Below are positions 1-64,000 of a DNA stretch of 64,000 nucleotides, piece after piece (the stretch's first letter is position 1; each line of letters opens with the position of its first letter). The position numbers were made by a program, and so were the translations under genes. This DNA comes from Rhodovibrio salinarum DSM 9154 (lineage in GTDB: Bacteria; Pseudomonadota; Alphaproteobacteria; Kiloniellales; Rhodovibrionaceae): NCBI RefSeq assembly GCF_000515255.1, contig NZ_KI911559.1:876344-940343 (forward strand), given 5' to 3'. Under the pieces are notes generated by a model. It was not told where the DNA came from. It searched no databases and was given only the letters and a program-made list of their open reading frames with translations.

Positions 1-260
1 GCGTCCAGCTGCGCCAGCTGGTCCTCGAACAGCAGCTGGCAGTCGTACAGCAGCCGGCCGATCAGGGTCGACTTGCCGTCGTCCACCGAGCCGCAGGTGA
101 TGAACCGCAGCAGGTCCTTGTCCTGCTGGCTCTGCAGATACGCCGCAACCTCCGCCGGCGTCGCCTTGCCGGTCCCGCTTTCCGCCTCGGACACCGTCAC
201 CTCGCCCTGGGTCACATCGCCCTGGGCCACCTTGCCCAGCTCATGTTCGTTCGGGGCCAT
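1..260 (-). CDS. cysN: Sulfate adenylyltransferase subunit 1 (CysN or CysN/CysC), N-terminal part
   Basis: This is the GTPase subunit of ATP sulfurylase, which drives formation of adenosine 5'-phosphosulfate from ATP and sulfate in the cytoplasm. Only about the first 86 codons are inside the window; the gene runs off the left edge. After an acidic N-terminal stretch of about 55 residues the P-loop [17 protein letters not shown] is visible, typical of the EF-Tu-like CysN family. The ATG overlaps the stop of cysD by one base (TGATG), so the two subunits are translationally coupled. Whether an APS kinase (CysC) domain is fused at the C terminus cannot be seen. Confidence 0.93.
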
Positions 261-1198
261 CAGAAGTAGCCCTCCTGCTTCTTGGCTTCCATCGAGGCGC
301 CGGCGTCGCGGTCGATCACCCGCCCCTGGCGCTCGCTGGTCTTGGCCAGCAGCATCTCCCGGATCACCTCCGGCAGCGTGGTGGCGTCGCTCTCGATCCC
401 GCCGGTCAGCGGATAGCAGCCCAGCGTGCGGAAGCGCACCTGGCGCATCTCCGGCGTCTCCCCGGGCTCCAGCGGCATCCGCGCGTCGTCGACCATGATC
501 CAGGTGCCGTCACGCCACACCACCGGGCGCTGCTTGGCGAAATACAGCGGCACCACCGGGATCCCCTCCAGGTAGATGTATTGCCAGATGTCCAGCTCGG
601 TCCAGTTCGACAGCGGAAACACCCGAATGCTCTCGCCCTTGTTGATCCGCCCGTTGTACAGGTTCCACAGCTCCGGGCGCTGGTTCTTCGGATCCCAGCG
701 GTGCGAGGACGTCCGGAACGAGAACACCCGCTCCTTGGCCCGGCTCTTCTCCTCGTCCCGCCGCGCCCCGCCAAACGCCGCGTCGAACTTGTAGCTGTCC
801 AGCGCCTGCTTGAGCGCCTGGGTCTTCATCACCTCCGTGTGCACCGCAGACCCGTGGTCGAACGGGTTGATCCCCTGACGCACCCCCTCCGGGTTCTGGT
901 GCACCAGCAGCTCCAGCCCCAGCTCCGCCGCCCGCCGGTCGCGGAACTGCGTCATCTCCTTGAACTTCCACGTCGTGTCCACGTGCAGCAGCGGAAACGG
1001 CGGCTTCGACGGGTAAAACGCCTTCAGCGCCAGGTGCAGCAGCACACTCGAATCCTTGCCAATCGAATACAGCATCACCGGATTGCGAAACTGCGCCGCC
1101 ACCTCACGGAAGATGTGAAGACTCTCCGCCTCCAGGCGCTCCAAATGCGTCATCTGCGCCTGGGAGAGGCTTTGCGGCTCGGCGAGGGGGCTAGACAT
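260..1198 (-). CDS. cysD: Sulfate adenylyltransferase subunit 2
   Basis: This is the catalytic subunit of ATP sulfurylase, which adenylates sulfate to APS at the start of assimilatory sulfate reduction. The 312-residue product is close to the usual length of about 300. It carries the PP-loop type motif YSIGKDSSV near residues 44-52, the [16 protein letters not shown] segment and the C-terminal region [11 protein letters not shown] expected for CysD. It lies immediately upstream of cysN on the same strand with a one-base overlap. About 290 bases of non-coding sequence precede it, including a 9-bp hairpin at 1319-1346, so the promoter probably lies there. Confidence 0.96.
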
Positions 1199-1318
1199 TC
1201 GGGACGGTCCAGTGCGCGGGAAGTACGGTTTGGTATGCTGGAAATGGTAAGATTCAGCAAAGGTGCTGCGGGAACCTACTGATGCGTCGCCCGCGCTGCA
1301 ACCGGTGCTGAGGTATGT

Positions 1319-1346
1319 GCCGTGGGTTTCTCAGGGTACCCACGGC
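1319..1346 (-). other. Inverted repeat in the cysD leader
   Basis: Perfect 9-bp arms GCCGTGGGT and ACCCACGGC flank a 10-base loop, about 120 bases upstream of cysD. No T-run follows on either strand, so it is not a standard terminator. It sits in the 293-base gene-free stretch 1199-1491, where I see no convincing promoter hexamers and no recognisable riboswitch. A regulatory leader hairpin or protein-binding site is possible, but unproven. Confidence 0.3.
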
Positions 1347-1491
1347 GCATTGCACACGCAGGCGCATCTAAACGGGGGAACCCTGTTGGGAAAAAGGGGC
1401 GAATCAGGGATTGCCCCGGCGGCGGACGATATGCAATACGTCTAGCCGCGCTGAGGGCGGGCGTCATGCCCAGCCGCTCCATTGCGGTTGT

Positions 1492-1566
1492 TCCCGGGTA
1501 GCTCAGTGGTAGAGCAATCGGCTGTTAACCGATTAGTCGGGGGTTCGAATCCCTCCCCGGGAGCCA
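1492..1566 (+). tRNA. tRNA-Asn (anticodon GTT)
   Basis: A complete cloverleaf can be drawn. The acceptor stem TCCCGGG (1492-1498) pairs with CCCGGGA (1556-1562), followed by discriminator G and an encoded CCA at 1564-1566. The D arm GCTC-AGTGGTA-GAGC, the anticodon loop CTGTTAA with GTT at 1524-1526, and the T loop GGTTCGAATCC are all present. A GTT anticodon reads asparagine codons AAC and AAU. It is divergent from cysD and convergent with the hicAB pair that starts 55 bases downstream. Confidence 0.97.
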
Positions 1567-1620
1567 TCTTTCGCAATCTTGTGATTTCTCTGAACTTTCT
1601 GGACGGTTCCGACCCGAGTT

Positions 1621-2022
1621 CTAGCCGACGCGATCGCCGCTCAACGCCCGGCGCGTGACGTGTGCAAGCCAGCCCGAGCGGGTGTAGCCCTCCCGCTGCG
1701 CGCGGTCGTCGATCCGACCCAGCAGATCCTCGGGCAGCGTGACGTTCACGCGCTTGACGTGAAGCGGACGGGTCGGCCCCTTGACCAGGATCAGGGTGGC
1801 GTCGGCGAAGTCCGGGTCCTGCGCGACCTGCTCCGGCGGCGTCGGCTCCGGCATCGTGCCGGCTTCCAGCATTTCCGTGCAGAACAGGGCAAGTGCTTCC
1901 TGGCCCATCTCGACCGCCTCGTCGACGGTCGCGCCCGCGGACACGCAGCCCGGAAAGTCCGGGAAGGAAATGCCGTAGTCGCTGTCCTCGTCTTTGTGTA
2001 GTGCGGCAACGTAGTAAGTCAT
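1621..2022 (-). CDS. hicB: HicB-type antitoxin with ribbon-helix-helix domain
   Basis: This is the antitoxin of a type II toxin-antitoxin pair. It binds and neutralises HicA and represses the operon. The 133-residue product has the N-terminal partially degraded RNase H-like HicB fold, with the hallmark FPDFPGCVSAG near residues 20-30 and a following helix of the type DEAVEMGQEAL. Its C-terminal ribbon-helix-helix segment begins VNVTLPEDLLGRID. The start chosen at 2022 has a good ribosome binding site (GGAG, about 8 bases upstream). It lies 14 bases after the hicA stop, in the toxin-first order usual for hicAB. Confidence 0.9.
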   Translation of the reverse strand: MTYYVAALHKDEDSDYGISFPDFPGCVSAGATVDEAVEMGQEALALFCTEMLEAGTMPEPTPPEQVAQDPDFADATLILVKGPTRPLHVKRVNVTLPEDLLGRIDDRAQREGYTRSGWLAHVTRRALSGDRVG

Positions 2023-2036
2023 GTCGCGAGTCTCCT

Positions 2037-2225
2037 TTAGCGGAGTTTGATGCCGGCCTGTTTCTCGATGCTCTTGAGCGTCCCGACGGGGAGGTTCTTT
2101 TTCGGGTGCGGTACGACCACATGCCCGGCTTTCGTCGGATGGGCGAACTTCTTGTGGCTGCCCACCTGGTGGACTTCCTGCCATCCGTCGGCCTTTAAGA
2201 GCTTTATGATGTCCCGGCTTGGCAT
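2037..2225 (-). CDS. hicA: HicA-type mRNA interferase toxin
   Basis: This is a small ribosome-independent mRNA interferase with a double-stranded-RNA-binding-like fold. The 62-residue product contains the family motif VGSHKKFAHP, whose histidine is the expected catalytic residue, and the C-terminal HPKKNLPVGTLKSIEKQAG. The start at 2225 gives the usual HicA length of about 60 residues; a longer reading to 2372 adds an unlikely Arg-rich extension. The chosen ATG immediately follows a palindrome (2226-2240) and has no Shine-Dalgarno, so translation may be leaderless or begin at the GTG at 2240. hicB follows at once. Confidence 0.88.
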   Translation of the reverse strand: MPSRDIIKLLKADGWQEVHQVGSHKKFAHPTKAGHVVVPHPKKNLPVGTLKSIEKQAGIKLR

Positions 2226-2283
2226 GTGTATAGAATACACACGTTTCTGAGGCTCGTCAGCAGAATATACACACGTAGTGTGT
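2226..2283 (-). promoter_or_regulatory. Twin palindromic operators upstream of hicA
   Basis: Two perfect inverted repeats occur here: GTGTAT-AGA-ATACAC at 2226-2240 and ACACAC-GTA-GTGTGT at 2269-2283. Each has 6-bp arms and a 3-base spacer, and their centres are 43 bases apart, about four helical turns. The first touches the hicA start codon. HicB proteins with ribbon-helix-helix domains are known to autorepress by binding such palindromes, so these are probable HicB (or HicAB complex) operators overlapping the promoter. Confidence 0.6.
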
Positions 2284-2511
2284 TTTAGGCCTGTTCGTTG
2301 TATCGGCTCGGCCGCGCGGAGGTGTTCCGAATTGTGCAGCAGGGTGGCTCTCCTGCATCGCGTTCGCGACACCGCTCTGACGTGATCCGACTATTTAGGG
2401 TCGCTGAAAGGGAAGGGCGGCGGTGGCGTTGCCGGCAACATGGCAATATAAAGATAGCTCTATATGTCGCCGGAAACTGCGCCTCGAACGCCTGACTCGG
2501 GATCTAGCACG

Positions 2512-3072
2512 ATGATCGACGCCACCCAGAACCGGGATTTCCCTGTTGCCACCGCGCTGTCCGTTGGCCTCAGCGTTGATGGGCGAACCGTGTTCGCCGT
2601 GGCGGAGACGCGTGCGCACGGTCGCCGGGCCGTATTGCTCGCCGAGAGCACGTTACAGAAGCTGCTCGACCACGCTGGCAACGCGCTGCGCGCCGTCAAG
2701 ACTCCAGACGCGGCGCGCGCGGACTCGGATGATCTGCTGGCGTTGGATCGGATCGGTGAGGCGGCTGGTGGCAACGACCGATTCGCCCACTATGCCGATT
2801 GGGAAGATGCCCCCACCGTGCTGGTCAATGAGGTGACGGTTGTGCCGCAGGACGGCCATCTGCTGTTGGCCTTTGCCGGAACGCGTCAGACGTTCGGGCG
2901 CGGCGTGGTCCGTGACGGTGAGCCGGCGTTCAAGCTGCTGCTCGACCGCGAGGCTGCCTACCGCGTTCTCGGCATGATGGGGGAGCGGGCGCGTAGTGCC
3001 GGTCTGATTCAGCAGACCGCAGCCGCATGGCTGTTCGAAATGGCCCCGGCGGCGCCGACCTGGGTGCACTGA
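2512..3072 (+). CDS. Hypothetical protein
   Basis: No family is recognised. The 186-residue reading from the ATG at 2512 (GGGA 13 bases upstream) is favoured over an ATG at 2464 that has no visible ribosome binding site. The product is soluble, with no signal peptide or membrane segment, and alternates short hydrophobic and acidic stretches such as DSDDLLALDRIGEA and YADWEDAPTVLVNEVTV. It is divergent from hicAB and 119 bases before a sugar transferase on the same strand. An overlapping open frame on the other strand makes the assignment less certain. Confidence 0.5.
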   Translation: MIDATQNRDFPVATALSVGLSVDGRTVFAVAETRAHGRRAVLLAESTLQKLLDHAGNALRAVKTPDAARADSDDLLALDRIGEAAGGNDRFAHYADWEDAPTVLVNEVTVVPQDGHLLLAFAGTRQTFGRGVVRDGEPAFKLLLDREAAYRVLGMMGERARSAGLIQQTAAAWLFEMAPAAPTWVH

Positions 3073-3191
3073 ACTATGCCTCCCTGCGGCAGCACTGAGC
3101 GGTTGTGTTTCGGTGTGCCGATACCCTGCTAAGGGGTAGCCTTCACGTTCCGTCTTGGGTACCTTCGTGTGTTGAAGGCGCGAGGGGCGTG

Positions 3192-3896
3192 ATGACGGGG
3201 TGGGGGATGCGCAAACCGGTGGCGGAAAGTGGCTGGCCGTGTGTGGGCTGTGCTGAGCACGGACTTGAGGCCGAAAATCCCGCTCACTTTGACGATCGGG
3301 TCAAGCGGGTAACCGATCTGCTGCTGGCCAGCACACTGCTGATCGTGGCGTTGCCGGTGCTTTTATTGGCTGGCCTTGCGATTCGGCTGGAGACGCCGGG
3401 ACCGGCGCTGTTCATACAAACGCGTGTGGGCATGCACGGTCGGCGCTTTCGCGTCCTCAAGCTGCGCACCTTGTATCGCCATGGGCGCGGCAGGAGCGCC
3501 CGGGGCGGGCAGGTGCGGCCCGGCGATCCGCGGGTCACGCGGGTTGGCCGCGTGCTGCGGCGCACCTGCCTGGACGAGTTGCCGCAACTGGTGAATGTGT
3601 TGCGTGGAGAGATGTCGCTGGTGGGCCCCCGTCCCCATGCCCTCGGCCACGATCTGCACTTCGCGCGGCTGGTTCCCGGGTACGCCGACCGCCGGCGGGT
3701 CCGCCCCGGACTGACCGGCTGGGCGCAGGTGAACGGATGCTGTGGCGCGGTCGAGGAGGTGGCGCAGCTGTATCGGCGCACGCGTCACGACCTGCGTTAT
3801 GTTGCCAGCCGGTCGTTGGCGCTCGATCTCGCGATCCTGGCGCGGACGGCTGGCGTCGTTGTGCGCTGCGGGCCGGTGTCGCCGCGGCGCGATTGA
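3192..3896 (+). CDS. Short-form undecaprenyl-phosphate sugar-1-phosphate transferase
   Basis: This protein would transfer a sugar-1-phosphate from a nucleotide sugar to undecaprenyl phosphate at the inner membrane, the first step of a lipid-linked glycan. The 234-residue product has one membrane segment (LLLASTLLIVALPVLLLAGL, near residues 38-57) followed by the catalytic domain. FIQTRVGMHGRRFRVLKLRT, DELPQLVNVLRGEMSLVGPRP and RPGLTGWAQVNG are all recognisable. The ATG at 3192 follows GAGGGG at a good distance. It lies on the opposite strand from, and about 4.5 kb away from, the main polysaccharide locus, so it may start a separate glycan. Confidence 0.88.
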   Translation: MTGWGMRKPVAESGWPCVGCAEHGLEAENPAHFDDRVKRVTDLLLASTLLIVALPVLLLAGLAIRLETPGPALFIQTRVGMHGRRFRVLKLRTLYRHGRGRSARGGQVRPGDPRVTRVGRVLRRTCLDELPQLVNVLRGEMSLVGPRPHALGHDLHFARLVPGYADRRRVRPGLTGWAQVNGCCGAVEEVAQLYRRTRHDLRYVASRSLALDLAILARTAGVVVRCGPVSPRRD

Positions 3897-4043
3897 CAAG
3901 CGGGGGCGCGCCCGCCTGAATATGCGGGCACTGGCGCGCCTCTGGTCGATTTGGCCACCCCGCGAGCGTGTCGTCGACATCTCCCGATCGCCTTGCTAAG
4001 GGGCGATCCAACGAACACGAACCCCCGAACAGCGAGAGGCTTG

Positions 4044-5156
4044 ATGACCGTCACCCACCGGATTTCCACCGCGCTTGCTGCGGTTGCCGGCGTGCTTGCG
4101 GCCATGGCCGTAAGTCCGGCAAACGCCCAGGATGAGACGCTTAACGTTTACAACTGGTCTGACTACATCGCCGAAGAAACGATCCCGATGTTCGAGGAGG
4201 AATACGGGATCGAGGTCAACTACGATGTCTACGACGGCAATGCCGTCCTGGAAGGCAAGCTGATGGCCGGCAATACCGGCTACGACATCGTTGTGCCGAC
4301 CAGTGGTTTTTTCCAGCGCCAAATCCAGGCTGGGCTGTATCAGAAGCTCGACAAGTCCAAGCTGGACAATATGAAGCACCTGGATGCGGACATCATGGAG
4401 CGGATGGAGAAGTTCGATCCGGGTAACCAGTACGGCATCCCTTACATGTGGGGCACTAACGGGATCGGCTACAACGTCGGCATGGTCGAGGAGCGTCTGG
4501 GCGCGGATGCGCCAACCGATTCCTTCGATCTGCTGTTCGATCCCGAGGTGGTCGCCAAGCTCGAGGACTGCGGCGTCACGCTGCTGGACGAGCCGACCGA
4601 GGTTTATCCGCTGGTCAAGCATTACCTCGGCATCGACCCGGAAAGCGAGGACCCGGCGGACCTGGAGAAGGTCGAGCAGCACCTCAAGAAGATCCGACCG
4701 TACGTGAAGTACTTCCACTCCTCGCAGTACATCAACGATCTGGCGAACGGCGACATCTGCGTGGCGTTGGGCTGGTCCGGCGACGTCTACATCGCCCAGA
4801 CCCGCGCGGCGGAGGCCGATCAAGGGGTCGAGGTGGCCTACACCATCCCCAAGGAAGGGACGGTGCAGTGGTTCGACATCATGGCCATTCCGGCCGATGC
4901 GCCGCACCCGGATGCCGCCCACGAGTGGCTGAACTTCAACATGCGCCCGAAGATCGCTGCCCTGAATACCAACTACGTCTGGTACCCGACGGCGAACGCT
5001 GGGGCCGACGCGTACATCGACGATGAAATCCTGAACGACCCCTCAATCTATCCGCCGGAGGAGGTCAAGGAGAAGCTCTTCGTCGACGTGCCGAACTCGC
5101 CGAAGTACCGCCGGTTGCGGACGCGTAGCTGGACCTCGGTGAAGACCGGGATGTGA
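4044..5156 (+). CDS. potF: Polyamine (putrescine-type) ABC transporter periplasmic binding protein
   Basis: This periplasmic receptor delivers a polyamine to the PotGHI importer. The 370-residue product is the normal PotF length. A Sec signal peptide ends at ANA-QDE near residue 28, followed by LNVYNWSDYI, the standard beginning of mature PotF/PotD proteins. Also present are YDIVVPTSGFF, PYMWGTNGIGYN and VALGWSGDV. The ATG at 4044 follows GAGAGG. A TTGACA hexamer at 3893-3898, overlapping the stop of the previous gene, could be the -35 element, but the matching -10 is poor. It is separated from potG by 149 bases holding a strong hairpin. Confidence 0.94.
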   Translation: MTVTHRISTALAAVAGVLAAMAVSPANAQDETLNVYNWSDYIAEETIPMFEEEYGIEVNYDVYDGNAVLEGKLMAGNTGYDIVVPTSGFFQRQIQAGLYQKLDKSKLDNMKHLDADIMERMEKFDPGNQYGIPYMWGTNGIGYNVGMVEERLGADAPTDSFDLLFDPEVVAKLEDCGVTLLDEPTEVYPLVKHYLGIDPESEDPADLEKVEQHLKKIRPYVKYFHSSQYINDLANGDICVALGWSGDVYIAQTRAAEADQGVEVAYTIPKEGTVQWFDIMAIPADAPHPDAAHEWLNFNMRPKIAALNTNYVWYPTANAGADAYIDDEILNDPSIYPPEEVKEKLFVDVPNSPKYRRLRTRSWTSVKTGM

Positions 5157-5186
5157 CGGCGTCGAGCGACATGCTCTGATTACGCC

Positions 5187-5246
5187 GGCGCGGCGGGGCG
5201 CAGCCTCGCACGGTGCGACCGTGCGGGGATGTCGCCCCGCCGCGCC
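5187..5246 (+). other. Large intergenic hairpin between potF and potG
   Basis: A perfect 14-bp GC stem (5187-5200 with 5233-5246) encloses a second perfect 8-bp stem (CGCACGGT, 5207-5214, with ACCGTGCG, 5218-5225) and a 3-base loop. No T-run follows, so it does not look like a full terminator. Hairpins placed just after the binding-protein gene in ABC operons, as in malE-malF, are known to stabilise the upstream message and reduce downstream expression. That role is inferred here. Confidence 0.65.
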
Positions 5247-5305
5247 AAGTCTGTTCCGTCGGCCCGTGATGGCCGGCGTCTTCAGGCCCAAGGGGATCCG
5301 TGCCG

Positions 5306-6511
5306 ATGGATCGCAGCCCGCCGCAAACCCCGGAGCGTACCCGCACATCGCAGTCACCGGTTCGTGGTGCGCCGGCGCGCCCGCAAGTGCCGCTGGAGCC
5401 TTGGGAGGACCCCAACGCCGCGCCCTACGTGCGGATCGACGGCGTCACCAAGCGCTTCGGTGACTTCACGGCCGTCGACGATGTCGATCTGTCGATCTAC
5501 CGCAGCGAGCTGTTCTGTCTGTTGGGCGCGTCCGGCTGCGGCAAGACCACGTTGTTGCGCATGTTGGCTGGCTTCGAGCGGCCGTCGAACGGGCGCATCC
5601 TGATCGACGGTCAGGACGTCACCGATCAGGCGCCCTACGAGCGTCCGGTCAACATGATGTTCCAGTCCTATGCCCTGTTCCCGCACATGACGGTGGAGCA
5701 GAATGTCGCCTATGGCCTGAAGCAGGACCGGGTGCAGAAGGACGAGATCAAGCGCCGGGTGCACCAATTACTCGAACTGGTGCAGCTCGATCCCTGGGCC
5801 AAGCGCAAGCCGCACCAGCTTTCCGGCGGCCAGCGCCAGCGCGTCGCGCTCGCCCGGGCGCTGGTCAAGCGGCCCAAGCTGTTGCTGCTGGACGAGCCTT
5901 TGGCCGCGCTCGACAAGAAGTTGCGCGAGCAGACCCAGTTCGAGCTGATGAACATCCAGGACGAGGTCGGCGTGACCTTCGTGGTCGTGACCCACGACCA
6001 GGAGGAGGCGATGACCCTGTCGACCCGCATGGCGGTGATGGACAAGGGTCGGGTGCAGCAGGTCGGCACGCCGACCGAGATCTACGAGTTCCCACGCACG
6101 CGCTTCACTGCCGACTTCATCGGCTCGATCAACATGTTCGAGGGGACGGTGCAGGGCGTCTATGATGGGCGCGTGCGTGTGACGGCGGACAGCGTGCCCT
6201 GCGCGCTCGAGGTCGACAGCCCCCTGCAGGTACAGGATGGCCAGCGCGTCTGGTTCTCGGTCCGCCCGGAAAAGCTGCGCGCGCGCCGGGATGATGGCGG
6301 CGACCTGCCGGCCGTCAACGCGTTGCGTGGCATGGTCCGTGACGTGGCCTACATGGGTGATACCTCGATCTTCCGGATCGACTGCGGCATCGGCGAGTTG
6401 GTCGAGGTGCTGCAGCCCAATGTCTTCCGCTCGCGCGAGCGCGAGGTCGACTGGGACGATCCCGTCATCGTCGAGTGGTCCACCGATGCTGGCTTGGTGC
6501 TGACGGAATGA
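5306..6511 (+). CDS. potG: Polyamine ABC transporter ATP-binding protein
   Basis: This is the ATPase subunit that powers polyamine import. Residue numbers refer to the 401-residue product. Walker A (GASGCGKTT, near 79-87), the Q-loop in MMFQSYALFP, the signature LSGGQRQR, Walker B (LLLLDEPLAALD) and the H-loop (VTHDQEEA) are intact. The C-terminal 120 residues form the TOBE-type regulatory domain, including VWFSVRPEKLR. An N-terminal extension of about 45 Pro/Arg-rich residues precedes the nucleotide-binding domain. The ATG at 5306 has AAGGGGA at a suitable distance; a GTG at 5300 is an alternative. Its stop overlaps the potH start by four bases (ATGA). Confidence 0.95.
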   Translation: MDRSPPQTPERTRTSQSPVRGAPARPQVPLEPWEDPNAAPYVRIDGVTKRFGDFTAVDDVDLSIYRSELFCLLGASGCGKTTLLRMLAGFERPSNGRILIDGQDVTDQAPYERPVNMMFQSYALFPHMTVEQNVAYGLKQDRVQKDEIKRRVHQLLELVQLDPWAKRKPHQLSGGQRQRVALARALVKRPKLLLLDEPLAALDKKLREQTQFELMNIQDEVGVTFVVVTHDQEEAMTLSTRMAVMDKGRVQQVGTPTEIYEFPRTRFTADFIGSINMFEGTVQGVYDGRVRVTADSVPCALEVDSPLQVQDGQRVWFSVRPEKLRARRDDGGDLPAVNALRGMVRDVAYMGDTSIFRIDCGIGELVEVLQPNVFRSREREVDWDDPVIVEWSTDAGLVLTE

Positions 6512-7479
6512 CCGAGGCGGCGACCAAACGCGCTTCCGAAACGGTGCTCGCCCGGGGCCGCGCGTGGGTGCAGGCGCTCGCCGGGCGGCTGGGCATCAAC
6601 GGACGGACGGGCGTGGTCGCCTTACCGTACGCCTGGCTGTTCGTCTTCTTCTTTGTGCCCTTCGTGATCGTTGCCAAGATCTCGCTGGCGCAGATGATCC
6701 TGCAGCGTCCGCCCTACACGGCCTTCCTGCTGTGGCCGGATGGGCAGACCTGGCCGACGATCCAGGTGTTCTGGTCGAATTACGCTTGGTTGCTGCAGGA
6801 TCCGCTGTACTGGATCGCCTACCTGAACTCGCTCAAGATCGCGCTGATCTCGACGTTTTTTTGCCTTTTGGTCGGCTATCCGATCGCCTATGGCATCGCG
6901 CGCTGTGCGCCGACTGTGCGCACGCTGCTGCTGTTGATGGTGATCCTGCCGTTCTGGACGTCGTTCCTGCTGCGCGTCTACGCCTGGATCGGCATCTTGA
7001 AGCAGCAGGGCCTGATCAACGCCGCGTTGATGGGGCTCGGCATCATCGATCAGCCGCTCGACATCCTGCACAACGACTTCTCGGTCTACGTCGGGATCGT
7101 CTATAGCTACCTGCCGTTCATGATCCTGCCGCTCTACGCGACGTTGGAGAAGTTGGACGTCAGCCTGTTGGAAGCGGCGGAGGATCTGGGTGCGCGGCCG
7201 ATCAAGGCGTTCTTCACCGTGACCGTGCCGCTGTCGCTGCCGGGCATTCTGGCGGGCTCGATGCTGGTGTTCATCCCGGCGGTGGGCGAGTTCGTGATTC
7301 CCGCCCTGCTCGGCGGGCCGGATACGCTGATGATCGGCAAGATTCTGTGGAACGAGTTCTTCTCCAACCGCGACTGGCCGGTCGCCTCGGCGGTGACGAT
7401 CGTGCTGATTCTGGTGCTGGTGATCCCGATCGTGATCCTGCAGCGCCAGCAGGTGAAGGCGCAGGAGGCGCTGGAATGA
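6508..7479 (+). CDS. potH: Polyamine ABC transporter permease
   Basis: This is an inner-membrane permease subunit of the PotFGHI importer. The 323-residue product has a cytoplasmic N-terminal tail of about 33 residues, then six predicted membrane segments, the first being WLFVFFFVPFVIVAKISL. The EAA coupling motif EAAEDLGARPIKAFFTVTVPLSLPG is seen at its usual cytoplasmic-loop position near residue 225. The start codon overlaps the potG stop (ATGA) and its own stop overlaps the potI start in the same way, so the three genes are translationally coupled. Confidence 0.95.
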   Translation: MTEAATKRASETVLARGRAWVQALAGRLGINGRTGVVALPYAWLFVFFFVPFVIVAKISLAQMILQRPPYTAFLLWPDGQTWPTIQVFWSNYAWLLQDPLYWIAYLNSLKIALISTFFCLLVGYPIAYGIARCAPTVRTLLLLMVILPFWTSFLLRVYAWIGILKQQGLINAALMGLGIIDQPLDILHNDFSVYVGIVYSYLPFMILPLYATLEKLDVSLLEAAEDLGARPIKAFFTVTVPLSLPGILAGSMLVFIPAVGEFVIPALLGGPDTLMIGKILWNEFFSNRDWPVASAVTIVLILVLVIPIVILQRQQVKAQEALE

Positions 7480-8321
7480 CCCGGCGGCTCTCGCCCTTCG
7501 TCATCAGCGCGATGGTGTTCGGCTTCGCGTTCCTGTACGGGCCGATCGTCTCGCTGATCGTCTACTCGTTCAACGAGTCCAAGCTGGTCACCGTCTGGGG
7601 CGGCTTCTCGACCAAGTGGTATGGCGAACTGCTGCAGAACGAGCAGATCCTCTCGGCCGCTTTCCTGTCGCTGAAGATCGCGCTGATGACCGGCATCATC
7701 GCGGTGGTGTTCGGCACGCTGGCCGGCATGGCGCTGGCGCGGTACGGCAACTTCCGGGGACGCACCTTCTTCACCAGCCTGGTGACCGGGCCGCTGGTGA
7801 TGCCGGACGTGATCATCGGCATCTCGCTCTTGCTGATGTTTGTCTCCACCCAGCAGTGGTTCGGCTGGCCCGAGGGGCGCGGGGTCGACACGATTACGAT
7901 CGCGCACGCCACCTTCTGCATGGCCTACGTGACGGTGATCGTGCAGTCGCGGATGTCCTCGCTCGACGGTTCGGTGGAAGAGGCGGCGCTCGATTTGGGC
8001 GCGCGGCCGGCCAAGGTGTTCTTCACCGTCACCCTGCCGCTCATCGCGCCGGCCTGTATCGCCGGGTTCCTGCTGTCGTTCACGCTGTCGCTGGACGATC
8101 TGGTAATCGCCTCGTTCGTCTCGGGTCCCGGCAGCTCGACCTTGCCGATGGTGGTTTTCTCCAAGGTGCGCCTGGGGGTCTCGCCGCAGATCAACGCGTT
8201 GGCGACAATCATCGTCGGGATCGTCACGCTGGCGGTGATCTGTGCGGGCATCTTGATGTACCGCCAGGAAAAGCGTCGGCAGGCCGACATTCAGCGGGCG
8301 TTGCAGCAAGCGGGCTATTGA
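7476..8321 (+). CDS. potI: Polyamine ABC transporter permease
   Basis: This is the second inner-membrane permease of the polyamine importer, pairing with PotH. The 281-residue product is the usual length. It has six predicted membrane segments beginning FVISAMVFGFAFLYGPIVSL and an EAA loop of the form EAALDLGARPAKVFFTVTLPL near residue 168. The ATGA overlap with potH fixes the start. It is the last gene of the operon and converges on the polysaccharide locus across a 50-base gap, in which I see no clear T-run terminator. Confidence 0.95.
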   Translation: MTRRLSPFVISAMVFGFAFLYGPIVSLIVYSFNESKLVTVWGGFSTKWYGELLQNEQILSAAFLSLKIALMTGIIAVVFGTLAGMALARYGNFRGRTFFTSLVTGPLVMPDVIIGISLLLMFVSTQQWFGWPEGRGVDTITIAHATFCMAYVTVIVQSRMSSLDGSVEEAALDLGARPAKVFFTVTLPLIAPACIAGFLLSFTLSLDDLVIASFVSGPGSSTLPMVVFSKVRLGVSPQINALATIIVGIVTLAVICAGILMYRQEKRRQADIQRALQQAGY

Positions 8322-8371
8322 GGCGGCTGCCAAACGATTGCGCCGGGTGTGCCGCCTGACCCGGCCCGCTC

Positions 8372-9661
8372 CTATCCAGACGAGGGTGCCAGGCTGCGGG
8401 CGATCACGGACTGCCAGGCGGCGCGGGCCCGGGCCGGCGTGAAGTCGGCGGCCCGGGCGGCAGCGCCGGCTTGCAGCCGCGTTCGCAGGTCGGGCGCGTG
8501 CAGGAGGCGGACCAATGCGTCCGCCAGAGCCGTCTCCGACGGCGTCAACGGGGCCGCAGCCTCCAGGTCCTCGCCCGGCATGGGCGGCACGAGGATCCCG
8601 GCGTTCGTGACCTCGACCGCTTCTGTAATCCGGTTCACGGGCGTGTCCGGGGCGAGCAGTTCGCGCGGGCCTGTCGGGCAGTCCGCGGCGACGCACGCTT
8701 GGCCCAGGGCCATCGCCTCTAGAAGGGCGTTGGGGAAGCCTTCGGCGCGCGAGGGCAGGGCAAGCGCGCCGGCGCGCGCCATCCACGGATAGGGGTTCGT
8801 CTGGAACCCGGCGAACGCGACCTGAGGCGCGATCCCGAGATCGGTGGCCAGGGCCGCAAGGCGGTCGCGAAGCGGCCCATCGCCGACCAGCACCAATCGG
8901 GCTTCCGGCACCTGTCGAACCACCTGGGCGAAGGCGCGCAGCAACGGCGCCTGGCCCTTTGCCGGTACCAGCCGACCGACGGTCACCACCGTCGAGGGTC
9001 CCAGCAGGTCGGCGCCCGGTCCGACCGGTTCCGCCTCGGCCTGTTGGACGATCGCGGGATCGACCGCGTTCGGAATCACGTTCAGGCGCGCGTTTGGAAT
9101 GTGGAAGCGGCGGGCGAAGTCGGCGGCCGAGCCGTGCGCGTTGAGCACGATTGCGCGTGCCCGGCGCAGCAGCAGGGGATAGGCGCGTTCAACCAGGGTG
9201 CGCTTGAGGGCCGACTTGTCCGCAAGCGCGACCGAAATCTGCTTGCGGACCGAGATGATCCGGGGAACCCGGCGGGTACCCAGCAGGTTGAGGAGATTGG
9301 CGCGCTCCATGAAGGAGACGACCACGTCCAGATCGTGCTCGGCGATCGCGGCTTCGAGACGACGGTGCAGACGGGGAAAGCGCAGGCTTTTCGACAGCGT
9401 GCCTGCCCGCACGCTGGACCCGCCCAGCACGCTCAGGCGGGCTTCCAGCGCCGCCTGGGTGGGCCCGTCACCTGGCAGGGTCATCTCACGATCCGGATTG
9501 AGCAGCAGCAGGCGCACCTCCCAGCCGTCGGCCAGCAGATCGTGCGCCAGGGCGAGGGCCATCCGCTGCGCCCCACCGGCTTCCAGCGAGCCGATCAGGA
9601 TGCCGACGTGTGGCGGTCGTTGGCGGATCCTCCCGTCATCTGCGGGGCGGGCGGACGTCAT
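8372..9661 (-). CDS. Glycosyltransferase family 4 protein
   Basis: A GT-B fold retaining glycosyltransferase, probably adding a sugar to the lipid-linked repeat at the cytoplasmic face of the membrane. The 429-residue product starts with the donor-fold segment HVGILIGSLEAGGAQRMALALA. It has the family's C-terminal hallmarks: VVTVGRLVPAKGQAPLLRAF, GDGPLRDRL and the nucleotide-sugar-binding E-x7-E type segment PSRAEGFPNALLEAMALG. The start overlaps the upstream gene by four bases (ATGA). It is the last gene of the one-strand polysaccharide block. Donor and acceptor cannot be assigned. Confidence 0.9.
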   Translation of the reverse strand: MTSARPADDGRIRQRPPHVGILIGSLEAGGAQRMALALAHDLLADGWEVRLLLLNPDREMTLPGDGPTQAALEARLSVLGGSSVRAGTLSKSLRFPRLHRRLEAAIAEHDLDVVVSFMERANLLNLLGTRRVPRIISVRKQISVALADKSALKRTLVERAYPLLLRRARAIVLNAHGSAADFARRFHIPNARLNVIPNAVDPAIVQQAEAEPVGPGADLLGPSTVVTVGRLVPAKGQAPLLRAFAQVVRQVPEARLVLVGDGPLRDRLAALATDLGIAPQVAFAGFQTNPYPWMARAGALALPSRAEGFPNALLEAMALGQACVAADCPTGPRELLAPDTPVNRITEAVEVTNAGILVPPMPGEDLEAAAPLTPSETALADALVRLLHAPDLRTRLQAGAAARAADFTPARARAAWQSVIARSLAPSSG

Positions 9662-10851
9662 GCCGTCTTGCGCGGCGCCCAGCGGGCGATCCGCTTGCCG
9701 CGTAGAAAGTCGAGCACGCCCAGCAGCATCCCTAGCATGCCGAGTCCGGCGTAAAAGCCGGTTGCCCAAAGCTTCTTGAGCCGTTGGGGCAGCCGGGCGG
9801 TCAGGCCCGTGCGCATCGCTGGCGGATAGGCTGCCGCGATCAGGCTGCCGGCCAGCGCCATGGCCAGAACGCCGTTCGGCCAGGTGTGCGTCGGGGCAAG
9901 CAGGAGCAGACCGAGCCCGGTGAGCAGCCCGGCGACCGGCAGGAGGCGGCGCAACAGCTTGTTGACGATCAGCCGTGGGCCGAACAGCCCGAAGCGTAGG
10001 GTCAGGAGCAGATGAGGCCGGGCGAACAGGCCGGTCAGGCTGCGCAGCGTCACCCGGCGCCGGCGTGTCAGGTCGTGGCCGGCGGTCCGGGCGGGCGCGG
10101 GGATATATGCCATCGCTTGTGGCTCGAACAGCACGCGCTGACCCTGCGCGACCACGCTGAGCGCGTTGTACAGATCGTCGGTTGCCGCGGGGTGGATCGG
10201 TTGGAACAGTGATCGCCGCACGGCGTACAGCTTGCCGTCGTTGGACGTGATCGCGCCGAGCCGGTTCTCCAGCAGCTTGATCCGACTGTCGAAATCGGTA
10301 TAGGCGCGCTGGCCGGACTCCGCGACCGCAGCGCGGTCCTGATGGACGATCAGCCGCCGGCCGCAGACCGCGCCGACGGATGGGTCGGCGAACCAACGCA
10401 GCAAGACGTCCAAGGCGCTGTTGCTTAACTCGGCGTCGAGGTCGGAAAACACCAGAATGTCGCCGTTCGCGCGGTCGGCGCCGAGGTTCAGCGCGTGCGC
10501 CTTGCCGGCCGGTGCGTCCAGCGCGCACAGCGTCACCGGCAGGCCTTGCGCGGCCGCCAGCGCGGCTTCACGGTCGGCCGCCGTGATCGGACCATCGCCA
10601 GCCAGGACCAGGTCGAGTTCGCCCGGGTAGGTTCGTGCGATCCGCGCCAGATTGGTGACCTTGGCGCGCAGGAGTGCGCCGCCGCCGGTAAAAGCAACGA
10701 TCACGGTCGCATGCGGTGCGGCAGAGCGTGGCGGGATCGGGGCACGAGAGAACAGCGTGAGCGCGTACAGCATGGCCGGGTAGATGACGAGCGGCAGTGT
10801 CGCCATGCCGCCGCCGAGCGCCAGACAGATCAAGCCCATTGGCAGGCTCAC
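9658..10851 (-). CDS. Membrane glycosyltransferase family 2 protein
   Basis: A GT-A fold processive-type glycosyltransferase anchored in the inner membrane. It has an N-terminal membrane segment (residues 5-27), then a GT2 domain with LDLVLAGDGP, the DxD-like DLDAEL metal and donor site within DILVFSDLDAELS, and the acceptor-side ATDDLYNAL. Two to three hydrophobic segments form the C terminus. The GTG at 10851 is chosen because it overlaps the upstream stop as GTGA; an ATG 12 bases downstream is possible. Longer upstream readings run through the ligase gene and are not credible. Confidence 0.85.
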   Translation of the reverse strand: MSLPMGLICLALGGGMATLPLVIYPAMLYALTLFSRAPIPPRSAAPHATVIVAFTGGGALLRAKVTNLARIARTYPGELDLVLAGDGPITAADREAALAAAQGLPVTLCALDAPAGKAHALNLGADRANGDILVFSDLDAELSNSALDVLLRWFADPSVGAVCGRRLIVHQDRAAVAESGQRAYTDFDSRIKLLENRLGAITSNDGKLYAVRRSLFQPIHPAATDDLYNALSVVAQGQRVLFEPQAMAYIPAPARTAGHDLTRRRRVTLRSLTGLFARPHLLLTLRFGLFGPRLIVNKLLRRLLPVAGLLTGLGLLLLAPTHTWPNGVLAMALAGSLIAAAYPPAMRTGLTARLPQRLKKLWATGFYAGLGMLGMLLGVLDFLRGKRIARWAPRKTA

Positions 10852-12215
10852 GAGACGCCGTGCGCCGGTGCGGAGGCGTCCTGGTGCAGACCTAGCCGGT
10901 GCTGGGCGTAACGTTGCACGGCCACCGAAAGCGGCAGGGCGAGGATGAAGTATTTGTGGTCGATGCCGCTTTTCACCAGGAAGTAGATCAGGACCGAAAG
11001 GAAGGCGATCTTGTAGGCGCCGACAAGGTGCGCGCCGATCTCGTCCCCATGCTGGCGCAGCAAGCGTTCCGCGCCGAGGTAGTTGCGGTAGGTGACCCAC
11101 AGCAGAGCGAGGAATGTGGCCAAGCCGACGATGCCGGTTCCGATCAGCACTTCGAGGTAGGTGTTGTGGGCAGGCCGTTCCGTCATTGCGAACCAGCGTG
11201 CCTGATCCGAGTCCACCCAGATCTTCTTGAAGGTGTCCGGGCCGGTGCCGAGGACCGGGTGTTCGGGGAAGGCCTCCAGGGCGACCTCGACATAGCTGGC
11301 GCGGCGATCCAGCGCCGCGTCCTCGGCCAGTTCCTGGCCTTCGCCCGTGACCCATTCGACCATCAACTGCAAGGTCGCTTGGCGCTGGATGTATTCCTGG
11401 GGCACGAACAAGACGACGACCGCGAGCAATGCGCTGGCCCCGCCGACGACAAGGCCGAGATAGCGGGGATGAAAGTGGTGCCGGAACTGGACCGCCAGCA
11501 GCAGGGCGACCGCGACCAGGTTCACGAAGCCGCCCCGGGATTCGGTGCTGATCAGGCCGAGCAGCAGCAGGACGGCGCCCGCGAGCCCGATAACCCGGCG
11601 TATCGGCGTACTGCCCATCACGCCCCAGTAGACGGCGAGCGGCAGCACGTAGACACACATCAGCGCCATGTTGTTCGCGCTGATCGTGCCGCCGTAGCCG
11701 CGGCCGCCTTCGACGAAATAGTCGACACCCAGATAGTAGCCCAGACTGGCCAGGGCGGCGTTCAGGCCGGTGCTGGCGATCAGGACGGCCGGCAGCCAGG
11801 TTTCGACGCCCCGGTCGTTGATCATGACCAGATTGATGGTCATGAAGATCACGAAGGCGATCAGGATCACCAGGCCCTGGAAGGCCGTGTCCGGGTAGGG
11901 AGAGAGGATCGCGGACGCCAGGTTGGTCAGCATGAACAGACCCACCGGCATCCAGATGTTGCCGTGCAGCCGCTTGGGCGGAAGCTTCTGGACCAGAATA
12001 GCCGGGACCACAATCAGCAGCAGTCCGGCGGTGAGCAGGTAGTCCACCTTCATGAAGAAGGGGCCCGGCAGGTCCCGGAACCGGAAGAAGGGGATCGTGA
12101 ACAGGATGCCGTAGAACAGTATCTGCGCTACCGGATGGTCGGTCACGCCGTGTCGGGTCGCGACCTGGGAACCGCCTGTCGGGGCTAGGCTGGGTTCAGG
12201 ACGGGCGTAGACCAT
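10848..12215 (-). CDS. O-antigen ligase / polymerase (Wzy-WaaL superfamily) membrane protein
   Basis: A polytopic inner-membrane protein of 455 residues that would polymerise or transfer the lipid-linked polysaccharide on the periplasmic side. About eleven hydrophobic segments are visible. The conserved Wzy_C region STESRGGFVNLVAV is near residue 245. A large periplasmic loop carries VLGTGPDTFKKIW and then RPAHNTYLEVLIGTG, the His-bearing motif typical of this superfamily. The ATG at 12215 follows AGGTG. Polymerase and ligase roles cannot be separated from sequence alone; as the only such gene in the locus it is the best Wzy candidate. Confidence 0.85.
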   Translation of the reverse strand: MVYARPEPSLAPTGGSQVATRHGVTDHPVAQILFYGILFTIPFFRFRDLPGPFFMKVDYLLTAGLLLIVVPAILVQKLPPKRLHGNIWMPVGLFMLTNLASAILSPYPDTAFQGLVILIAFVIFMTINLVMINDRGVETWLPAVLIASTGLNAALASLGYYLGVDYFVEGGRGYGGTISANNMALMCVYVLPLAVYWGVMGSTPIRRVIGLAGAVLLLLGLISTESRGGFVNLVAVALLLAVQFRHHFHPRYLGLVVGGASALLAVVVLFVPQEYIQRQATLQLMVEWVTGEGQELAEDAALDRRASYVEVALEAFPEHPVLGTGPDTFKKIWVDSDQARWFAMTERPAHNTYLEVLIGTGIVGLATFLALLWVTYRNYLGAERLLRQHGDEIGAHLVGAYKIAFLSVLIYFLVKSGIDHKYFILALPLSVAVQRYAQHRLGLHQDASAPAHGVS

Positions 12216-12247
12216 CTGGGCACCTGCTGCTCCTTGAACGGGGCGGT

Positions 12248-13342
12248 TCAGCGCCGCGTTACGATCGCTTGCTTGAGGAAATACTGATCGACCATGTAGC
12301 GGTTGAGTGTGCTGTCGGCGCTGTAGGCGAGCAGGTACTCGGGCTGGCCGCTGTGCTCGTCGTTCAGCAGCCGCTCGACGTGCGCGTGGCAACGCGCGTT
12401 CTTGATCCGAGGGCTGCCTTTGCGCCGGCGCACGATCGACACCCGACCGCCATGGGTGGTGATGAACGACCAGGGCAGGGGCGCCTCGAACCGCGCCCGG
12501 ATGTAGTCGCGGTTCATGTCCAGGATGCGTCCGGACACCAACGGCGGCGTCATGCCGGGGTCGAACAGCTGGATCGTGGCCTGGGACGGGGTGATGCGGA
12601 CTTGGCTGCGTTTCTCGCGCTCGCCGCGGACCATCCGCAGACCCACCGCGTTCTGCCAGGAATAGCGTCCGGCCGCGGCAATCGATTTTCCGATCATGGC
12701 GAGGGCGGCGTAAACGAAGAACGGCAGTGTCATGTGTCCGCCTGCCTTCAGGTAGCGGCGATCCAGTCGGGCCCGCAAGCGCTTCGGCGCACTGTGTGGG
12801 GTCAGGAGTTGAGATATCCCGAACAGGCCGGGCGCCGTCTCGAAGCGAAGCTCGTAGTCGGGATCGCCGCGCCCATAGCGCTCATAGACCTCGCGGCGCT
12901 CCGGACGTGGTCCGAAGAGACGCATCTCTCCGCGCACGACGTTGACCAGTTGCGGTAACTCGTCGAGCCGGGTCTCCCGCAGGAAGCGTGCGAGCGCGGG
13001 CAAGATTTCCTCGCGCTCCGAAAACAGGCTCGTGCCCAGGCGCTTCTGGATGCCGTTAGGCAGCGTGCGGAACTTGTAGACCATGTAGACGGCACGGCGC
13101 TTACCCAGCCGCTCACCGCGATAGAAGATCGGTCGCCCGACGAAGAGCGCCACGCCTGCCGCAAGCACCAGAAAGACCGGCGACAGCAGGAAGATGAGTC
13201 CGGCCGCGATGAGTCGGTCGCCGGTTGGCGCTCCAACCGTCACCTCCGGTGGGCAAGCCTGATTCGTCAGAGTGCGCCCGCCAGCCGCGCTCTGTTTGTC
13301 AGAAGACACGTCACTTGCCCCCGCGTATCGAATGAACCCCAC
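12248..13342 (-). CDS. Sugar-1-phosphate transferase with C-terminal PilZ-like extension
   Basis: A polyprenyl-phosphate glycosyl-1-phosphate transferase that would start the lipid-linked repeat. Residues 42-69 form the membrane anchor. The catalytic domain follows, with YKFRT (89-93), DELPQLVNVVRGEMRLFGPRP (127-147) and the Arg-rich RLRARLDRRYL. Unusually, about 130 residues follow the catalytic domain. They contain RSQVR (245-249), matching the PilZ RxxxR switch, and GRILDMNRDY (271-280), a degenerate form of the D/N-x-S-x-x-G motif, on a beta-rich stretch. The GTG start at 13342 follows AGGGGG. Start and fold of the extension are inferred. Confidence 0.85.
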   Translation of the reverse strand: MGFIRYAGASDVSSDKQSAAGGRTLTNQACPPEVTVGAPTGDRLIAAGLIFLLSPVFLVLAAGVALFVGRPIFYRGERLGKRRAVYMVYKFRTLPNGIQKRLGTSLFSEREEILPALARFLRETRLDELPQLVNVVRGEMRLFGPRPERREVYERYGRGDPDYELRFETAPGLFGISQLLTPHSAPKRLRARLDRRYLKAGGHMTLPFFVYAALAMIGKSIAAAGRYSWQNAVGLRMVRGEREKRSQVRITPSQATIQLFDPGMTPPLVSGRILDMNRDYIRARFEAPLPWSFITTHGGRVSIVRRRKGSPRIKNARCHAHVERLLNDEHSGQPEYLLAYSADSTLNRYMVDQYFLKQAIVTRR

Positions 13343-13572
13343 CAGCGGGTCCCCCTACGTCCGTCGTGTCGGCCGGGATGCCGGCTGCACACGAGTCGAT
13401 TGCGTGGGCCGGAAATGCCGCCTTGCTTGATCGGTGTATCTACCGGCCCACGCGGCGGATCCCTGTCTGGACGACAAGGCTCCAAGCCCACCCAGAATGT
13501 GAGACGTCCCGCACGCCTCCCCCGCGCCGAGGCGTGCGTTAAACCTGTTGATCCCCCGTTCCTGTCGCTGGA

Positions 13573-14946
13573 TCAGCTGTATTCGGGCACCGAGAAGGTG
13601 CACGGTATGCCTGCGTAGTTGGTCAGGTCTTCCGGTCGCTTGAAACGGTGGTCGAAGAACTCGAGCAGGAATCCGACAGTCAGTCCGAGAAGGATGCCGA
13701 GCAGTATGGATGCCGGCAGAATCGTCTTCGGATTTGGGAAGGTTGGTTCGGGTCCTGCCTGCGGATTCTCGACCACACTGACCGAGAACAGGTCGGAGCT
13801 GGTTTCGCTTTTGATTCGGGCTTCCTGGAAGCGTTTGTCGAAGGTCCGCATCGTGCCTTCGGTAATGTCGATCTGACGTTGGATCTGCCGAGCCTTGAGC
13901 GCGCTGCGGTTGAGCTCACGATTCTCGGCGCGCAGCTCACTGATCTTGCCGTCGATCAGCTCGATCTGTCCGTTCAGGGAGTCGAGCGTGGCGCGTTCCT
14001 TGGCGACGATGTTTTGCGCTTCGTTTTGCAGCATCCCTTGCATGCGATTGACTTGCCGCTGCACTGCGTTCGCCCGATCCGTTCCGGCCTTGTAGGTCTG
14101 CAGCACTTCGGCTTCGTCGACGTAGAGGCCCTGCACTTCGCGCGCGAGATCGCCCAGCGCCATGTTGTCGATGGACGAGTAGAAGAACGTCTTCTTGTCG
14201 CCGCCATTCACCGTCTGCTCCAGGAACGCGAGCAGCTTCTGCTGCTTCAGCCGATCCGTGCGCAGATCGGCCAGACGTGTTTGCATGTCGGCGATCATCT
14301 GGACGTTGGCGTTGACCTGCTGTTCGAGGTCGCTCAGCCGTTGGCCGTCGGCGACGTTGAGCAGGCGGTTCTCCATGGCAGCCAGGTTGTCCTGGTAGCT
14401 TTCCATCTGCGTCTTGAAGAACTGCTGCGCCTCGGCCGGGTTATAGACCTGCTGGCGCTGTGCGAGGTAAGCGTCGAGCACGGCAGCCAAGACATCCTCG
14501 GCGGCTTGCGGATCGCCCCACTCAAGGCGCGCGTTGATGACGTTGGACCGCGGGACGATGCTGGCCTCGAACCCGCTGGCGATGTTCCCCGCGAAGCGAC
14601 GAATCTCGGCGCTTTGGTCCGGCGACAGGCCGTAGCGACCCTGTTCGGCCAGCTGTTCCGTCGCGCGGCGGAAGACGCTGAAAGAGGATAGGATCTCGAT
14701 TTCGGAGAAGAGGTCCTTCTCCGTGACAGCATCGATTTTTGGATCGGCTCCCTCGCCGACGCCCGTGGGGTCATCCAGCACCTGACCGCCTTTCAACACG
14801 ACGGCGCTTTCGGCCTGGTAGACCGGTGAGGCGAGCAAGGTGATTGCGACGCCGGCGAACACCACCGCGGCCATGATCGCGAGGATGATCTGCTTGCGGA
14901 TGAAGAAGATCATGAAGAATTCGCGGATGTAATCCTGCGTCTTCAT
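13573..14946 (-). CDS. Wzz/GumC-like polysaccharide co-polymerase
   Basis: An inner-membrane chain-length determinant. The 457-residue product has an N-terminal membrane segment (about residues 20-42) and a long periplasmic coiled-coil region rich in Gln, Glu and Asp. A C-terminal membrane segment follows the Pro-rich stretch PEPTFPNPK, as is usual in this family. No kinase domain follows, so any kinase activity must come from the separate CpsD-like gene upstream in the operon. The ATG at 14946 has GAGAG ahead of it; an earlier start at 15018 would overlap the export gene by 20 bases. Confidence 0.88.
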   Translation of the reverse strand: MKTQDYIREFFMIFFIRKQIILAIMAAVVFAGVAITLLASPVYQAESAVVLKGGQVLDDPTGVGEGADPKIDAVTEKDLFSEIEILSSFSVFRRATEQLAEQGRYGLSPDQSAEIRRFAGNIASGFEASIVPRSNVINARLEWGDPQAAEDVLAAVLDAYLAQRQQVYNPAEAQQFFKTQMESYQDNLAAMENRLLNVADGQRLSDLEQQVNANVQMIADMQTRLADLRTDRLKQQKLLAFLEQTVNGGDKKTFFYSSIDNMALGDLAREVQGLYVDEAEVLQTYKAGTDRANAVQRQVNRMQGMLQNEAQNIVAKERATLDSLNGQIELIDGKISELRAENRELNRSALKARQIQRQIDITEGTMRTFDKRFQEARIKSETSSDLFSVSVVENPQAGPEPTFPNPKTILPASILLGILLGLTVGFLLEFFDHRFKRPEDLTNYAGIPCTFSVPEYS

Positions 14947-14998
14947 GCGGTTCTCTCGCGTATCACGAGATGTGGTGCCTTTGCGTTTGGCGCGGCCA

Positions 14999-16108
14999 TT
15001 AGTCGCTGTCTCCGCCACTGCTCAGGCCGGTCTCGATGCCGGCGAATCCCCAGCCGTTGAAGAAGGTGATGTCCGCAATCTCGCGCATCAGCTGGGCGGT
15101 GCTGGAAATCTTGCTGCGCGGCACCAGGAGAACGTCGTCGGGGCGGAGATAGAACTGCGCGGCTTGCAGGCCGTACTTGCTCATGTTCTCCAGGTCGAAG
15201 CGGTGTGCGACCAATTGGTCGTCCTGGCGGCGGAAGACGATCGTGCTGGAGACCCGTGCCTCGCGCGTGTAGCCGCCCACTTCGGCCAGCGCCTGCATGA
15301 CGTTGATGGGACGGTCGATTTGCACGGTCCCCGGCTCGTTGACCTCGCCGAGCACGTAGACCTGGCTGCCGTTCTGTTCGTGCATGAACAGGTCCGCCAC
15401 CAGGCCTTCCATGAAGTTGGCGTACTTCCCGCGCAACTCCTGCTCGACCGAGTCGACCGTCCGCTGGGCAACCTTCACGCTGCCGACCAGTGGGAACGAG
15501 GCGTACCCGTCGGGCCGGACACGGACCAGCTTCGACAGGCCGCGGGCACTGGTCTGAAGATCGTTGCGGATCTGTTCCACGCGGGCGTTGAAGTTCTCGA
15601 TCTTCACGTAGATTTCGGGCGCTTGAAGGACGTCTTCGTAGGCATCCCGAAGCTTTTTCTCGAGGTCCGTCGTGGTCAGACCGACAACTTCCGTCTTGCC
15701 GAGATAGGGCAGCGAGATCGTGCCGTCCGGCAGGACTTGCTGCGTCTCGTTTAACTCGCTGGCGCCGATGAATTTGACCGCGATCGTATGGTACAAGGAA
15801 ATCCGGTATTCGTTCTGCCGTCGCCGCTCCAGGTGATAGACGATGTCGAGCACGTCACCTGGCGAGATTTGGTAGGCACTGAACAGCGGATACGCGCCGG
15901 CGCCTTGCAGGCTTGCCAGCCGCGTGCCTGGCAGCCGTCCGGCCTTGGTCTGGTCGACGAGCTTCACGAACGGCTTGTCGTCGTTGGCCCCGGATGCGTC
16001 GTCCTGCATCGACATGCCGGAACTCTGGGCGCAGGCGTTGAGCCCGAGTGCCAGAACCGAAACCAGGAATGCCGCTGCGAGACGGCTTGCGAGAGCGGCT
16101 TTGCCCAT
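14999..16108 (-). CDS. Polysaccharide export outer-membrane protein (Wza/OPX family), lipoprotein-like
   Basis: This protein would form the periplasm-spanning and outer-membrane part of the export channel. The 369-residue product begins with a signal sequence ending LGLNACAQ, whose cysteine near residue 25 is a likely lipidation site although Asn at -2 is unusual. YQISPGDVLDIVY marks the Poly_export domain and LPDGTISLPYLGKTEVVGLT its continuation. SLBB-type repeats follow, e.g. VYVLGEVNEPGTVQIDRP. The start overlaps the upstream ATPase stop by one base (TGATG); an ATG 15 bases further upstream is an alternative. Confidence 0.9.
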   Translation of the reverse strand: MGKAALASRLAAAFLVSVLALGLNACAQSSGMSMQDDASGANDDKPFVKLVDQTKAGRLPGTRLASLQGAGAYPLFSAYQISPGDVLDIVYHLERRRQNEYRISLYHTIAVKFIGASELNETQQVLPDGTISLPYLGKTEVVGLTTTDLEKKLRDAYEDVLQAPEIYVKIENFNARVEQIRNDLQTSARGLSKLVRVRPDGYASFPLVGSVKVAQRTVDSVEQELRGKYANFMEGLVADLFMHEQNGSQVYVLGEVNEPGTVQIDRPINVMQALAEVGGYTREARVSSTIVFRRQDDQLVAHRFDLENMSKYGLQAAQFYLRPDDVLLVPRSKISSTAQLMREIADITFFNGWGFAGIETGLSSGGDSD

Positions 16109-17166
16109 CACCGTGAAATCCATTGATAGATCATGCGGGGGACGTAGAACCGTCGGCGGTTCAGCACGCCGCCCAGGACTTGTCCGCCGCCGTTGCGTAC
16201 CTTCTCCACCGCGCCTTGGAGGACTTCCCACTTGGTCCGCTCGGACGCGACGACGAACACCACGCCGTCGAACACACTGGCCAGTCGGGCGGGGTCGGAC
16301 GAGGAGAGGGTGGCGCTGCCGTCCACGATGATGAAGTCGTAATACGGTTTGACCTGCGCCAGGAACGCGGCGAGGCGGTCGACGTGGCGCGCCTCCGATA
16401 GAGCGATACGGTCGTTGGCGCCGCAGGCGAGTACGTGCAGGCCCGGCATCCCCTCGGTCGGGTGCAGCGCATCCGATAGCCCCACCTGTCCCTCGATCAC
16501 GTCGTTAAGGCCTGGGGAGGGTGTGACGTTGAGCATGCTGTGCAGGCGGGCGGCTTGGTTTCCGGCATCGACCAGCAGGACACGCGCCTGGCTGATCGCG
16601 CATAGCCCATAGGCGGTCGACAGCGCGGCCGTCGTCTTGCCTTCGCCGCGAAAGCAACTCGTGATGTAGACGGTCGAGACGTTGGACGGCGCGGCGGCGA
16701 TCAGGTTGCCTTCGACGAGCGATAGCTGCGTGCGGTTCTGTTCCAGCTGCCGCAGGACGGCTGGCGCGAAGCTGGCCGCGGGGGCCCGTGGCTCCGGCGC
16801 TGTAAACGGGGGCCGCGCGGACTCGGGCTGTGCCTCGACCTCCGGTGTTGGGTCGGGGCCACCTGCTGTTGGGGTGTTGCCGTCACCGAGATCGGCGGCT
16901 GTGAAAGTCGCGGTATCCCGGTCGTGCTCCGCAGCTGCTTCCGCGTGCGGGGCGCCGGACCGCTCAGCGGTGGTTTGCGTGCGATCCGCGCGGGGCGCCT
17001 GGCGATCCTCGGTGCGCGAGTCCCCTAAGGTCCCGGCGCGCTGCAGGCGCTCAACGTACCAATAGCCGTAGGGGTCGGTTTCCGATCCGTGCGGACGGCT
17101 GCTTCGGCCCAGATACTGGTCGGCGTATGACTTGCGCCGCGATGGGGGTGAACTGTCAGCCGCCAT
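16108..17166 (-). CDS. CpsD/BY-kinase-like P-loop ATPase with degenerate Walker A'
   Basis: Related to the bacterial tyrosine kinases that regulate Wzz-type polymerisation. The 352-residue product has a disordered, Pro/Glu/Arg-rich N-terminal half (residues 1-130) and then a MinD/ParA-like ATPase domain. Walker A is intact (FRGEGKTTA, 172-180). At the Walker A' position, where BY-kinases usually read D-x-D-x-R, the sequence is DAGNQ (200-204). Walker B reads FIIVDGS (278-284) rather than ending in DxPP. The C terminus RRRFYVPRMIYQWISR has only two Tyr instead of a Tyr cluster. Kinase activity is therefore doubtful; an ATP-dependent regulator is likelier. Confidence 0.82.
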   Translation of the reverse strand: MAADSSPPSRRKSYADQYLGRSSRPHGSETDPYGYWYVERLQRAGTLGDSRTEDRQAPRADRTQTTAERSGAPHAEAAAEHDRDTATFTAADLGDGNTPTAGGPDPTPEVEAQPESARPPFTAPEPRAPAASFAPAVLRQLEQNRTQLSLVEGNLIAAAPSNVSTVYITSCFRGEGKTTAALSTAYGLCAISQARVLLVDAGNQAARLHSMLNVTPSPGLNDVIEGQVGLSDALHPTEGMPGLHVLACGANDRIALSEARHVDRLAAFLAQVKPYYDFIIVDGSATLSSSDPARLASVFDGVVFVVASERTKWEVLQGAVEKVRNGGGQVLGGVLNRRRFYVPRMIYQWISR

Positions 17167-17347
17167 GGTTGCCCCCAAGCGGTGCGTTGTCGGCAGACGC
17201 GTCAAACGTGATGGTTTTCGCCATGTGCCTTTTAAGAGACGCATCCGCCCCCATAAGGCCCCGGCACGTGATGAGACGTGCCCAGTCGCGGTTGCCCGAT
17301 GTCCGAGGCAAACGCGCCGAATGTCCGTGTCGTCGCACCATGGCGGC

Positions 17348-18676
17348 CTACCCGATCATCCCAAGAAGATTGAGGTTGCGGGAGGCCGCGACCGCGACGA
17401 TCAGCACCAGCAAACCGCCGACCGCAAACCACCACGCGTATTGCTTCAAGCCGCCAGATGCGAGGCTACGTTCTGGCTGTTGGCCGCCTAGTCCGCTTGG
17501 GGCCACGGGCATGTCCGTCGCGGCGCCGAAACCACCGCGTGCGGCGCCATGGTCACCCGCCAGACTGTCGCTCATGCGTGCGTTCGCGGTTGCGTGCGAG
17601 GCACCGCCCCATGCCGGGTTCGCGCCCGCGATATATGTCGGTTGCGGGGCGCCCCATCCGGACTCGGTTCCAGGGAAGCGGGGAGGGGCGGCCTCGGGGG
17701 CAGGGCGTCGTGGCCGGGCGGTGCTTCCGGGCACGCCCATGCGTTGCGGGTCCAAGCGCTGTCCCGGAATTGCACCAAGGCCAGTGGCCGGGCGGTGGTT
17801 GATGCCGTTATCAACCTGGCCAGCCTGCTGGGTGCCGTTGTGGTTTTCCAGGGGCCAGCCCAGCATCTGCGCGACTTCGCGCACCAGCGTGCTGTTCAGC
17901 GCGATCAGGCCGCGTGAGCCGCCGAGCGTCAGGCACATGCCGCACAGGTTGTTGATCTCGCGCGGACGCCCGCTGGTGAGATCCTGGATCAGGTCGATCG
18001 CGTCTTCTTCGAAGTAGGGCGGGAACGGGTCCGGCTGCTCCGCCTGGGCCCTGAGCAGGCGGAAATAGATGTATTCCCGGGTTTCCTCGCGCTCCAGGCC
18101 GGGGATGTGGTAGCGCAGCTTGAGGCGCTGATCCAAAGCCTGCCAGCGCGGCTCGCGCAGCATCCGGGGGAACGAGGTGTGCGCGAACATGATCAGGCAG
18201 AAGGGGTAGTGCCCGTTAACGTTGTAGTTCGGCAGCAGCCGGATCTTGTGCAACGTTTCGGGGTCGAGGTCCTGCGGATCCTCAAGGACCAGGTAGAGCC
18301 GGCGTGTTGGACGTTCGGTTTCGACATAGGCGTGAATGCGCTCGAGCAGGCGGTCGGAATCCAGCTCATCGCAGGGCTCCTCCAATCCGAGCGCCCGGTA
18401 GCTGCGGCGCAGCACTTCGGTGTAGCTTTGCGATGGTGTGGAGACGTAGACGCACGGACCGAGTTGGCGTTGCTCCAGCGCCTGAACCAGCTTGAGGGCG
18501 AGCAGCGTTTTGCCGGCGCCGAAGTCGCCGGTGATCAGGATGAACGGCTCGCTTGCGCGCAGCGCTTGCCGAAGGAACGACCAGGCGCCGCGATGCACCG
18601 ACGAGTCGAAGAACACCTCGGGCGACGGGCGGTTCGGAAACGGATCGGTTCTCAGCCCTTGGTAGTTCGCGTACAC
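17348..18676 (-). CDS. ExeA/GspA-like AAA ATPase with C-terminal membrane anchor
   Basis: Similar to the ExeA-type ATPase found in exosortase-associated polysaccharide loci. Numbering is from the GTG at 18676, which follows AGG and gives the typical family beginning VYANYQGLRTDPFPNRPSP. Walker A is GDFGAGKT (50-57) and the Walker B region reads LYLVLEDPQDLD. A sensor/arginine region HTSFPRMLREPRW follows. After the AAA domain (to about residue 275) come about 130 Gly/Pro/Ala-rich residues and one membrane segment, WWFAVGGLLVLIVAVAA, close to the C terminus. It is the first gene of the co-oriented export core. The exact role is not established. Confidence 0.82.
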   Translation of the reverse strand: MYANYQGLRTDPFPNRPSPEVFFDSSVHRGAWSFLRQALRASEPFILITGDFGAGKTLLALKLVQALEQRQLGPCVYVSTPSQSYTEVLRRSYRALGLEEPCDELDSDRLLERIHAYVETERPTRRLYLVLEDPQDLDPETLHKIRLLPNYNVNGHYPFCLIMFAHTSFPRMLREPRWQALDQRLKLRYHIPGLEREETREYIYFRLLRAQAEQPDPFPPYFEEDAIDLIQDLTSGRPREINNLCGMCLTLGGSRGLIALNSTLVREVAQMLGWPLENHNGTQQAGQVDNGINHRPATGLGAIPGQRLDPQRMGVPGSTARPRRPAPEAAPPRFPGTESGWGAPQPTYIAGANPAWGGASHATANARMSDSLAGDHGAARGGFGAATDMPVAPSGLGGQQPERSLASGGLKQYAWWFAVGGLLVLIVAVAASRNLNLLGMIG

Positions 18677-19059
18677 GCCGACCTGCCGCAGTCCATGACA
18701 AGGTTCCCCATGTCGGGGCACAACTCCGCGGGACCTGTCGTTACGCGCGCCTCTTCTGCAAGCGGCTACGCCCACAAGTAGCGTGGTGGCACGATTTTCC
18801 CTCGCTATGCGCTCCGAGCCCGCCAAGACTCGTTTGATGTAAGCACATGTTGCGCAAATCAAGCGCCCCGATATCTCGTTCGTATAGCTCTAAAAAAAAC
18901 GTTCGTCCAGGCAGTTACGCAGGAATAGGTAGGAACAATGAAAAATCCCCTAAAAATTAGGTATATTGATCGGTAGAATCTCCAGGGCTACCGAATCGGG
19001 GGGCAAAAAAGCTAATAGAACGTTAAATCGACCGCCGCATTTTGTCGCATATCGTTTGG
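18677..19059 (-). promoter_or_regulatory. AT-rich intergenic region with a candidate promoter for the export core
   Basis: This 383-base gap is the most AT-rich stretch of the neighbourhood. On the minus strand a TGGACG hexamer and a TATACG hexamer are separated by 17 bases (18884-18912 on the plus strand), about 210 bases ahead of the ExeA-like gene. A short palindrome CCTAA-AAA-TTAGG lies at 18949-18961 and may help end transcription of the flippase. No open reading frame here looks real. The promoter call rests only on two 4-of-6 hexamer matches. Confidence 0.3.
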
Positions 19060-20832
19060 CTATGTGTGGGCATCGTGCCGTTGAATGTCCAGGCGCACGG
19101 TCCCGTTTTCGACCCGATAGACCCGGTCGCAAAGGCGCGAGATGCTCTCCCGGTGCGTGATCGCGATCAGTGTGATGTCACGCGACTGGTCGATCAGGTC
19201 GTTCACAATCTGCCGCTCGGTTTCGGGGTCCAGGGCACTCGTGGCTTCGTCCAGCACGAGGACTTTCGGATCATGGTACAGCGCGCGCGCGATCGCGATC
19301 CGTTGGCGTTGCCCCCCCGACAGGCGGATGCCGCGCTCTCCCAGCACCGTCTCGTAGCCGTGCGGAAGCTGGTCGGCGATAACCTCGTGGATGCGCGCTC
19401 TTTGGGCGGCGCGCTGTAGGGCCGTCCAGTCGATTTCGGTATCCGGGATGCCCAGCGCGATATTCCGGGCGACCGTATCGTCGATCAGGAACAGGTCCTG
19501 CGGCACGTAGCCGATGGTCCGCTGCCAGGCTGGGAGCGTGGTTGGAGTCAGCACCTGCCCATCGACGTCCAGCGTGCCGCGCGTGGGCTGCAGAAGGCCC
19601 AGAATCAGCTTAACCAGCGTGCTTTTCCCGGCCCCCGTGCTGCCGTAGATCGAGGTCGTGCTATGGGCGGGCACGTCCAGATCGATGTCGCTCAGCGCCG
19701 GCTCTTGCTGTCCGGGATAGGCGTAGGCGACCCCACGCATCCGGAAGGCTTGCGTCAGCTCGAGCGGTTCGGCGCGCGTGATGTCCGCATGGCGTGCCGT
19801 GGCGGTGGCGTCGAGCTCGTCCAGGATCGTGTCCACCACCGCGCCGCCGAAGCGGAGCTTGGCGATCCCCTGATAAACCGACTGGACCGCCGGCAGGAGG
19901 CGGTTTCCCGCAACCGCGTAGGCCCCCAAGACCGGGAGCACCTCGCCAAGGTTGCCGCGGTCTTCCAACAGGTAGATCGCCGCGCCGAGCACCGCGGCAA
20001 ACCCGAGCATTTCGACCATTCGCTTGGGCAGTTTCGAGATCAGTTCGTTCGCGGCCAGATACCGCGCGTAGCGGCGGGAAGCCGGGTCGAAGGCATCGAA
20101 AAAGGCCTGCTCGCGCCCGAGCACCTTGAGTTCCTGGATGCCGCCCAAGGCCTGGGCCGCGGCCTTGAACCGCTGCCCGTTCGCTCTCACGCGTTCGTCG
20201 CCGATCCGTCGGAGATAGCCCCGCATCAGCACATAGATCAGCGTGTAGAAGCCGCCGATCAGTCCCATCGTGACCAGCGCGAGCAACGGGGCCATGACCA
20301 CCAGAAAGAGCACCACGGTGATCGTGACGATGCTGTAAGCCACCAGCTGCGTGGCCGGCGTGATGACGTTCGCCGTCAGCTGGTCGACCTCGGACAGGAT
20401 GGTTTTCGAGAGGTTGGCGCTGTTGTGGGTCAGGAAGAACTCGTAGGGACGGTTCAGGTGGCCGTACAGCAGCCGCCGCGAGACCGAGTGCCGACGCATT
20501 TGCGCGTAACGGACCATCGCGTACTGCGCCACCAGCCGGACGGCTGTTGCCGCGAGCAGAACGATCAGCCCGAAAACAGCCAGCGCGATCAGGAAGGCGT
20601 GATGGCTGTCGAAGCCAAGACCGACATAGGCCCATTGCAAATAGGCGTTGCGTTCGATCATCCCCGGGTCGCCCAGCACCGAGAGGAACGGCAGCACGGA
20701 AGCGATCCCGGCAACCTCGAACCCGGCCATCATGACCATCAGGCCGAGCACCAGAAGGCCCCGTCGACGCTCCCGCGCGTCCAGGAGGCGCAGGATCTTG
20801 GCCGCCAGCGTTCCCAAGGCGTTCCCTTTCAT
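19060..20832 (-). CDS. ABC-type lipid-linked oligosaccharide flippase (PglK/MsbA-like half transporter)
   Basis: A homodimeric exporter-type ABC protein of 590 residues with fused membrane and ATPase domains. It probably flips the undecaprenyl-linked repeat across the inner membrane. Six hydrophobic segments occupy residues 25-310. The nucleotide-binding domain has GSTGAGKST (Walker A), the Q-loop YVPQDLFLI, the signature LSGGQRQR, Walker B VLVLDEATSALD and the H-loop AITHR. No Wzx-type flippase gene is present in the locus, which supports this role. The ATG at 20832 begins 25 bases after the upstream stop. A lipid exporter of another kind cannot be excluded. Confidence 0.87.
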   Translation of the reverse strand: MKGNALGTLAAKILRLLDARERRRGLLVLGLMVMMAGFEVAGIASVLPFLSVLGDPGMIERNAYLQWAYVGLGFDSHHAFLIALAVFGLIVLLAATAVRLVAQYAMVRYAQMRRHSVSRRLLYGHLNRPYEFFLTHNSANLSKTILSEVDQLTANVITPATQLVAYSIVTITVVLFLVVMAPLLALVTMGLIGGFYTLIYVLMRGYLRRIGDERVRANGQRFKAAAQALGGIQELKVLGREQAFFDAFDPASRRYARYLAANELISKLPKRMVEMLGFAAVLGAAIYLLEDRGNLGEVLPVLGAYAVAGNRLLPAVQSVYQGIAKLRFGGAVVDTILDELDATATARHADITRAEPLELTQAFRMRGVAYAYPGQQEPALSDIDLDVPAHSTTSIYGSTGAGKSTLVKLILGLLQPTRGTLDVDGQVLTPTTLPAWQRTIGYVPQDLFLIDDTVARNIALGIPDTEIDWTALQRAAQRARIHEVIADQLPHGYETVLGERGIRLSGGQRQRIAIARALYHDPKVLVLDEATSALDPETERQIVNDLIDQSRDITLIAITHRESISRLCDRVYRVENGTVRLDIQRHDAHT

Positions 20833-20857
20833 GATGCCAACCGTTTGGTGGCCGCCG

Positions 20858-22057
20858 CTAACTGCCCGGACGGGAGGCGTCGCTGCCGTGTCGCAGCTCT
20901 TCAAACACCTGGCGCGCTTGGTCGCCATAGTCGTTCCAGCCGCCGATGCTGGCGACCCGCGCTTGGGCGGCCTGGCTCATGCGCTGGCGCAGATCCGGCG
21001 AGTCGGCCAGTCGCTGCAGGCGTTCGGCCAGGACGTCCGAGTCCCCTGGCCGGACCACGAAACCTTCGCACCCATCGGTAAACAGATCGCTCGCGCCGCT
21101 GTGCGTGCTGCCGATCACCGGCGTTCCGCAGGCAAGTGCTTCCGATTGCACCTTCGCGAACCCGTCCTCGATGCTGGGCAAGACCAAGACGTGGCTTTGG
21201 CTCATGAGCCGTGGGATATCGCGTAGCTGTACATGACCGGTCACCGTGATCTGGCCGGAGGCTTGAGCGGCGTGAACCATGTCGCGGAGTTCCGGCGCAA
21301 GCCGGCCGACCAGTGTCAGGTGCTTGTTCGCGACCTGAATGCGTTGAAAAGCATCCAACAGATAGGGAATACCTTTGCGCAGACAAATCTGACCGACATA
21401 GAGCACGTTGAACTGCTGCGGGTCCGGATCGCCGGTCTTGCGAAAGCGGGTGAGGTCGACCCCGTAGGGGATTTTCTTGACCTTCTCGGCCGCGATGCCC
21501 TGGTCGATGTATGTCTGGCGCGCGAATTCCGAGGGGACGGTGATCAGGTCGGCTTGGGCGTATTCCTGTTCTTCCTTGTCGAGAACCCGCGTGTCGGTCT
21601 TGGGAACGGGGACGCCCCATTTCTCGTACTCGGTGCGCAGCAGGGTGCGTTGGGTGCGGATGTGACAGGAGCCGCGGTGGCAGACGTACTTGCCGCCGCG
21701 TGCTTGAACGGTCTTGCCCGCGCGGAGTCCCTGGCCGGACTGGCCGATCAGGATGTCGCAGTCGCCGACGATCCGGCTCGCGTACCAGTCGATGGCCTGC
21801 TGCGCCCACCAGGTCAGTTCGCGCTTCACGCGGCCTTCCGTGATGCCCACCCGCGTCGCCGCGCTCCGTAGCAGCGTGACCCATGGAAAGCTGGCGATAC
21901 GATCCTCGGGAATCCCCTCGTCGCGCAGCTTCCAGCGAGGGTAGCTGGTGATCAGTGTCTCCAGCATCCCGTGGCGGTGCATCTGTCTTGCCAGGTCGAA
22001 CTGGTTGAAGCGTCCCATCGTGACCTGAACGATCCGGCACGGCGTGCGTCTATTCAC
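20858..22057 (-). CDS. Glycosyltransferase family 4 protein
   Basis: A 399-residue GT-B glycosyltransferase. Recognisable parts are the N-terminal VTMGRFNQFDLARQM, a central FNVLYVGQICLRKGIPYLLDAF, and the donor-binding PSIEDGFAKVQSEALACGTPVIGS, with the EDGF...E arrangement of retaining GT4 enzymes. An insertion with HRGSCHIRTQR (near residue 127) is of the kind seen in surface-polysaccharide transferases. The start is GTG at 22057, four bases after the preceding stop, with AGGGG as ribosome binding site. It is co-transcribed with the neighbouring transferases. The sugar specificity is unknown. Confidence 0.88.
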   Translation of the reverse strand: MNRRTPCRIVQVTMGRFNQFDLARQMHRHGMLETLITSYPRWKLRDEGIPEDRIASFPWVTLLRSAATRVGITEGRVKRELTWWAQQAIDWYASRIVGDCDILIGQSGQGLRAGKTVQARGGKYVCHRGSCHIRTQRTLLRTEYEKWGVPVPKTDTRVLDKEEQEYAQADLITVPSEFARQTYIDQGIAAEKVKKIPYGVDLTRFRKTGDPDPQQFNVLYVGQICLRKGIPYLLDAFQRIQVANKHLTLVGRLAPELRDMVHAAQASGQITVTGHVQLRDIPRLMSQSHVLVLPSIEDGFAKVQSEALACGTPVIGSTHSGASDLFTDGCEGFVVRPGDSDVLAERLQRLADSPDLRQRMSQAAQARVASIGGWNDYGDQARQVFEELRHGSDASRPGS

Positions 22058-22060
22058 CCG

Positions 22061-23182
22061 TCACCCCTTTGGCACCGTGGTCTCGGAGCGGTCGGCGGCG
22101 TCCTCGCTGTCTTGTCCGCGCTGCGCCTGTCGATCCCATGAGCCCAGAACCTCCAGGAAACGGGTTGCGAAGGCGTCTTTGGAGTAGAGCGCCTGGTACC
22201 GCTCGCGCCGGCGGCGTTGTGTTGCACCGTCTTGTGCCCGGCGCGACGGGTCGGTCAAACACCGGGCGAACGCGTCGACGTCGCCGACGGGCACCGTTTC
22301 TCCAAGATCGTCCAGGATTTCCCGGGCCCCGCCGACATCGAAAGCGACACACGAGCGGCCGACCGCCAGGGCTTCCTGAAGGACCTTTGGGAAGGGGTCG
22401 TCGCGGCTTGTCAGCAGAACCGCCTCCGCCTCGGACATGACCGTAAGCGGATCGTCCATGAAGCCGGCGAAGGTGACATTCTGGTCGAGTTGTCGTTCCT
22501 GAACCCGGGCCTTGAGGTGCTCTTCGGAATAGGGTGCGTCGGTGAACGCGCCGATCCAGACAAAACGGCTTTCCGGCCGCTCGGCCGCAACCTTCTGCGC
22601 GATGTCTAGGAAGAGGTCGACGCCCTTGCGCGGTTGCAAGCGGCCCACGGCCACGAACAGGCCGGGCTTCGGCGCGCTTTCATAGGGATGGGCGAGGGCG
22701 CGCTCGGAATTCGAGCAGTTATTGAGCAGGGAAACGGAGTCTTTCGACACGCCGTAGCGGTCTACCAGAATGTTGCATCCGTGCTGACACACCTGGAAGT
22801 GGTGAACGGATCGGTTCCTTAAGGCCTGGCGGACCAGGTATGTCTTGACCCATTTCCAGGCGGAAAGCCGCTGCGGAACCTGGCGGGCCGCATCGATGCC
22901 CCATTCGGTCTCGTGCCAATAGACTGCGAGCTGCTTGCGCAGGATTATGCCCAGGAGATACCAGCCCGGACCGAAGCCGGTGCGCAGCGCGGCCGCCCCG
23001 TCGAAGACGATGCGCCGGCAGAACAGTATTCGCCTGGTGTCTTTGATCTTATAGGTGAAGCAAAAAGACAGTTTAACGTTCTGTTCCCGCAAGATCGGTG
23101 CGGCGAACCAGAAGCTGGTCAGGGTGCCCCGCCCAGGCTGACATTCCGTGACGACGGCGATCTCGGTCGAGGGCGCGCTCAT
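22061..23182 (-). CDS. Glycosyltransferase family 4 protein
   Basis: A 373-residue GT-B type transferase of the same operon. The C-terminal half carries LFVAVGRLQPRKGVDLFLDIAQ, RFVWIGAF and LLTSRDDPFPKVLQEALAVGRS, with Asp-Asp in place of the more common Glu-Gly at the donor site. The N-terminal half is atypical, with a hydrophobic stretch (FGPGWYLLGIILRKQLAVYW) and AVYWHETEWG. The ATG at 23182 overlaps the stop of the preceding GT2 gene (ATGA), which fixes the start. Membrane association is possible. Confidence 0.86.
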   Translation of the reverse strand: MSAPSTEIAVVTECQPGRGTLTSFWFAAPILREQNVKLSFCFTYKIKDTRRILFCRRIVFDGAAALRTGFGPGWYLLGIILRKQLAVYWHETEWGIDAARQVPQRLSAWKWVKTYLVRQALRNRSVHHFQVCQHGCNILVDRYGVSKDSVSLLNNCSNSERALAHPYESAPKPGLFVAVGRLQPRKGVDLFLDIAQKVAAERPESRFVWIGAFTDAPYSEEHLKARVQERQLDQNVTFAGFMDDPLTVMSEAEAVLLTSRDDPFPKVLQEALAVGRSCVAFDVGGAREILDDLGETVPVGDVDAFARCLTDPSRRAQDGATQRRRRERYQALYSKDAFATRFLEVLGSWDRQAQRGQDSEDAADRSETTVPKG

Positions 23183-24006
23183 CGGGAGATCCTGTTCAGG
23201 GGCCAATACTTGCGCGCGCGGCGGAGCGCGGCCCGCGGAGCCATCGCGACACCGACGAGCCAGAGCGGCCAGCCCCAGGTGTGGCTCAAACTGATCACCA
23301 CGGCCAGCCGGTCTTCGAGCAGGTCGGCGCGGCGCATGCGTGCGCCGAACTCGTTCAGGAAGCAGAGCTTGCCGAGGGCAAGCGTCGCCCGGTCGGTGAG
23401 CTGGGTCCCCGCGTGTTCGCGCTTCAGGCTGTGGGCGTCCGGGCACACGCGAATTTGGTGGCCGGCCGTGGCCAGCTCGATCGCGAAGGCCCGGTCTTCA
23501 CCGGTCAGCATCCGGGTCGGGAACCCCTGCACGGCCCAGAACGCCGTTGTCCGAACGATCATGTTGCTGCCCCGGTAGCCAAGCCGCGTCCAACGCGGAA
23601 ATTGGCCGTCGTGGTTCGGGGCGATGGGCCGCTCCGTCTCCGTGCCTGAGTCGGCGAGGCGCTGTGGGGCGGCCACCAGATCGCTGTCGGTTTCCTCAAG
23701 ACAGGCGAGCATGCGCGCCAGGTAGTCTTCCGGCCAGAGGTCATCGTCGTCCAGGAAGGCGAGCGTGTCGCAGCCAGCGATCCAGGCGCCCCAATTGCGG
23801 GCAAAGCTCGCCCCAGAGCGCGGCGGAATCCGTTCGAACCGCACCTTGTCATAGGTGGCGGTGACTGCCTCTGGAAGCGGCAAGACCCCGTTGTCGACCA
23901 CGATCACTTGATCGGCGGGCCGGGTTTGTCCCTGCACGGATGCAAGAGCTTCGGCCAACATGTGCGGCCGGTCGCAGGTCGGGATGATCACACTTACGCT
24001 TGTCAT
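23179..24006 (-). CDS. Glycosyltransferase family 2 protein
   Basis: A 275-residue GT-A fold inverting transferase. It begins SVSVIIPTCDRPHMLAEALASVQ, the standard GT2 N terminus, and has the metal and donor motif LAFLDDDDLWPEDYL near residue 85. The likely acceptor-side segment is MLTGEDRAFAIEL, and a Trp-rich hydrophobic stretch near the C terminus may contact the membrane. It is the first gene of the transferase group. The 365 bases upstream separate it from the divergent OmpA-like gene and must hold promoters for both directions. Confidence 0.9.
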   Translation of the reverse strand: MTSVSVIIPTCDRPHMLAEALASVQGQTRPADQVIVVDNGVLPLPEAVTATYDKVRFERIPPRSGASFARNWGAWIAGCDTLAFLDDDDLWPEDYLARMLACLEETDSDLVAAPQRLADSGTETERPIAPNHDGQFPRWTRLGYRGSNMIVRTTAFWAVQGFPTRMLTGEDRAFAIELATAGHQIRVCPDAHSLKREHAGTQLTDRATLALGKLCFLNEFGARMRRADLLEDRLAVVISLSHTWGWPLWLVGVAMAPRAALRRARKYWPLNRISR

Positions 24007-24371
24007 ACGCGTCCACGGCCCGTCGCGGGGTCAAAGAAACACCAACAAGGGGCAGGAAAAAGGACGGCTGCCGCGGTCACCACACCGCGCCGGCTGATCG
24101 ATCGGTCGCAACGACCGCGGTTGCCCCCGCCACCCCGGCCCGTCACTCGATAAAGGGATCAGGTGGGACTTGTACAGGTATTTCCTATCCTTGTGAGGTT
24201 ACCCCTATGGCCGTTGGTTGTTTCGACAAAACGTTGGACGGTCCGGTGTAAAAGAGGTATCGCGAGACGGCCTTGCCGCGAGCGCCCGTTGAGGTGGTTG
24301 TGCGCTGGGCGCTGTTTTGTGGGGCGGTCCGGTGTGCGGGGCATCGGAGTGCGGGGCAAGGACCTGACTTG
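24007..24371. other. Divergent intergenic region, no gene
   Basis: This stretch separates the polysaccharide transferase operon (leftward) from the OmpA-like lipoprotein gene (rightward). I see no credible coding sequence, RNA gene or strong hairpin. Two weak -35-like hexamers (TTGTAC near 24171 and TTGGAC near 24233) face the lipoprotein gene without good -10 partners, so no promoter is assigned. Confidence 0.5.
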
Positions 24372-25118
24372 ATGGAAATGCGACACGTGCGTGTGGGACT
24401 TGCGCTTTTCGCTGTGACGGTCGTGCTGGCGGGGTGCGGCGTCCACGAAGGCATGAAGGCCGACGGGAGCGGTGTGGCGCCCGAGTGGACCCAGGTGGGC
24501 GACGACGATGGCGACGGCGTCTTGAACCCGCGCGATGCGTGCCCGGGCACTCCTGAGGGGGTCAGGGTCGACGCCGTCGGCTGCGCACTGGACAGCGACA
24601 ACGACGGGGTGCGGGACACCCGCGACGACTGCCCGGACACACCGGAAGGTGCCGAGGTCAACGATCGTGGCTGTCCACTGGACACCGATGGCGATGGCGT
24701 CGCAAACGCCCGCGATGCCTGTGCGCACACGCCGCCCGGCGTGCGGGTCGACGCGCAGGGGTGCAGTCTGGAGCAGGGGCTCAACGACCTGCCGCCGGTG
24801 TTCTTCAATACCAACAAGGCGTCGATCCGGCCGGAAAGCTACCGGATCCTGCGCGATGTCGCCGACCGGCTTGCCGAACGCCCCGGGGTGCGCGTGCGCG
24901 TGATCGGACACACCGACAACCGGAACACGGCCGCCTACAACATGGACCTATCCCAACGTCGGGCGAAGGCCGTGGTCAGCTTCCTGATCGAGCGGGGCAT
25001 CGATCCCGATCGCCTGGTTGCCGTCGGGCGCGGCGAAAGCGAGCCGATCGCCAGCAACGACACCGAGGCTGGTATGGCACGGAACCGCCGCGTGGAATAC
25101 GAGGTGATCGGGCGTTAG
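24372..25118 (+). CDS. OmpA-family lipoprotein with three thrombospondin type 3 repeats
   Basis: An outer-membrane lipoprotein that anchors to peptidoglycan. The signal peptide ends VVLAGCG, a good lipobox with Cys near residue 23. Three calcium-binding type TSP3 repeats follow (about residues 44-135): DDDGDGVLNPRDACPGTP, DSDNDGVRDTRDDCPDTP and DTDGDGVANARDACAHTP. The C-terminal OmpA domain has VRVIGHTDNRNT, LSQRRAKAVVSFL and MARNRRVEYEV. The ATG at 24372 follows AGGA. It sits beside the polysaccharide locus on the other strand, so a cell-surface role linked to the capsule is plausible but only contextual. Confidence 0.93.
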   Translation: MEMRHVRVGLALFAVTVVLAGCGVHEGMKADGSGVAPEWTQVGDDDGDGVLNPRDACPGTPEGVRVDAVGCALDSDNDGVRDTRDDCPDTPEGAEVNDRGCPLDTDGDGVANARDACAHTPPGVRVDAQGCSLEQGLNDLPPVFFNTNKASIRPESYRILRDVADRLAERPGVRVRVIGHTDNRNTAAYNMDLSQRRAKAVVSFLIERGIDPDRLVAVGRGESEPIASNDTEAGMARNRRVEYEVIGR

Positions 25119-25168
25119 GGAAAGGCCCTGACGCGCCGGCTTGGTAAGACGGATCTCAGGCTGAAGCC

Positions 25169-25633
25169 TCAAGCCAGGCCAAGGGCGATCGGTTCCACGA
25201 GTTCGCCGACATTGGGCTCGATCCCCCAGCCATCGCTCGCATGCAGATTCCAGCTGTGCCGCGAGCCGGTCTGCTGGGCGATATGATCGCGCAGGCGGTG
25301 GATCATCGTTTCCGTGTCTTCGGCCAGACAATAGCGCTGGATCAGGTGATAGAAGCCGTAGTTCGGGTCGTAGCGTTCGATCGTCACCTGATTGACCGGC
25401 GTCACCGTGCCGGCTTCCTTGAACATCGCGCTATTCTGCTGGAAGAGGGTGTCGGGCACCCAAAGGCACATGCTGAGGTCGCGGATGGTCATGCCGTGCT
25501 TGTGGGTCATCACGTACTCCCACAGCCGGAACGCCTCCAACTCGACAAAGCGCCAGCGGCCCTCGCCGTCCGGATTGATCATCCAGCAGCGCACCAGCTT
25601 GCGTTTCTCTTCCAGGTTGCGTTCATTCGGCAT
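25169..25633 (-). CDS. Conserved-looking hypothetical protein
   Basis: No family is recognised. The 154-residue product is soluble, without signal peptide or membrane segment. Distinctive stretches are LVRCWMINPDGEGRWRFVELEAFRLWEYV, hence an aromatic-rich N-terminal half, and IERYDPNYGFYHLIQRYCLAED. It is convergent with the OmpA-like gene (50-base gap) and follows the alginate-lyase-like gene upstream... on the opposite side, that gene lies to its right on the same strand but reads away from it only by order, ending after it in the map; the 148 bases between them hold no other gene. Function unknown. Confidence 0.65.
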   Translation of the reverse strand: MPNERNLEEKRKLVRCWMINPDGEGRWRFVELEAFRLWEYVMTHKHGMTIRDLSMCLWVPDTLFQQNSAMFKEAGTVTPVNQVTIERYDPNYGFYHLIQRYCLAEDTETMIHRLRDHIAQQTGSRHSWNLHASDGWGIEPNVGELVEPIALGLA

Positions 25634-25781
25634 GCCGCCGCCGACCCTTTTGTTTGCGATGTCTCGCGCGTTTCTTGATAAGTCCTACGATGCACGCATG
25701 TTCCCGGCCGTGTACACGCCTGACTGGTAGGCTACTCGGATTTCCGCGTGGATACAGGTTCCTCGCTTGGAAGGGCGCCCC

Positions 25782-27008
25782 CTATTCACCGCGGTGCCTG
25801 GCTTCTGTGCCCGCGTGCGTCCAGTCGGTCCAGCCGACGTTCTTGCCTGGATTGCTCGGCACAGGGGCCGGAAATTCGGTGACGTAGTAGTAGTTGATGA
25901 CGTGCGGCTGCCAGGTGTCGTCGCCCCGTGCCGGGTAGTCGGCGGTCTCGTTCAGCCAGTCGAAGGCGCGCCGCAGCGCTTGGTTCTCCCAGGTCCAGAC
26001 GTCGTAGCCTGCACGGTCCAGGATGATGGCCTGCGCGAGCGCGCCCTGCAGGGCCGAATAGACGTAGTTTTCCTTGGGCGGCGGCCATCTGAACCCGCCG
26101 CTCCGGCGCTGATCGTCTGGCAACACCCCGTCGATCGTGTGGCCTTGCTTGGTCGCGCCCGCCGGGTTGATCCCCACTGGATGCTCCGGATCGGCCTGCC
26201 AGTCGCGGGCTTTGAAGGTGAAGCCGGCGTAGGCGTCCCGGTCGCCCAGCCAGCCTTTGAAGACACGGGCCGTGCGGGCGAGTTCCGCCGCGTCCCCGAG
26301 GTAGGCCGCGATTGCCGCGCGTGTGGCGCCGGCATAGGTGCCCCAGTTGTTCGGCCGGTCCTCGTGGGTGGAGCGTAGCGTCTTGCCCGACGGAAATTCC
26401 CTGGACAGCATATCGCGCAGGAAGGTGCGGAACTGTTTGTCCTTGTCCGCTGGCATGCCGACCAGATTGGCGGCCAGCACGTAGGCCATCAGTTCCTTGC
26501 CGAGTGCCAGCGTCCGGCCGCCGCGCTGCGTCCCGATCGCCAGCATGCAGGCGTTGATCACCGTACCGCGGTAGCTTTCCTGTCCGGTGCGGGCGTAGAC
26601 CAGCGCCTTGGCCAGAACGTGGACATTGGTCGGATCGTTCTGATCGGACAAATCCGGCGGCATCAGCGGCTCGGCTGCCGCGGCCTGCAGGTTCTCCCAT
26701 GCCGGTCCTTCGGTCGGCAGCTCGCGCAGGCGCTCTTTGGATATCCAGATATAGGCCTTGGGGATGTCGACGCCTTGGGGCAGCCGTGTCTTCGGCAGGA
26801 TGACCGTGTCGCCCTCGCCCGAGTCGGATGCCATTGCTTGGCCCGGAGGCGCATCGGCGCCCTGCGCGCGCTCAGGGGACGCGTCCGCGGCGGGGGGCGT
26901 GTCCTGCTGTTCGGGTCCCTGCAGCATCTCCTTCGGCATCAGGGAGACCACTGCCAGAAGGGCCAGGAGGGCGACCAGAACAATGGTCCGCACGAACGTG
27001 CCGGGCAT
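25782..27008 (-). CDS. Alginate-lyase-like protein with N-terminal membrane anchor
   Basis: Probably a periplasmic (alpha/alpha)6-type polysaccharide lyase. The 408-residue product has an N-terminal hydrophobic segment (IVLVALLALLAVVSL) that may be an uncleaved anchor or a signal. An Ala/Pro/Asp-rich linker to about residue 70 and then an alpha-helical domain follow. The domain has ALAKALVYARTGQESYRG, RPNNWGTYAGATRAAIAAYL and GRTLALGKELMAYVLAANL, matching the alginate lyase superfamily pattern. The C terminus is Tyr/Trp rich. The ATG at 27008 is chosen over a TTG at 27032 and a GTG at 27017. Beside the polysaccharide locus it may trim or degrade the polymer. Confidence 0.72.
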   Translation of the reverse strand: MPGTFVRTIVLVALLALLAVVSLMPKEMLQGPEQQDTPPAADASPERAQGADAPPGQAMASDSGEGDTVILPKTRLPQGVDIPKAYIWISKERLRELPTEGPAWENLQAAAAEPLMPPDLSDQNDPTNVHVLAKALVYARTGQESYRGTVINACMLAIGTQRGGRTLALGKELMAYVLAANLVGMPADKDKQFRTFLRDMLSREFPSGKTLRSTHEDRPNNWGTYAGATRAAIAAYLGDAAELARTARVFKGWLGDRDAYAGFTFKARDWQADPEHPVGINPAGATKQGHTIDGVLPDDQRRSGGFRWPPPKENYVYSALQGALAQAIILDRAGYDVWTWENQALRRAFDWLNETADYPARGDDTWQPHVINYYYVTEFPAPVPSNPGKNVGWTDWTHAGTEARHRGE

Positions 27009-27128
27009 CGAGAGCACTCTCACCTTCTTCAAAGAATATACAGTCTAGGCCCGGATCGATGCGCCGGCCCCGGCTTTTCGGTGTGTGTATGGCGCAAGAA
27101 CTTGCGGAAAATTCGGTGCAGACCCGTT

Positions 27129-27392
27129 CTACTGGGCCAGATCGCCGATGTCTTCGTCGTCTTCCTGTTTGGGGAGGTGCGTCGATCGCTCGGGGGACGG
27201 GGCGTTCGGGTCGGTCGGTTCCGCCACCTGCTCCTGCAGGACGGCCAGGAAGGCGTGCGCCTCGGCCTCCGGCAGCAGTAGTTGACCGGCGGCCTGCGGT
27301 TCGCCGTTGGCGTCGGTCCGGGACAACGCGATGCGCAACACCCCGCTACGTCGCGCAACGCTGTGGATCCCATCGGCGAAAAGCGTGGTCAT
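27129..27392 (-). CDS. Small hypothetical protein
   Basis: An 87-residue protein of unknown function. The start at 27392 is set by a strong ribosome binding site (AGGAG, 8-10 bases upstream). The N-terminal half (TTLFADGIHSVARRSGVLRI) reads like a small beta-rich domain, and the C-terminal half is acidic and Pro-rich (QEDDEDIGDLAQ). It is divergent from the AI-2E family permease, with 238 bases between the start codons, and co-oriented with the lyase gene 120 bases downstream. Confidence 0.65.
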   Translation of the reverse strand: MTTLFADGIHSVARRSGVLRIALSRTDANGEPQAAGQLLLPEAEAHAFLAVLQEQVAEPTDPNAPSPERSTHLPKQEDDEDIGDLAQ

Positions 27393-27630
27393 GTCGCCAG
27401 CTCCTGTCAGTTTGTCCCCCTCTCGTTGCACGCAATCGACCGAAGCCGCGCCCGCCCGCGCAAGTGTCGCCGCGCGCCGCTAGAGCGTCAACGCGTGGCG
27501 GACCTCCGGTCCAAGCGATACGCTCTTGGTCGCCCGGTCGCTTGATCCATCGGAAGGGGGCGACAGCGGGCGGCTAGGCTGCTAGGGAGCGGGCGGTCCC
27601 GCAAACCGCGCTTGGGAGGTTGCCCCGGAC

Positions 27631-28716
27631 ATGAGCTTGCGCGCGCGCATCTGGCTGGTCATCGCCCTGGTCTTCCTGGGCGGCCTGTATCTCCTGTCCA
27701 GCATCCTGTTCCCGTTCGTGTTGGGGATGGTGATCGCCTACATGCTGGACCCGCTGTGCGACCGGCTGGAGGCACGCGGCTTTTCGCGCAACGGCGCGAC
27801 GGCGCTGGTGGTCGGTGTGTTTGCGCTGGTGGTCGTCGTGGTCTTGGCGGTGGCGATCCCGCTGGTGTGGTCGCAGACGATCGATCTGATCGACCGGGCA
27901 CCGGAGTTGCGTGACCGTGCGGCGCAGTTGATCCAGCCGCTGTGGGCGGACCTCGAACCGTACTTGACCCCGGAAGTCCGCCAGCGGATCGAGCAGGCGG
28001 CGGCGACCTATGCCGGCACGGCGGCGGGGTGGATCGGCTCGGGCGTGCAGGCGGTCTTCTCCGGCTCGCTCGCGGCTTTCGATATCCTGTCCACCCTACT
28101 GATCACGCCGTTGGTCGCCTTCTACCTGATCCGCGATTGGGACCGGTTGGTGGCCGCAGTCGACCGGCGCATCCCGCGCCCGGCGGTGGAGATCGTGCGC
28201 GCCCGTGCGCGCGAGATCGATGCGACACTGGCCGCCTGGATGCGCGGCGTGGCGATGGTGGCGTTGATCCTGGGCGTGTTCTACGCCGTCAGCCTGACCG
28301 CGCTCGGCCTATCCTACGGTCTGTTGATCGGTTTGTTCGCGGGCGCGATCTCGTTCATTCCGTTTGTCGGGGCGATCCTGGGCGGCGCGCTTGGACTGAT
28401 CTCGGCGGTGTTCACCTTCGCCGAGCCATGGATGTGGCTGGTGACGGTCGCGATTTTCGCGCTCGGCCAGGTCGCGGAAGGTAACTTCCTGACCCCACGG
28501 CTGGTCGGGCGGAACGTCGAGCTGCACGAGCTTTGGGTAATCTTCGCCCTGATGGCCGGAGGCACGCTGTTCGGTTTCACGGGCGTGCTGCTTGCGATTC
28601 CGGTCACCGCCTCGATCGGTGTGCTAGTGCGTGCGACCGACGACTACTATTTGCAAAGCCATCTGTACGATCCGGCACACGCTTCGGAAGCGGATCCGGC
28701 AACCGGCGACGATTAA
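27631..28716 (+). CDS. AI-2E family transporter (PerM/YdiK-like)
   Basis: A polytopic inner-membrane protein of 361 residues with the organisation of the AI-2E exporter / PerM family. Two N-terminal segments (LFPFVLGMVIAYMLDPLCDRLE) and a third near residue 60 are followed by a long amphipathic region. Four to five C-terminal segments follow, with SYGLLIGLFAGAISFIPFVGAILGG and GNFLTPRLVGRNVELHELWVIF. Members transport varied small solutes or Na+/H+, so the substrate is unknown. Its stop codon overlaps the stop of the SMR gene on the other strand by the four bases TTAA (28713-28716). Confidence 0.9.
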   Translation: MSLRARIWLVIALVFLGGLYLLSSILFPFVLGMVIAYMLDPLCDRLEARGFSRNGATALVVGVFALVVVVVLAVAIPLVWSQTIDLIDRAPELRDRAAQLIQPLWADLEPYLTPEVRQRIEQAAATYAGTAAGWIGSGVQAVFSGSLAAFDILSTLLITPLVAFYLIRDWDRLVAAVDRRIPRPAVEIVRARAREIDATLAAWMRGVAMVALILGVFYAVSLTALGLSYGLLIGLFAGAISFIPFVGAILGGALGLISAVFTFAEPWMWLVTVAIFALGQVAEGNFLTPRLVGRNVELHELWVIFALMAGGTLFGFTGVLLAIPVTASIGVLVRATDDYYLQSHLYDPAHASEADPATGDD

Positions 28717-29048
28717 GCAGCCGCGCCGCCGCCCTTGACCAGCGCCACCCCGGCAATGATCAGCACGAAGCCGGCGATCTTGGGCAGGCTGACACTTTCC
28801 CCGAACACAGCCGCGCCGACGATCGCCACGCCGATGATGCCCAGACCGGACCACAGCGCGTAGACGAAGCCGACCGGCAGGGTCTTGAGGCTGAGGGCCA
28901 GCAGGTAGAACGCCCCCGCGTAGCCCGCCACGACGATGGCGGCGGGGCCGAGCTTCGTCATGCCATCGGACAGCTTGAGCGCACTGGTCGCCGTCACTTC
29001 GCACAAGATGGCGAGGGCTAGAAGGGCATAGGTCAGGGTCGCGCTCAT
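28713..29048 (-). CDS. Small multidrug resistance (SMR) family pump, Qac/EmrE subtype
   Basis: A four-helix, proton-coupled drug antiporter that works as an antiparallel dimer. The 111-residue product is the standard length. The essential membrane-embedded Glu is in LAILCEVTATSALKLSDG (residue 17), and helix 3 carries GFVYALWSGLGI. WSG in helix 3 favours the EmrE/Qac subtype over the guanidinium exporters, which usually have WTG. The ATG at 29048 has a full AGGAGG site. A palindrome overlapping promoter-like hexamers lies 75-100 bases upstream. Confidence 0.92.
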   Translation of the reverse strand: MSATLTYALLALAILCEVTATSALKLSDGMTKLGPAAIVVAGYAGAFYLLALSLKTLPVGFVYALWSGLGIIGVAIVGAAVFGESVSLPKIAGFVLIIAGVALVKGGGAAA

Positions 29049-29122
29049 CGGCGGTTCGCCTCCTTGAATCCACGCCACGCCGTTCCGGACGGTGTCCGGT
29101 CGACGGCGTGGCGGTACTAAGA

Positions 29123-29149
29123 ACTATACCGGCCAGACGGTATAGTCAA
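29123..29149 (-). promoter_or_regulatory. Promoter and palindromic operator upstream of the SMR pump gene
   Basis: On the minus strand TTGACT (plus positions 29144-29149) and TATAGT (29123-29128) lie 15 bases apart. Overlapping them is a perfect palindrome ACTATACCG-N6-CGGTATAGT (29123-29131 and 29138-29146). The short spacer and full overlap suggest tight repression, as for TetR-family repressors of SMR and other drug pumps. No TetR-type gene is present in the window. The rest of the 328-base gap 29049-29376 shows nothing else I can identify, including no guanidine riboswitch pattern. Confidence 0.5.
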
Positions 29150-29376
29150 GCCGTGCAACGGACGCTGGGCTCCGTGTGACCACAGCTTCGCTTGTGATTG
29201 TGGTTCGAGGCGGGAATCAAGTCGCCGTGCCTTGCGTTAGGGGCATGACGGTCCCGGCAAAAATAGTGTCTATGCAAAACCCCCAAATAGCCTCACATAC
29301 TGTCCGACTGAATGGCGCCCGCGTGGTGCGGGGGCAGGCCGTTTCCCCGACGGCCATATCTTGGGAGGTTGCCGCG

Positions 29377-29625
29377 ATGACCGTGACCTGCGCCTTGAAA
29401 ATCAATGACCGTGGCCCGGCGAACCAGATTGTCCTGACGGCCCCTGACGGGCGGTCCCTGGTTGCCCCGGCCGGCGAGTATCGGGTTGCGTTCGAGCCCG
29501 AGACGCAGTCGCTCGAATTCGTCGATGGCGACGTGCGGTTCCGCATGCCACGGGACCTCGCCGAGCATTATCACGCCTTGCATCTGATCTCCGGCCGCAT
29601 TCCGAACGACAACCTGCAGCCGTAG
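29377..29625 (+). CDS. Small hypothetical protein
   Basis: An 82-residue protein of unknown function. The start at 29377 has a clear GGAGG ribosome binding site; the reading frame stays open further upstream but without such a site. The product looks like a compact beta-rich domain (CALKINDRGPANQIVLTAPDGRSLV, then LEFVDGDVRFRMPRDLAEHYHAL). It lies 83 bases upstream of the cyanophycinase gene on the same strand and may be co-transcribed with it, but nothing in its sequence ties it to cyanophycin. Confidence 0.65.
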   Translation: MTVTCALKINDRGPANQIVLTAPDGRSLVAPAGEYRVAFEPETQSLEFVDGDVRFRMPRDLAEHYHALHLISGRIPNDNLQP

Positions 29626-29708
29626 TGCGCCAGGGCGCGGTGTTACCGGCTTGCCTTGACGGTTTCCATATCCCTCGGGCCCCAGTGCCCGTCTAGGACA
29701 TCTGATCG

Positions 29709-30602
29709 ATGTCTGCCCACCTCGCCCAGGCTCCTGGCTGCCTCGTCGCGATCGGTGGCGCGGAGGATAAAACCTCCGCGCGCGCCGTGCTCCGACATGT
29801 TCTCAAGCTAACCGGCGTTTTGGACCCGACCGTCGCGGTACTGGCCACCGCCAGTCAGATCCCGGAGCTCGTGCTCCCGATGTACCACGAGGCTTTCCGT
29901 GGTCTTGGGGTGCAGAGAGTTCACACGTTGGACGTACGCACCCGTCACGCGGCCAACGCGCCCGCCGCAGTGGCCCAGGTCGAGGCGGCGGACGTGATCT
30001 TCATGACCGGTGGTGACCAACTCCGGCTGACCTACGTTCTGGGCGGCACCACGCTTTTGGACGCCATCCGCCGCCGGCATGCGGCGGGCGCCGTCATTGC
30101 CGGGACCAGCGCCGGCGCGGCGGCGATGTCGCGCACCATGATCTACGATGGCGACGCGGCGGCCAGCATGCACAAGGGCAACGTAAAGATGACCAGCGGC
30201 CTGGGCTTCGTGCGGGGGGTCGTGATCGACAGTCACTTCGTGCAGTGCGGGCGTTTCACCCGGTTGATGGAGGTCGGCGCCGCCAACCCGGAACGGCTGG
30301 GCCTCGGCCTGGGGGAGGACACGGCCGTGGTGGTTCACCCCGACCGGGTCCTGGAGGCGGTCGGGACCGGTCACGTCATCGTCGTCGACAGTTGGTCGAT
30401 TGATCATTCCAACGTCGCCGAGATCGCGCAGGGCGATGCCATTACCGTCTCCAACGTGACGGTGCACGCGTTGACGGCGGGTCTGGGCTTCGACATGGAA
30501 ACGCGTCGGGTGCTGCCACCCGACATGCTGTTGGCCCGCACGGCACCGCTGTTCGCGCTGCCTGAGCCGGCGGTGCTTGAAGCCGGCGCTTGGCGGATGT
30601 AG
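29709..30602 (+). CDS. cphB: Cyanophycinase (S51-type serine peptidase)
   Basis: This enzyme would hydrolyse multi-L-arginyl-poly-L-aspartate (cyanophycin) to beta-Asp-Arg dipeptides. The 297-residue product has the expected order: LVAIGGAEDK near the N terminus, DVIFMTGGDQLRL, the nucleophile elbow AGTSAGAAAMS with the catalytic Ser near residue 139, and GVVIDSHFVQCGRFTRL, which carries the conserved His-containing strand. Cyanophycin synthetase is not in the window, so the polymer may be made by genes elsewhere or taken from outside. Related S51 peptidases (dipeptidase E) are shorter, which favours cyanophycinase. Confidence 0.88.
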   Translation: MSAHLAQAPGCLVAIGGAEDKTSARAVLRHVLKLTGVLDPTVAVLATASQIPELVLPMYHEAFRGLGVQRVHTLDVRTRHAANAPAAVAQVEAADVIFMTGGDQLRLTYVLGGTTLLDAIRRRHAAGAVIAGTSAGAAAMSRTMIYDGDAAASMHKGNVKMTSGLGFVRGVVIDSHFVQCGRFTRLMEVGAANPERLGLGLGEDTAVVVHPDRVLEAVGTGHVIVVDSWSIDHSNVAEIAQGDAITVSNVTVHALTAGLGFDMETRRVLPPDMLLARTAPLFALPEPAVLEAGAWRM

Positions 30603-30605
30603 CGC

Positions 30606-31937
30606 CTATGCCCGTTGGCCGACCGAGCGTTCCAGGGCCGGGAAGTACCAGCCGAGCGTCAGGGCGCGGGTGGCCATGAAGATCATCAGGGCTGCCCAGA
30701 GCCCGTGGTTATCGAACAGCGGAATCAGGGTCCAGCAGGCGACGAAGTAGACCGCCAGCGACATCAGCATGGCGTTGCGCATCGCTGTGGTGCGCGTGGC
30801 GCCGATGAAGATGCCATCCAGCATGAACGGCCAAACCGAGACGAGCGGACTCAGGACCATCCAGGGCAGGTAGGTGGCGGCCGCTTCCCGTACTTCCGCG
30901 AGGTCGGTGAACAGCCGCACGATGCCGGGCCCGCCAAGCGCGAAGATGAGCGCGGCGCTCCCGGCCAAGGCCAGGGCGGAGAAGGTGGCTGAGCGGCAGG
31001 CATGACGGAAGGCGGGGCGATCTTTCGCGCCGATCGCGTTGCCGGCCAGGATTTCCGCGGCGTGAGCGAAGCCGTCCAGACCGAACGAAAGGAACTGCTG
31101 CAATTGCATCAGGATGGCGTTGGCGGCCAGGCGCGTTTCGCCCATTTCCGCACCCTTGGCGGTGAAATAGGCGAACGCGAAGATCACGGAAAGGGTGCGC
31201 AGGAAGATATCGCGGTTGACCCGGAAGAGCGCGATCAGTCGCGTCCGGTCGGCGATTCGCTCCCAGGACCAGCGCCCGCCCTCGCGCCGCAGCAGCATGC
31301 CGCAGATCGTGAGGCCGAGAATGGCGGCGAAGATCTCCGCGATCAGGCTGGCCGCGGCGACCCCTGCGATCGTCCAGCCCAGACCCAGGACGAAGACTAG
31401 GTCGAGCAGCACGTTTGTGCCGTTGAGGGCGATCTGCAGGACGAGCGCCGTCCGCGCGCGCTGGGTTCCCAGGAGCCAGCCCAACACGGCGTAGTTGGTG
31501 AGGGCGAAGGGAGCCGACCAGATGCGGATCGCATAGTACGTGCCGGCAAAGCTCTCGACCTTCGGGCTGCTCTCCACCAGTTGGAAGGCGACCCAGCCAA
31601 TCGGAACCTGCAAGGCGATCAGCAGCGTGCCCAATATGCCCGCCAGCAGCAGGGGCCGGCCCAGCGTTGCACGGAGCTCGTCGCGTTGGCCGGCGCCGAA
31701 CGCCTGGGCAGCGAAGCCGGTCGTGCCCATGCGCAGGAAGCCAAACCCCCAGTATAGGAAGGAAAACACCATCGCGCCGACCGCCACCGCGCCAAGATAG
31801 GCGGCATCCGGCAGATGCCCCATCACCGCCGTGTCGACCGCGCCCAAAAGCGGCGTCGACAGGTTGGAGAGAATGATCGGTACGGCCAGCCGCCAGACGC
31901 TGCGGGTCGGCTGATCCAGGTGTACGCGCTCACTCAT
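30606..31937 (-). CDS. MATE family efflux protein (DinF-like)
   Basis: A 443-residue inner-membrane antiporter with about twelve predicted segments arranged as two MatE repeats. The N-terminal repeat begins VWRLAVPIILSNLSTPLLGAVDTAVMGHL, and QAFGAGQRDELRATLGR is the typical loop of repeat 1. The second repeat has GFAHAAEILAGNAIGAKDR. The overall pattern is closest to the DinF branch, which exports organic cations or oxidants by H+ or Na+ exchange; the substrate is not predictable. It converges with cphB across only three bases. Confidence 0.9.
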   Translation of the reverse strand: MSERVHLDQPTRSVWRLAVPIILSNLSTPLLGAVDTAVMGHLPDAAYLGAVAVGAMVFSFLYWGFGFLRMGTTGFAAQAFGAGQRDELRATLGRPLLLAGILGTLLIALQVPIGWVAFQLVESSPKVESFAGTYYAIRIWSAPFALTNYAVLGWLLGTQRARTALVLQIALNGTNVLLDLVFVLGLGWTIAGVAAASLIAEIFAAILGLTICGMLLRREGGRWSWERIADRTRLIALFRVNRDIFLRTLSVIFAFAYFTAKGAEMGETRLAANAILMQLQQFLSFGLDGFAHAAEILAGNAIGAKDRPAFRHACRSATFSALALAGSAALIFALGGPGIVRLFTDLAEVREAAATYLPWMVLSPLVSVWPFMLDGIFIGATRTTAMRNAMLMSLAVYFVACWTLIPLFDNHGLWAALMIFMATRALTLGWYFPALERSVGQRA

Positions 31938-32068
31938 GCTGGAGGGTCGGAGCTGATCATCAGGAGGCGGGTTCTAACCCGGCTGACACGTCGGGGCTAG
32001 AGGTTGGCCCGCTTGTGGTCAGCGTGCGGCACGGCAGTGAGGGAGTGCCGCGTTGCGGCCAGTCCACC

Positions 32069-33367
32069 CTACACAACGGGCCGGCTCGTGCTTTCAGCGC
32101 GGTCGAGCAGCCAGGCAGCGAGCGACTCGCGGTTGGGCGTCGATCCCGCGTCGTCGCGGGCCAGGGCGGTGAGGGTCGACAGCATTTCCCGGTCGCGTTC
32201 CGACAGTTCGGCTGCGGGCCAGGCATCCGGATAGGTTTCGCTCGCGTGCACGAAGCCGCGCACCCAGGTGCGAAGGCCGGCGTCGTTGGTTTCGCGGACG
32301 CTTTCGCGCACGTCTTCGGGCGTTTCCAGGCATTCCAGCAGCCCGTCGTGGCGCTGCAGGGCGAGGTTGGCGAGCCGTTTGGCCGCCGGGCGGTCGCGGG
32401 CGAGGTCAGGGCCGTAGACCAGATGGCTGATCCAGCTCTCCGGCGGTATCGGGCGCGGGGCGAGTTCGACGGCCGCAAGATAGCCGTCGAGCCATTCCGG
32501 GTCGGCTTCACCGCCGGCCCGACGCAGCAGGTCTTCCAGCTCCCCCGGGGCGGCCGGCGGACCGCCGCCGTCGACCGGCAAGGCAAAACCATCGTCCGCC
32601 TCCGTTTCCTCGCGGACCGCCACGATGCTGGCATCGACCACCTGCCCGAAGATCGGCAATTCGGCCGGATCGTGCCCGTCGAGCAGGGCACGGCCGGCGT
32701 CGGCGAAGCCGGACCAGTCAGCGCCCGCGTCCTGCAGCAGCAGGGCCGCACGCAGCATCACCTCCGCCCACTCAGCCGAGTCCCGGCGGATGGCAGCCCA
32801 GATCGCCGCGCGCAGAGCCGCGTCTGCCGCATCCGCATCCACTTCCCGCATGCGGTCCCAGCCGACAGTCCAGGTGGCGATCATCGGGTGGCGCTGCGGC
32901 CAGTGCGCGCTGTCGGCGATCGCGTCGGCTGGGGGCTGATGGCCGAGCCGATGGCCATCGGGATCCAGTCGGGTAAGCCAGGCGCGTCCGGACACGGCGT
33001 CCGCGTGCAGCTCAGCCAGCCCCGTTGCCGCCGCCGCATCCGCCCAGCCGTCGGCGGGTGTGTCTTCGGCGAGGGCGGTGGCGAGCAGGGTCCGTGCCGT
33101 CGCTGGCGAGATGTCGAAGGCGCCGATGTCCTCACTCTGGCGCAGGATCGCGGCCGCCTCGTTGCGGTCGTGACAGTGCGCAAGGTCGACGTCGGTGAGC
33201 CCGGCACCACGTTTGAGCAGGACGAGTGCCACGACCGGCTTGTTGGTCGGGCCGGCAACCAGAATCACGCTCTGGGCGCCGTCACCGTCGGGCAGGCTGG
33301 CCAGCGCTCGGCGCAGGCGGGGGCGGCTGGTGGGGCGTCCAGACTTCGGGGGGCGGGCCTTGGCCAT
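32069..33367 (-). CDS. UPF0149 (YecA/YgfB-type) domain protein with long N-terminal region
   Basis: A 432-residue protein of unknown function. Around residues 275-335 is the UPF0149 signature WLDGYLAAVELAPRPIPPESWISHLVYG, followed by an all-alpha acidic C-terminal part. The first 250 residues form an additional Ala/Asp-rich region with no family that I can name; it begins with a basic PPKSGRPTSRPRLRRAL tail. UPF0149 proteins are usually about 190-220 residues, so this one is roughly twice the normal size. The ATG at 33367 is preferred over a TTG at 33379; neither has a clear ribosome binding site. Confidence 0.75.
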   Translation of the reverse strand: MAKARPPKSGRPTSRPRLRRALASLPDGDGAQSVILVAGPTNKPVVALVLLKRGAGLTDVDLAHCHDRNEAAAILRQSEDIGAFDISPATARTLLATALAEDTPADGWADAAAATGLAELHADAVSGRAWLTRLDPDGHRLGHQPPADAIADSAHWPQRHPMIATWTVGWDRMREVDADAADAALRAAIWAAIRRDSAEWAEVMLRAALLLQDAGADWSGFADAGRALLDGHDPAELPIFGQVVDASIVAVREETEADDGFALPVDGGGPPAAPGELEDLLRRAGGEADPEWLDGYLAAVELAPRPIPPESWISHLVYGPDLARDRPAAKRLANLALQRHDGLLECLETPEDVRESVRETNDAGLRTWVRGFVHASETYPDAWPAAELSERDREMLSTLTALARDDAGSTPNRESLAAWLLDRAESTSRPVV

Positions 33368-33410
33368 GGCGGCTCGCAAGTGGACGGTGGACTGGGGGGA
33401 TGCCGGGACG

Positions 33411-33447
33411 AAAAACGCCGCCGGCCTCGTGTCGAGCCCGGCGGCGT
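33411..33447 (-). terminator. Intrinsic terminator of the F0 ATP synthase operon
   Basis: On the minus strand a perfect 10-bp GC stem (plus positions 33415-33424 with 33438-33447) continues into a 4-bp inner stem and is followed by five T residues. It lies 37 bases after the atpF stop codon and before the UPF0149 gene, so it should separate the two transcription units. Confidence 0.88.
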
Positions 33448-33483
33448 CTGTCTCGATAACGCCCGAAGGCGGTGCCGTGACCT

Positions 33484-33966
33484 CTAGTGGAGGTTCTTGC
33501 GCACGCCCTCGATCGTGCTGTCGACCAGCTGCTTTTGATGCGTGTCCGACATGTTGTCGCGCAGCAGTTGCTCGGTGGCACGTACGGCGATGTCGGCGGC
33601 GCGGTTACGCACCTCGGCGAGCGCCTGCGCCTCGGCCTGCTCGATCTTCTCCATGGTCAGGCGTTCGCGACGCTTGATCTGCTCTTCGAGGTCGCGCTCG
33701 GCACGCTCGCGCATGCGCTTGGCCTCGGTCTTGGCGTGCTGGAGAATCTCGTCCGCCTCGCGCTGCGCCTCGCGCTGCTTCTTCTTGTAATCGGCGAGCT
33801 GGCGCTGGGCTTCCTCGCGCAGCTTCTCCGCCTCGTCGATGTCTTTGCGGATCTTTTGGCCGCGGGCGTCGAGGGTGCGCAGGATCGGGCGCAGGCCATA
33901 GTAGCCGACGATCGCGACGAAGATGAAGAAGGCGATGGCGACCCAGAATGTCGTGCTCTGCAGCAT
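33484..33966 (-). CDS. atpF: F0F1 ATP synthase subunit b
   Basis: Part of the peripheral stalk that links membrane subunit a to the F1 head. The 160-residue product has one N-terminal membrane helix (TTFWVAIAFFIFVAIVGYYG) and a long, highly charged coiled coil (residues 35-130) rich in Glu, Arg, Lys and Gln. It is the last gene of the operon and overlaps the b' gene by one base (TGATG). Two different b-type subunits are typical of alphaproteobacteria and photosynthetic bacteria, where b and b' form a heterodimer. Confidence 0.94.
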   Translation of the reverse strand: MLQSTTFWVAIAFFIFVAIVGYYGLRPILRTLDARGQKIRKDIDEAEKLREEAQRQLADYKKKQREAQREADEILQHAKTEAKRMRERAERDLEEQIKRRERLTMEKIEQAEAQALAEVRNRAADIAVRATEQLLRDNMSDTHQKQLVDSTIEGVRKNLH

Positions 33967-34472
33967 CAGGCCTGGCCTCCTTCCTGGGATTGCTTCATCG
34001 CGTTCTTCACGGCGGCGTCAGCCTTCTCCTTGGCGATCTTATCGCCGAGGAGCTTGGCGCTGGCTTGCTGCGCCACGTCGCCGGCGACCGACTGCAGATT
34101 GTCGAGCGCCTGCTGCTTGGCGCTGTCGATCCGCTGCTCGGCATCGGCGATCTTCTGGTCCAGCTCCTGGGTGAAGGCGTCGTGCCGCTCGCGCTGTTCC
34201 TTGTCCAGCTGGTCGCTGGTTTCCTTCATCGTCTTCTGAGCCTGCTGCCGGGCTTCAGCCAGCTGTTGCTCATAGGACTGGTAGACTTCCTCGGCCTCTT
34301 GGCGGAGCTTTTCCGCCTTGGCGAGGTCGTCCTCGATCTTGTCCTGCCGCTCCTCCATGATCTGCGCCATGCGCGGCAGGGCGACGCGACTCATGATGAG
34401 GTAGAGGCCCACGAAGGCCACGATCAGCCAGAAAATCTGGCTCGCGAACCATTCCGGGTTGAACTGAGGCAT
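33966..34472 (-). CDS. atpF': F0F1 ATP synthase subunit b'
   Basis: The second peripheral-stalk subunit, expected to pair with subunit b. The 168-residue product starts MPQFNPEWFASQIFWL, typical of b', with a membrane helix (IFWLIVAFVGLYLIMSRVALP). A coiled coil follows with EERQDKIEDDLAKAEKLRQEAE. The N-terminal cytoplasm-to-membrane motif differs clearly from that of subunit b, confirming a diverged pair rather than a recent duplicate. It follows atpE after an unusually long gap of 309 bases. Confidence 0.94.
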   Translation of the reverse strand: MPQFNPEWFASQIFWLIVAFVGLYLIMSRVALPRMAQIMEERQDKIEDDLAKAEKLRQEAEEVYQSYEQQLAEARQQAQKTMKETSDQLDKEQRERHDAFTQELDQKIADAEQRIDSAKQQALDNLQSVAGDVAQQASAKLLGDKIAKEKADAAVKNAMKQSQEGGQA

Positions 34473-34781
34473 CGCCTAACCCCTGTAACTCCTGACACGT
34501 GGGCCGATCGCGACCGTCTGCCCGGTCCCGCAAATTCCGCCCCGCGTGCGGCGGCCGAACGGGCAGGCCGTCCGGCGGTGGTGGCTGTTCGTCGCCTGGG
34601 ACCCGGAGCGCGGACCCCGTAGTTTACCACGCGGCAGTCTACCACGCGCGGCAGGGGGCCGCGGGCGCTGAATGTGCCGGCGCGGCCCCCTGGGACGTCC
34701 ATGCGTGACGACCGACCATCGTGCTGTGTGGCTATCCGCCGGAGCCGTGGTCCGACGGCTGTCACACGTGCATCGAGGGTT
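34473..34781 (-). other. Gene-free stretch with strong hairpin between atpE and atpF'
   Basis: Other junctions of this operon are about 70-140 bases or overlapping; this one is 309 bases. It holds a perfect 11-bp stem AGGGGGCCGCG / CGCGGCCCCCT (34653-34663 with 34681-34691) and no credible gene. No T-run follows on either strand. A hairpin just behind the c-subunit gene could protect its message, since c is needed in about ten copies per complex; that is inference. Confidence 0.5.
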
Positions 34782-35009
34782 TTAGAACGCGAAGAGCACG
34801 ATCAGCGCGACGATCAGGGCGTACAGCGCGATCGCTTCCGTCACGGCGAAGCCGATCCAGATGTTCGCGCCGATGTCGTTCTTGGCGGAGGGGTTGCGGG
34901 CGATCGCGTTGTAGTAGCTGGCCCAGACGTTGCCCACGCCGATACCCGCGCCGGTGACACCGATCGCGGCCAGGCCGGCACCGATCAACTTTGCAGCTTC
35001 GGTTTCCAT
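34782..35009 (-). CDS. atpE: F0F1 ATP synthase subunit c
   Basis: The proteolipid that forms the rotating membrane ring. The 75-residue product is a two-helix hairpin with the Gly-rich first helix (GVTGAGIGVG), the polar loop ARNPSA, and the second helix with the proton-binding carboxylate in FAVTEAIALYALI (Glu58). The residues around the site look like those of H+-driven rather than Na+-driven enzymes. The gene lies between atpB and a long intergenic hairpin region. Confidence 0.95.
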   Translation of the reverse strand: METEAAKLIGAGLAAIGVTGAGIGVGNVWASYYNAIARNPSAKNDIGANIWIGFAVTEAIALYALIVALIVLFAF

Positions 35010-35153
35010 TGTTTCGTCCTCACGCTTGGTTGCTTGGTCAGGTCAGCCGGCCGGACGGCGTATCGTGCCTTGGTGGTCTTCGAGGGCCGGCCGGGGGCGA
35101 AGGGTTTCGCCGGATCGCTGAGAAGAGGCATCCTCTGTCGAGCGGGCGCCCGG

Positions 35154-35918
35154 CTAGTGCATGTGCAGGGCGTCGTTCAGGTAGATGCAGCTCAGGATGG
35201 CGAAGACGTACGCCTGGAGGATCGCGATCAGCACCTCCAGCGCGGTGATTGCGACCAGCCCGGCCAGCGGGATTACGCCGGCCAGACCCAGCACGAACAC
35301 GAAGCCGGCCAGCGTCTTCAAGAGCGCGTGGCCCACCAGCATGTTCGCGAACAGACGTAGCGCCAGCGACACCGGCCGCGACAGGTAGGAGATCAGTTCG
35401 ATCAGCACCAGCAGCGGCAGCGACCAGGTCGGCGCGCCTTCCGGGGCGAAGAACTTCAGGAAGCCGATGCCGTGACGCACGAAGCCGATCACGGTGGTGC
35501 CCAGGAACACCACCGCGGCCAGTGAGAAGGTCACGACGATGTGGCTGGTGAAGGTGAAGGACCCGGGGATCAGGCCCTGCAGGTTACCGATCAGCAGGAA
35601 GCTGAACAGGCAGAACACGAACGGGAAGTACTGCCGGCCTTCCTTGCCCGCGCTGTCGCGGAGCATGTTGGCGACCGTCTCGTACAGCATCTCCGCCGCG
35701 GCCTGCCAGCGACCCGGTACGAGCGCACGCCCGCGGGTGGGCAGCATCATCAGGGCCGAGATGATCCCGACCGCAATGACCATCCACAGCGAGGAGTTGG
35801 TGAACGACAGGTTCAGATCGCCGATGTGGATCGGGACGATCGGCGACAGCTCGAACTGCTCCATCGGGTGCAGGTTGAAGCCGCCGCTGGCCCCAACGCC
35901 GTGCGCTTGCTCCGCCAC
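35154..35918 (-). CDS. atpB: F0F1 ATP synthase subunit a
   Basis: The membrane stator subunit that forms the proton half-channels next to the c ring. The 254-residue product has about six membrane helices. The essential arginine is in RPVSLALRLFANMLVGH, and FVFVLGLAGVIPLAG and LIAILQAYVFAILSCIYLNDA form the C-terminal helices. The start is GTG at 35918, supported by AGGGG upstream. It is the second gene of the operon, after atpI. Confidence 0.95.
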   Translation of the reverse strand: MAEQAHGVGASGGFNLHPMEQFELSPIVPIHIGDLNLSFTNSSLWMVIAVGIISALMMLPTRGRALVPGRWQAAAEMLYETVANMLRDSAGKEGRQYFPFVFCLFSFLLIGNLQGLIPGSFTFTSHIVVTFSLAAVVFLGTTVIGFVRHGIGFLKFFAPEGAPTWSLPLLVLIELISYLSRPVSLALRLFANMLVGHALLKTLAGFVFVLGLAGVIPLAGLVAITALEVLIAILQAYVFAILSCIYLNDALHMH

Positions 35919-35989
35919 GACTACCCCTCTCTCTCGTTGCCGCCGTGCCCCGGGCGGGTGGTGTTCGTGCGCGAACGCGTCGGCGGGGA

Positions 35990-36373
35990 TTACCCGTCAC
36001 GGTCCGCGCGCGTGTCCGTCTCGCGGCGCGCGCTTTGTGATTGCGCGGCCGCCTCGGCGCGTTCGCGTGCCTGCGCCGCATCGGCTTCCTTGGCCGTGCG
36101 GATCAGGTTCGTCATCCCCGCGCCCGCGCCCAGGATGAAGAAGGTGATCAACAACCAGGGCGCCGTGTTCAGCCAAGTGTCGAGGATCAGGCCGATCCCC
36201 ACGCCCACCGCCAGGGCCGAGACCAGCTCGGTGGCGATGCGCAATCCCAGTCCCAGACCGCTCGTCGAGGCGAGCGAGGATTTCTGTCCTTGCTGGCGCG
36301 CGTGTTCCGCACGCCGCGCTGCGATCCGCTCGCCCAGCCCCTTCAGCGGAGACGGTTCGTCCGGGTCCGGCAT
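35990..36373 (-). CDS. atpI: ATP synthase assembly protein AtpI
   Basis: A small membrane protein thought to help c-ring assembly or cation supply to the F0 sector. The 127-residue product has two membrane helices (LRIATELVSALAVGVGIGLIL and WLLITFFILGAGAGMTNLI) joined by a short Asp/Pro loop. Basic and Ala/Glu-rich tails lie on both sides. As in most alphaproteobacteria it is the first gene of the F0 operon. It starts about 100 bases after the predicted transcription start. Confidence 0.9.
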   Translation of the reverse strand: MPDPDEPSPLKGLGERIAARRAEHARQQGQKSSLASTSGLGLGLRIATELVSALAVGVGIGLILDTWLNTAPWLLITFFILGAGAGMTNLIRTAKEADAAQARERAEAAAQSQSARRETDTRADRDG

Positions 36374-36482
36374 CGCAAAGTCCCCCCAAAGGACGTGTGC
36401 GCGTCCGCCGTCTTGTCTCGAACCGCCGTCTGATTAAGAGGCCGGCGCGCGGCAGAAGTGCGGCGCCGCACAAGGCGCGGCG

Positions 36483-36511
36483 AAAATACGGGGCACCCCA
36501 CCCCCTGTCAA
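36483..36511 (-). promoter_or_regulatory. Sigma-70-type promoter of the F0 ATP synthase operon
   Basis: On the minus strand a perfect TTGACA (plus positions 36506-36511) and a TATTTT (36483-36488) are separated by exactly 17 bases. The predicted start point lies about 100 bases upstream of atpI. It is the best housekeeping promoter I can see in the window, and it is placed correctly between the smc stop and atpI. Confidence 0.75.
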
Positions 36512-36600
36512 GGCCCGCCGGGGCCAGTGTAAGGCCGTGGAAATCCTGGATTCATGCGGGTTTTGGCGGGAGCGGTCGGGCGCGCGGACCGGACTGTGGG

Positions 36601-39600
36601 CTATGCGCTTTCGCGCAGTTCCTCGGCGGCCTGCAGGTCGACGGAAACCAGTTGGGAGACGCCGCGTTCGCTCATGGTGACACCGAACAGGCGGTCCATG
36701 CGCGCCATCGTCATGCGGTGGTGAGTGATCACCAGGAAGCGGGTCTTGCCGCTTTTCGCCAGTTCCTCGACCAGGGTGCAGAAACGGTCGACGTTGGCAT
36801 CGTCCAGCGGCGCGTCGACCTCGTCGAGCACGCAGATCGGCGCCGGGTTCACCAGAAAGACCGCAAACAGCAGGGCGAGTGCGGTCAACGCCTGCTCGCC
36901 GCCGGACAGGAGCGACATCACCTGCAGCTTCTTGCCTGGCGGGGAAGCGTAGATCTCCAGCCCGGCCTCCAGCGGGTCCTCCGTCTGGGTCAGGGACAGT
37001 TGCGCCTGGCCGCCTCCGAACAGACGGGTGAACAGATCGGTGAAGTGGCCGTTGACCTGCTCGAAGGCGGCCAGCAGCCGCTCCCGGCCCTCCTTGTTCA
37101 GGCTGGCGATGCCACTGCGCAGTCGGGCGATCGCGTTGGTCAGGTCCTCGCGCTCCGACTGCATGCCGTCGATGCGTTCCTGCAACTCCTGCTCTTCCTG
37201 CTCGGCACGCAGGTTCACCGGGCCGATGTTGTCGCGCTCCCGGGTCAGGCGTTGTAGCTGGCTTTCCACCTCGTCGCGCTCGGGCAGCTCGGCGCTTGGG
37301 TCCATCTCCGCGGCTTCCAGCGCACGGTCCGGGTGCAGGTGCAGGCGCTGCTCGATCCGCTCGACGATCTGGTCGTAGTTGGCCTGCGCCTGCTCAACCT
37401 GGCTTTCCGCGCGCACGCGCTGCTCGCGGGCCTCGCCCAACTGCTTCTCGGCGTCTTTGAGCGCACGGTCGGCTTCGGACTGCCGGCGTTCGCCCTGGGC
37501 CAGCGCGTCGGCGGCTGCCTGACGCTTCTGTTCGGCCGCCTCGATGCTGTCGGACAGGGCCTCGCGCTTTGCCCGCAGTTCCTCCGGCTTGGCGGCGAGC
37601 TGTTCCAGTTCCTGGGTCGCCTCGGTGCGGCGGGCCTCCAGGTCCTCCAGATGCTGGCGGCCGGCTTGGGCGCGCTCCTGCCAGCTCGCGACCTCGCGGT
37701 CGATCGCCTCCAGCCGCCGGGCGCGCTGGTCGGCCTCCCGGTCCAGCCGCTCGACCGCGCTTTGCTTCTGCGACAGCTCGCTGCGCGCCTCCGCCAGGGT
37801 GGCGCGCAGTTCGTTGACCTTCTGCCGGGCGTGCTGAACGTCGGGCAGTTCGGCCTTCTCCTGGCGTGCCTGGGTTAGTTGCTCCTCGACCTCGCTGATC
37901 TCGGTATCCTGCCGTTCCGCGCTTTCGCGCAGGGAGGCGAGGCGGCTTTCGGTCGCCGCTGCCGCCTTTTCCAGGCGCGCCTGTTCCTTGCGCGCGGTGT
38001 CCAGCTCGCGTTGCGCCTCGCCGACCGCCTGACGCGCGGCCTTCTCGTGTTCGGCTGCTTGCTGCGCGGCCTGCTTGGCGGCGTCGTAGGCTTCCTGCGC
38101 CTGGTCGAGCGCGTGCTGCTTGTCCGGCATTTCGCCGCGCAGCTCGCTCAAGCGGTTCTGCTGCTCCAGCCGCTGGGCGGCGGCGGTTGGCGCTTCGGCA
38201 CCGGCGACGAAACCGTCCCAGCGCCACAGGTCCCCCTCCGAACTGACCAGCCGTTGGCCGGGCGCAAGCTTGGGCTGCAGCCGTGCCCCCTCGGTCCGGT
38301 CGGCGACCACGCCGACCTGCGACAGCCGCCGCCCCAGGCTGTGCGGGGCACGCACCACGTCCGACAGGGCGGTGACGCCGGCGGGCAGGGCGGGCGCGTC
38401 GTCGAGCGGCGGCAGTTCCAGCCAGTGCACGGGCGCATCGCCGTCCTCGGGAGCATCCAGATCGTCGCCCAGGGCCGCGCCCAGAGCGGCCTCGTAGCCC
38501 TTGCGCGCCCGGATCGAGTCGATCACCGGGGTCCAGCTGTCGGTGTCGCCGCGTTCGACCACGCCGGCCAGCGCGTCGATCTCCGCCTGCAACTTGTTCC
38601 GGGCGGCGTCGGCCGTCTGCAGCGCCTCGCGGGCCTCGCGCTCGCGCTCGCGCGCGGTCGACAGTGTCTGGTCGGCGGTTTCCGCTTCGGCCTGCGCGTC
38701 GGTCAGCGCCTGTTCCGCCTGTTCGACGCGTTGGCGCGCGCGCTCGGCTTCGTGGCCGTCGCCGCTGTCCTCGGCCGTGAGCTTGTCGATCTGCTGCTGC
38801 GTTTCGGTGCGCTGGCGCTTCAACTTGTCCAGCCGGCGGGCCAGCTCGTCGACCCGCTTGTCCAGGTTGCGGGCCTGCGCCTCGTCGGCGGCCACCTGCT
38901 GGTTCAGTTCGGACAGCTCGGAGTCGCGCTGCTGCGCGGTTTCCTGCGCCTGTTGGCGTTCGCGTTCGGCGGCGTCGCGGGCCTCCTGTTCGCCCGCGCT
39001 CGCCTGGCGCAGTTCGGTGCGTTCCTGCTCCAAGCGTGCGACGGCATTGTCGGCGTCGCGTGCCTGGTCCTCGGCCCGGCGCTTGTCGGCATCGGTCTGG
39101 TCGAGGCGGGCTTGGGCTTGCTTGCGGGTCTGTTCGACCTGCCGCTCTTCTTGTTCCAGCTGCTGCTTGGCAAGGCTTAGGCGCTGCAGCTCGGCCGACG
39201 CCTCGGCTTCCGCCTGACGCAGGTCGGGCAAGGCGTTCTGCGCCTCTGCCTGCTCGGTCGCCCGCTGGGAGGCGGCCTCGGTCAGTTCGGCGACCTTGTT
39301 CTCAGCCTGGTGCAGGCGCTCCTTTGCGCTGGCGAGGGCGTCCTTCGCCCGCAGATGGTCGAGGTGCAGCAGCAGCGCCTCGGTCCGGCGGATGCGTTCG
39401 GACAGGTTGCGGTAGCGCTTGGCCTGGCGGACCTGCTTTTGCAGCTGCTGCTGTTGCTGCTCCAGCGTCTGGATGACGTCGTCCAGCCGTTCCAGGTTGC
39501 TTTCCGCCGCCTTCAGGCGCAGTTCCGCCTCGTGCCGGCGAGAGTGCAGGCCGCTGATCCCGGCCGCCTCTTCGAGTAGGGAGCGGCGGTCGCTCGGCTT

Positions 39601-40065
39601 GGCGTTGATGATCGCGCCGATCCGCCCCTGACTGACCAGCGCGGTCGAGCCGGCGCCGGTTGCCTGGTCGGCGAACAGCAGTTGGACGTCGCGCGCCCGC
39701 GTCTCTTTGCCGTTGACGCGGTAGGTCGAGCCCTTCTCCCGTTCGATCCGGCGGACGATGTCGAGCTCGTCCAGGTCGTTGAACTGCGCAGGCGCGGTGC
39801 GGTCGGCGTTGTCCAGGTGGACCGCGACCTCGGCGATGTTGTGGGCCGGCCGGCGCTGCGAGCCGGCGAAGATGACGTCGTCCATCTCGCCGCCGCGCAT
39901 GCGCTTGGCGGAGGTTTCCCCCATCACCCAGCGCAGCGCCTCGACGAGGTTGGACTTGCCGCAGCCGTTCGGGCCGACGATGCCGGTCATGCCGCGCTCG
40001 ACCACCAGTTCCGTTGGGTCGACGAACGACTTGAACCCCTTCAGACGCAGGCGGTTGAACTGCAT
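36601..40065 (-). CDS. smc: Chromosome segregation protein SMC
   Basis: The ATPase of the condensin-like complex that organises and segregates the chromosome. The 1154-residue product has the N-terminal head with GPNGCGKSN (Walker A, near residue 31) and a QGRIGAIINAKPSDRR segment. Two long coiled coils are very rich in Gln, Glu, Arg and Ala, with a hinge around residues 500-640 (containing GYEAALGAALGDDLDAP). The C-terminal head has LLSGGEQALTALALLFA (signature) and CVLDEVDAPLDDANV (Walker B). All ATPase motifs are intact. ScpA and ScpB partners are not in the window. Confidence 0.96.
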   Translation of the reverse strand: MQFNRLRLKGFKSFVDPTELVVERGMTGIVGPNGCGKSNLVEALRWVMGETSAKRMRGGEMDDVIFAGSQRRPAHNIAEVAVHLDNADRTAPAQFNDLDELDIVRRIEREKGSTYRVNGKETRARDVQLLFADQATGAGSTALVSQGRIGAIINAKPSDRRSLLEEAAGISGLHSRRHEAELRLKAAESNLERLDDVIQTLEQQQQQLQKQVRQAKRYRNLSERIRRTEALLLHLDHLRAKDALASAKERLHQAENKVAELTEAASQRATEQAEAQNALPDLRQAEAEASAELQRLSLAKQQLEQEERQVEQTRKQAQARLDQTDADKRRAEDQARDADNAVARLEQERTELRQASAGEQEARDAAERERQQAQETAQQRDSELSELNQQVAADEAQARNLDKRVDELARRLDKLKRQRTETQQQIDKLTAEDSGDGHEAERARQRVEQAEQALTDAQAEAETADQTLSTAREREREAREALQTADAARNKLQAEIDALAGVVERGDTDSWTPVIDSIRARKGYEAALGAALGDDLDAPEDGDAPVHWLELPPLDDAPALPAGVTALSDVVRAPHSLGRRLSQVGVVADRTEGARLQPKLAPGQRLVSSEGDLWRWDGFVAGAEAPTAAAQRLEQQNRLSELRGEMPDKQHALDQAQEAYDAAKQAAQQAAEHEKAARQAVGEAQRELDTARKEQARLEKAAAATESRLASLRESAERQDTEISEVEEQLTQARQEKAELPDVQHARQKVNELRATLAEARSELSQKQSAVERLDREADQRARRLEAIDREVASWQERAQAGRQHLEDLEARRTEATQELEQLAAKPEELRAKREALSDSIEAAEQKRQAAADALAQGERRQSEADRALKDAEKQLGEAREQRVRAESQVEQAQANYDQIVERIEQRLHLHPDRALEAAEMDPSAELPERDEVESQLQRLTRERDNIGPVNLRAEQEEQELQERIDGMQSEREDLTNAIARLRSGIASLNKEGRERLLAAFEQVNGHFTDLFTRLFGGGQAQLSLTQTEDPLEAGLEIYASPPGKKLQVMSLLSGGEQALTALALLFAVFLVNPAPICVLDEVDAPLDDANVDRFCTLVEELAKSGKTRFLVITHHRMTMARMDRLFGVTMSERGVSQLVSVDLQAAEELRESA

Positions 40066-40128
40066 GACCGGCTCACGCCTCTGCCGTTGCGGCGGCGTCT
40101 GCCAGGCGGCTGGATCCGACGCGTCGAA

Positions 40129-40851
40129 TCACGCGCCGTCCCCCGCGGCCTCGAGCGCCTGTTCAAACTCGGCGTAGGGCTGGGCGCCTTCGAGCTTGGT
40201 GCCGTCGATCAGGAAGGTGGGGGTGGACTGTATGCCGGCCTGTTCCCGCCCGACCTGCTGGCGGTCCAGGATCTTCTTCGCTTCCTCTTGGTCGCTGATG
40301 CACTGGTTGAACGTCTCGCTGTCCATGCCGGCCTGGCTGACCAGGCGCTGCAGCGCCTGCCCCGGGTTGTCCGCGCGGGCCCACTGCTGCTGTTGAGCGA
40401 ACATCAGGTCCACCACGGCGAAGAAGCGGTCGCCCTCGAAACAGTTAGCGACCAGCGCGCCGGCCAGCGCCAGCCGGTCCAGTGGGTAATGCCGGAGCAC
40501 CAGCTTCGCCTTGCCGGGCTCGATCCACTCCTGCTTCAGCTTCGGCAGCGTCTCTTCGTGGAAGTTGGCGCAGTGCGGGCAGGTCAGGGAGCTGTATTCG
40601 ATGATCGTTACAGGTGCATCCGGATCGCCCAGGATGTGCTCATCGTCGCCCACCTGGGTGACGTCGGTCTGCGCGGTCTGGACGTCGCCGGGGGCGGTCT
40701 GCCCTTGGGCCGCGGCGATTGCCGTGCCCGAGGCTGCGAGCTCGGCGGCCACGGCTTCGCTTTCGCCGCCGGTGGCGAGATAGGCCGTCAGGCCGGCGCC
40801 CGCGATCGCGACGGAGGCGGCACAGGCGATCAGGATATTCCGTAGTTTCAT
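40129..40851 (-). CDS. DsbA/thioredoxin-fold periplasmic oxidoreductase
   Basis: A 240-residue exported protein with an N-terminal signal or anchor (RNILIACAASVAIAGAGLTAYLA) and a thioredoxin-like domain. The active site is SLTCPHCANFHEE (CPHC, as in DsbA), and the cis-Pro loop is STPTFLIDG. An all-helical insertion with QQWARADNPGQALQRLV is typical of DsbA/BdbD-like proteins. An acidic linker (residues 40-68) joins anchor and domain. It lies between a DciA-like gene and smc, a common alphaproteobacterial arrangement, and probably catalyses disulfide formation in secreted proteins. Confidence 0.9.
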   Translation of the reverse strand: MKLRNILIACAASVAIAGAGLTAYLATGGESEAVAAELAASGTAIAAAQGQTAPGDVQTAQTDVTQVGDDEHILGDPDAPVTIIEYSSLTCPHCANFHEETLPKLKQEWIEPGKAKLVLRHYPLDRLALAGALVANCFEGDRFFAVVDLMFAQQQQWARADNPGQALQRLVSQAGMDSETFNQCISDQEEAKKILDRQQVGREQAGIQSTPTFLIDGTKLEGAQPYAEFEQALEAAGDGA

Positions 40852-40991
40852 CGCATACCTACCATATCTTGTGAGTTTAGCGGCATAGGCCGCCTCAGCG
40901 CAAGGAAACGCCGCGCGGACACCGTGTTGAGGCGCGATATGGGCAGTCGTGTGGCGGGCTGTCCAGCCCTGCGGCTGTGTGGATAGAACGC

Positions 40992-41570
40992 CTATCCGTT
41001 TAAGTCGCCGTTGGAACCCTCGCCGGAGAGCCGCTCGGACAGGCGGGTGAGAGCCGCGCGCAGGCGGTCGTCCTCGATGCCCGAAATCCGCGCGCGGGCG
41101 GCTTGCGACTCGGACTCGCTCAGGGTCGGTTGCGCGCGCGGGCGGGTTGGGGGCGTGCGATCGACCAGATGACCCTGCTCCAGCTTCAGCCGTTTGACCG
41201 CCTGGTAACCGAAAAAGCCGTTTACCCGGTCGACCAGGATCGGCTCCAGGTGCGCCAGGCGCGTCGCTTCGCCCGGTTTGACGCGGAGCACCAGCGTCGC
41301 TTCCCGCCGGGCCTTGCGGTCCGGGAAGACCAGCCGGCGCGGCTGGCAGGTGCGTGCAAACTCCGCGCCCACGACCGACGGCCATTCGGCGATCAGGCTC
41401 GCCTCCGCGAGCGCGCGCTTGCCCAGCACGCTTCGGGTGACCCGCTCGACGTTTGCGCCGAGCGCACTCATCGACCGCCGGCGCCCGTCGCCCGGCTGCT
41501 GCCCGGCGGCGGACGTGCCCGCCTGGGAGATCCGCCCGCGTGCGGGCTTGCCACCGTTGTTTTGCGCCAT
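40992..41570 (-). CDS. DUF721 / DciA-like protein
   Basis: Related to DciA, the helicase-loading protein found in bacteria that lack DnaC or DnaI. The 192-residue product has a basic Gly/Ser/Arg-rich N-terminal tail, then the DUF721 domain, e.g. LIAEWPSVVGAEFARTCQPRRLVF and EATLVLRVKPGEATRLAHLEPILVDRVNGFFGYQAVKRLKL. An acidic C-terminal tail follows. The ATG at 41570 is the first good start after the divergent mutY. Its place next to mutY and a DsbA-like gene matches the usual alphaproteobacterial order. A helicase-loading role is inferred from the family. Confidence 0.85.
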   Translation of the reverse strand: MAQNNGGKPARGRISQAGTSAAGQQPGDGRRRSMSALGANVERVTRSVLGKRALAEASLIAEWPSVVGAEFARTCQPRRLVFPDRKARREATLVLRVKPGEATRLAHLEPILVDRVNGFFGYQAVKRLKLEQGHLVDRTPPTRPRAQPTLSESESQAARARISGIEDDRLRAALTRLSERLSGEGSNGDLNG

Positions 41571-41668
41571 GGCTGCTTCCGCGACTGGGGGCTGCTGCGA
41601 TTCCCGCTTTCCTCTGGCCAGCGTCTGACCCTGGCCTAGGTCGGTGCGGGACCAGTATAGGGGGAGGT

Positions 41669-42745
41669 ATGAGCGAGCCCGCAAGCGTTGCATCCGACAC
41701 GATCGCCGAGCGTCTGTTGGCCTGGTACGACCGGCACGCCCGCCGGCTGCCGTGGCGTGCCCCGCCGGGCCAGCGGGCGGATCCGTATCACGTCTGGCTG
41801 TCGGAGGTGATGCTGCAGCAGACCACCGTGCAGACGGTGCAGCCGTATTTCCACGATTTCTTGAGCCGCTGGCCAAGCGTCCACGAACTTGCCGCCGCCC
41901 CGCGGGAGGACGTGCTCGCGGCCTGGGCGGGGCTGGGTTACTACGCCCGGGCGCGCAACCTGCACGCCTGCGCGCAAGTCGTCAGCCGAGAACTCGGTGG
42001 TGTGTTTCCCGATACGGAAGCAGGTCTGCGCAAGTTGCCGGGGATCGGGCCCTATACCGCCGCCGCGATCGCCGCGATCGCGTTCGATCGGCCGAGCGCG
42101 CCGCTCGACGGCAACATCGAGCGGGTGGTCGCGCGCCTGTTCGCGGTCGAGGACCCGCTGCCCGGGGCGAAGGAGACGCTGCGCGCGCGCATGGGCGCGA
42201 TCGTGCCGCAGCAACGTCCGGGCGATTTCGCGCAGGCGATGATGGACCTGGGTGCTGGCATCTGCCAGCCGCGCAAGCCCCGCTGCATGCTCTGCCCGCT
42301 GTCGGATGTCTGCACCGCCAGTGCGCGGGGGATCGCGGTCGACTTGCCAGTCAAGGCGGCAAAGAAGGCGAAGCCGACGCGTCAGGCGGTCGCCTTTTGG
42401 ACGGTGCGTGCGGATGGCTGCGTGCTGTTGCGTCGCCGCCCGGACAAGGGCCTGCTGGGCGGCATGTTGGAGGTGCCTTCGACCGACTGGACGGAAGCCC
42501 CCTGGGCGGAGGGGGCCGCGTTTGCCCAGGCGCCCATATCGGCCAGTTGGACCGAGTTGCCGGGCGTGGTGCGTCACACCTTCACCCATTTCCATTTCAC
42601 CATCACCGTCTGGGCGGCCGAGGTGCCCGCGCATACCCGTGCCGAGACCGGCGAATGGTGGCCGTTCGAGCGCCTGTCCGATGCCGGCCTGCCCACCGTG
42701 ATGCGGAAGATCGCCGATCATGCGGTGAAGAAGGCGGCGGAGTAA
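41669..42745 (+). CDS. mutY: A/G-specific adenine DNA glycosylase
   Basis: This enzyme removes adenine mispaired with 8-oxoguanine. The 358-residue product has the catalytic Glu in WLSEVMLQQTTV, the helix-hairpin-helix LRKLPGIGPYTAAAIAAIAF, and the catalytic Asp in APLDGNIERV. The [4Fe-4S] loop is C-x6-C-x2-C-x5-C (CQPRKPRCMLCPLSDVC). A NUDIX-like C-terminal domain recognises 8-oxoG (HTFTHFHFTITVWAAEV). The ATG at 41669 has GGGGAGG five bases upstream. It is divergent from the DciA-like gene and ends before a bidirectional terminator. Confidence 0.96.
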   Translation: MSEPASVASDTIAERLLAWYDRHARRLPWRAPPGQRADPYHVWLSEVMLQQTTVQTVQPYFHDFLSRWPSVHELAAAPREDVLAAWAGLGYYARARNLHACAQVVSRELGGVFPDTEAGLRKLPGIGPYTAAAIAAIAFDRPSAPLDGNIERVVARLFAVEDPLPGAKETLRARMGAIVPQQRPGDFAQAMMDLGAGICQPRKPRCMLCPLSDVCTASARGIAVDLPVKAAKKAKPTRQAVAFWTVRADGCVLLRRRPDKGLLGGMLEVPSTDWTEAPWAEGAAFAQAPISASWTELPGVVRHTFTHFHFTITVWAAEVPAHTRAETGEWWPFERLSDAGLPTVMRKIADHAVKKAAE

Positions 42746-42837
42746 CACGGCTTTCGCCAAATCCCTCTCCCTTGAGGGCGAAGGGGCCGCGCGCTTCGTG
42801 CCGTCGCTAAGGCGTTGCCGTCTTCTTGTCGCACATT

Positions 42838-42873
42838 AAAAGCCCCCGCCCGGGGCAGTGGGCGAGGGCTTTT
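42838..42873. terminator. Bidirectional terminator between mutY and dps
   Basis: A 14-position stem (42838-42851 with 42860-42873, one mismatch) has AAAA at its left foot and TTTT at its right foot around a GC-rich core. It can therefore end transcription from both convergent genes. Confidence 0.85.
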
Positions 42874-42932
42874 CGGCTGTGGTCCCGGCGGAAAAGGGAC
42901 CGGACAGCGCTACTTGGGTCTGTCGGGCAGTG

Positions 42933-43406
42933 TTACTTGCCCAGGTGCGCGCGCAGCATCCAGGCGTTCTTCTCGTGCGTACGCACGCGCGCGGACAGCA
43001 GGTCATCGGTGGCGACGTCGGAGGCCTCGCCGGCGGTCTTGAGCACCTGCCTGAAGGTGTTGGCGACCGTCTCCTGGTCCTCGGCGAGGCGGCGGACCAT
43101 CGTCATCGCGTCGGGTTGCTCGGTGTCCTCCTTGACCGCGCCGATCTCCTGGAACTCGGAGTAGCTGCCGGGTGCCCGGTGGCCCAGGGCGCGGATGCGC
43201 TCGGCGATATCGTCCACCGCGGTGGCGAGGTCGGTGTATTGCTCCTCGAACAGGTCGTGCAGCGCCTTGAAGTGCGGTCCCTCGACGTTCCAGTGGTAGT
43301 TCTGGGTCTTCAGGTACAGCGTGTAGCTGTCGGCGAGGGCGCGCGACAGGCCCTCGGCAAGGCGCTTGCGATCCTCGGCGGAGATCCCGGAATTGATCTT
43401 ATCCAT
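42933..43406 (-). CDS. dps: Dps family ferritin-like DNA-protection protein
   Basis: A dodecameric mini-ferritin that stores iron and protects DNA from oxidative damage. The 157-residue product is a four-helix bundle. The ferroxidase residues are in TQNYHWNVEGPHFKALHDLFEEQYTDLATAVDDIAERI: His and the D/E pair of helices A and B that meet at the subunit interface. The N-terminal tail is short and not strongly basic, so DNA binding may be weak. An Irr/ICE-like box lies 62-76 bases upstream of the start, pointing to iron control. Confidence 0.94.
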   Translation of the reverse strand: MDKINSGISAEDRKRLAEGLSRALADSYTLYLKTQNYHWNVEGPHFKALHDLFEEQYTDLATAVDDIAERIRALGHRAPGSYSEFQEIGAVKEDTEQPDAMTMVRRLAEDQETVANTFRQVLKTAGEASDVATDDLLSARVRTHEKNAWMLRAHLGK

Positions 43407-43466
43407 GTCCTTCTCTCTCCAGCTTGGGTGTGTTGCGGCGCCGGCCTGAAGGACGACGCCATTCTG

Positions 43467-43483
43467 TTTAGAACCGTTCTAAT
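43467..43483 (-). promoter_or_regulatory. Irr/ICE-like iron control box upstream of dps
   Basis: TTTAGAA-CCG-TTCTAAT matches the alphaproteobacterial iron control element (TTTAGAA-N3-TTCTAAA) bound by Irr at 13 of 14 arm positions; the central 6-bp arms are a perfect palindrome. It lies about 60 bases upstream of the dps start, the expected place for promoter control. Irr is known to control iron storage and haem genes in this class; direct evidence here is the motif only. Confidence 0.55.
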
Positions 43484-43539
43484 CTGTATATGGGGCGCCC
43501 GGACCGTGTGCGCAAGAGCGAGCGCTTCCCCTGTGCCCG

Positions 43540-44472
43540 TCATCCATTTCTGTAGGATTCCATATGGTCGTAGATCACTTGGTTTGCGGGGGTTGCGACC
43601 CCGTGGCGCTGACCCAGGCGCAGCACCGCGCCGGTGAGCCAGTCGAGCTCCAGCGGCTTACCCGCCTCCAGATCGTGCAGCATGGAACTCTTCATCTCCG
43701 CCGGGAGGCCGTCGATGAACTTCATCACCTCCGCTTCCCGACCGTCCGGCAGGGCGGCCCCTGCGGCGCGGCCCACCGCGACCGTCTCCGCGATCAGCGA
43801 TTCCAGCTCCGCGCGCGTTTTGGAAGCCTCGCGCAGCGGGCCGATCGGGCTGCGGTGGCGGGCGGTCAGGCTGGCGAACGGGGCGAGGAAGCTGAACTTG
43901 CGCCAGATATCCAGGCGGATGTCGGGGCTCTGGCGTGCTTCGAACCCGCCGGTACGCGCGGCGGTGTCCTGCAGGACCGCGTCGAGCGCCTGCAGGCGGG
44001 CGCTGTCATGCCCTTGCGGCTCGCCGTAGCTCAGGTTGGCCATCGTGCCGGTGTGCTGGATCACGCCCGGTTCGGCGATCGCCGCGCCGATCTGGGTGGT
44101 GCCGTCCAACAGCGCGGCGGACCCGCAGTGGCGCGCCAGCACCTCGTCCCGGTCGACACCGTTCTGCAGCGAACACACGGCCGTGCCGGCGGTCGCCAGT
44201 GGGGCCAGTTGGCGGGCCGCTTCTTCCGTTTGCATCAGCTTGACGCATACGAAGGCGACGTCGGGGGGCGTGCCTAACTTGGCAGGATCGTCGACGACGT
44301 TCGGCCGGTCCACGGTGATATCACCGCGTTGGGAGCGGACCTGCAGGCCGTGCGTGGTCATCGCGGCGGCATGGCGTCCGCGGGCAACGAAGCTCACCGC
44401 ATAGCCGGCCTCGACCAGGCGGGCCCCGTAATAGCCGCCGACCCCGCCGGCCCCAAACATCAGGATATGCAT
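43540..44472 (-). CDS. panE: 2-dehydropantoate 2-reductase
   Basis: This enzyme reduces ketopantoate to pantoate with NADPH in pantothenate and CoA synthesis. The 310-residue product begins with a Rossmann motif ILMFGAGGVGGYYGARL and has VCVKLMQTEEA and SLQNGVDRDEVL. The C-terminal helical domain carries the catalytic Lys in IWRKFSFLAPFASLTA and the substrate-site ELDWLTGAVLRLGQRHG. The ATG at 44472 is favoured over a GTG at 44493. The family includes look-alike oxidoreductases, so the exact substrate is likely rather than certain. Confidence 0.88.
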   Translation of the reverse strand: MHILMFGAGGVGGYYGARLVEAGYAVSFVARGRHAAAMTTHGLQVRSQRGDITVDRPNVVDDPAKLGTPPDVAFVCVKLMQTEEAARQLAPLATAGTAVCSLQNGVDRDEVLARHCGSAALLDGTTQIGAAIAEPGVIQHTGTMANLSYGEPQGHDSARLQALDAVLQDTAARTGGFEARQSPDIRLDIWRKFSFLAPFASLTARHRSPIGPLREASKTRAELESLIAETVAVGRAAGAALPDGREAEVMKFIDGLPAEMKSSMLHDLEAGKPLELDWLTGAVLRLGQRHGVATPANQVIYDHMESYRNG

Positions 44473-44582
44473 TTCCGTCGCGCTCCCTTCCACCCCGAGC
44501 GTATCAGCGATAATCGGTCGGAGAGGCTACGGTGCGCCCGCCGGGCGCGTCCAGAATGCGCGATGGAAATAGATGCTTGCGC

Positions 44583-45179
44583 CTAGCGCAGCCAGGCGAT
44601 TCGGCTGTCGGCGTCGTAGTGCAGCAGAATCCGGTCGGCCAGGCGGAACACCCGTTCGTGCTGTAGCGCCAGGAAGACGCCGGTATCGTTCAGCGCGACC
44701 GTGCCGACGGCCTGCGTCTCGTCCGCCAAACGCACCCGCCACATTTCCAGGTATAGCGCATCAAGGCCCCGCGCAGCGCGATCGAGCGCGGCGAGGAAGG
44801 CCCGCTCCCGGTAGGCCTGCTGGGTGGTTTCGTGCGGGGCGGGGGTATCCGCGATCGCCGCGCAGGTGCGCGTGACCCGACTCAAAAACGGCCGCCAGGC
44901 CGGATCGGCCAGACGCTTCTGCGCCCAGCCGCAGCCATAACTAACCGTTTCGAGATCGCGATCCGGCTGGGCGCTTGCCGCGGGGGCCGCTGATTGAGAC
45001 GACGTCTGGACGGCGGCGGACTGAAACGGCTCTGCCGTGGCCGTCGCGGCCATGAACGCGATCGCGAGTGCGATGATGCCCGCAAGGAGAAGTCCGCGAA
45101 CATCGGGTGTCGCGCGCACAGCGGCGCGCGGCGGACGGGGGTGGTGCATCCGGAATTGCGGGGGGCAGCGGTACAGCAT
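44583..45179 (-). CDS. Hypothetical exported protein
   Basis: A 198-residue protein of unknown function. A hydrophobic segment (GLLLAGIIALAIAFMAATATA, near residues 28-48 from the ATG at 45179) ends in a possible signal-peptidase site ATA-EP. The mature part has a Ser/Ala/Gln-rich linker, two cysteines that could form a disulfide (YGCGWAQKR and RTCAAIADT) and an alpha/beta C-terminal half. The chosen ATG has GGGAG upstream; an ATG at 45149 is possible. It lies 110 bases upstream of panE on the same strand. Confidence 0.6.
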   Translation of the reverse strand: MLYRCPPQFRMHHPRPPRAAVRATPDVRGLLLAGIIALAIAFMAATATAEPFQSAAVQTSSQSAAPAASAQPDRDLETVSYGCGWAQKRLADPAWRPFLSRVTRTCAAIADTPAPHETTQQAYRERAFLAALDRAARGLDALYLEMWRVRLADETQAVGTVALNDTGVFLALQHERVFRLADRILLHYDADSRIAWLR

Positions 45180-45461
45180 CGGCGGTCTCCCAAACCGGGC
45201 CCTGCACGCGGGCAGAACGTGATCGATGACCGCGCAGCGCACATCGGCGCTGCGGGCCAAGGTTCCCCCTCCCCAGGCACGTCATCCAGCCGCTCGCCCA
45301 CGGCAGGGCGATCAACCGGCGTCGTCTGCAAGCGATGACTGGTATAGGCTTGCAACCGGAGCTTCACAAAAGCTTAACATGCCCGCCTTGGCGAGAAGGC
45401 AGGTTTTCACCGTGTACCGCTTAAGGGGGATCAGGGCAGGGCGCCCGCTCGTGGGCTGAAC

Positions 45462-45640
45462 AAAAAAATGCCCCGGAACCGATAGGTTCCGGGGCAAGTC
45501 GAACAGGGAGGCTTCACGTCTGGGAGACGTAGGACCCGTAGGCCCTCTTCCGGGCAACGTGCCCGGAAAACACCGGCGAAAACGCCGGAAAACCAACGAT
45601 GCCGCGTTGCAGCATCCGTTACCCGTAATCTATTCACTCC
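45462..45640 (-). ncRNA. Structured small RNA candidate with intrinsic terminator (possibly 6S-like)
   Basis: On the minus strand five consecutive stem-loops are seen: 45598-45616 (7 bp), 45573-45588 (6 bp, CCGGCG/CGCCGG), 45548-45568 (8 bp), 45516-45530 (6 bp) and 45469-45496. The last is a 12-bp stem with 4-base loop, followed by seven T residues, a near-perfect terminator. No co-oriented gene ends here, so an independent non-coding transcript is the simplest reading. The segment 45507-45538 (GGGTCC, small hairpin, GAAGCCTCCC on the minus strand) recalls the GGTCC...GAAGCCT part of 6S RNA. That identity and the 5' end are tentative. Confidence 0.5.
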
Positions 45641-46044
45641 TATCCCTGAGAGAAGTGGTGAGGCGACACGGGTGCTATGCCGCTTCCGCATAGCTTTTGA
45701 ACCGGCAAGCAGTTACGGCTTCAAGAACCAACGCTGTGCGCCCCCACAGGGTTCGCACATACACAAATATGTCACACCTATTGGGTGCGACGACGACTGC
45801 ATTTGTGAGCTTTGGCTTTCTTGATGGGGCCAACTCCAGAAGGTCTGGGCTGGCATGCCATAGGCCCCGAAATGGGGCGTATCGTTTACGCCACGGGTAT
45901 TTTCCGGTGGGATAGACGAATCGGTTCGACCGCCTGCCAGGGGCAAGATCGGGCACGCTTGGCTCGTTGTGCCCGATCTTGCGTGAACAGCGACGTGGGG
46001 CGCGCGGCTCAGGTTGAAGGTGGATCGTCCTCAGTGATTGCGCG
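45641..46044. other. Gene-free stretch downstream of lysR with a 14-bp hairpin
   Basis: Together with the RNA candidate this is the longest region without a credible protein gene (45180-46044); 45180-45461 shows nothing recognisable. A perfect inverted repeat GCAAGATCGGGCAC / GTGCCCGATCTTGC (45943-45956 with 45969-45982, 12-base loop) lies about 60 bases after the lysR stop, without a T-run. It may help end lysR transcription. Short open frames here have no ribosome binding sites or family resemblance. Confidence 0.45.
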
Positions 46045-46935
46045 CTAGAAACGCGACTCCGCCACCTGGCGCAGCAGGAAGTCCCGGAACACCTGGATGC
46101 GCTTACTGGAGCGCATCTCTTCTGGATAGACGAAGTAGGCGTCGATCTGCGGCCCTTCGAGTTCCGGTAGCACGCGCACAAGGTCGTTGGCGCCCTGGAC
46201 CATGAACTCCGGCAGGGCGCCGAGCCCGACACCGTTCCGCACCGCGCGCATGATCGCGTAGACGTTGTTCACCGTCATCACCGGCCGGCGCAGCTTGCCG
46301 CTGTTCTGGCCCGTGCGCAGCAGCCAGTTCACATCCGGCACGGGCGGGCGCAGGTCGTCGCCGTAGACTACCACCCGGTGGTTGTCGATGTCTGCCGCGT
46401 CGTGGGGCATGCCGAAGCGCTTGATATAGCCCGGCGAGGCGTAGACGTGCATGTGCACGGTGAACAGGTGACGCTGGATCAGGTCGCCCTGGCGTGGCGG
46501 CGACAGGCGGATCGCCACGTCGGCCTCGCGCATCGACAGGTCGAGTTCCCGGTCCTCCAGCAGCATGTGCGTCTCGATCTCCGGGTAGACCTCGACGAAA
46601 TCGCCCATGCGCGGCGCCAGCCAGGTCGACCCGAGCGCAACCGTGGTGGTGATCCGCAGCGGACCTTTCGGGCGGTCCTTGCTCTCGGTCAGCTGCGCTT
46701 CGGTCATGGCGAGCTTGCCGAACACCTCGTGCGCGGTGCGGTACAGCAACTCGCCCTGTTCGGTCAGGATCAGACCGCGTGCGTGTCGGTGGAACAGCGG
46801 GACGCGCAGCGACTCCTCAAGCGCCGAGATCTGCCGGCTGACCGCCGATTGGCTCAGGTTCAGGAGATCGCCCGCGTGGGTGAAGCTGCCCGCCTCGGCT
46901 ACGGCGTGAAAGACGCGCAGCTTGTCCCAGTCCAT
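46045..46935 (-). CDS. LysR-family transcriptional regulator
   Basis: A 296-residue regulator. The N-terminal winged helix-turn-helix (WDKLRVFHAVAEAGSFTHAGDLLNLSQSAVSRQISALE) is followed by the linker helix and a periplasmic-binding-like effector domain with TTVALGSTWLAPRM and GLGALPEFMV. The start at 46935 gives the standard family N terminus. The frame remains open upstream, with an ATG at 46992 that would add a Gly/Pro/Ser tail. It is co-oriented with trxB 310 bases upstream. LysR regulators often control divergent genes, but none is divergent here, so the target is unknown. Confidence 0.9.
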   Translation of the reverse strand: MDWDKLRVFHAVAEAGSFTHAGDLLNLSQSAVSRQISALEESLRVPLFHRHARGLILTEQGELLYRTAHEVFGKLAMTEAQLTESKDRPKGPLRITTTVALGSTWLAPRMGDFVEVYPEIETHMLLEDRELDLSMREADVAIRLSPPRQGDLIQRHLFTVHMHVYASPGYIKRFGMPHDAADIDNHRVVVYGDDLRPPVPDVNWLLRTGQNSGKLRRPVMTVNNVYAIMRAVRNGVGLGALPEFMVQGANDLVRVLPELEGPQIDAYFVYPEEMRSSKRIQVFRDFLLRQVAESRF

Positions 46936-47245
46936 GATCGACGGACTAGGCCCGACAGGGCCCTTGCTGCTGGTGCCCAGGATTTGGTTCATGACTGGTA
47001 GCTCATCTGTCCCAGCGCCTACTTCCCTGTTGTTGTCCAGAATGACGGCTGGCATTTGCCGCGTCATTCCGTGTTTTGTTATCCGACCGGCCGCAGCATA
47101 TTGCACGGATCCTGGCCGATTATTCGCATTTTTAACTCAGAAACACTTGCGCGGCGAGAGTAAGCCGACGCCGTTGGGGTGCGCAACCAACGTGCCAGTG
47201 AGCGAACGGTGGCGCGCAAAGCCCCGGTTTCAGAGTGTCAGCGGT
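46936..47245. other. Intergenic region between trxB and lysR
   Basis: This 310-base stretch probably holds the lysR promoter and a possible N-terminal extension of lysR (ATG at 46992). An AT-rich block near 47124-47142 (minus strand GTTAAAAATGCGAATAATCG) is the likeliest promoter area. I cannot place both hexamers with confidence, and no terminator for trxB is evident. Confidence 0.35.
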
Positions 47246-48214
47246 TTATTGCGCCGCCTCGCTCGGCGCGATCTCCTGCTCGGCCAGGAACTTTTCCGCC
47301 TCCAGCGCGGCCATGCAGCCCATGCCGGCGGCCGTGACCGCTTGACGGTAGACCTTGTCGCGCACGTCGCCGGCGGCAAAGACGCCTGGGATCTTGGTGG
47401 CAGTGGAATCCGGGGCGGTGAGGATATAGCCCTCGTCATCCATGTCGAGCTGGCCTCGGAACAGCTTGGTCGCCGGGTCGTGGCCGATCGCGATGAACAC
47501 ACCGGCGAGCGGCAGCTCGTAGCTCTCGCCGGTCTTGCGCGACTTCAGCCGTACGGCCGTTACGCCGGGCGGGTTCTGTTGCCCCAGGATCTCGTCGACC
47601 TCGTGCGACCAGGCAACGTCGATCTTCGGGTTGTTGAACAGGCGGGTCTGCAGCGTTTTGTCGGCGCGTAGCTCGTCGCGCCGGTGCACCAGCGTGACCT
47701 TGTTCGCGAAGTTGGTCAGGAACAGTGCTTCCTCGGCGGCCGTGTTGCCGCCGCCCACCACGGCCACTTCCTGCCCGCGGTAGAAGAAGCCATCGCAGGT
47801 CGCGCAGGCGGAAACGCCGGCGCCCATGAAGGTCGTCTCGCTCTCCAGCCCCAGCCAGCGGGCCTGCGCACCGGTCGCGATGATCAGCGAATCGCTCCAA
47901 TAGACAGTGCCCGAATCGCTATCGCAGCGGAACGGCCGATGCGACAGGTCGACGTGGGTGATGATGTCCTGAATGATTTCGGTGCCGACGTTGCGGGCCT
48001 GCTGCTGCATCTGCTCCATCAGCCAAGGGCCCTGGATCGGATCGGCGAAACCGGGATAGTTCTCGACGTCGGTGGTGATCGACAGCTGACCGCCCGGCTC
48101 CAGCCCCTGGACCAGCACCGGCTTGAGGTTGGCCCGTGCGGCGTAGACGGCGGCGGTGTAGCCGGCCGGCCCGGAGCCGATGATCAGAACCTTGTGGTGG
48201 CGTTCGTCGGCCAT
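47246..48214 (-). CDS. trxB: Thioredoxin-disulfide reductase
   Basis: This flavoenzyme passes electrons from NADPH to thioredoxin. The 322-residue product has the FAD motif VLIIGSGPAGYTAAVYAARA and the redox-active CATC in SACATCDGFFYRG. It also has the NADPH motif VAVVGGGNTAAEEALFL, HRRDELRADK, and the C-terminal GVFAAGDVRDKVYRQAVTAAGMGCMAAL. The start at 48214 has AGGAG upstream. It is divergent from a sensor kinase gene across 242 bases. Confidence 0.96.
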   Translation of the reverse strand: MADERHHKVLIIGSGPAGYTAAVYAARANLKPVLVQGLEPGGQLSITTDVENYPGFADPIQGPWLMEQMQQQARNVGTEIIQDIITHVDLSHRPFRCDSDSGTVYWSDSLIIATGAQARWLGLESETTFMGAGVSACATCDGFFYRGQEVAVVGGGNTAAEEALFLTNFANKVTLVHRRDELRADKTLQTRLFNNPKIDVAWSHEVDEILGQQNPPGVTAVRLKSRKTGESYELPLAGVFIAIGHDPATKLFRGQLDMDDEGYILTAPDSTATKIPGVFAAGDVRDKVYRQAVTAAGMGCMAALEAEKFLAEQEIAPSEAAQ

Positions 48215-48456
48215 GTCGGCGGCACTCCTTCGCGCTCTCGTCGTCGCGCGGCCGGGCATGGCGCGCGATGGGCAGTGATGGGCGGGGCGACTCGGCAGGC
48301 CCGAGATCGTCGGCCGCCCGATTGTCGTGGTGTCCGATGGAACTGCTAAGGTAAGGGTGCTGTTGCCCCGGCGCAACGCATCGCGGGCGATCGTCGCAAC
48401 GCGGTGAGAAGTGGCGCGAACGGGATTGCCAGAGCGTGCTAGGCTGCCGCCCGCCC

Positions 48457-49830
48457 ATGGCCGATAATGTTGATCTGCCCAGCCTCACCCAAGCCGATCC
48501 GGCGCGCCCGAAGCGCGAACCGGTCATCAAACGTGTCCTGCCGCGAACCCTGTTCGGGCGGGCGCTGCTGATCATGGTGACGCCGGTCATCGTCGTGCAG
48601 GCGATCAGCGCTTTCGTTTTCTTCGACCGCCACTACGACACCACCACCCAGCGGCTGGCGCAGGGGCTCGCCGGGCAGATCGCCGCCACGGTGGCAATGC
48701 TGGAGCGCGAGGACATCGGGCTCAGCCGTAACGAGGTGTTCAATCTGGCGCAGCGAACGATGTGGCTGTCGCTGTCGTTCGAGGAGGACAAGCGCCTGCC
48801 CGAGGACCTGCCGCCGCCGCAGAACACCATCCTGGACACGCGGCTGGTCGATGCGTTGCAGGAGCGCCTTGCCTATCCGTTCGCGATCGACACCTACACC
48901 CTGCCCGAGGATGTGCGGGTCTGGGTGGAGACCGACAACGGGTTGCTGCGCGTGGTGGTGTCGCGCAAGCGGCTGTTCTCCTCCACGACCTATCTGCTGG
49001 TTTTCTGGACGGTTGGCACCGCGGCTTTGCTGGTGCCAATCGCGCTGATCTTCATGCGCAATCAGGTCCGGCCGATTCGCCGGCTCGCGATCGCTGCCGA
49101 ACGGTTCGGCAAGGGCCAGGATGTGCCGTCCTTTAAGCCGGAGGGGGCGCAGGAGGTGCGTCAGGCATCCAGCGCGTTCATCAAGATGCGCGAGCGCATC
49201 AAGCGCCAGATCCAGCAGCGCACCGAGATGCTGGCCGGCGTCAGCCACGACCTGCGGACCCCGCTCACCCGGATGAAGCTGCAGTTGGCGATGCTGGAAG
49301 GCACACCGGAGGCGGACTCCTTGAAGGAGGACGTCACCGAGATGGAGCGCATGATCGAGGGGTACCTCGCCTTCGCCCGCGGTGAGGGGACGGAAATGCC
49401 GGAGATCACCTCGATCGGCGATCTGGTGCGCGATGTCGTCGACCGGATCACGCGCGAGGCCGGGCATGTCGACCTACATATCGAGCACGACTGCGATCTG
49501 CCGCTCCGGCGCGAGGTGATGCGCCGGGCGATCGGCAACCTGGTGTCCAACGCCGTGCGCTATGGTGACGTCGTTTCCGTACGCGTGGGCCGACGCGGCA
49601 ACACGGTCGAGGTCACGGTGGATGACGACGGCCCCGGCATCCCGCAGGAAAAGCGGGAGGAGGTGTTCCGCCCCTTCCACCGCCTGGATTCCTCGCGCAA
49701 CCCGTTGACCGGCGGGACAGGCCTGGGTTTGACGATCGCGCGCGACGTGGTGCGGGGGCACGGCGGCGACCTGCTGTTGGAGCAGGCCCCCGGTGGCGGC
49801 CTGCGCGCCCGGGTGCAGCTGCCGGCGTAG
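48457..49830 (+). CDS. EnvZ-like sensor histidine kinase
   Basis: A membrane sensor kinase of 457 residues. Two membrane helices (about residues 33-57 and 178-200) enclose a periplasmic domain of about 120 residues. A HAMP linker (PIRRLAIAAERFGKGQDVPSFKPEG) leads to the HisKA domain with the phospho-accepting His in GVSHDLRTPLTRMK (His264). The ATPase domain has the N-box GNLVSNAVRYG, DDDGPGIP and GGTGLGLTIA. Layout and sequence are of the EnvZ type, but no response regulator gene lies next to it in the window. The frame starts at the ATG at 48457. Confidence 0.9.
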   Translation: MADNVDLPSLTQADPARPKREPVIKRVLPRTLFGRALLIMVTPVIVVQAISAFVFFDRHYDTTTQRLAQGLAGQIAATVAMLEREDIGLSRNEVFNLAQRTMWLSLSFEEDKRLPEDLPPPQNTILDTRLVDALQERLAYPFAIDTYTLPEDVRVWVETDNGLLRVVVSRKRLFSSTTYLLVFWTVGTAALLVPIALIFMRNQVRPIRRLAIAAERFGKGQDVPSFKPEGAQEVRQASSAFIKMRERIKRQIQQRTEMLAGVSHDLRTPLTRMKLQLAMLEGTPEADSLKEDVTEMERMIEGYLAFARGEGTEMPEITSIGDLVRDVVDRITREAGHVDLHIEHDCDLPLRREVMRRAIGNLVSNAVRYGDVVSVRVGRRGNTVEVTVDDDGPGIPQEKREEVFRPFHRLDSSRNPLTGGTGLGLTIARDVVRGHGGDLLLEQAPGGGLRARVQLPA

Positions 49831-49872
49831 GGTGTCTTCCCGGCGCATCCGGGGCGAACTGTTCGCCGCGTA

Positions 49873-50277
49873 TCAGTGCGGCGGCGTCACGTCTTTCAGG
49901 TCGGCCGCTGGCGCCCGTTTCGCGAGTTCGCGCTTCAGCAGTTCGACGTTGCGGCGGTTCGCCTTGAAGCCGACGTCGAACAGGTCGCCGGCGACCGGAA
50001 TACTGCCGACCAGCAGGTCGATGCCGACGTTGGCGGCCATGTGCGCGACCACATGGGGCGGCAGGCCGAGGTCCCAGGCGCGCACCGCTAGGTAGCCCGA
50101 AAGCGCGCCAGTCAGCGCGTCGCCGACGCCGGGGATCAGACCAATGATCCCGTCCAGCCCGAAGCGCACGCGCGTCCCCGGCACGCGGAAGATGTCGTCC
50201 AGAACCCGCGCCAGCGTCTCCAACCGGGCGATCTGGCGCTCTGTGGCTTCGCGGTCGGACGTTTCGGGACGGGTCAC
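49873..50277 (-). CDS. DUF4112 family protein
   Basis: A 134-residue protein whose central part matches DUF4112: RFGLDGIIGLIPGVGDALTGALSGYLAVRAW, then VGIDLLVGSIPVAGDLFDVGFKANRRN. The two Gly/Pro-rich repeats read as membrane-inserting or membrane-apposed helices. Both ends are charged. The start is GTG at 50277, overlapping the stop of the ELM1-like gene as GTGA, which strongly suggests translational coupling. Function is unknown in the family. It converges with the sensor kinase gene. Confidence 0.85.
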   Translation of the reverse strand: MTRPETSDREATERQIARLETLARVLDDIFRVPGTRVRFGLDGIIGLIPGVGDALTGALSGYLAVRAWDLGLPPHVVAHMAANVGIDLLVGSIPVAGDLFDVGFKANRRNVELLKRELAKRAPAADLKDVTPPH

Positions 50278-51359
50278 TCGGTTTTCAGCCTTGCGCGGTG
50301 CTTGTCCAGCCAGGCTTTCACTTTGCCGGCGGCACGGCGGGTTTCGTCCAGTGGTTGGACCGCCCGGCCGGCGAGTTGGCCATCGAACGGTCGGGCGATG
50401 CCAAGATCGCGTAGCTGGGCGTGGAACCGGTCGAACTTTGGCTTGCCGCCGGTCAGCGCCACCACCTGCACCGGCCGGCCCGTCGAGGCCGCCTCGCAGG
50501 CCATGGTCACGCTGTCCTCGCTGACAATGATCTCTTCCGCGTGGGCAAGGAAGCCGAAATAGGGGTTTTCCCCTTCGCTGACCCCGGCCTGGTAGAACAC
50601 GTGCGGCATCTCGGCGAGCGCGGCCCGTAGATAGCCCGCGTTCTCCTCGCCGGTGCGCCGGCTGGTGGTGACCATAAAGCTGCACCCGGTACGCTCCTGC
50701 ATCGCGGTGAGGTCCTGGGCCAGCTGCCGTGCGGTCTCGGGTGTCAGGCGATGGGCCTTGCTGTTGCCGCCGATCAGCACGGCGATGCGCGGCCGGGGCA
50801 GGTCGCGCACCAGGGGATGGAATTGCCGATAGGCTTCGTCCAGGCGCTTACGCGTCACCCGCGTGAGCGCGCCTACCACCGGAATCACAGTTGGGCCGGC
50901 GACGTCGTCGTGGCGCGGGGCGACCACCGCGTCGAACCCTGCCGGGTCAAGCGGTGGTGCCTGAACGAACACCGTAAAGGTTGTCCCGCTGCTGGCCTGG
51001 CGCACGGCGAGCGCCGGGGCGGCAGCTTTGCGGCCACTGGCGATCAGCACGTCCGGCCAGGGCGGGGCGAGCGTGTCGCCGCTGCGCGACAGCGCCGCGA
51101 GCGGACGCAGCCACAGCTTGGGCGGCAGCCAGCGCCAGGGCGCGCGCAGTTGAATGCGCTTGACCGTTGGTCGTAACCCCAGGGCTTCCGCCAGTCCGAG
51201 GCACTGGTTCTCGGTGCCGGCCATACCTTCTGTAACCACCCAGCAGGTGCGCGCCGGCGCGGTGGCAACGGGGGGCGGCCGTCGGCGCGCGGGCCGGCTG
51301 CTGGCGGGCGCGGTGCTTTCGGGGCTCGTGGTTGGCGGGGCGTTGTGGGGTGCGGACAT
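50274..51359 (-). CDS. ELM1/GtrOC1-like (mitochondrial fission ELM1 family) protein
   Basis: A 361-residue protein related to the bacterial side of the ELM1 family, named for a plant mitochondrial fission factor. It begins with a Pro/Ala/Arg-rich tail (residues 1-35) and then CWVVTEGMAGTENQCLGLAEALG, the family N terminus. LIASGRKAAAPALAV, VAPRHDDV and RIAVLIGGNSKAHRL follow. The C-terminal FGFLAHAEEIIVSEDSVTMACEAASTGRPV resembles the donor-binding half of GT-B glycosyltransferases. A nucleotide-sugar role is possible, but the reaction is unknown. It overlaps the DUF4112 gene by four bases. Confidence 0.87.
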   Translation of the reverse strand: MSAPHNAPPTTSPESTAPASSRPARRRPPPVATAPARTCWVVTEGMAGTENQCLGLAEALGLRPTVKRIQLRAPWRWLPPKLWLRPLAALSRSGDTLAPPWPDVLIASGRKAAAPALAVRQASSGTTFTVFVQAPPLDPAGFDAVVAPRHDDVAGPTVIPVVGALTRVTRKRLDEAYRQFHPLVRDLPRPRIAVLIGGNSKAHRLTPETARQLAQDLTAMQERTGCSFMVTTSRRTGEENAGYLRAALAEMPHVFYQAGVSEGENPYFGFLAHAEEIIVSEDSVTMACEAASTGRPVQVVALTGGKPKFDRFHAQLRDLGIARPFDGQLAGRAVQPLDETRRAAGKVKAWLDKHRARLKTE

Positions 51360-51488
51360 GACGGGCGCGAGCGTGCATGCCCGGATGCCGGGTGACAAGC
51401 GCCATGGGCGCGATCTGCTCTTGGAACGCTGGCCGGCTTGCGAGTAATATCCTTTCGCAAAAGCCCCGTCCCATTGGAGGAATCGAAT

Positions 51489-51986
51489 ATGCGGCGCGTC
51501 AAGCTCGACCGGATCGACCTGCGGATCCTGCAAGATCTGCAGACCGACGGGCGAATTACCAATGTGGAGCTGGCGCGCCGGGCCGGAATTTCCGCGCCGC
51601 CGTGTCTGCGGCGTGTGCGCGCGCTGGAAGAAGCGGGCTATATCCGCGGCTTCCACGCCGATCTGGAGCCGATGCGCCTGGGCTACGAGGTCGTCTTTTT
51701 CGCCCTTGTGGGGCTGGATAGCCAAAGCGAATCGGTCTTGACCGATTTCGAGGAGCGCATGCGCGCCTGGGCCGAGGTGCGCGAGTGCAACATGTGCCGG
51801 GGGCCACACGACTTTCTGCTCAAACTCGTCGCGCGGAATACCGCACACGAGAACGAGCTGACAACCCAACTCACCAGTGCCCCGCACGTCGCCACCGTGC
51901 AGACCATCCAGGTCATTCGCACCAGCAAGCATGAGCCCGGCGTGCCCATCGAGGCCGAAGCGGCGCTGGCCGACGAGGAAACCTAA
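51489..51986 (+). CDS. Lrp/AsnC-family transcriptional regulator
   Basis: A 165-residue regulator with an N-terminal helix-turn-helix (LDRIDLRILQDLQTDGRITNVELARRAGISAPPCLRRVRALEEAGYIRGF). The C-terminal RAM/ligand-binding domain contains VFFALVGLDSQ, RECNMCRGPHDFLLKLVARN and the strand VQTIQVIRTSKHE. The start at 51489 follows GGAGG. Such proteins form octamers and often respond to amino acids; the target genes are unknown. It is divergent from the ELM1-like gene across about 130 bases, so it may regulate that pair. Confidence 0.92.
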   Translation: MRRVKLDRIDLRILQDLQTDGRITNVELARRAGISAPPCLRRVRALEEAGYIRGFHADLEPMRLGYEVVFFALVGLDSQSESVLTDFEERMRAWAEVRECNMCRGPHDFLLKLVARNTAHENELTTQLTSAPHVATVQTIQVIRTSKHEPGVPIEAEAALADEET

Positions 51987-52191
51987 AGCCGCGTATCCTG
52001 CGGCCGCCAGGGGAGGGCGACGGCATTCGTTCCGGGGAGGGCGCTGCCATGCTTCCTCGCCGGAGAATCATGGCTGGAACAATGGCCGTGCACGATCACG
52101 ACCTGGCGCTGGTGCCAGCGATCGCGACCTGTCTTGTTGAAGTCAGCGCGGGGATAACGCACGGGTAGGGGCAACCGTCTCTGATTTGGCC

Positions 52192-52398
52192 CTAGTCGCC
52201 GCCCGATTTACCGCCGCCGCCGGAGCGGTTGGAGACGGTGCGCACACCCTCTCCGCTGCGCCAGGCATGCGTGCTCTTGCACGCTTTGCAGATTCGCTCG
52301 CCGGCCCAAGCGCTCTCGAATTCTGTCTGGCAGCGCAGGCAGATGCGGATTTTCGGCGGAGCGGGTTCGTGTTCGGGAAAGTCGATATCGGTGCTCAT
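52192..52398 (-). CDS. Small zinc-ribbon-like hypothetical protein
   Basis: A 68-residue protein with two CxxC pairs, ICLRCQTEF and ICKACKST, spaced about 15 residues apart as in rubredoxin-like or zinc-ribbon knuckles. An acidic Pro-rich N terminus and a Gly/Ser-rich C-terminal tail complete it. It probably binds one zinc ion. No function can be assigned. It is downstream of rpoD on the same strand but separated by a strong terminator, so it is likely expressed on its own. Confidence 0.75.
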   Translation of the reverse strand: MSTDIDFPEHEPAPPKIRICLRCQTEFESAWAGERICKACKSTHAWRSGEGVRTVSNRSGGGGKSGGD

Positions 52399-52518
52399 GC
52401 CACTAGATATAGGTTACGCGAAGGGGATTTCCTGAAATTTCAGCTATTTTTAACATCTTTACCGGGTGACGGTGGCGAAAAAAGGGCGTGTCCTGCGCTA
52501 CGTGCGTCAGGGCAGGGT

Positions 52519-52556
52519 AAAAAAACGCCCAGGCACGCTTATCGCGGCCTGGGCGC
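52519..52556 (-). terminator. Intrinsic terminator downstream of rpoD
   Basis: On the minus strand an 8-bp stem CGCCCAGG / CCTGGGCG (plus positions 52526-52533 with 52548-52555) is followed by a run of seven T residues. It lies about 120 bases after the rpoD stop, with nothing else to terminate in between. Confidence 0.85.
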
Positions 52557-52678
52557 ACTAAATCGAACTTAGTCTCGGATTCCCCAGCGAAGGGGCGGCC
52601 GAACAAGCAGGTCAGGAGAACCGATTCCCACGCCTTCAGATAAACAGGCGCGGATAACCGGCTCCGGGATCGGGTCTC

Positions 52679-54853
<2,175 letters not shown>

Positions 54854-54966
54854 CGGCACCTCTGCCCCAATCAAAGACCCAAGCTGTCACCCTCGAACGC
54901 GGACAAGGACGCAAACTCCCGAACCTCTTGATCCGGAGCTTGCGCCCGCGTGACGCGCTGTCAGCC

Positions 54967-56853
54967 TCAGGACGATCCATCTGGACCCGGCCAGGGTCCG
55001 TTGTCGCGGTCCAGGTCGAGATCGACTGCCCGGCTGTCGTTCTCGTAGGCCGCTTTTCGTTTTGCTTCCAAGCGGGCCAGGCTTTCCTGATTCATGGATT
55101 CCGCCAAGCGCCGGCCCTCTTCAACCGCCTCATCTTTCGCCGAGCGATCGCGGTACAGGTTCAGCAGATGCCGCAAGCCCTGCCGGGCGTCCTGCACGCT
55201 CGCCCCGGGATCAGCGAACGGCCAAAGGCGATAGACCTCGCGACTCAAGGCCGTCTCTAACTGAGTCCCGTCCGGTACTTGGCGCAAGTGGCTGCAGATT
55301 TCAACGGTGTCAAGCTCTTGTCGCTCTAATGCGAGGTCTAAAAGACGCCGCCGCAGGATATCGGTGTCGCGGTAGGCCAGCGCGATTTCCGCCAGTTCCT
55401 CGGCGTTTTCCAACAGTGTAGCCGGGTGATTAACCAATGTGGCGATCAGCGCCTGCTCCTGGCGGTGCTGCAATTGGCTGATCGGCTGGCGTACCCCGAG
55501 GGCTGGCGACAGGTTGCGCTCGCGCCCCTGCGGCGCCCAGCGGCCGCCCCCCTTGCCGCCACGTTGATTGCGGCCCTTGCTGCGCTGGAAGCCGAAGGCC
55601 TGGTCGAAGCGCTGCAGCATGTCCTGTTTGTAGGCCTGGGCGACGTCCGGTTGCTCGATCCGTTTGACGTCGTCCATCAGGGCCTGGCGCAGCCCGGCGC
55701 GGCGCTCCGGTGTGTCCAGCGGCCGCCCCTCGACCTGCTTCATCCACAACAGTTCGGCCAGGGGCCGGCCGCTGTCGACGATCTTGCGGAAGGCCTGCGG
55801 GCCCTGCGTGCTGACCAGGCTGTCCGGATCCTCGCCTTGCGGTAGCAGCGCGAAGCGCAGCGAGAAGCCGGGCTTCAATTGGGGCAGGGCGCGGTCGATC
55901 AGGCGGTAGCCGGCGCGCCGGCCGGCGCTGTCGCCGTCCAGGCAGACCACCGGCTCGTCGGCCAGGCGCCAAAGCTCGGCGATCTGGTCTTCCGTGATGG
56001 CGGTCCCAAGCGGGGCGACGGCCGCGGGGAACCCCGCCTGGGCGAGGGCGATCACGTCCATGTAGCCCTCGGTCACGATCAATTCGCCGGTGTCCCGCGC
56101 GGCGCGTCGGGCGCGGGCTAGGTTGTAGAGCACGCGCCCCTTGTGGAACAGCTCGCTTTCCGGGGAGTTCAGGTACTTCGCCTTGGCTTCGCCCATCGTG
56201 CGGCCGCCGAAGGCGATGACGTGACCGCGCCGGTCGGTGATCGGGAAGATCACCCGGTCGAACAGGTAGTCGCGTGGCGCCCCGCCGTCTTCCGGCTGCT
56301 TGATCAGGCCGGCCGCGACCAACTGGTCGTCCCGGATGCCGCGCGCGTGCATCGCCTGGCGTAGCGCGCCGCGCTGGCCGGGCGCGTAGCCCAGGCGGAA
56401 GGCCTCCCGCGTCTCGGCATCGATGCCGCGGCCGGCGAGATAGTCGCGCGCGGCCTGCCCGTCCTTGCCGGCCAGCTGCTGCTCGTACCAGCGGCAAGCC
56501 TCCTCGACGACGTCGTAGAGGCTGCTGCGCCGCTCCTCGCGCTGGCGCTCCTGCGGGGTTGCCTTGGGCACTTCCAGCCCGGCCTCGGCGGCCAGCTTCT
56601 CGACGGCTTCCGGGAACGACAGCCCCTCCTGTTCGACCACGAACGAGATGACGTCGCCGTGCGCGCCGCAGCCGAAGCAGTGGTAGAAGCCCTTGTCCTC
56701 GCTGACCGTGAAGGAGGGCGTCTTCTCGTTATGGAAGGGGCACAGGCCGGTGTGCTCGCGCCCGCGCTTGGTCAGGCGCACCTTGCGCCCGACCACGTCG
56801 GCGATCGGCACCATGGACCGGATGCGGTCGAGGAATTCCTGCGGAAAGGCCAT
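54967..56853 (-). CDS. dnaG: DNA primase
   Basis: This enzyme makes RNA primers at the replication fork. The 628-residue product has the N-terminal CHC2 zinc finger (GLCPFHNEKTPSF and YHCFGCGAHGD, residues 35-70) and the catalytic core with YLFDRVIFPITDRRGHVIAFGGR. The TOPRIM part is TGELIVTEGYMDVIAL with the DGDSAG motif (VVCLDGDSAGRRAG). A C-terminal helicase-binding domain ends it. The core follows a Gly/Arg-rich hinge near residue 430. It is upstream of rpoD, with 113 bases between. Confidence 0.96.
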   Translation of the reverse strand: MAFPQEFLDRIRSMVPIADVVGRKVRLTKRGREHTGLCPFHNEKTPSFTVSEDKGFYHCFGCGAHGDVISFVVEQEGLSFPEAVEKLAAEAGLEVPKATPQERQREERRSSLYDVVEEACRWYEQQLAGKDGQAARDYLAGRGIDAETREAFRLGYAPGQRGALRQAMHARGIRDDQLVAAGLIKQPEDGGAPRDYLFDRVIFPITDRRGHVIAFGGRTMGEAKAKYLNSPESELFHKGRVLYNLARARRAARDTGELIVTEGYMDVIALAQAGFPAAVAPLGTAITEDQIAELWRLADEPVVCLDGDSAGRRAGYRLIDRALPQLKPGFSLRFALLPQGEDPDSLVSTQGPQAFRKIVDSGRPLAELLWMKQVEGRPLDTPERRAGLRQALMDDVKRIEQPDVAQAYKQDMLQRFDQAFGFQRSKGRNQRGGKGGGRWAPQGRERNLSPALGVRQPISQLQHRQEQALIATLVNHPATLLENAEELAEIALAYRDTDILRRRLLDLALERQELDTVEICSHLRQVPDGTQLETALSREVYRLWPFADPGASVQDARQGLRHLLNLYRDRSAKDEAVEEGRRLAESMNQESLARLEAKRKAAYENDSRAVDLDLDRDNGPWPGPDGSS

Positions 56854-56960
56854 GCGACTCGGGACTCACCTTCCTTGCGAGTCCGTCAGCCTAACAGGCC
56901 GTGCGGCAAATGCCGCCCTGTGGAAAACGGGGAAGATGGGGGTAGAAGCCATCGTCGCGG

Positions 56961-57416
56961 CTAGGTCAACCGCTCCTTGGCGACCTTGCTGGCCTTGGCG
57001 AAGTCCATCTGGCCGGCGAAGTCGGTACGCAGACGGGTCATTACCGCGCCCATGTCCTTCACCGAATCCGCGCCCAGCGCCTCGATCGTGTCGTCGACGG
57101 CCTGCCGGGTTTCCGCGTCGTCCAACTGGCGGGGCAGGAAGCGCTGCAGCACCGTGATCTCCTGCTCTTCCTTTTCCGCCAGGTCGTCGCGGCCGGCGTC
57201 GGCATAGGTCTTCGCCGCGTCGTGCGACTGCCGGACCATTTTCTGCAGCATCTGCCGGATCTGGTCGTCGCTGATGCCGTCGGAGTTGCCCTCGCTGCGC
57301 GCGGCGATGTCGCGGTCTTTCAGGGCCGCCAGGATCAGCCGCAGCGTCGCCGCGGTCCGGGCGTCGCGCGCCCGCAGGGCTTGCTTCAACGCGTCGTTCA
57401 GGTCGGTGCGGAGCAT
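56961..57416 (-). CDS. GatB/YqeY domain protein
   Basis: A 151-residue all-alpha protein of the YqeY family, which resembles the tail domain of GatB, the amidotransferase subunit that binds tRNA. Segments seen are LNDALKQALRARDARTAATLRLILAALKDRDI, ISDDQIRQMLQKMVRQSHDAAKTYADAGRDDLAEKEEQEI and the C-terminal MGAVMTRLRTDFAGQMDFAKASKVAKERL. It is commonly found beside dnaG and rpoD and divergent from carA, exactly as here. Its role is unproven; a tRNA-related function is inferred. Confidence 0.9.
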   Translation of the reverse strand: MLRTDLNDALKQALRARDARTAATLRLILAALKDRDIAARSEGNSDGISDDQIRQMLQKMVRQSHDAAKTYADAGRDDLAEKEEQEITVLQRFLPRQLDDAETRQAVDDTIEALGADSVKDMGAVMTRLRTDFAGQMDFAKASKVAKERLT

Positions 57417-57662
57417 GGCACTCAAGGCCTCATCACATGACAAGGCGCGGCCGGCGCGTTTGACGCCTGCCGGGCATTGCCGTAAACGAACACCGCCGTT
57501 CGCTCCCGGCGGTCAAGAACCCGCGTGGTCGCCTTCTTCAGGAAGCGACGGCAGCGGGTTTGCCGCCGCCGTATATAGGGAACGGCAATCCCCAAGCAAC
57601 CCCGTGGGTGCCGGTCGGCGCCCCGGCTCGACACCGTTCCACAGCAGCGATACGTCCCGGCC

Positions 57663-58868
<1,206 letters not shown>

Positions 58869-59143
58869 CGCCGGCGCTTCGCGGATAAAGACCGAAGGCT
58901 GGAATCGAAGACTTAGACCAGAGTGCGCCCCGTTGGGCGTCGGCTCTGGCCCTCTGTGGCGCTGTGGTTCCCGCGGCACCGGCGCGGATGCATAGCCGGT
59001 CCCCGCGCAGGGGCTTCCCTCGTCCGCGCGTCCGTGGCACATACGCGCCCTAGCCGACAGACCCTGCCTGATCGATGCCCCGCGCGCCCGCCCGTCCCTG
59101 GGTGGTCGCCGCGCGCGGGGCCAAACGCGCGCGAAAGCCAGCC

Positions 59144-62404
<3,261 letters not shown>

Positions 62405-62825
62405 CACGCCAGTTCGCGCCCGGTCGCCGGTCCGCCGGCTTCGGGGTGCGGGCATGGGCGGTGGGTTTCATCTCCATTTCGCGGGGCGTCCGGATCGGGC
62501 GCCGCGGGACAGGGACCGGCGGCCGCGCGCGGTGGCCGGCGCAGGGCCCGGCTTGGGGACCTCCGGGCCGATAGCCGGGACCGGGCGGACGGGGATGCGA
62601 CGCACGCGAACGTGACGAACGGGGACGTGACGAAACGGCCGCGCCCGGCACCTGGCGCCGGGGACGGGGGCGGCGGACGACCTGCGCCCGACGAGGGGGC
62701 GCCACCACATCCCGGCGACCACGGCACTGGCGCCCGACGCGGCCCGGCGGTTTCCGTCGCGGCCAACGGCGGGCGTGTCCATTCACCGACGACCAGACGC
62801 AGTCGAACGCGAGTATGCGAGCGAA
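62405..62825. other. Gene-free region between carB and greA
   Basis: This 421-base, very GC-rich stretch has open frames on both strands, but none with a ribosome binding site or a recognisable product; the upstream extension of greA is not supported. I see no clear terminator for carB and no convincing promoter for greA. Confidence 0.5.
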
Positions 62826-63299
62826 ATGAACAAGGTACCGATGACGGCGGAAGGCTATAACAAGCTCCACGAAGAGCTGAAGTACCTCCGCTCGACCGCA
62901 CGCCCGGAGGTCATTCAGGCGATCGCCGAGGCGCGCGAGCACGGCGACCTGTCCGAGAACGCGGAATACCACGCCGCCCGCGACCGGCAGTCGTTCATCG
63001 AGGGGCGCGTGGCCGAGATCGAGGACATGCTCGCGCGCGCGGAGGTGATCGACGTCTCCAAGCTGTCCGGCGACACGGTGAAGTTCGGCGCCACCGTCAC
63101 GGTCGCCGACGAGGACACCGACGAGGAGACCACCTACCAGATCGTCGGCGAGCACGAGGCCGATGTGAAGACCGGCCGCATCGCGGTCACGAGCCCGATC
63201 GCCCGCGCCCTGATCGGCAAGGCCAAGGGCGATTCGGTCGAGGTCGAGACCCCGCGCGGCCAGAAGTTCTACGAGATCGAACAGGTCGAGTTTAAGTAG
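62826..63299 (+). CDS. greA: Transcription elongation factor GreA
   Basis: This factor rescues backtracked RNA polymerase by stimulating transcript cleavage. The 157-residue product has the N-terminal coiled coil with the acidic tip ([37 protein letters not shown]; the D and E of GDLSENAEY are the catalytic pair). The C-terminal FKBP-like domain has [25 protein letters not shown]. The ATG at 62826 gives the standard length; an ATG 15 bases later would also fit. It is followed at 113 bases by a terminator. Confidence 0.96.
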
Positions 63300-63316
63300 G
63301 CCCAGGGTCGCTAGGC

Positions 63317-63367
63317 GGTCTCGTCACGCGGGCTCGCCACGTGGGCTCGCCACGTGGGCTCGCCAGA
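63317..63367. repeat. 13-bp tandem repeat downstream of greA
   Basis: GGGCTCGCCACGT occurs twice in perfect tandem (63330-63342 and 63343-63355), followed by a partial third copy (from 63356) and preceded by a diverged copy GGTCTCGTCACGC at 63317-63329. Each junction creates the palindrome CACGTG. It lies between the greA stop and its terminator. Confidence 0.75.
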
Positions 63368-63411
63368 CGGCCCCGCGCCCGCGCGTCCTGATCCCGCCCG
63401 TCCTGATCAAG

Positions 63412-63448
63412 CGTCCCCGGATCGCCAGGCCCGGTCCGGGGACGTTTT
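63412..63448 (+). terminator. Intrinsic terminator of greA
   Basis: A perfect 10-bp stem CGTCCCCGGA / TCCGGGGACG (63412-63421 with 63435-63444) is followed by TTTT. It is the only clear terminator after carB-greA. The remaining part of the gap to 63677 shows no gene. Confidence 0.85.
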
Positions 63449-63677
63449 CGTGTCCGCGCCCGGGCGCGCCACGCGCGCGCAGTACGCCCGCGCCCGCTTT
63501 GCCAGGGCGCCTGCGCGGGCGCCATGCGGGGCCGCCCCATCGCCGGCACACAGCCCTCACAGCCCGGCCCCTTGGCGCCCCCGCGCCCGGGCGCCATACT
63601 CCGCCGCCAGTTAATTCCGACGCGCCCCGGACAGCCGGGCGCGCCCATACGCTGACGCCATCAAGGAGACGCCCGCC

Positions 63678-63812
63678 ATGCCCCGCCTGCTCGCCGCCGC
63701 CCTGCTCCTCGGCCTGCTGAGCCTCAGCGCCTGCAACACGATGGAGGGCTTCGGCCAGGACCTGAGCAACCTCGGCAACGAGATCGAGGGCGAGGCGGAA
63801 GAGCACGACTAG
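63678..63812 (+). CDS. Entericidin A/B-type small lipoprotein
   Basis: A 44-residue lipoprotein. The signal peptide RLLAAALLLGLLSLSAC ends in the lipobox LSAC, and the short mature part NTMEGFGQDLSNLGNEIEGEAEEHD has the amphipathic NTMxGxGxDL pattern of the entericidin family. Ribosome binding site AAGGAG lies 11 bases before the ATG. Family members are small membrane-active peptides linked to stress or stationary phase. It stands alone on the plus strand. 63813-64000 shows no gene. Confidence 0.88.
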   Translation: MPRLLAAALLLGLLSLSACNTMEGFGQDLSNLGNEIEGEAEEHD

Positions 63813-64000
63813 CCTGTCCCTCTCGCGCGCAGCCCGCCCGCCCGTCCGCGCCAGCGGCCTTGTGATCCCCCCGGAGCACGATCAAACGCCCCGCAGCCGC
63901 CCGCCCCGGGTTGCGCGCGACCGCCCGTGTGCGCGATAAGCGGTGGGGCAGGGCGCATGCCCTGCGCACGTTTATCCCGGCCCTATTCCGGCCGGCACGT

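Follow-up and report, generated by a model that had tools for sequence, protein, structure and literature searches.

We identified, in the 64,000 nucleotides of Rhodovibrio salinarum DSM 9154 DNA analyzed here (the window), a small RNA gene that is very probably an LsrB-activated AbcR-type transporter-silencing sRNA and the positional counterpart of AbcR1/2 (ar15). Members of the ar15 family have been described in most Rhizobiaceae and Brucellaceae. In rhizobia and Brucella, the AbcR RNAs turn off nutrient-uptake genes. Judged by its position, promoter, motifs, and predicted targets, the RNA of the window appears to work like AbcR. The gene spans 45463..45620 on the minus strand; the transcript of ~157 nt has its start inferred from a -10 box and its end set by the T-run of a terminator, while its promoter and activator site lie just outside (to 45694). 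The earlier note on this DNA had proposed an unannotated small RNA at 45462-45640. Its coordinates were good, the transcript being placed at about 45620-45463, and an unannotated structured RNA was indeed found: no Rfam family matched at threshold, covariation was strong, and conservation was class-wide. The surrounding protein-free gap, given there as 865 bases, measures between 784 and 865 bases, according to which start is assigned to the ORF at 44583-45260.

Folding of the minus strand from 45620 to 45463 revealed consecutive hairpins with the terminator last. The chain of hairpins on one strand was thus correctly recognized in the earlier note, but not their number, since the fold contains six (five hairpins plus the terminator) instead of five. 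The fold energy of the region was -88.2 kcal/mol, compared to -61.0 ± 4.2 kcal/mol for dinucleotide shuffles (z = -6.6; 0 of 200 shuffles). Near the 5' end, the predicted hairpin 1 (GATGCTGC-AAC-GCGGCATC) occupies 45598..45616 and is followed by hairpin 2 (CCGGCG-UUUU-CGCCGG; 45573..45588), hairpin 3 (10 bp; 45547..45569), and hairpin 4 (AGGGCC-UACG-GGUCCU; 45531..45546). Hairpin 5 (ACGUCU-CCC-AGACGU; 45516..45530) displays CUCCCA, the first anti-Shine-Dalgarno motif. It is followed by the nearly invariant single-stranded seed GAAGCCUCCCUGUUCGACU (45497..45515), which contains the second anti-Shine-Dalgarno motif and pairs with the leaders of genes for ABC substrate-binding proteins (SBPs). 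The intrinsic terminator (45462..45496) consists of a perfect 12-bp stem (45496-45469) and a run of seven T (45468-45462). Both GGGTCC and GAAGCCTCCC, which the earlier note had named, are present on the minus strand. A protein-coding reading of the region is disfavored: small ORFs cross it, but its relatives show length changes, and the hairpin layout is strict.

The element was present in 54 of 58 relatives from the same order (621-base query), and a covariance model of the 3' core of the RNA had matches in 199 of 387 genomes sampled throughout the class Alphaproteobacteria. The named contigs with the RNA belong to Azospirillum, Roseomonas, Reyranella, Kiloniella, Pelagibius, Thalassospira, and others, all of them Alphaproteobacteria. 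Within the order, a 40-nt core is nearly invariant, including the stretch CC.ACGUCUCCCAGACGUGAAGCCUCCCUGUUC.ACUUGCC, whereas hairpins 1 to 4 and the terminator differ in their letters and retain their pairing. Six hairpins were predicted in 20 and five in 5 of 25 same-order sequences, with differing stem sequences. In these 25 order members, 92.4% of the hairpin 1 cells were paired, with weak covariation. At the position of hairpin 2, most relatives have a hairpin of different sequence, and other perfect hairpins replace hairpin 3. The loops of hairpins 2 to 4 in order relatives (L016, L024-L030) often consist of C runs (CCCCCC, CCCUCCC) that may offer additional pairing sites; the copy in the window has none there.

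Covarying stems in related genomes, which the earlier note had suggested looking for, were found. In 84 homologues, 13 of the 14 modelled pairs were changed on both sides and 97.7% of the cells were paired, in an alignment that was fitted to the model and therefore favors its structure. Double-change cells numbered 216, compared to 61 after shuffling and to at most 54 for slid partners, a control that preserves relatedness. Hairpin 5 is invariant in the order, and class-wide all 7 of its pairs were changed on both sides; the same was true for 6 of the 7 modelled terminator pairs. Tandem sRNA copies a few hundred bases apart, comparable to AbcR1/AbcR2, were observed at five loci (L006, L047, L048, L067, and L212). 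In the second copy of L048, hairpin 5 is preserved by compensatory changes (GUGUCUCCCAGACAC).

The neighborhood places the RNA next to a known regulator. The gene order on the minus strand is trxB, lsrB, RNA, with the RNA directly downstream, which is the position and strand that ar15 RNAs occupy relative to trxB-lsrB/vtlR. The trxB gene (47246..48376) encodes thioredoxin reductase (TIGR01292, 409 bits, above cut-off) and lies upstream of lsrB, as it does in Rhizobiales. The lsrB/vtlR orthologue (46045..46935, LysR regulator) is in an ORF open to 47106 and likely starts at M58. The closest solved relative of its product is 9hh1 (346 bits, compared to 115 for the next PDB match), which is LsrB of A. 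tumefaciens (PMC11975290). In the Rhizobiaceae genome G418, the best match of the window LsrB (340 bits; next, 140) lies at the ar15 locus, directly ahead of a tandem pair of ar15 copies on the same strand, a layout that corresponds to the order trxB-vtlR-abcR1-abcR2 of Agrobacterium (PMC7486931). Just downstream of the lsrB stop, the window contains a perfect 14-bp inverted repeat without a T-run (GCAAGATCGGGCAC/GTGCCCGATCTTGC; 45943-45982), perhaps a 3' end signal of trxB-lsrB.

This arrangement is widespread. In the 96 named loci that extend 1.5 kb or more upstream of the RNA, lsrB was located upstream on the same strand in 85, at a median distance of 213 nt, and trxB lay beyond it in 74; lsrB in any other arrangement was found in none of the 96. 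Some copies are up to ~2 kb from lsrB (L111, L165). At lsrB loci of other families, SorX (above threshold; L229) and a SorY-like RNA (62 bits; L228) occupy the same place in two genomes, six loci (L212, L214, and L216-L219) contain diverged, partly multi-copy relatives of the window RNA, and no such RNA was visible at L222, L223, and L226. Separately, RNA copies without lsrB upstream were observed at L080, L099, L100, L103, and L117, including Caedibacter and Caedimonas MAGs and a Reyranella MAG.

Aligned upstream regions revealed a -10 box, TAGATT (45627..45632, minus strand); many members of the order have such a box (TATNTT/TAGATT) with the same spacing to hairpin 1. The -35 region (CTTCTC, ~45650-45655) is weak, as at activator-dependent promoters, and a sigma-70 consensus search upstream of the RNA yielded no match. 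A predicted LysR-type (LsrB) box, GCTATGC-N7-GCATAGC, forms a 21-bp palindrome (45674..45694) centered ~64 bp upstream of the inferred start. The core ATGC-N7-GCAT was found in 119 of 158 homologous upstream regions, compared to 0.5 in shuffles and at most 7 for other spacers. The match of the window to the published box GCAT-N3-TG-N3-T lacks the TG (GCATAGCACCCGT), and the conserved palindrome is at that place. In S. meliloti, PabcR1 has an LsrB motif at -61 to -49, without which its activity drops more than 22-fold (PMC8844928).

At Rfam thresholds, a tRNA was the sole match in the whole 64-kb window, and the RNA yielded no match in 20 relatives. Under lax limits, the best minus-strand matches were subthreshold and included anti-Shine-Dalgarno RNAs: RF00519 (mmgR/suhB, alpha-r8) aligned over the 3' module with 27.6 bits (threshold, 41; E 0.0044 on 2 kb), SorX (RF02784) reached 26.9 bits (threshold, 46.6), and SorY (RF02651) reached 24.7 bits (threshold, 111). 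The ar15/AbcR model (RF02345; threshold, 40 bits) had no match at E ≤ 10 in genome or window. Since the ar15 model failed, we regard the RNA as a new variant of LsrB-linked anti-Shine-Dalgarno sRNAs and not as a formal ar15 member. The suggestion of a "new family" in the earlier note is thus half right: Rfam has no family for the RNA, which stays below the thresholds for ar15, mmgR, SorX, and SorY, yet its position, regulator, motifs, and predicted targets mark it as the AbcR-type RNA of this lineage. In the literature search, no report of the RNA was found, and the main text of an Azospirillum sRNA study did not contain the core sequence.

The window RNA shares with AbcR1/AbcR2 of the Rhizobiales the trxB-lsrB-sRNA order and strand, a putative LsrB-type box near -60, a hairpin loop with CUCCCA, another C-rich motif that is single-stranded, its own terminator, tandem copies in some species, and ABC transporter targets, which for the window RNA are predicted. 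It differs in having six hairpins instead of the three stem-loops of ar15, in being ~40 nt longer, and in its lack of a score with the ar15 model. In Brucella, AbcR pairs through CUCCCA (M1) in a hairpin plus a second single-stranded motif (PMC5461406), and AbcR1/2 of S. meliloti likewise use one loop and one single-stranded site (PMC8844928). The window RNA also has two anti-Shine-Dalgarno motifs, the M1 6-mer CUCCCA in the hairpin 5 loop and single-stranded GCCUCCCUG; the latter differs from the AbcR M2 motif GUUCCC in sequence and in place, being beside the terminator after a hairpin. With SorX/SorY of Rhodobacter, which are shorter, it shares a CCUCCCUGUU..ACUU module ahead of the terminator. 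SorX and SorY regulate polyamine transport and the TRAP transporter takP (PMC7074977, PMC6238624), the kinds of target predicted for the window RNA. The Xanthomonas RNA sX13 similarly combines a hairpin chain with C-rich sites that pair with G-rich ribosome-binding sites (PMC3771888), but belongs to another class and an unrelated locus (polA) and gave no Rfam match here. Synteny makes common descent of the window RNA and AbcR likely, although a short C-rich motif could converge.

To characterize the predicted targets, the leaders of 24 ABC SBP genes of the genome were compared to those of 41 other genes, controls that came from one 64-kb window and had mechanically chosen starts. The seed paired with the SBP leaders on average 5.0 kcal/mol better than with the others (p = 1.3e-5), and the preference persisted among strong-SD genes alone (p = 1.8e-4). 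Furthermore, none of 300 flank-shuffled seeds with intact CCUCCC reached this difference. CAGGGAG or AGGGAGGC was present in 7 of the 24 SBP leaders and in 0 of the 41 others. One predicted target, an ABC SBP gene (PF13416), lies in the window (4044..5156, plus strand), and the duplex of its leader CGAACAGCGAGAGGCUUGAUG with the seed has a predicted energy of -25.0 kcal/mol. Elsewhere in the genome, 16 near-perfect seed complements were detected. Five of them are exactly on a Shine-Dalgarno site. Four of these sites belong to transporter genes, which encode two PotD-like SBPs, a DctP TRAP receptor, and a BCCT carrier, and the fifth to the gene for a [2Fe-2S] oxidoreductase subunit. The raw count of complements (17, compared to 2 for the reversed pattern) was dropped as target evidence because a comparable excess (ratio 4.5 vs 6.3) is seen in genomes that lack the RNA. 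A genome match at 553688 beside an SBP gene was rejected as a target, since it falls within another C-rich element with a terminator. This second unlisted sRNA-like element (L180 ~1501-1640, minus strand; G000:C1 ~553651-553790), outside the window, has a GC-rich hairpin whose loop is very rich in C (CCUCCCCUCCCC), followed by AGCCUCCCUGUCCUUG and a strong terminator, adjoins an ABC SBP gene, and may be another anti-Shine-Dalgarno RNA.

The subthreshold RF00519 alignment over the 3' module raises the question of whether the RNA is instead a copy of the alpha-r8 (mmgR/SisA) family, which we consider improbable. Alpha-r8 RNAs (mmgR, SisA-D) resemble it in their hairpin, single-stranded CCUCCCU core, terminator, and anti-Shine-Dalgarno action. 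Moreover, alpha-r8 and ar15 are related, since RF00519 also matches the ar15 copies of G418 (58 and 54 bits) and both families are in clan CL00108. However, the window RNA stays under the 41-bit threshold, and the genome has a better RF00519 match of its own (E 2.1e-8), so that its alpha-r8 copy lies at a different locus. Alpha-r8 is linked to N-formylglutamate amidohydrolase, without a shared promoter motif (PMC12559287), whereas the window RNA is tied to lsrB and the box. The location downstream of lsrB on the same strand, in every named locus that has lsrB, would also suit an RNase E product of the lsrB mRNA 3' UTR, in the manner of SorX, which is cut from RSP_0847. Such an origin is unlikely in view of the -10 box, conserved and constant in its distance from hairpin 1, of the predicted activator box that lies between lsrB and the RNA, and of those copies that are up to ~2 kb from lsrB (L111, L165) or have none.

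On the other side of the RNA, the ORF at 44583-45260 (minus strand, 225 aa; its reality and start are uncertain) begins ~200 bases downstream on the same strand, so the hairpins could be imagined as its cis-acting attenuator or leader. This is very improbable: a strong terminator follows the RNA, a Pfam search of the ORF gave no match, lsrB is on the other side of the RNA in most loci, and the related RNAs ar15 and SorX/Y act in trans. Least credible of all is a diverged 6S RNA, which the earlier note had raised on visual resemblance. The covariance-model search that it proposed, against 6S and all RNA families, found nothing above threshold at the RNA and no 6S match even at E ≤ 10. In addition, the fold has no long closing stem with a central bubble, and the context differs. 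The GAAGCCUCCC stretch, taken for part of 6S RNA, is instead the single-stranded anti-Shine-Dalgarno segment.

For the favored LsrB-activated, AbcR-type sRNA, we propose the following mechanism. LsrB, encoded just upstream, would bind the ATGC-N7-GCAT box ~64 bp ahead of the RNA start and activate the promoter with its weak -35 region, and the ~157-nt transcript would stop at its own terminator. The CUCCCA of the hairpin 5 loop and the single-stranded motif would then pair with ribosome-binding sites of transporter mRNAs, above all those of ABC SBPs (polyamine-type included), and also of the TRAP solute receptor and the betaine transporter. This pairing is predicted to block their translation, probably with Hfq. 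Transcription of the RNA, binding of LsrB and Hfq, and target repression are all predictions of this model, which builds on the conserved structure, class-wide conservation, synteny, box, motifs, and excess complementarity to SBP leaders.

In A. tumefaciens, LsrB acts as a thiol switch for which C273 is important, according to a 2025 paper that also described LsrB as unique to Rhizobiales (PMC11975290). The window LsrB, from M58 on, contains no cysteine and hence neither C144 nor C273 for redox sensing; therefore, thiol redox sensing cannot be its signal, which must differ from that of Rhizobiaceae LsrB. Among the orthologues from sRNA loci and from lsrB loci, 87 of 137 distinct sequences have no cysteine at all, and a cysteine at the C273 position is confined to the Rhizobiaceae sequence. 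Accordingly, the association of LsrB with an sRNA extends beyond the redox switch, and the published thiol-switch model cannot hold for the mostly cysteine-free orthologues outside Rhizobiaceae.

AbcR RNAs have been studied as regulators of virulence and symbiosis in rhizobia, Agrobacterium, and Brucella. Our results place the LsrB-sRNA pair in Kiloniellales, Azospirillum, Acetobacteraceae, Thalassospira, Reyranella, and others, in which the RNA and the role of the regulator are unannotated. We lean, by a modest degree, toward LsrB with an adjacent anti-Shine-Dalgarno RNA that silences nutrient uptake being an ancestral module of Alphaproteobacteria. AbcR1/2, the lsrB-linked SorX/SorY-type RNAs, and the family of the window would then be a single gene in different lineage forms. 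The ancestral LsrB would have sensed a signal other than thiol oxidation, the cysteine switch having arisen late in Rhizobiaceae. The RNA supplies testable targets and connects AbcR with SorX/SorY, and the data suggest that the old function of the pair lies in the restriction of nutrient uptake rather than in host interaction or thiol sensing.
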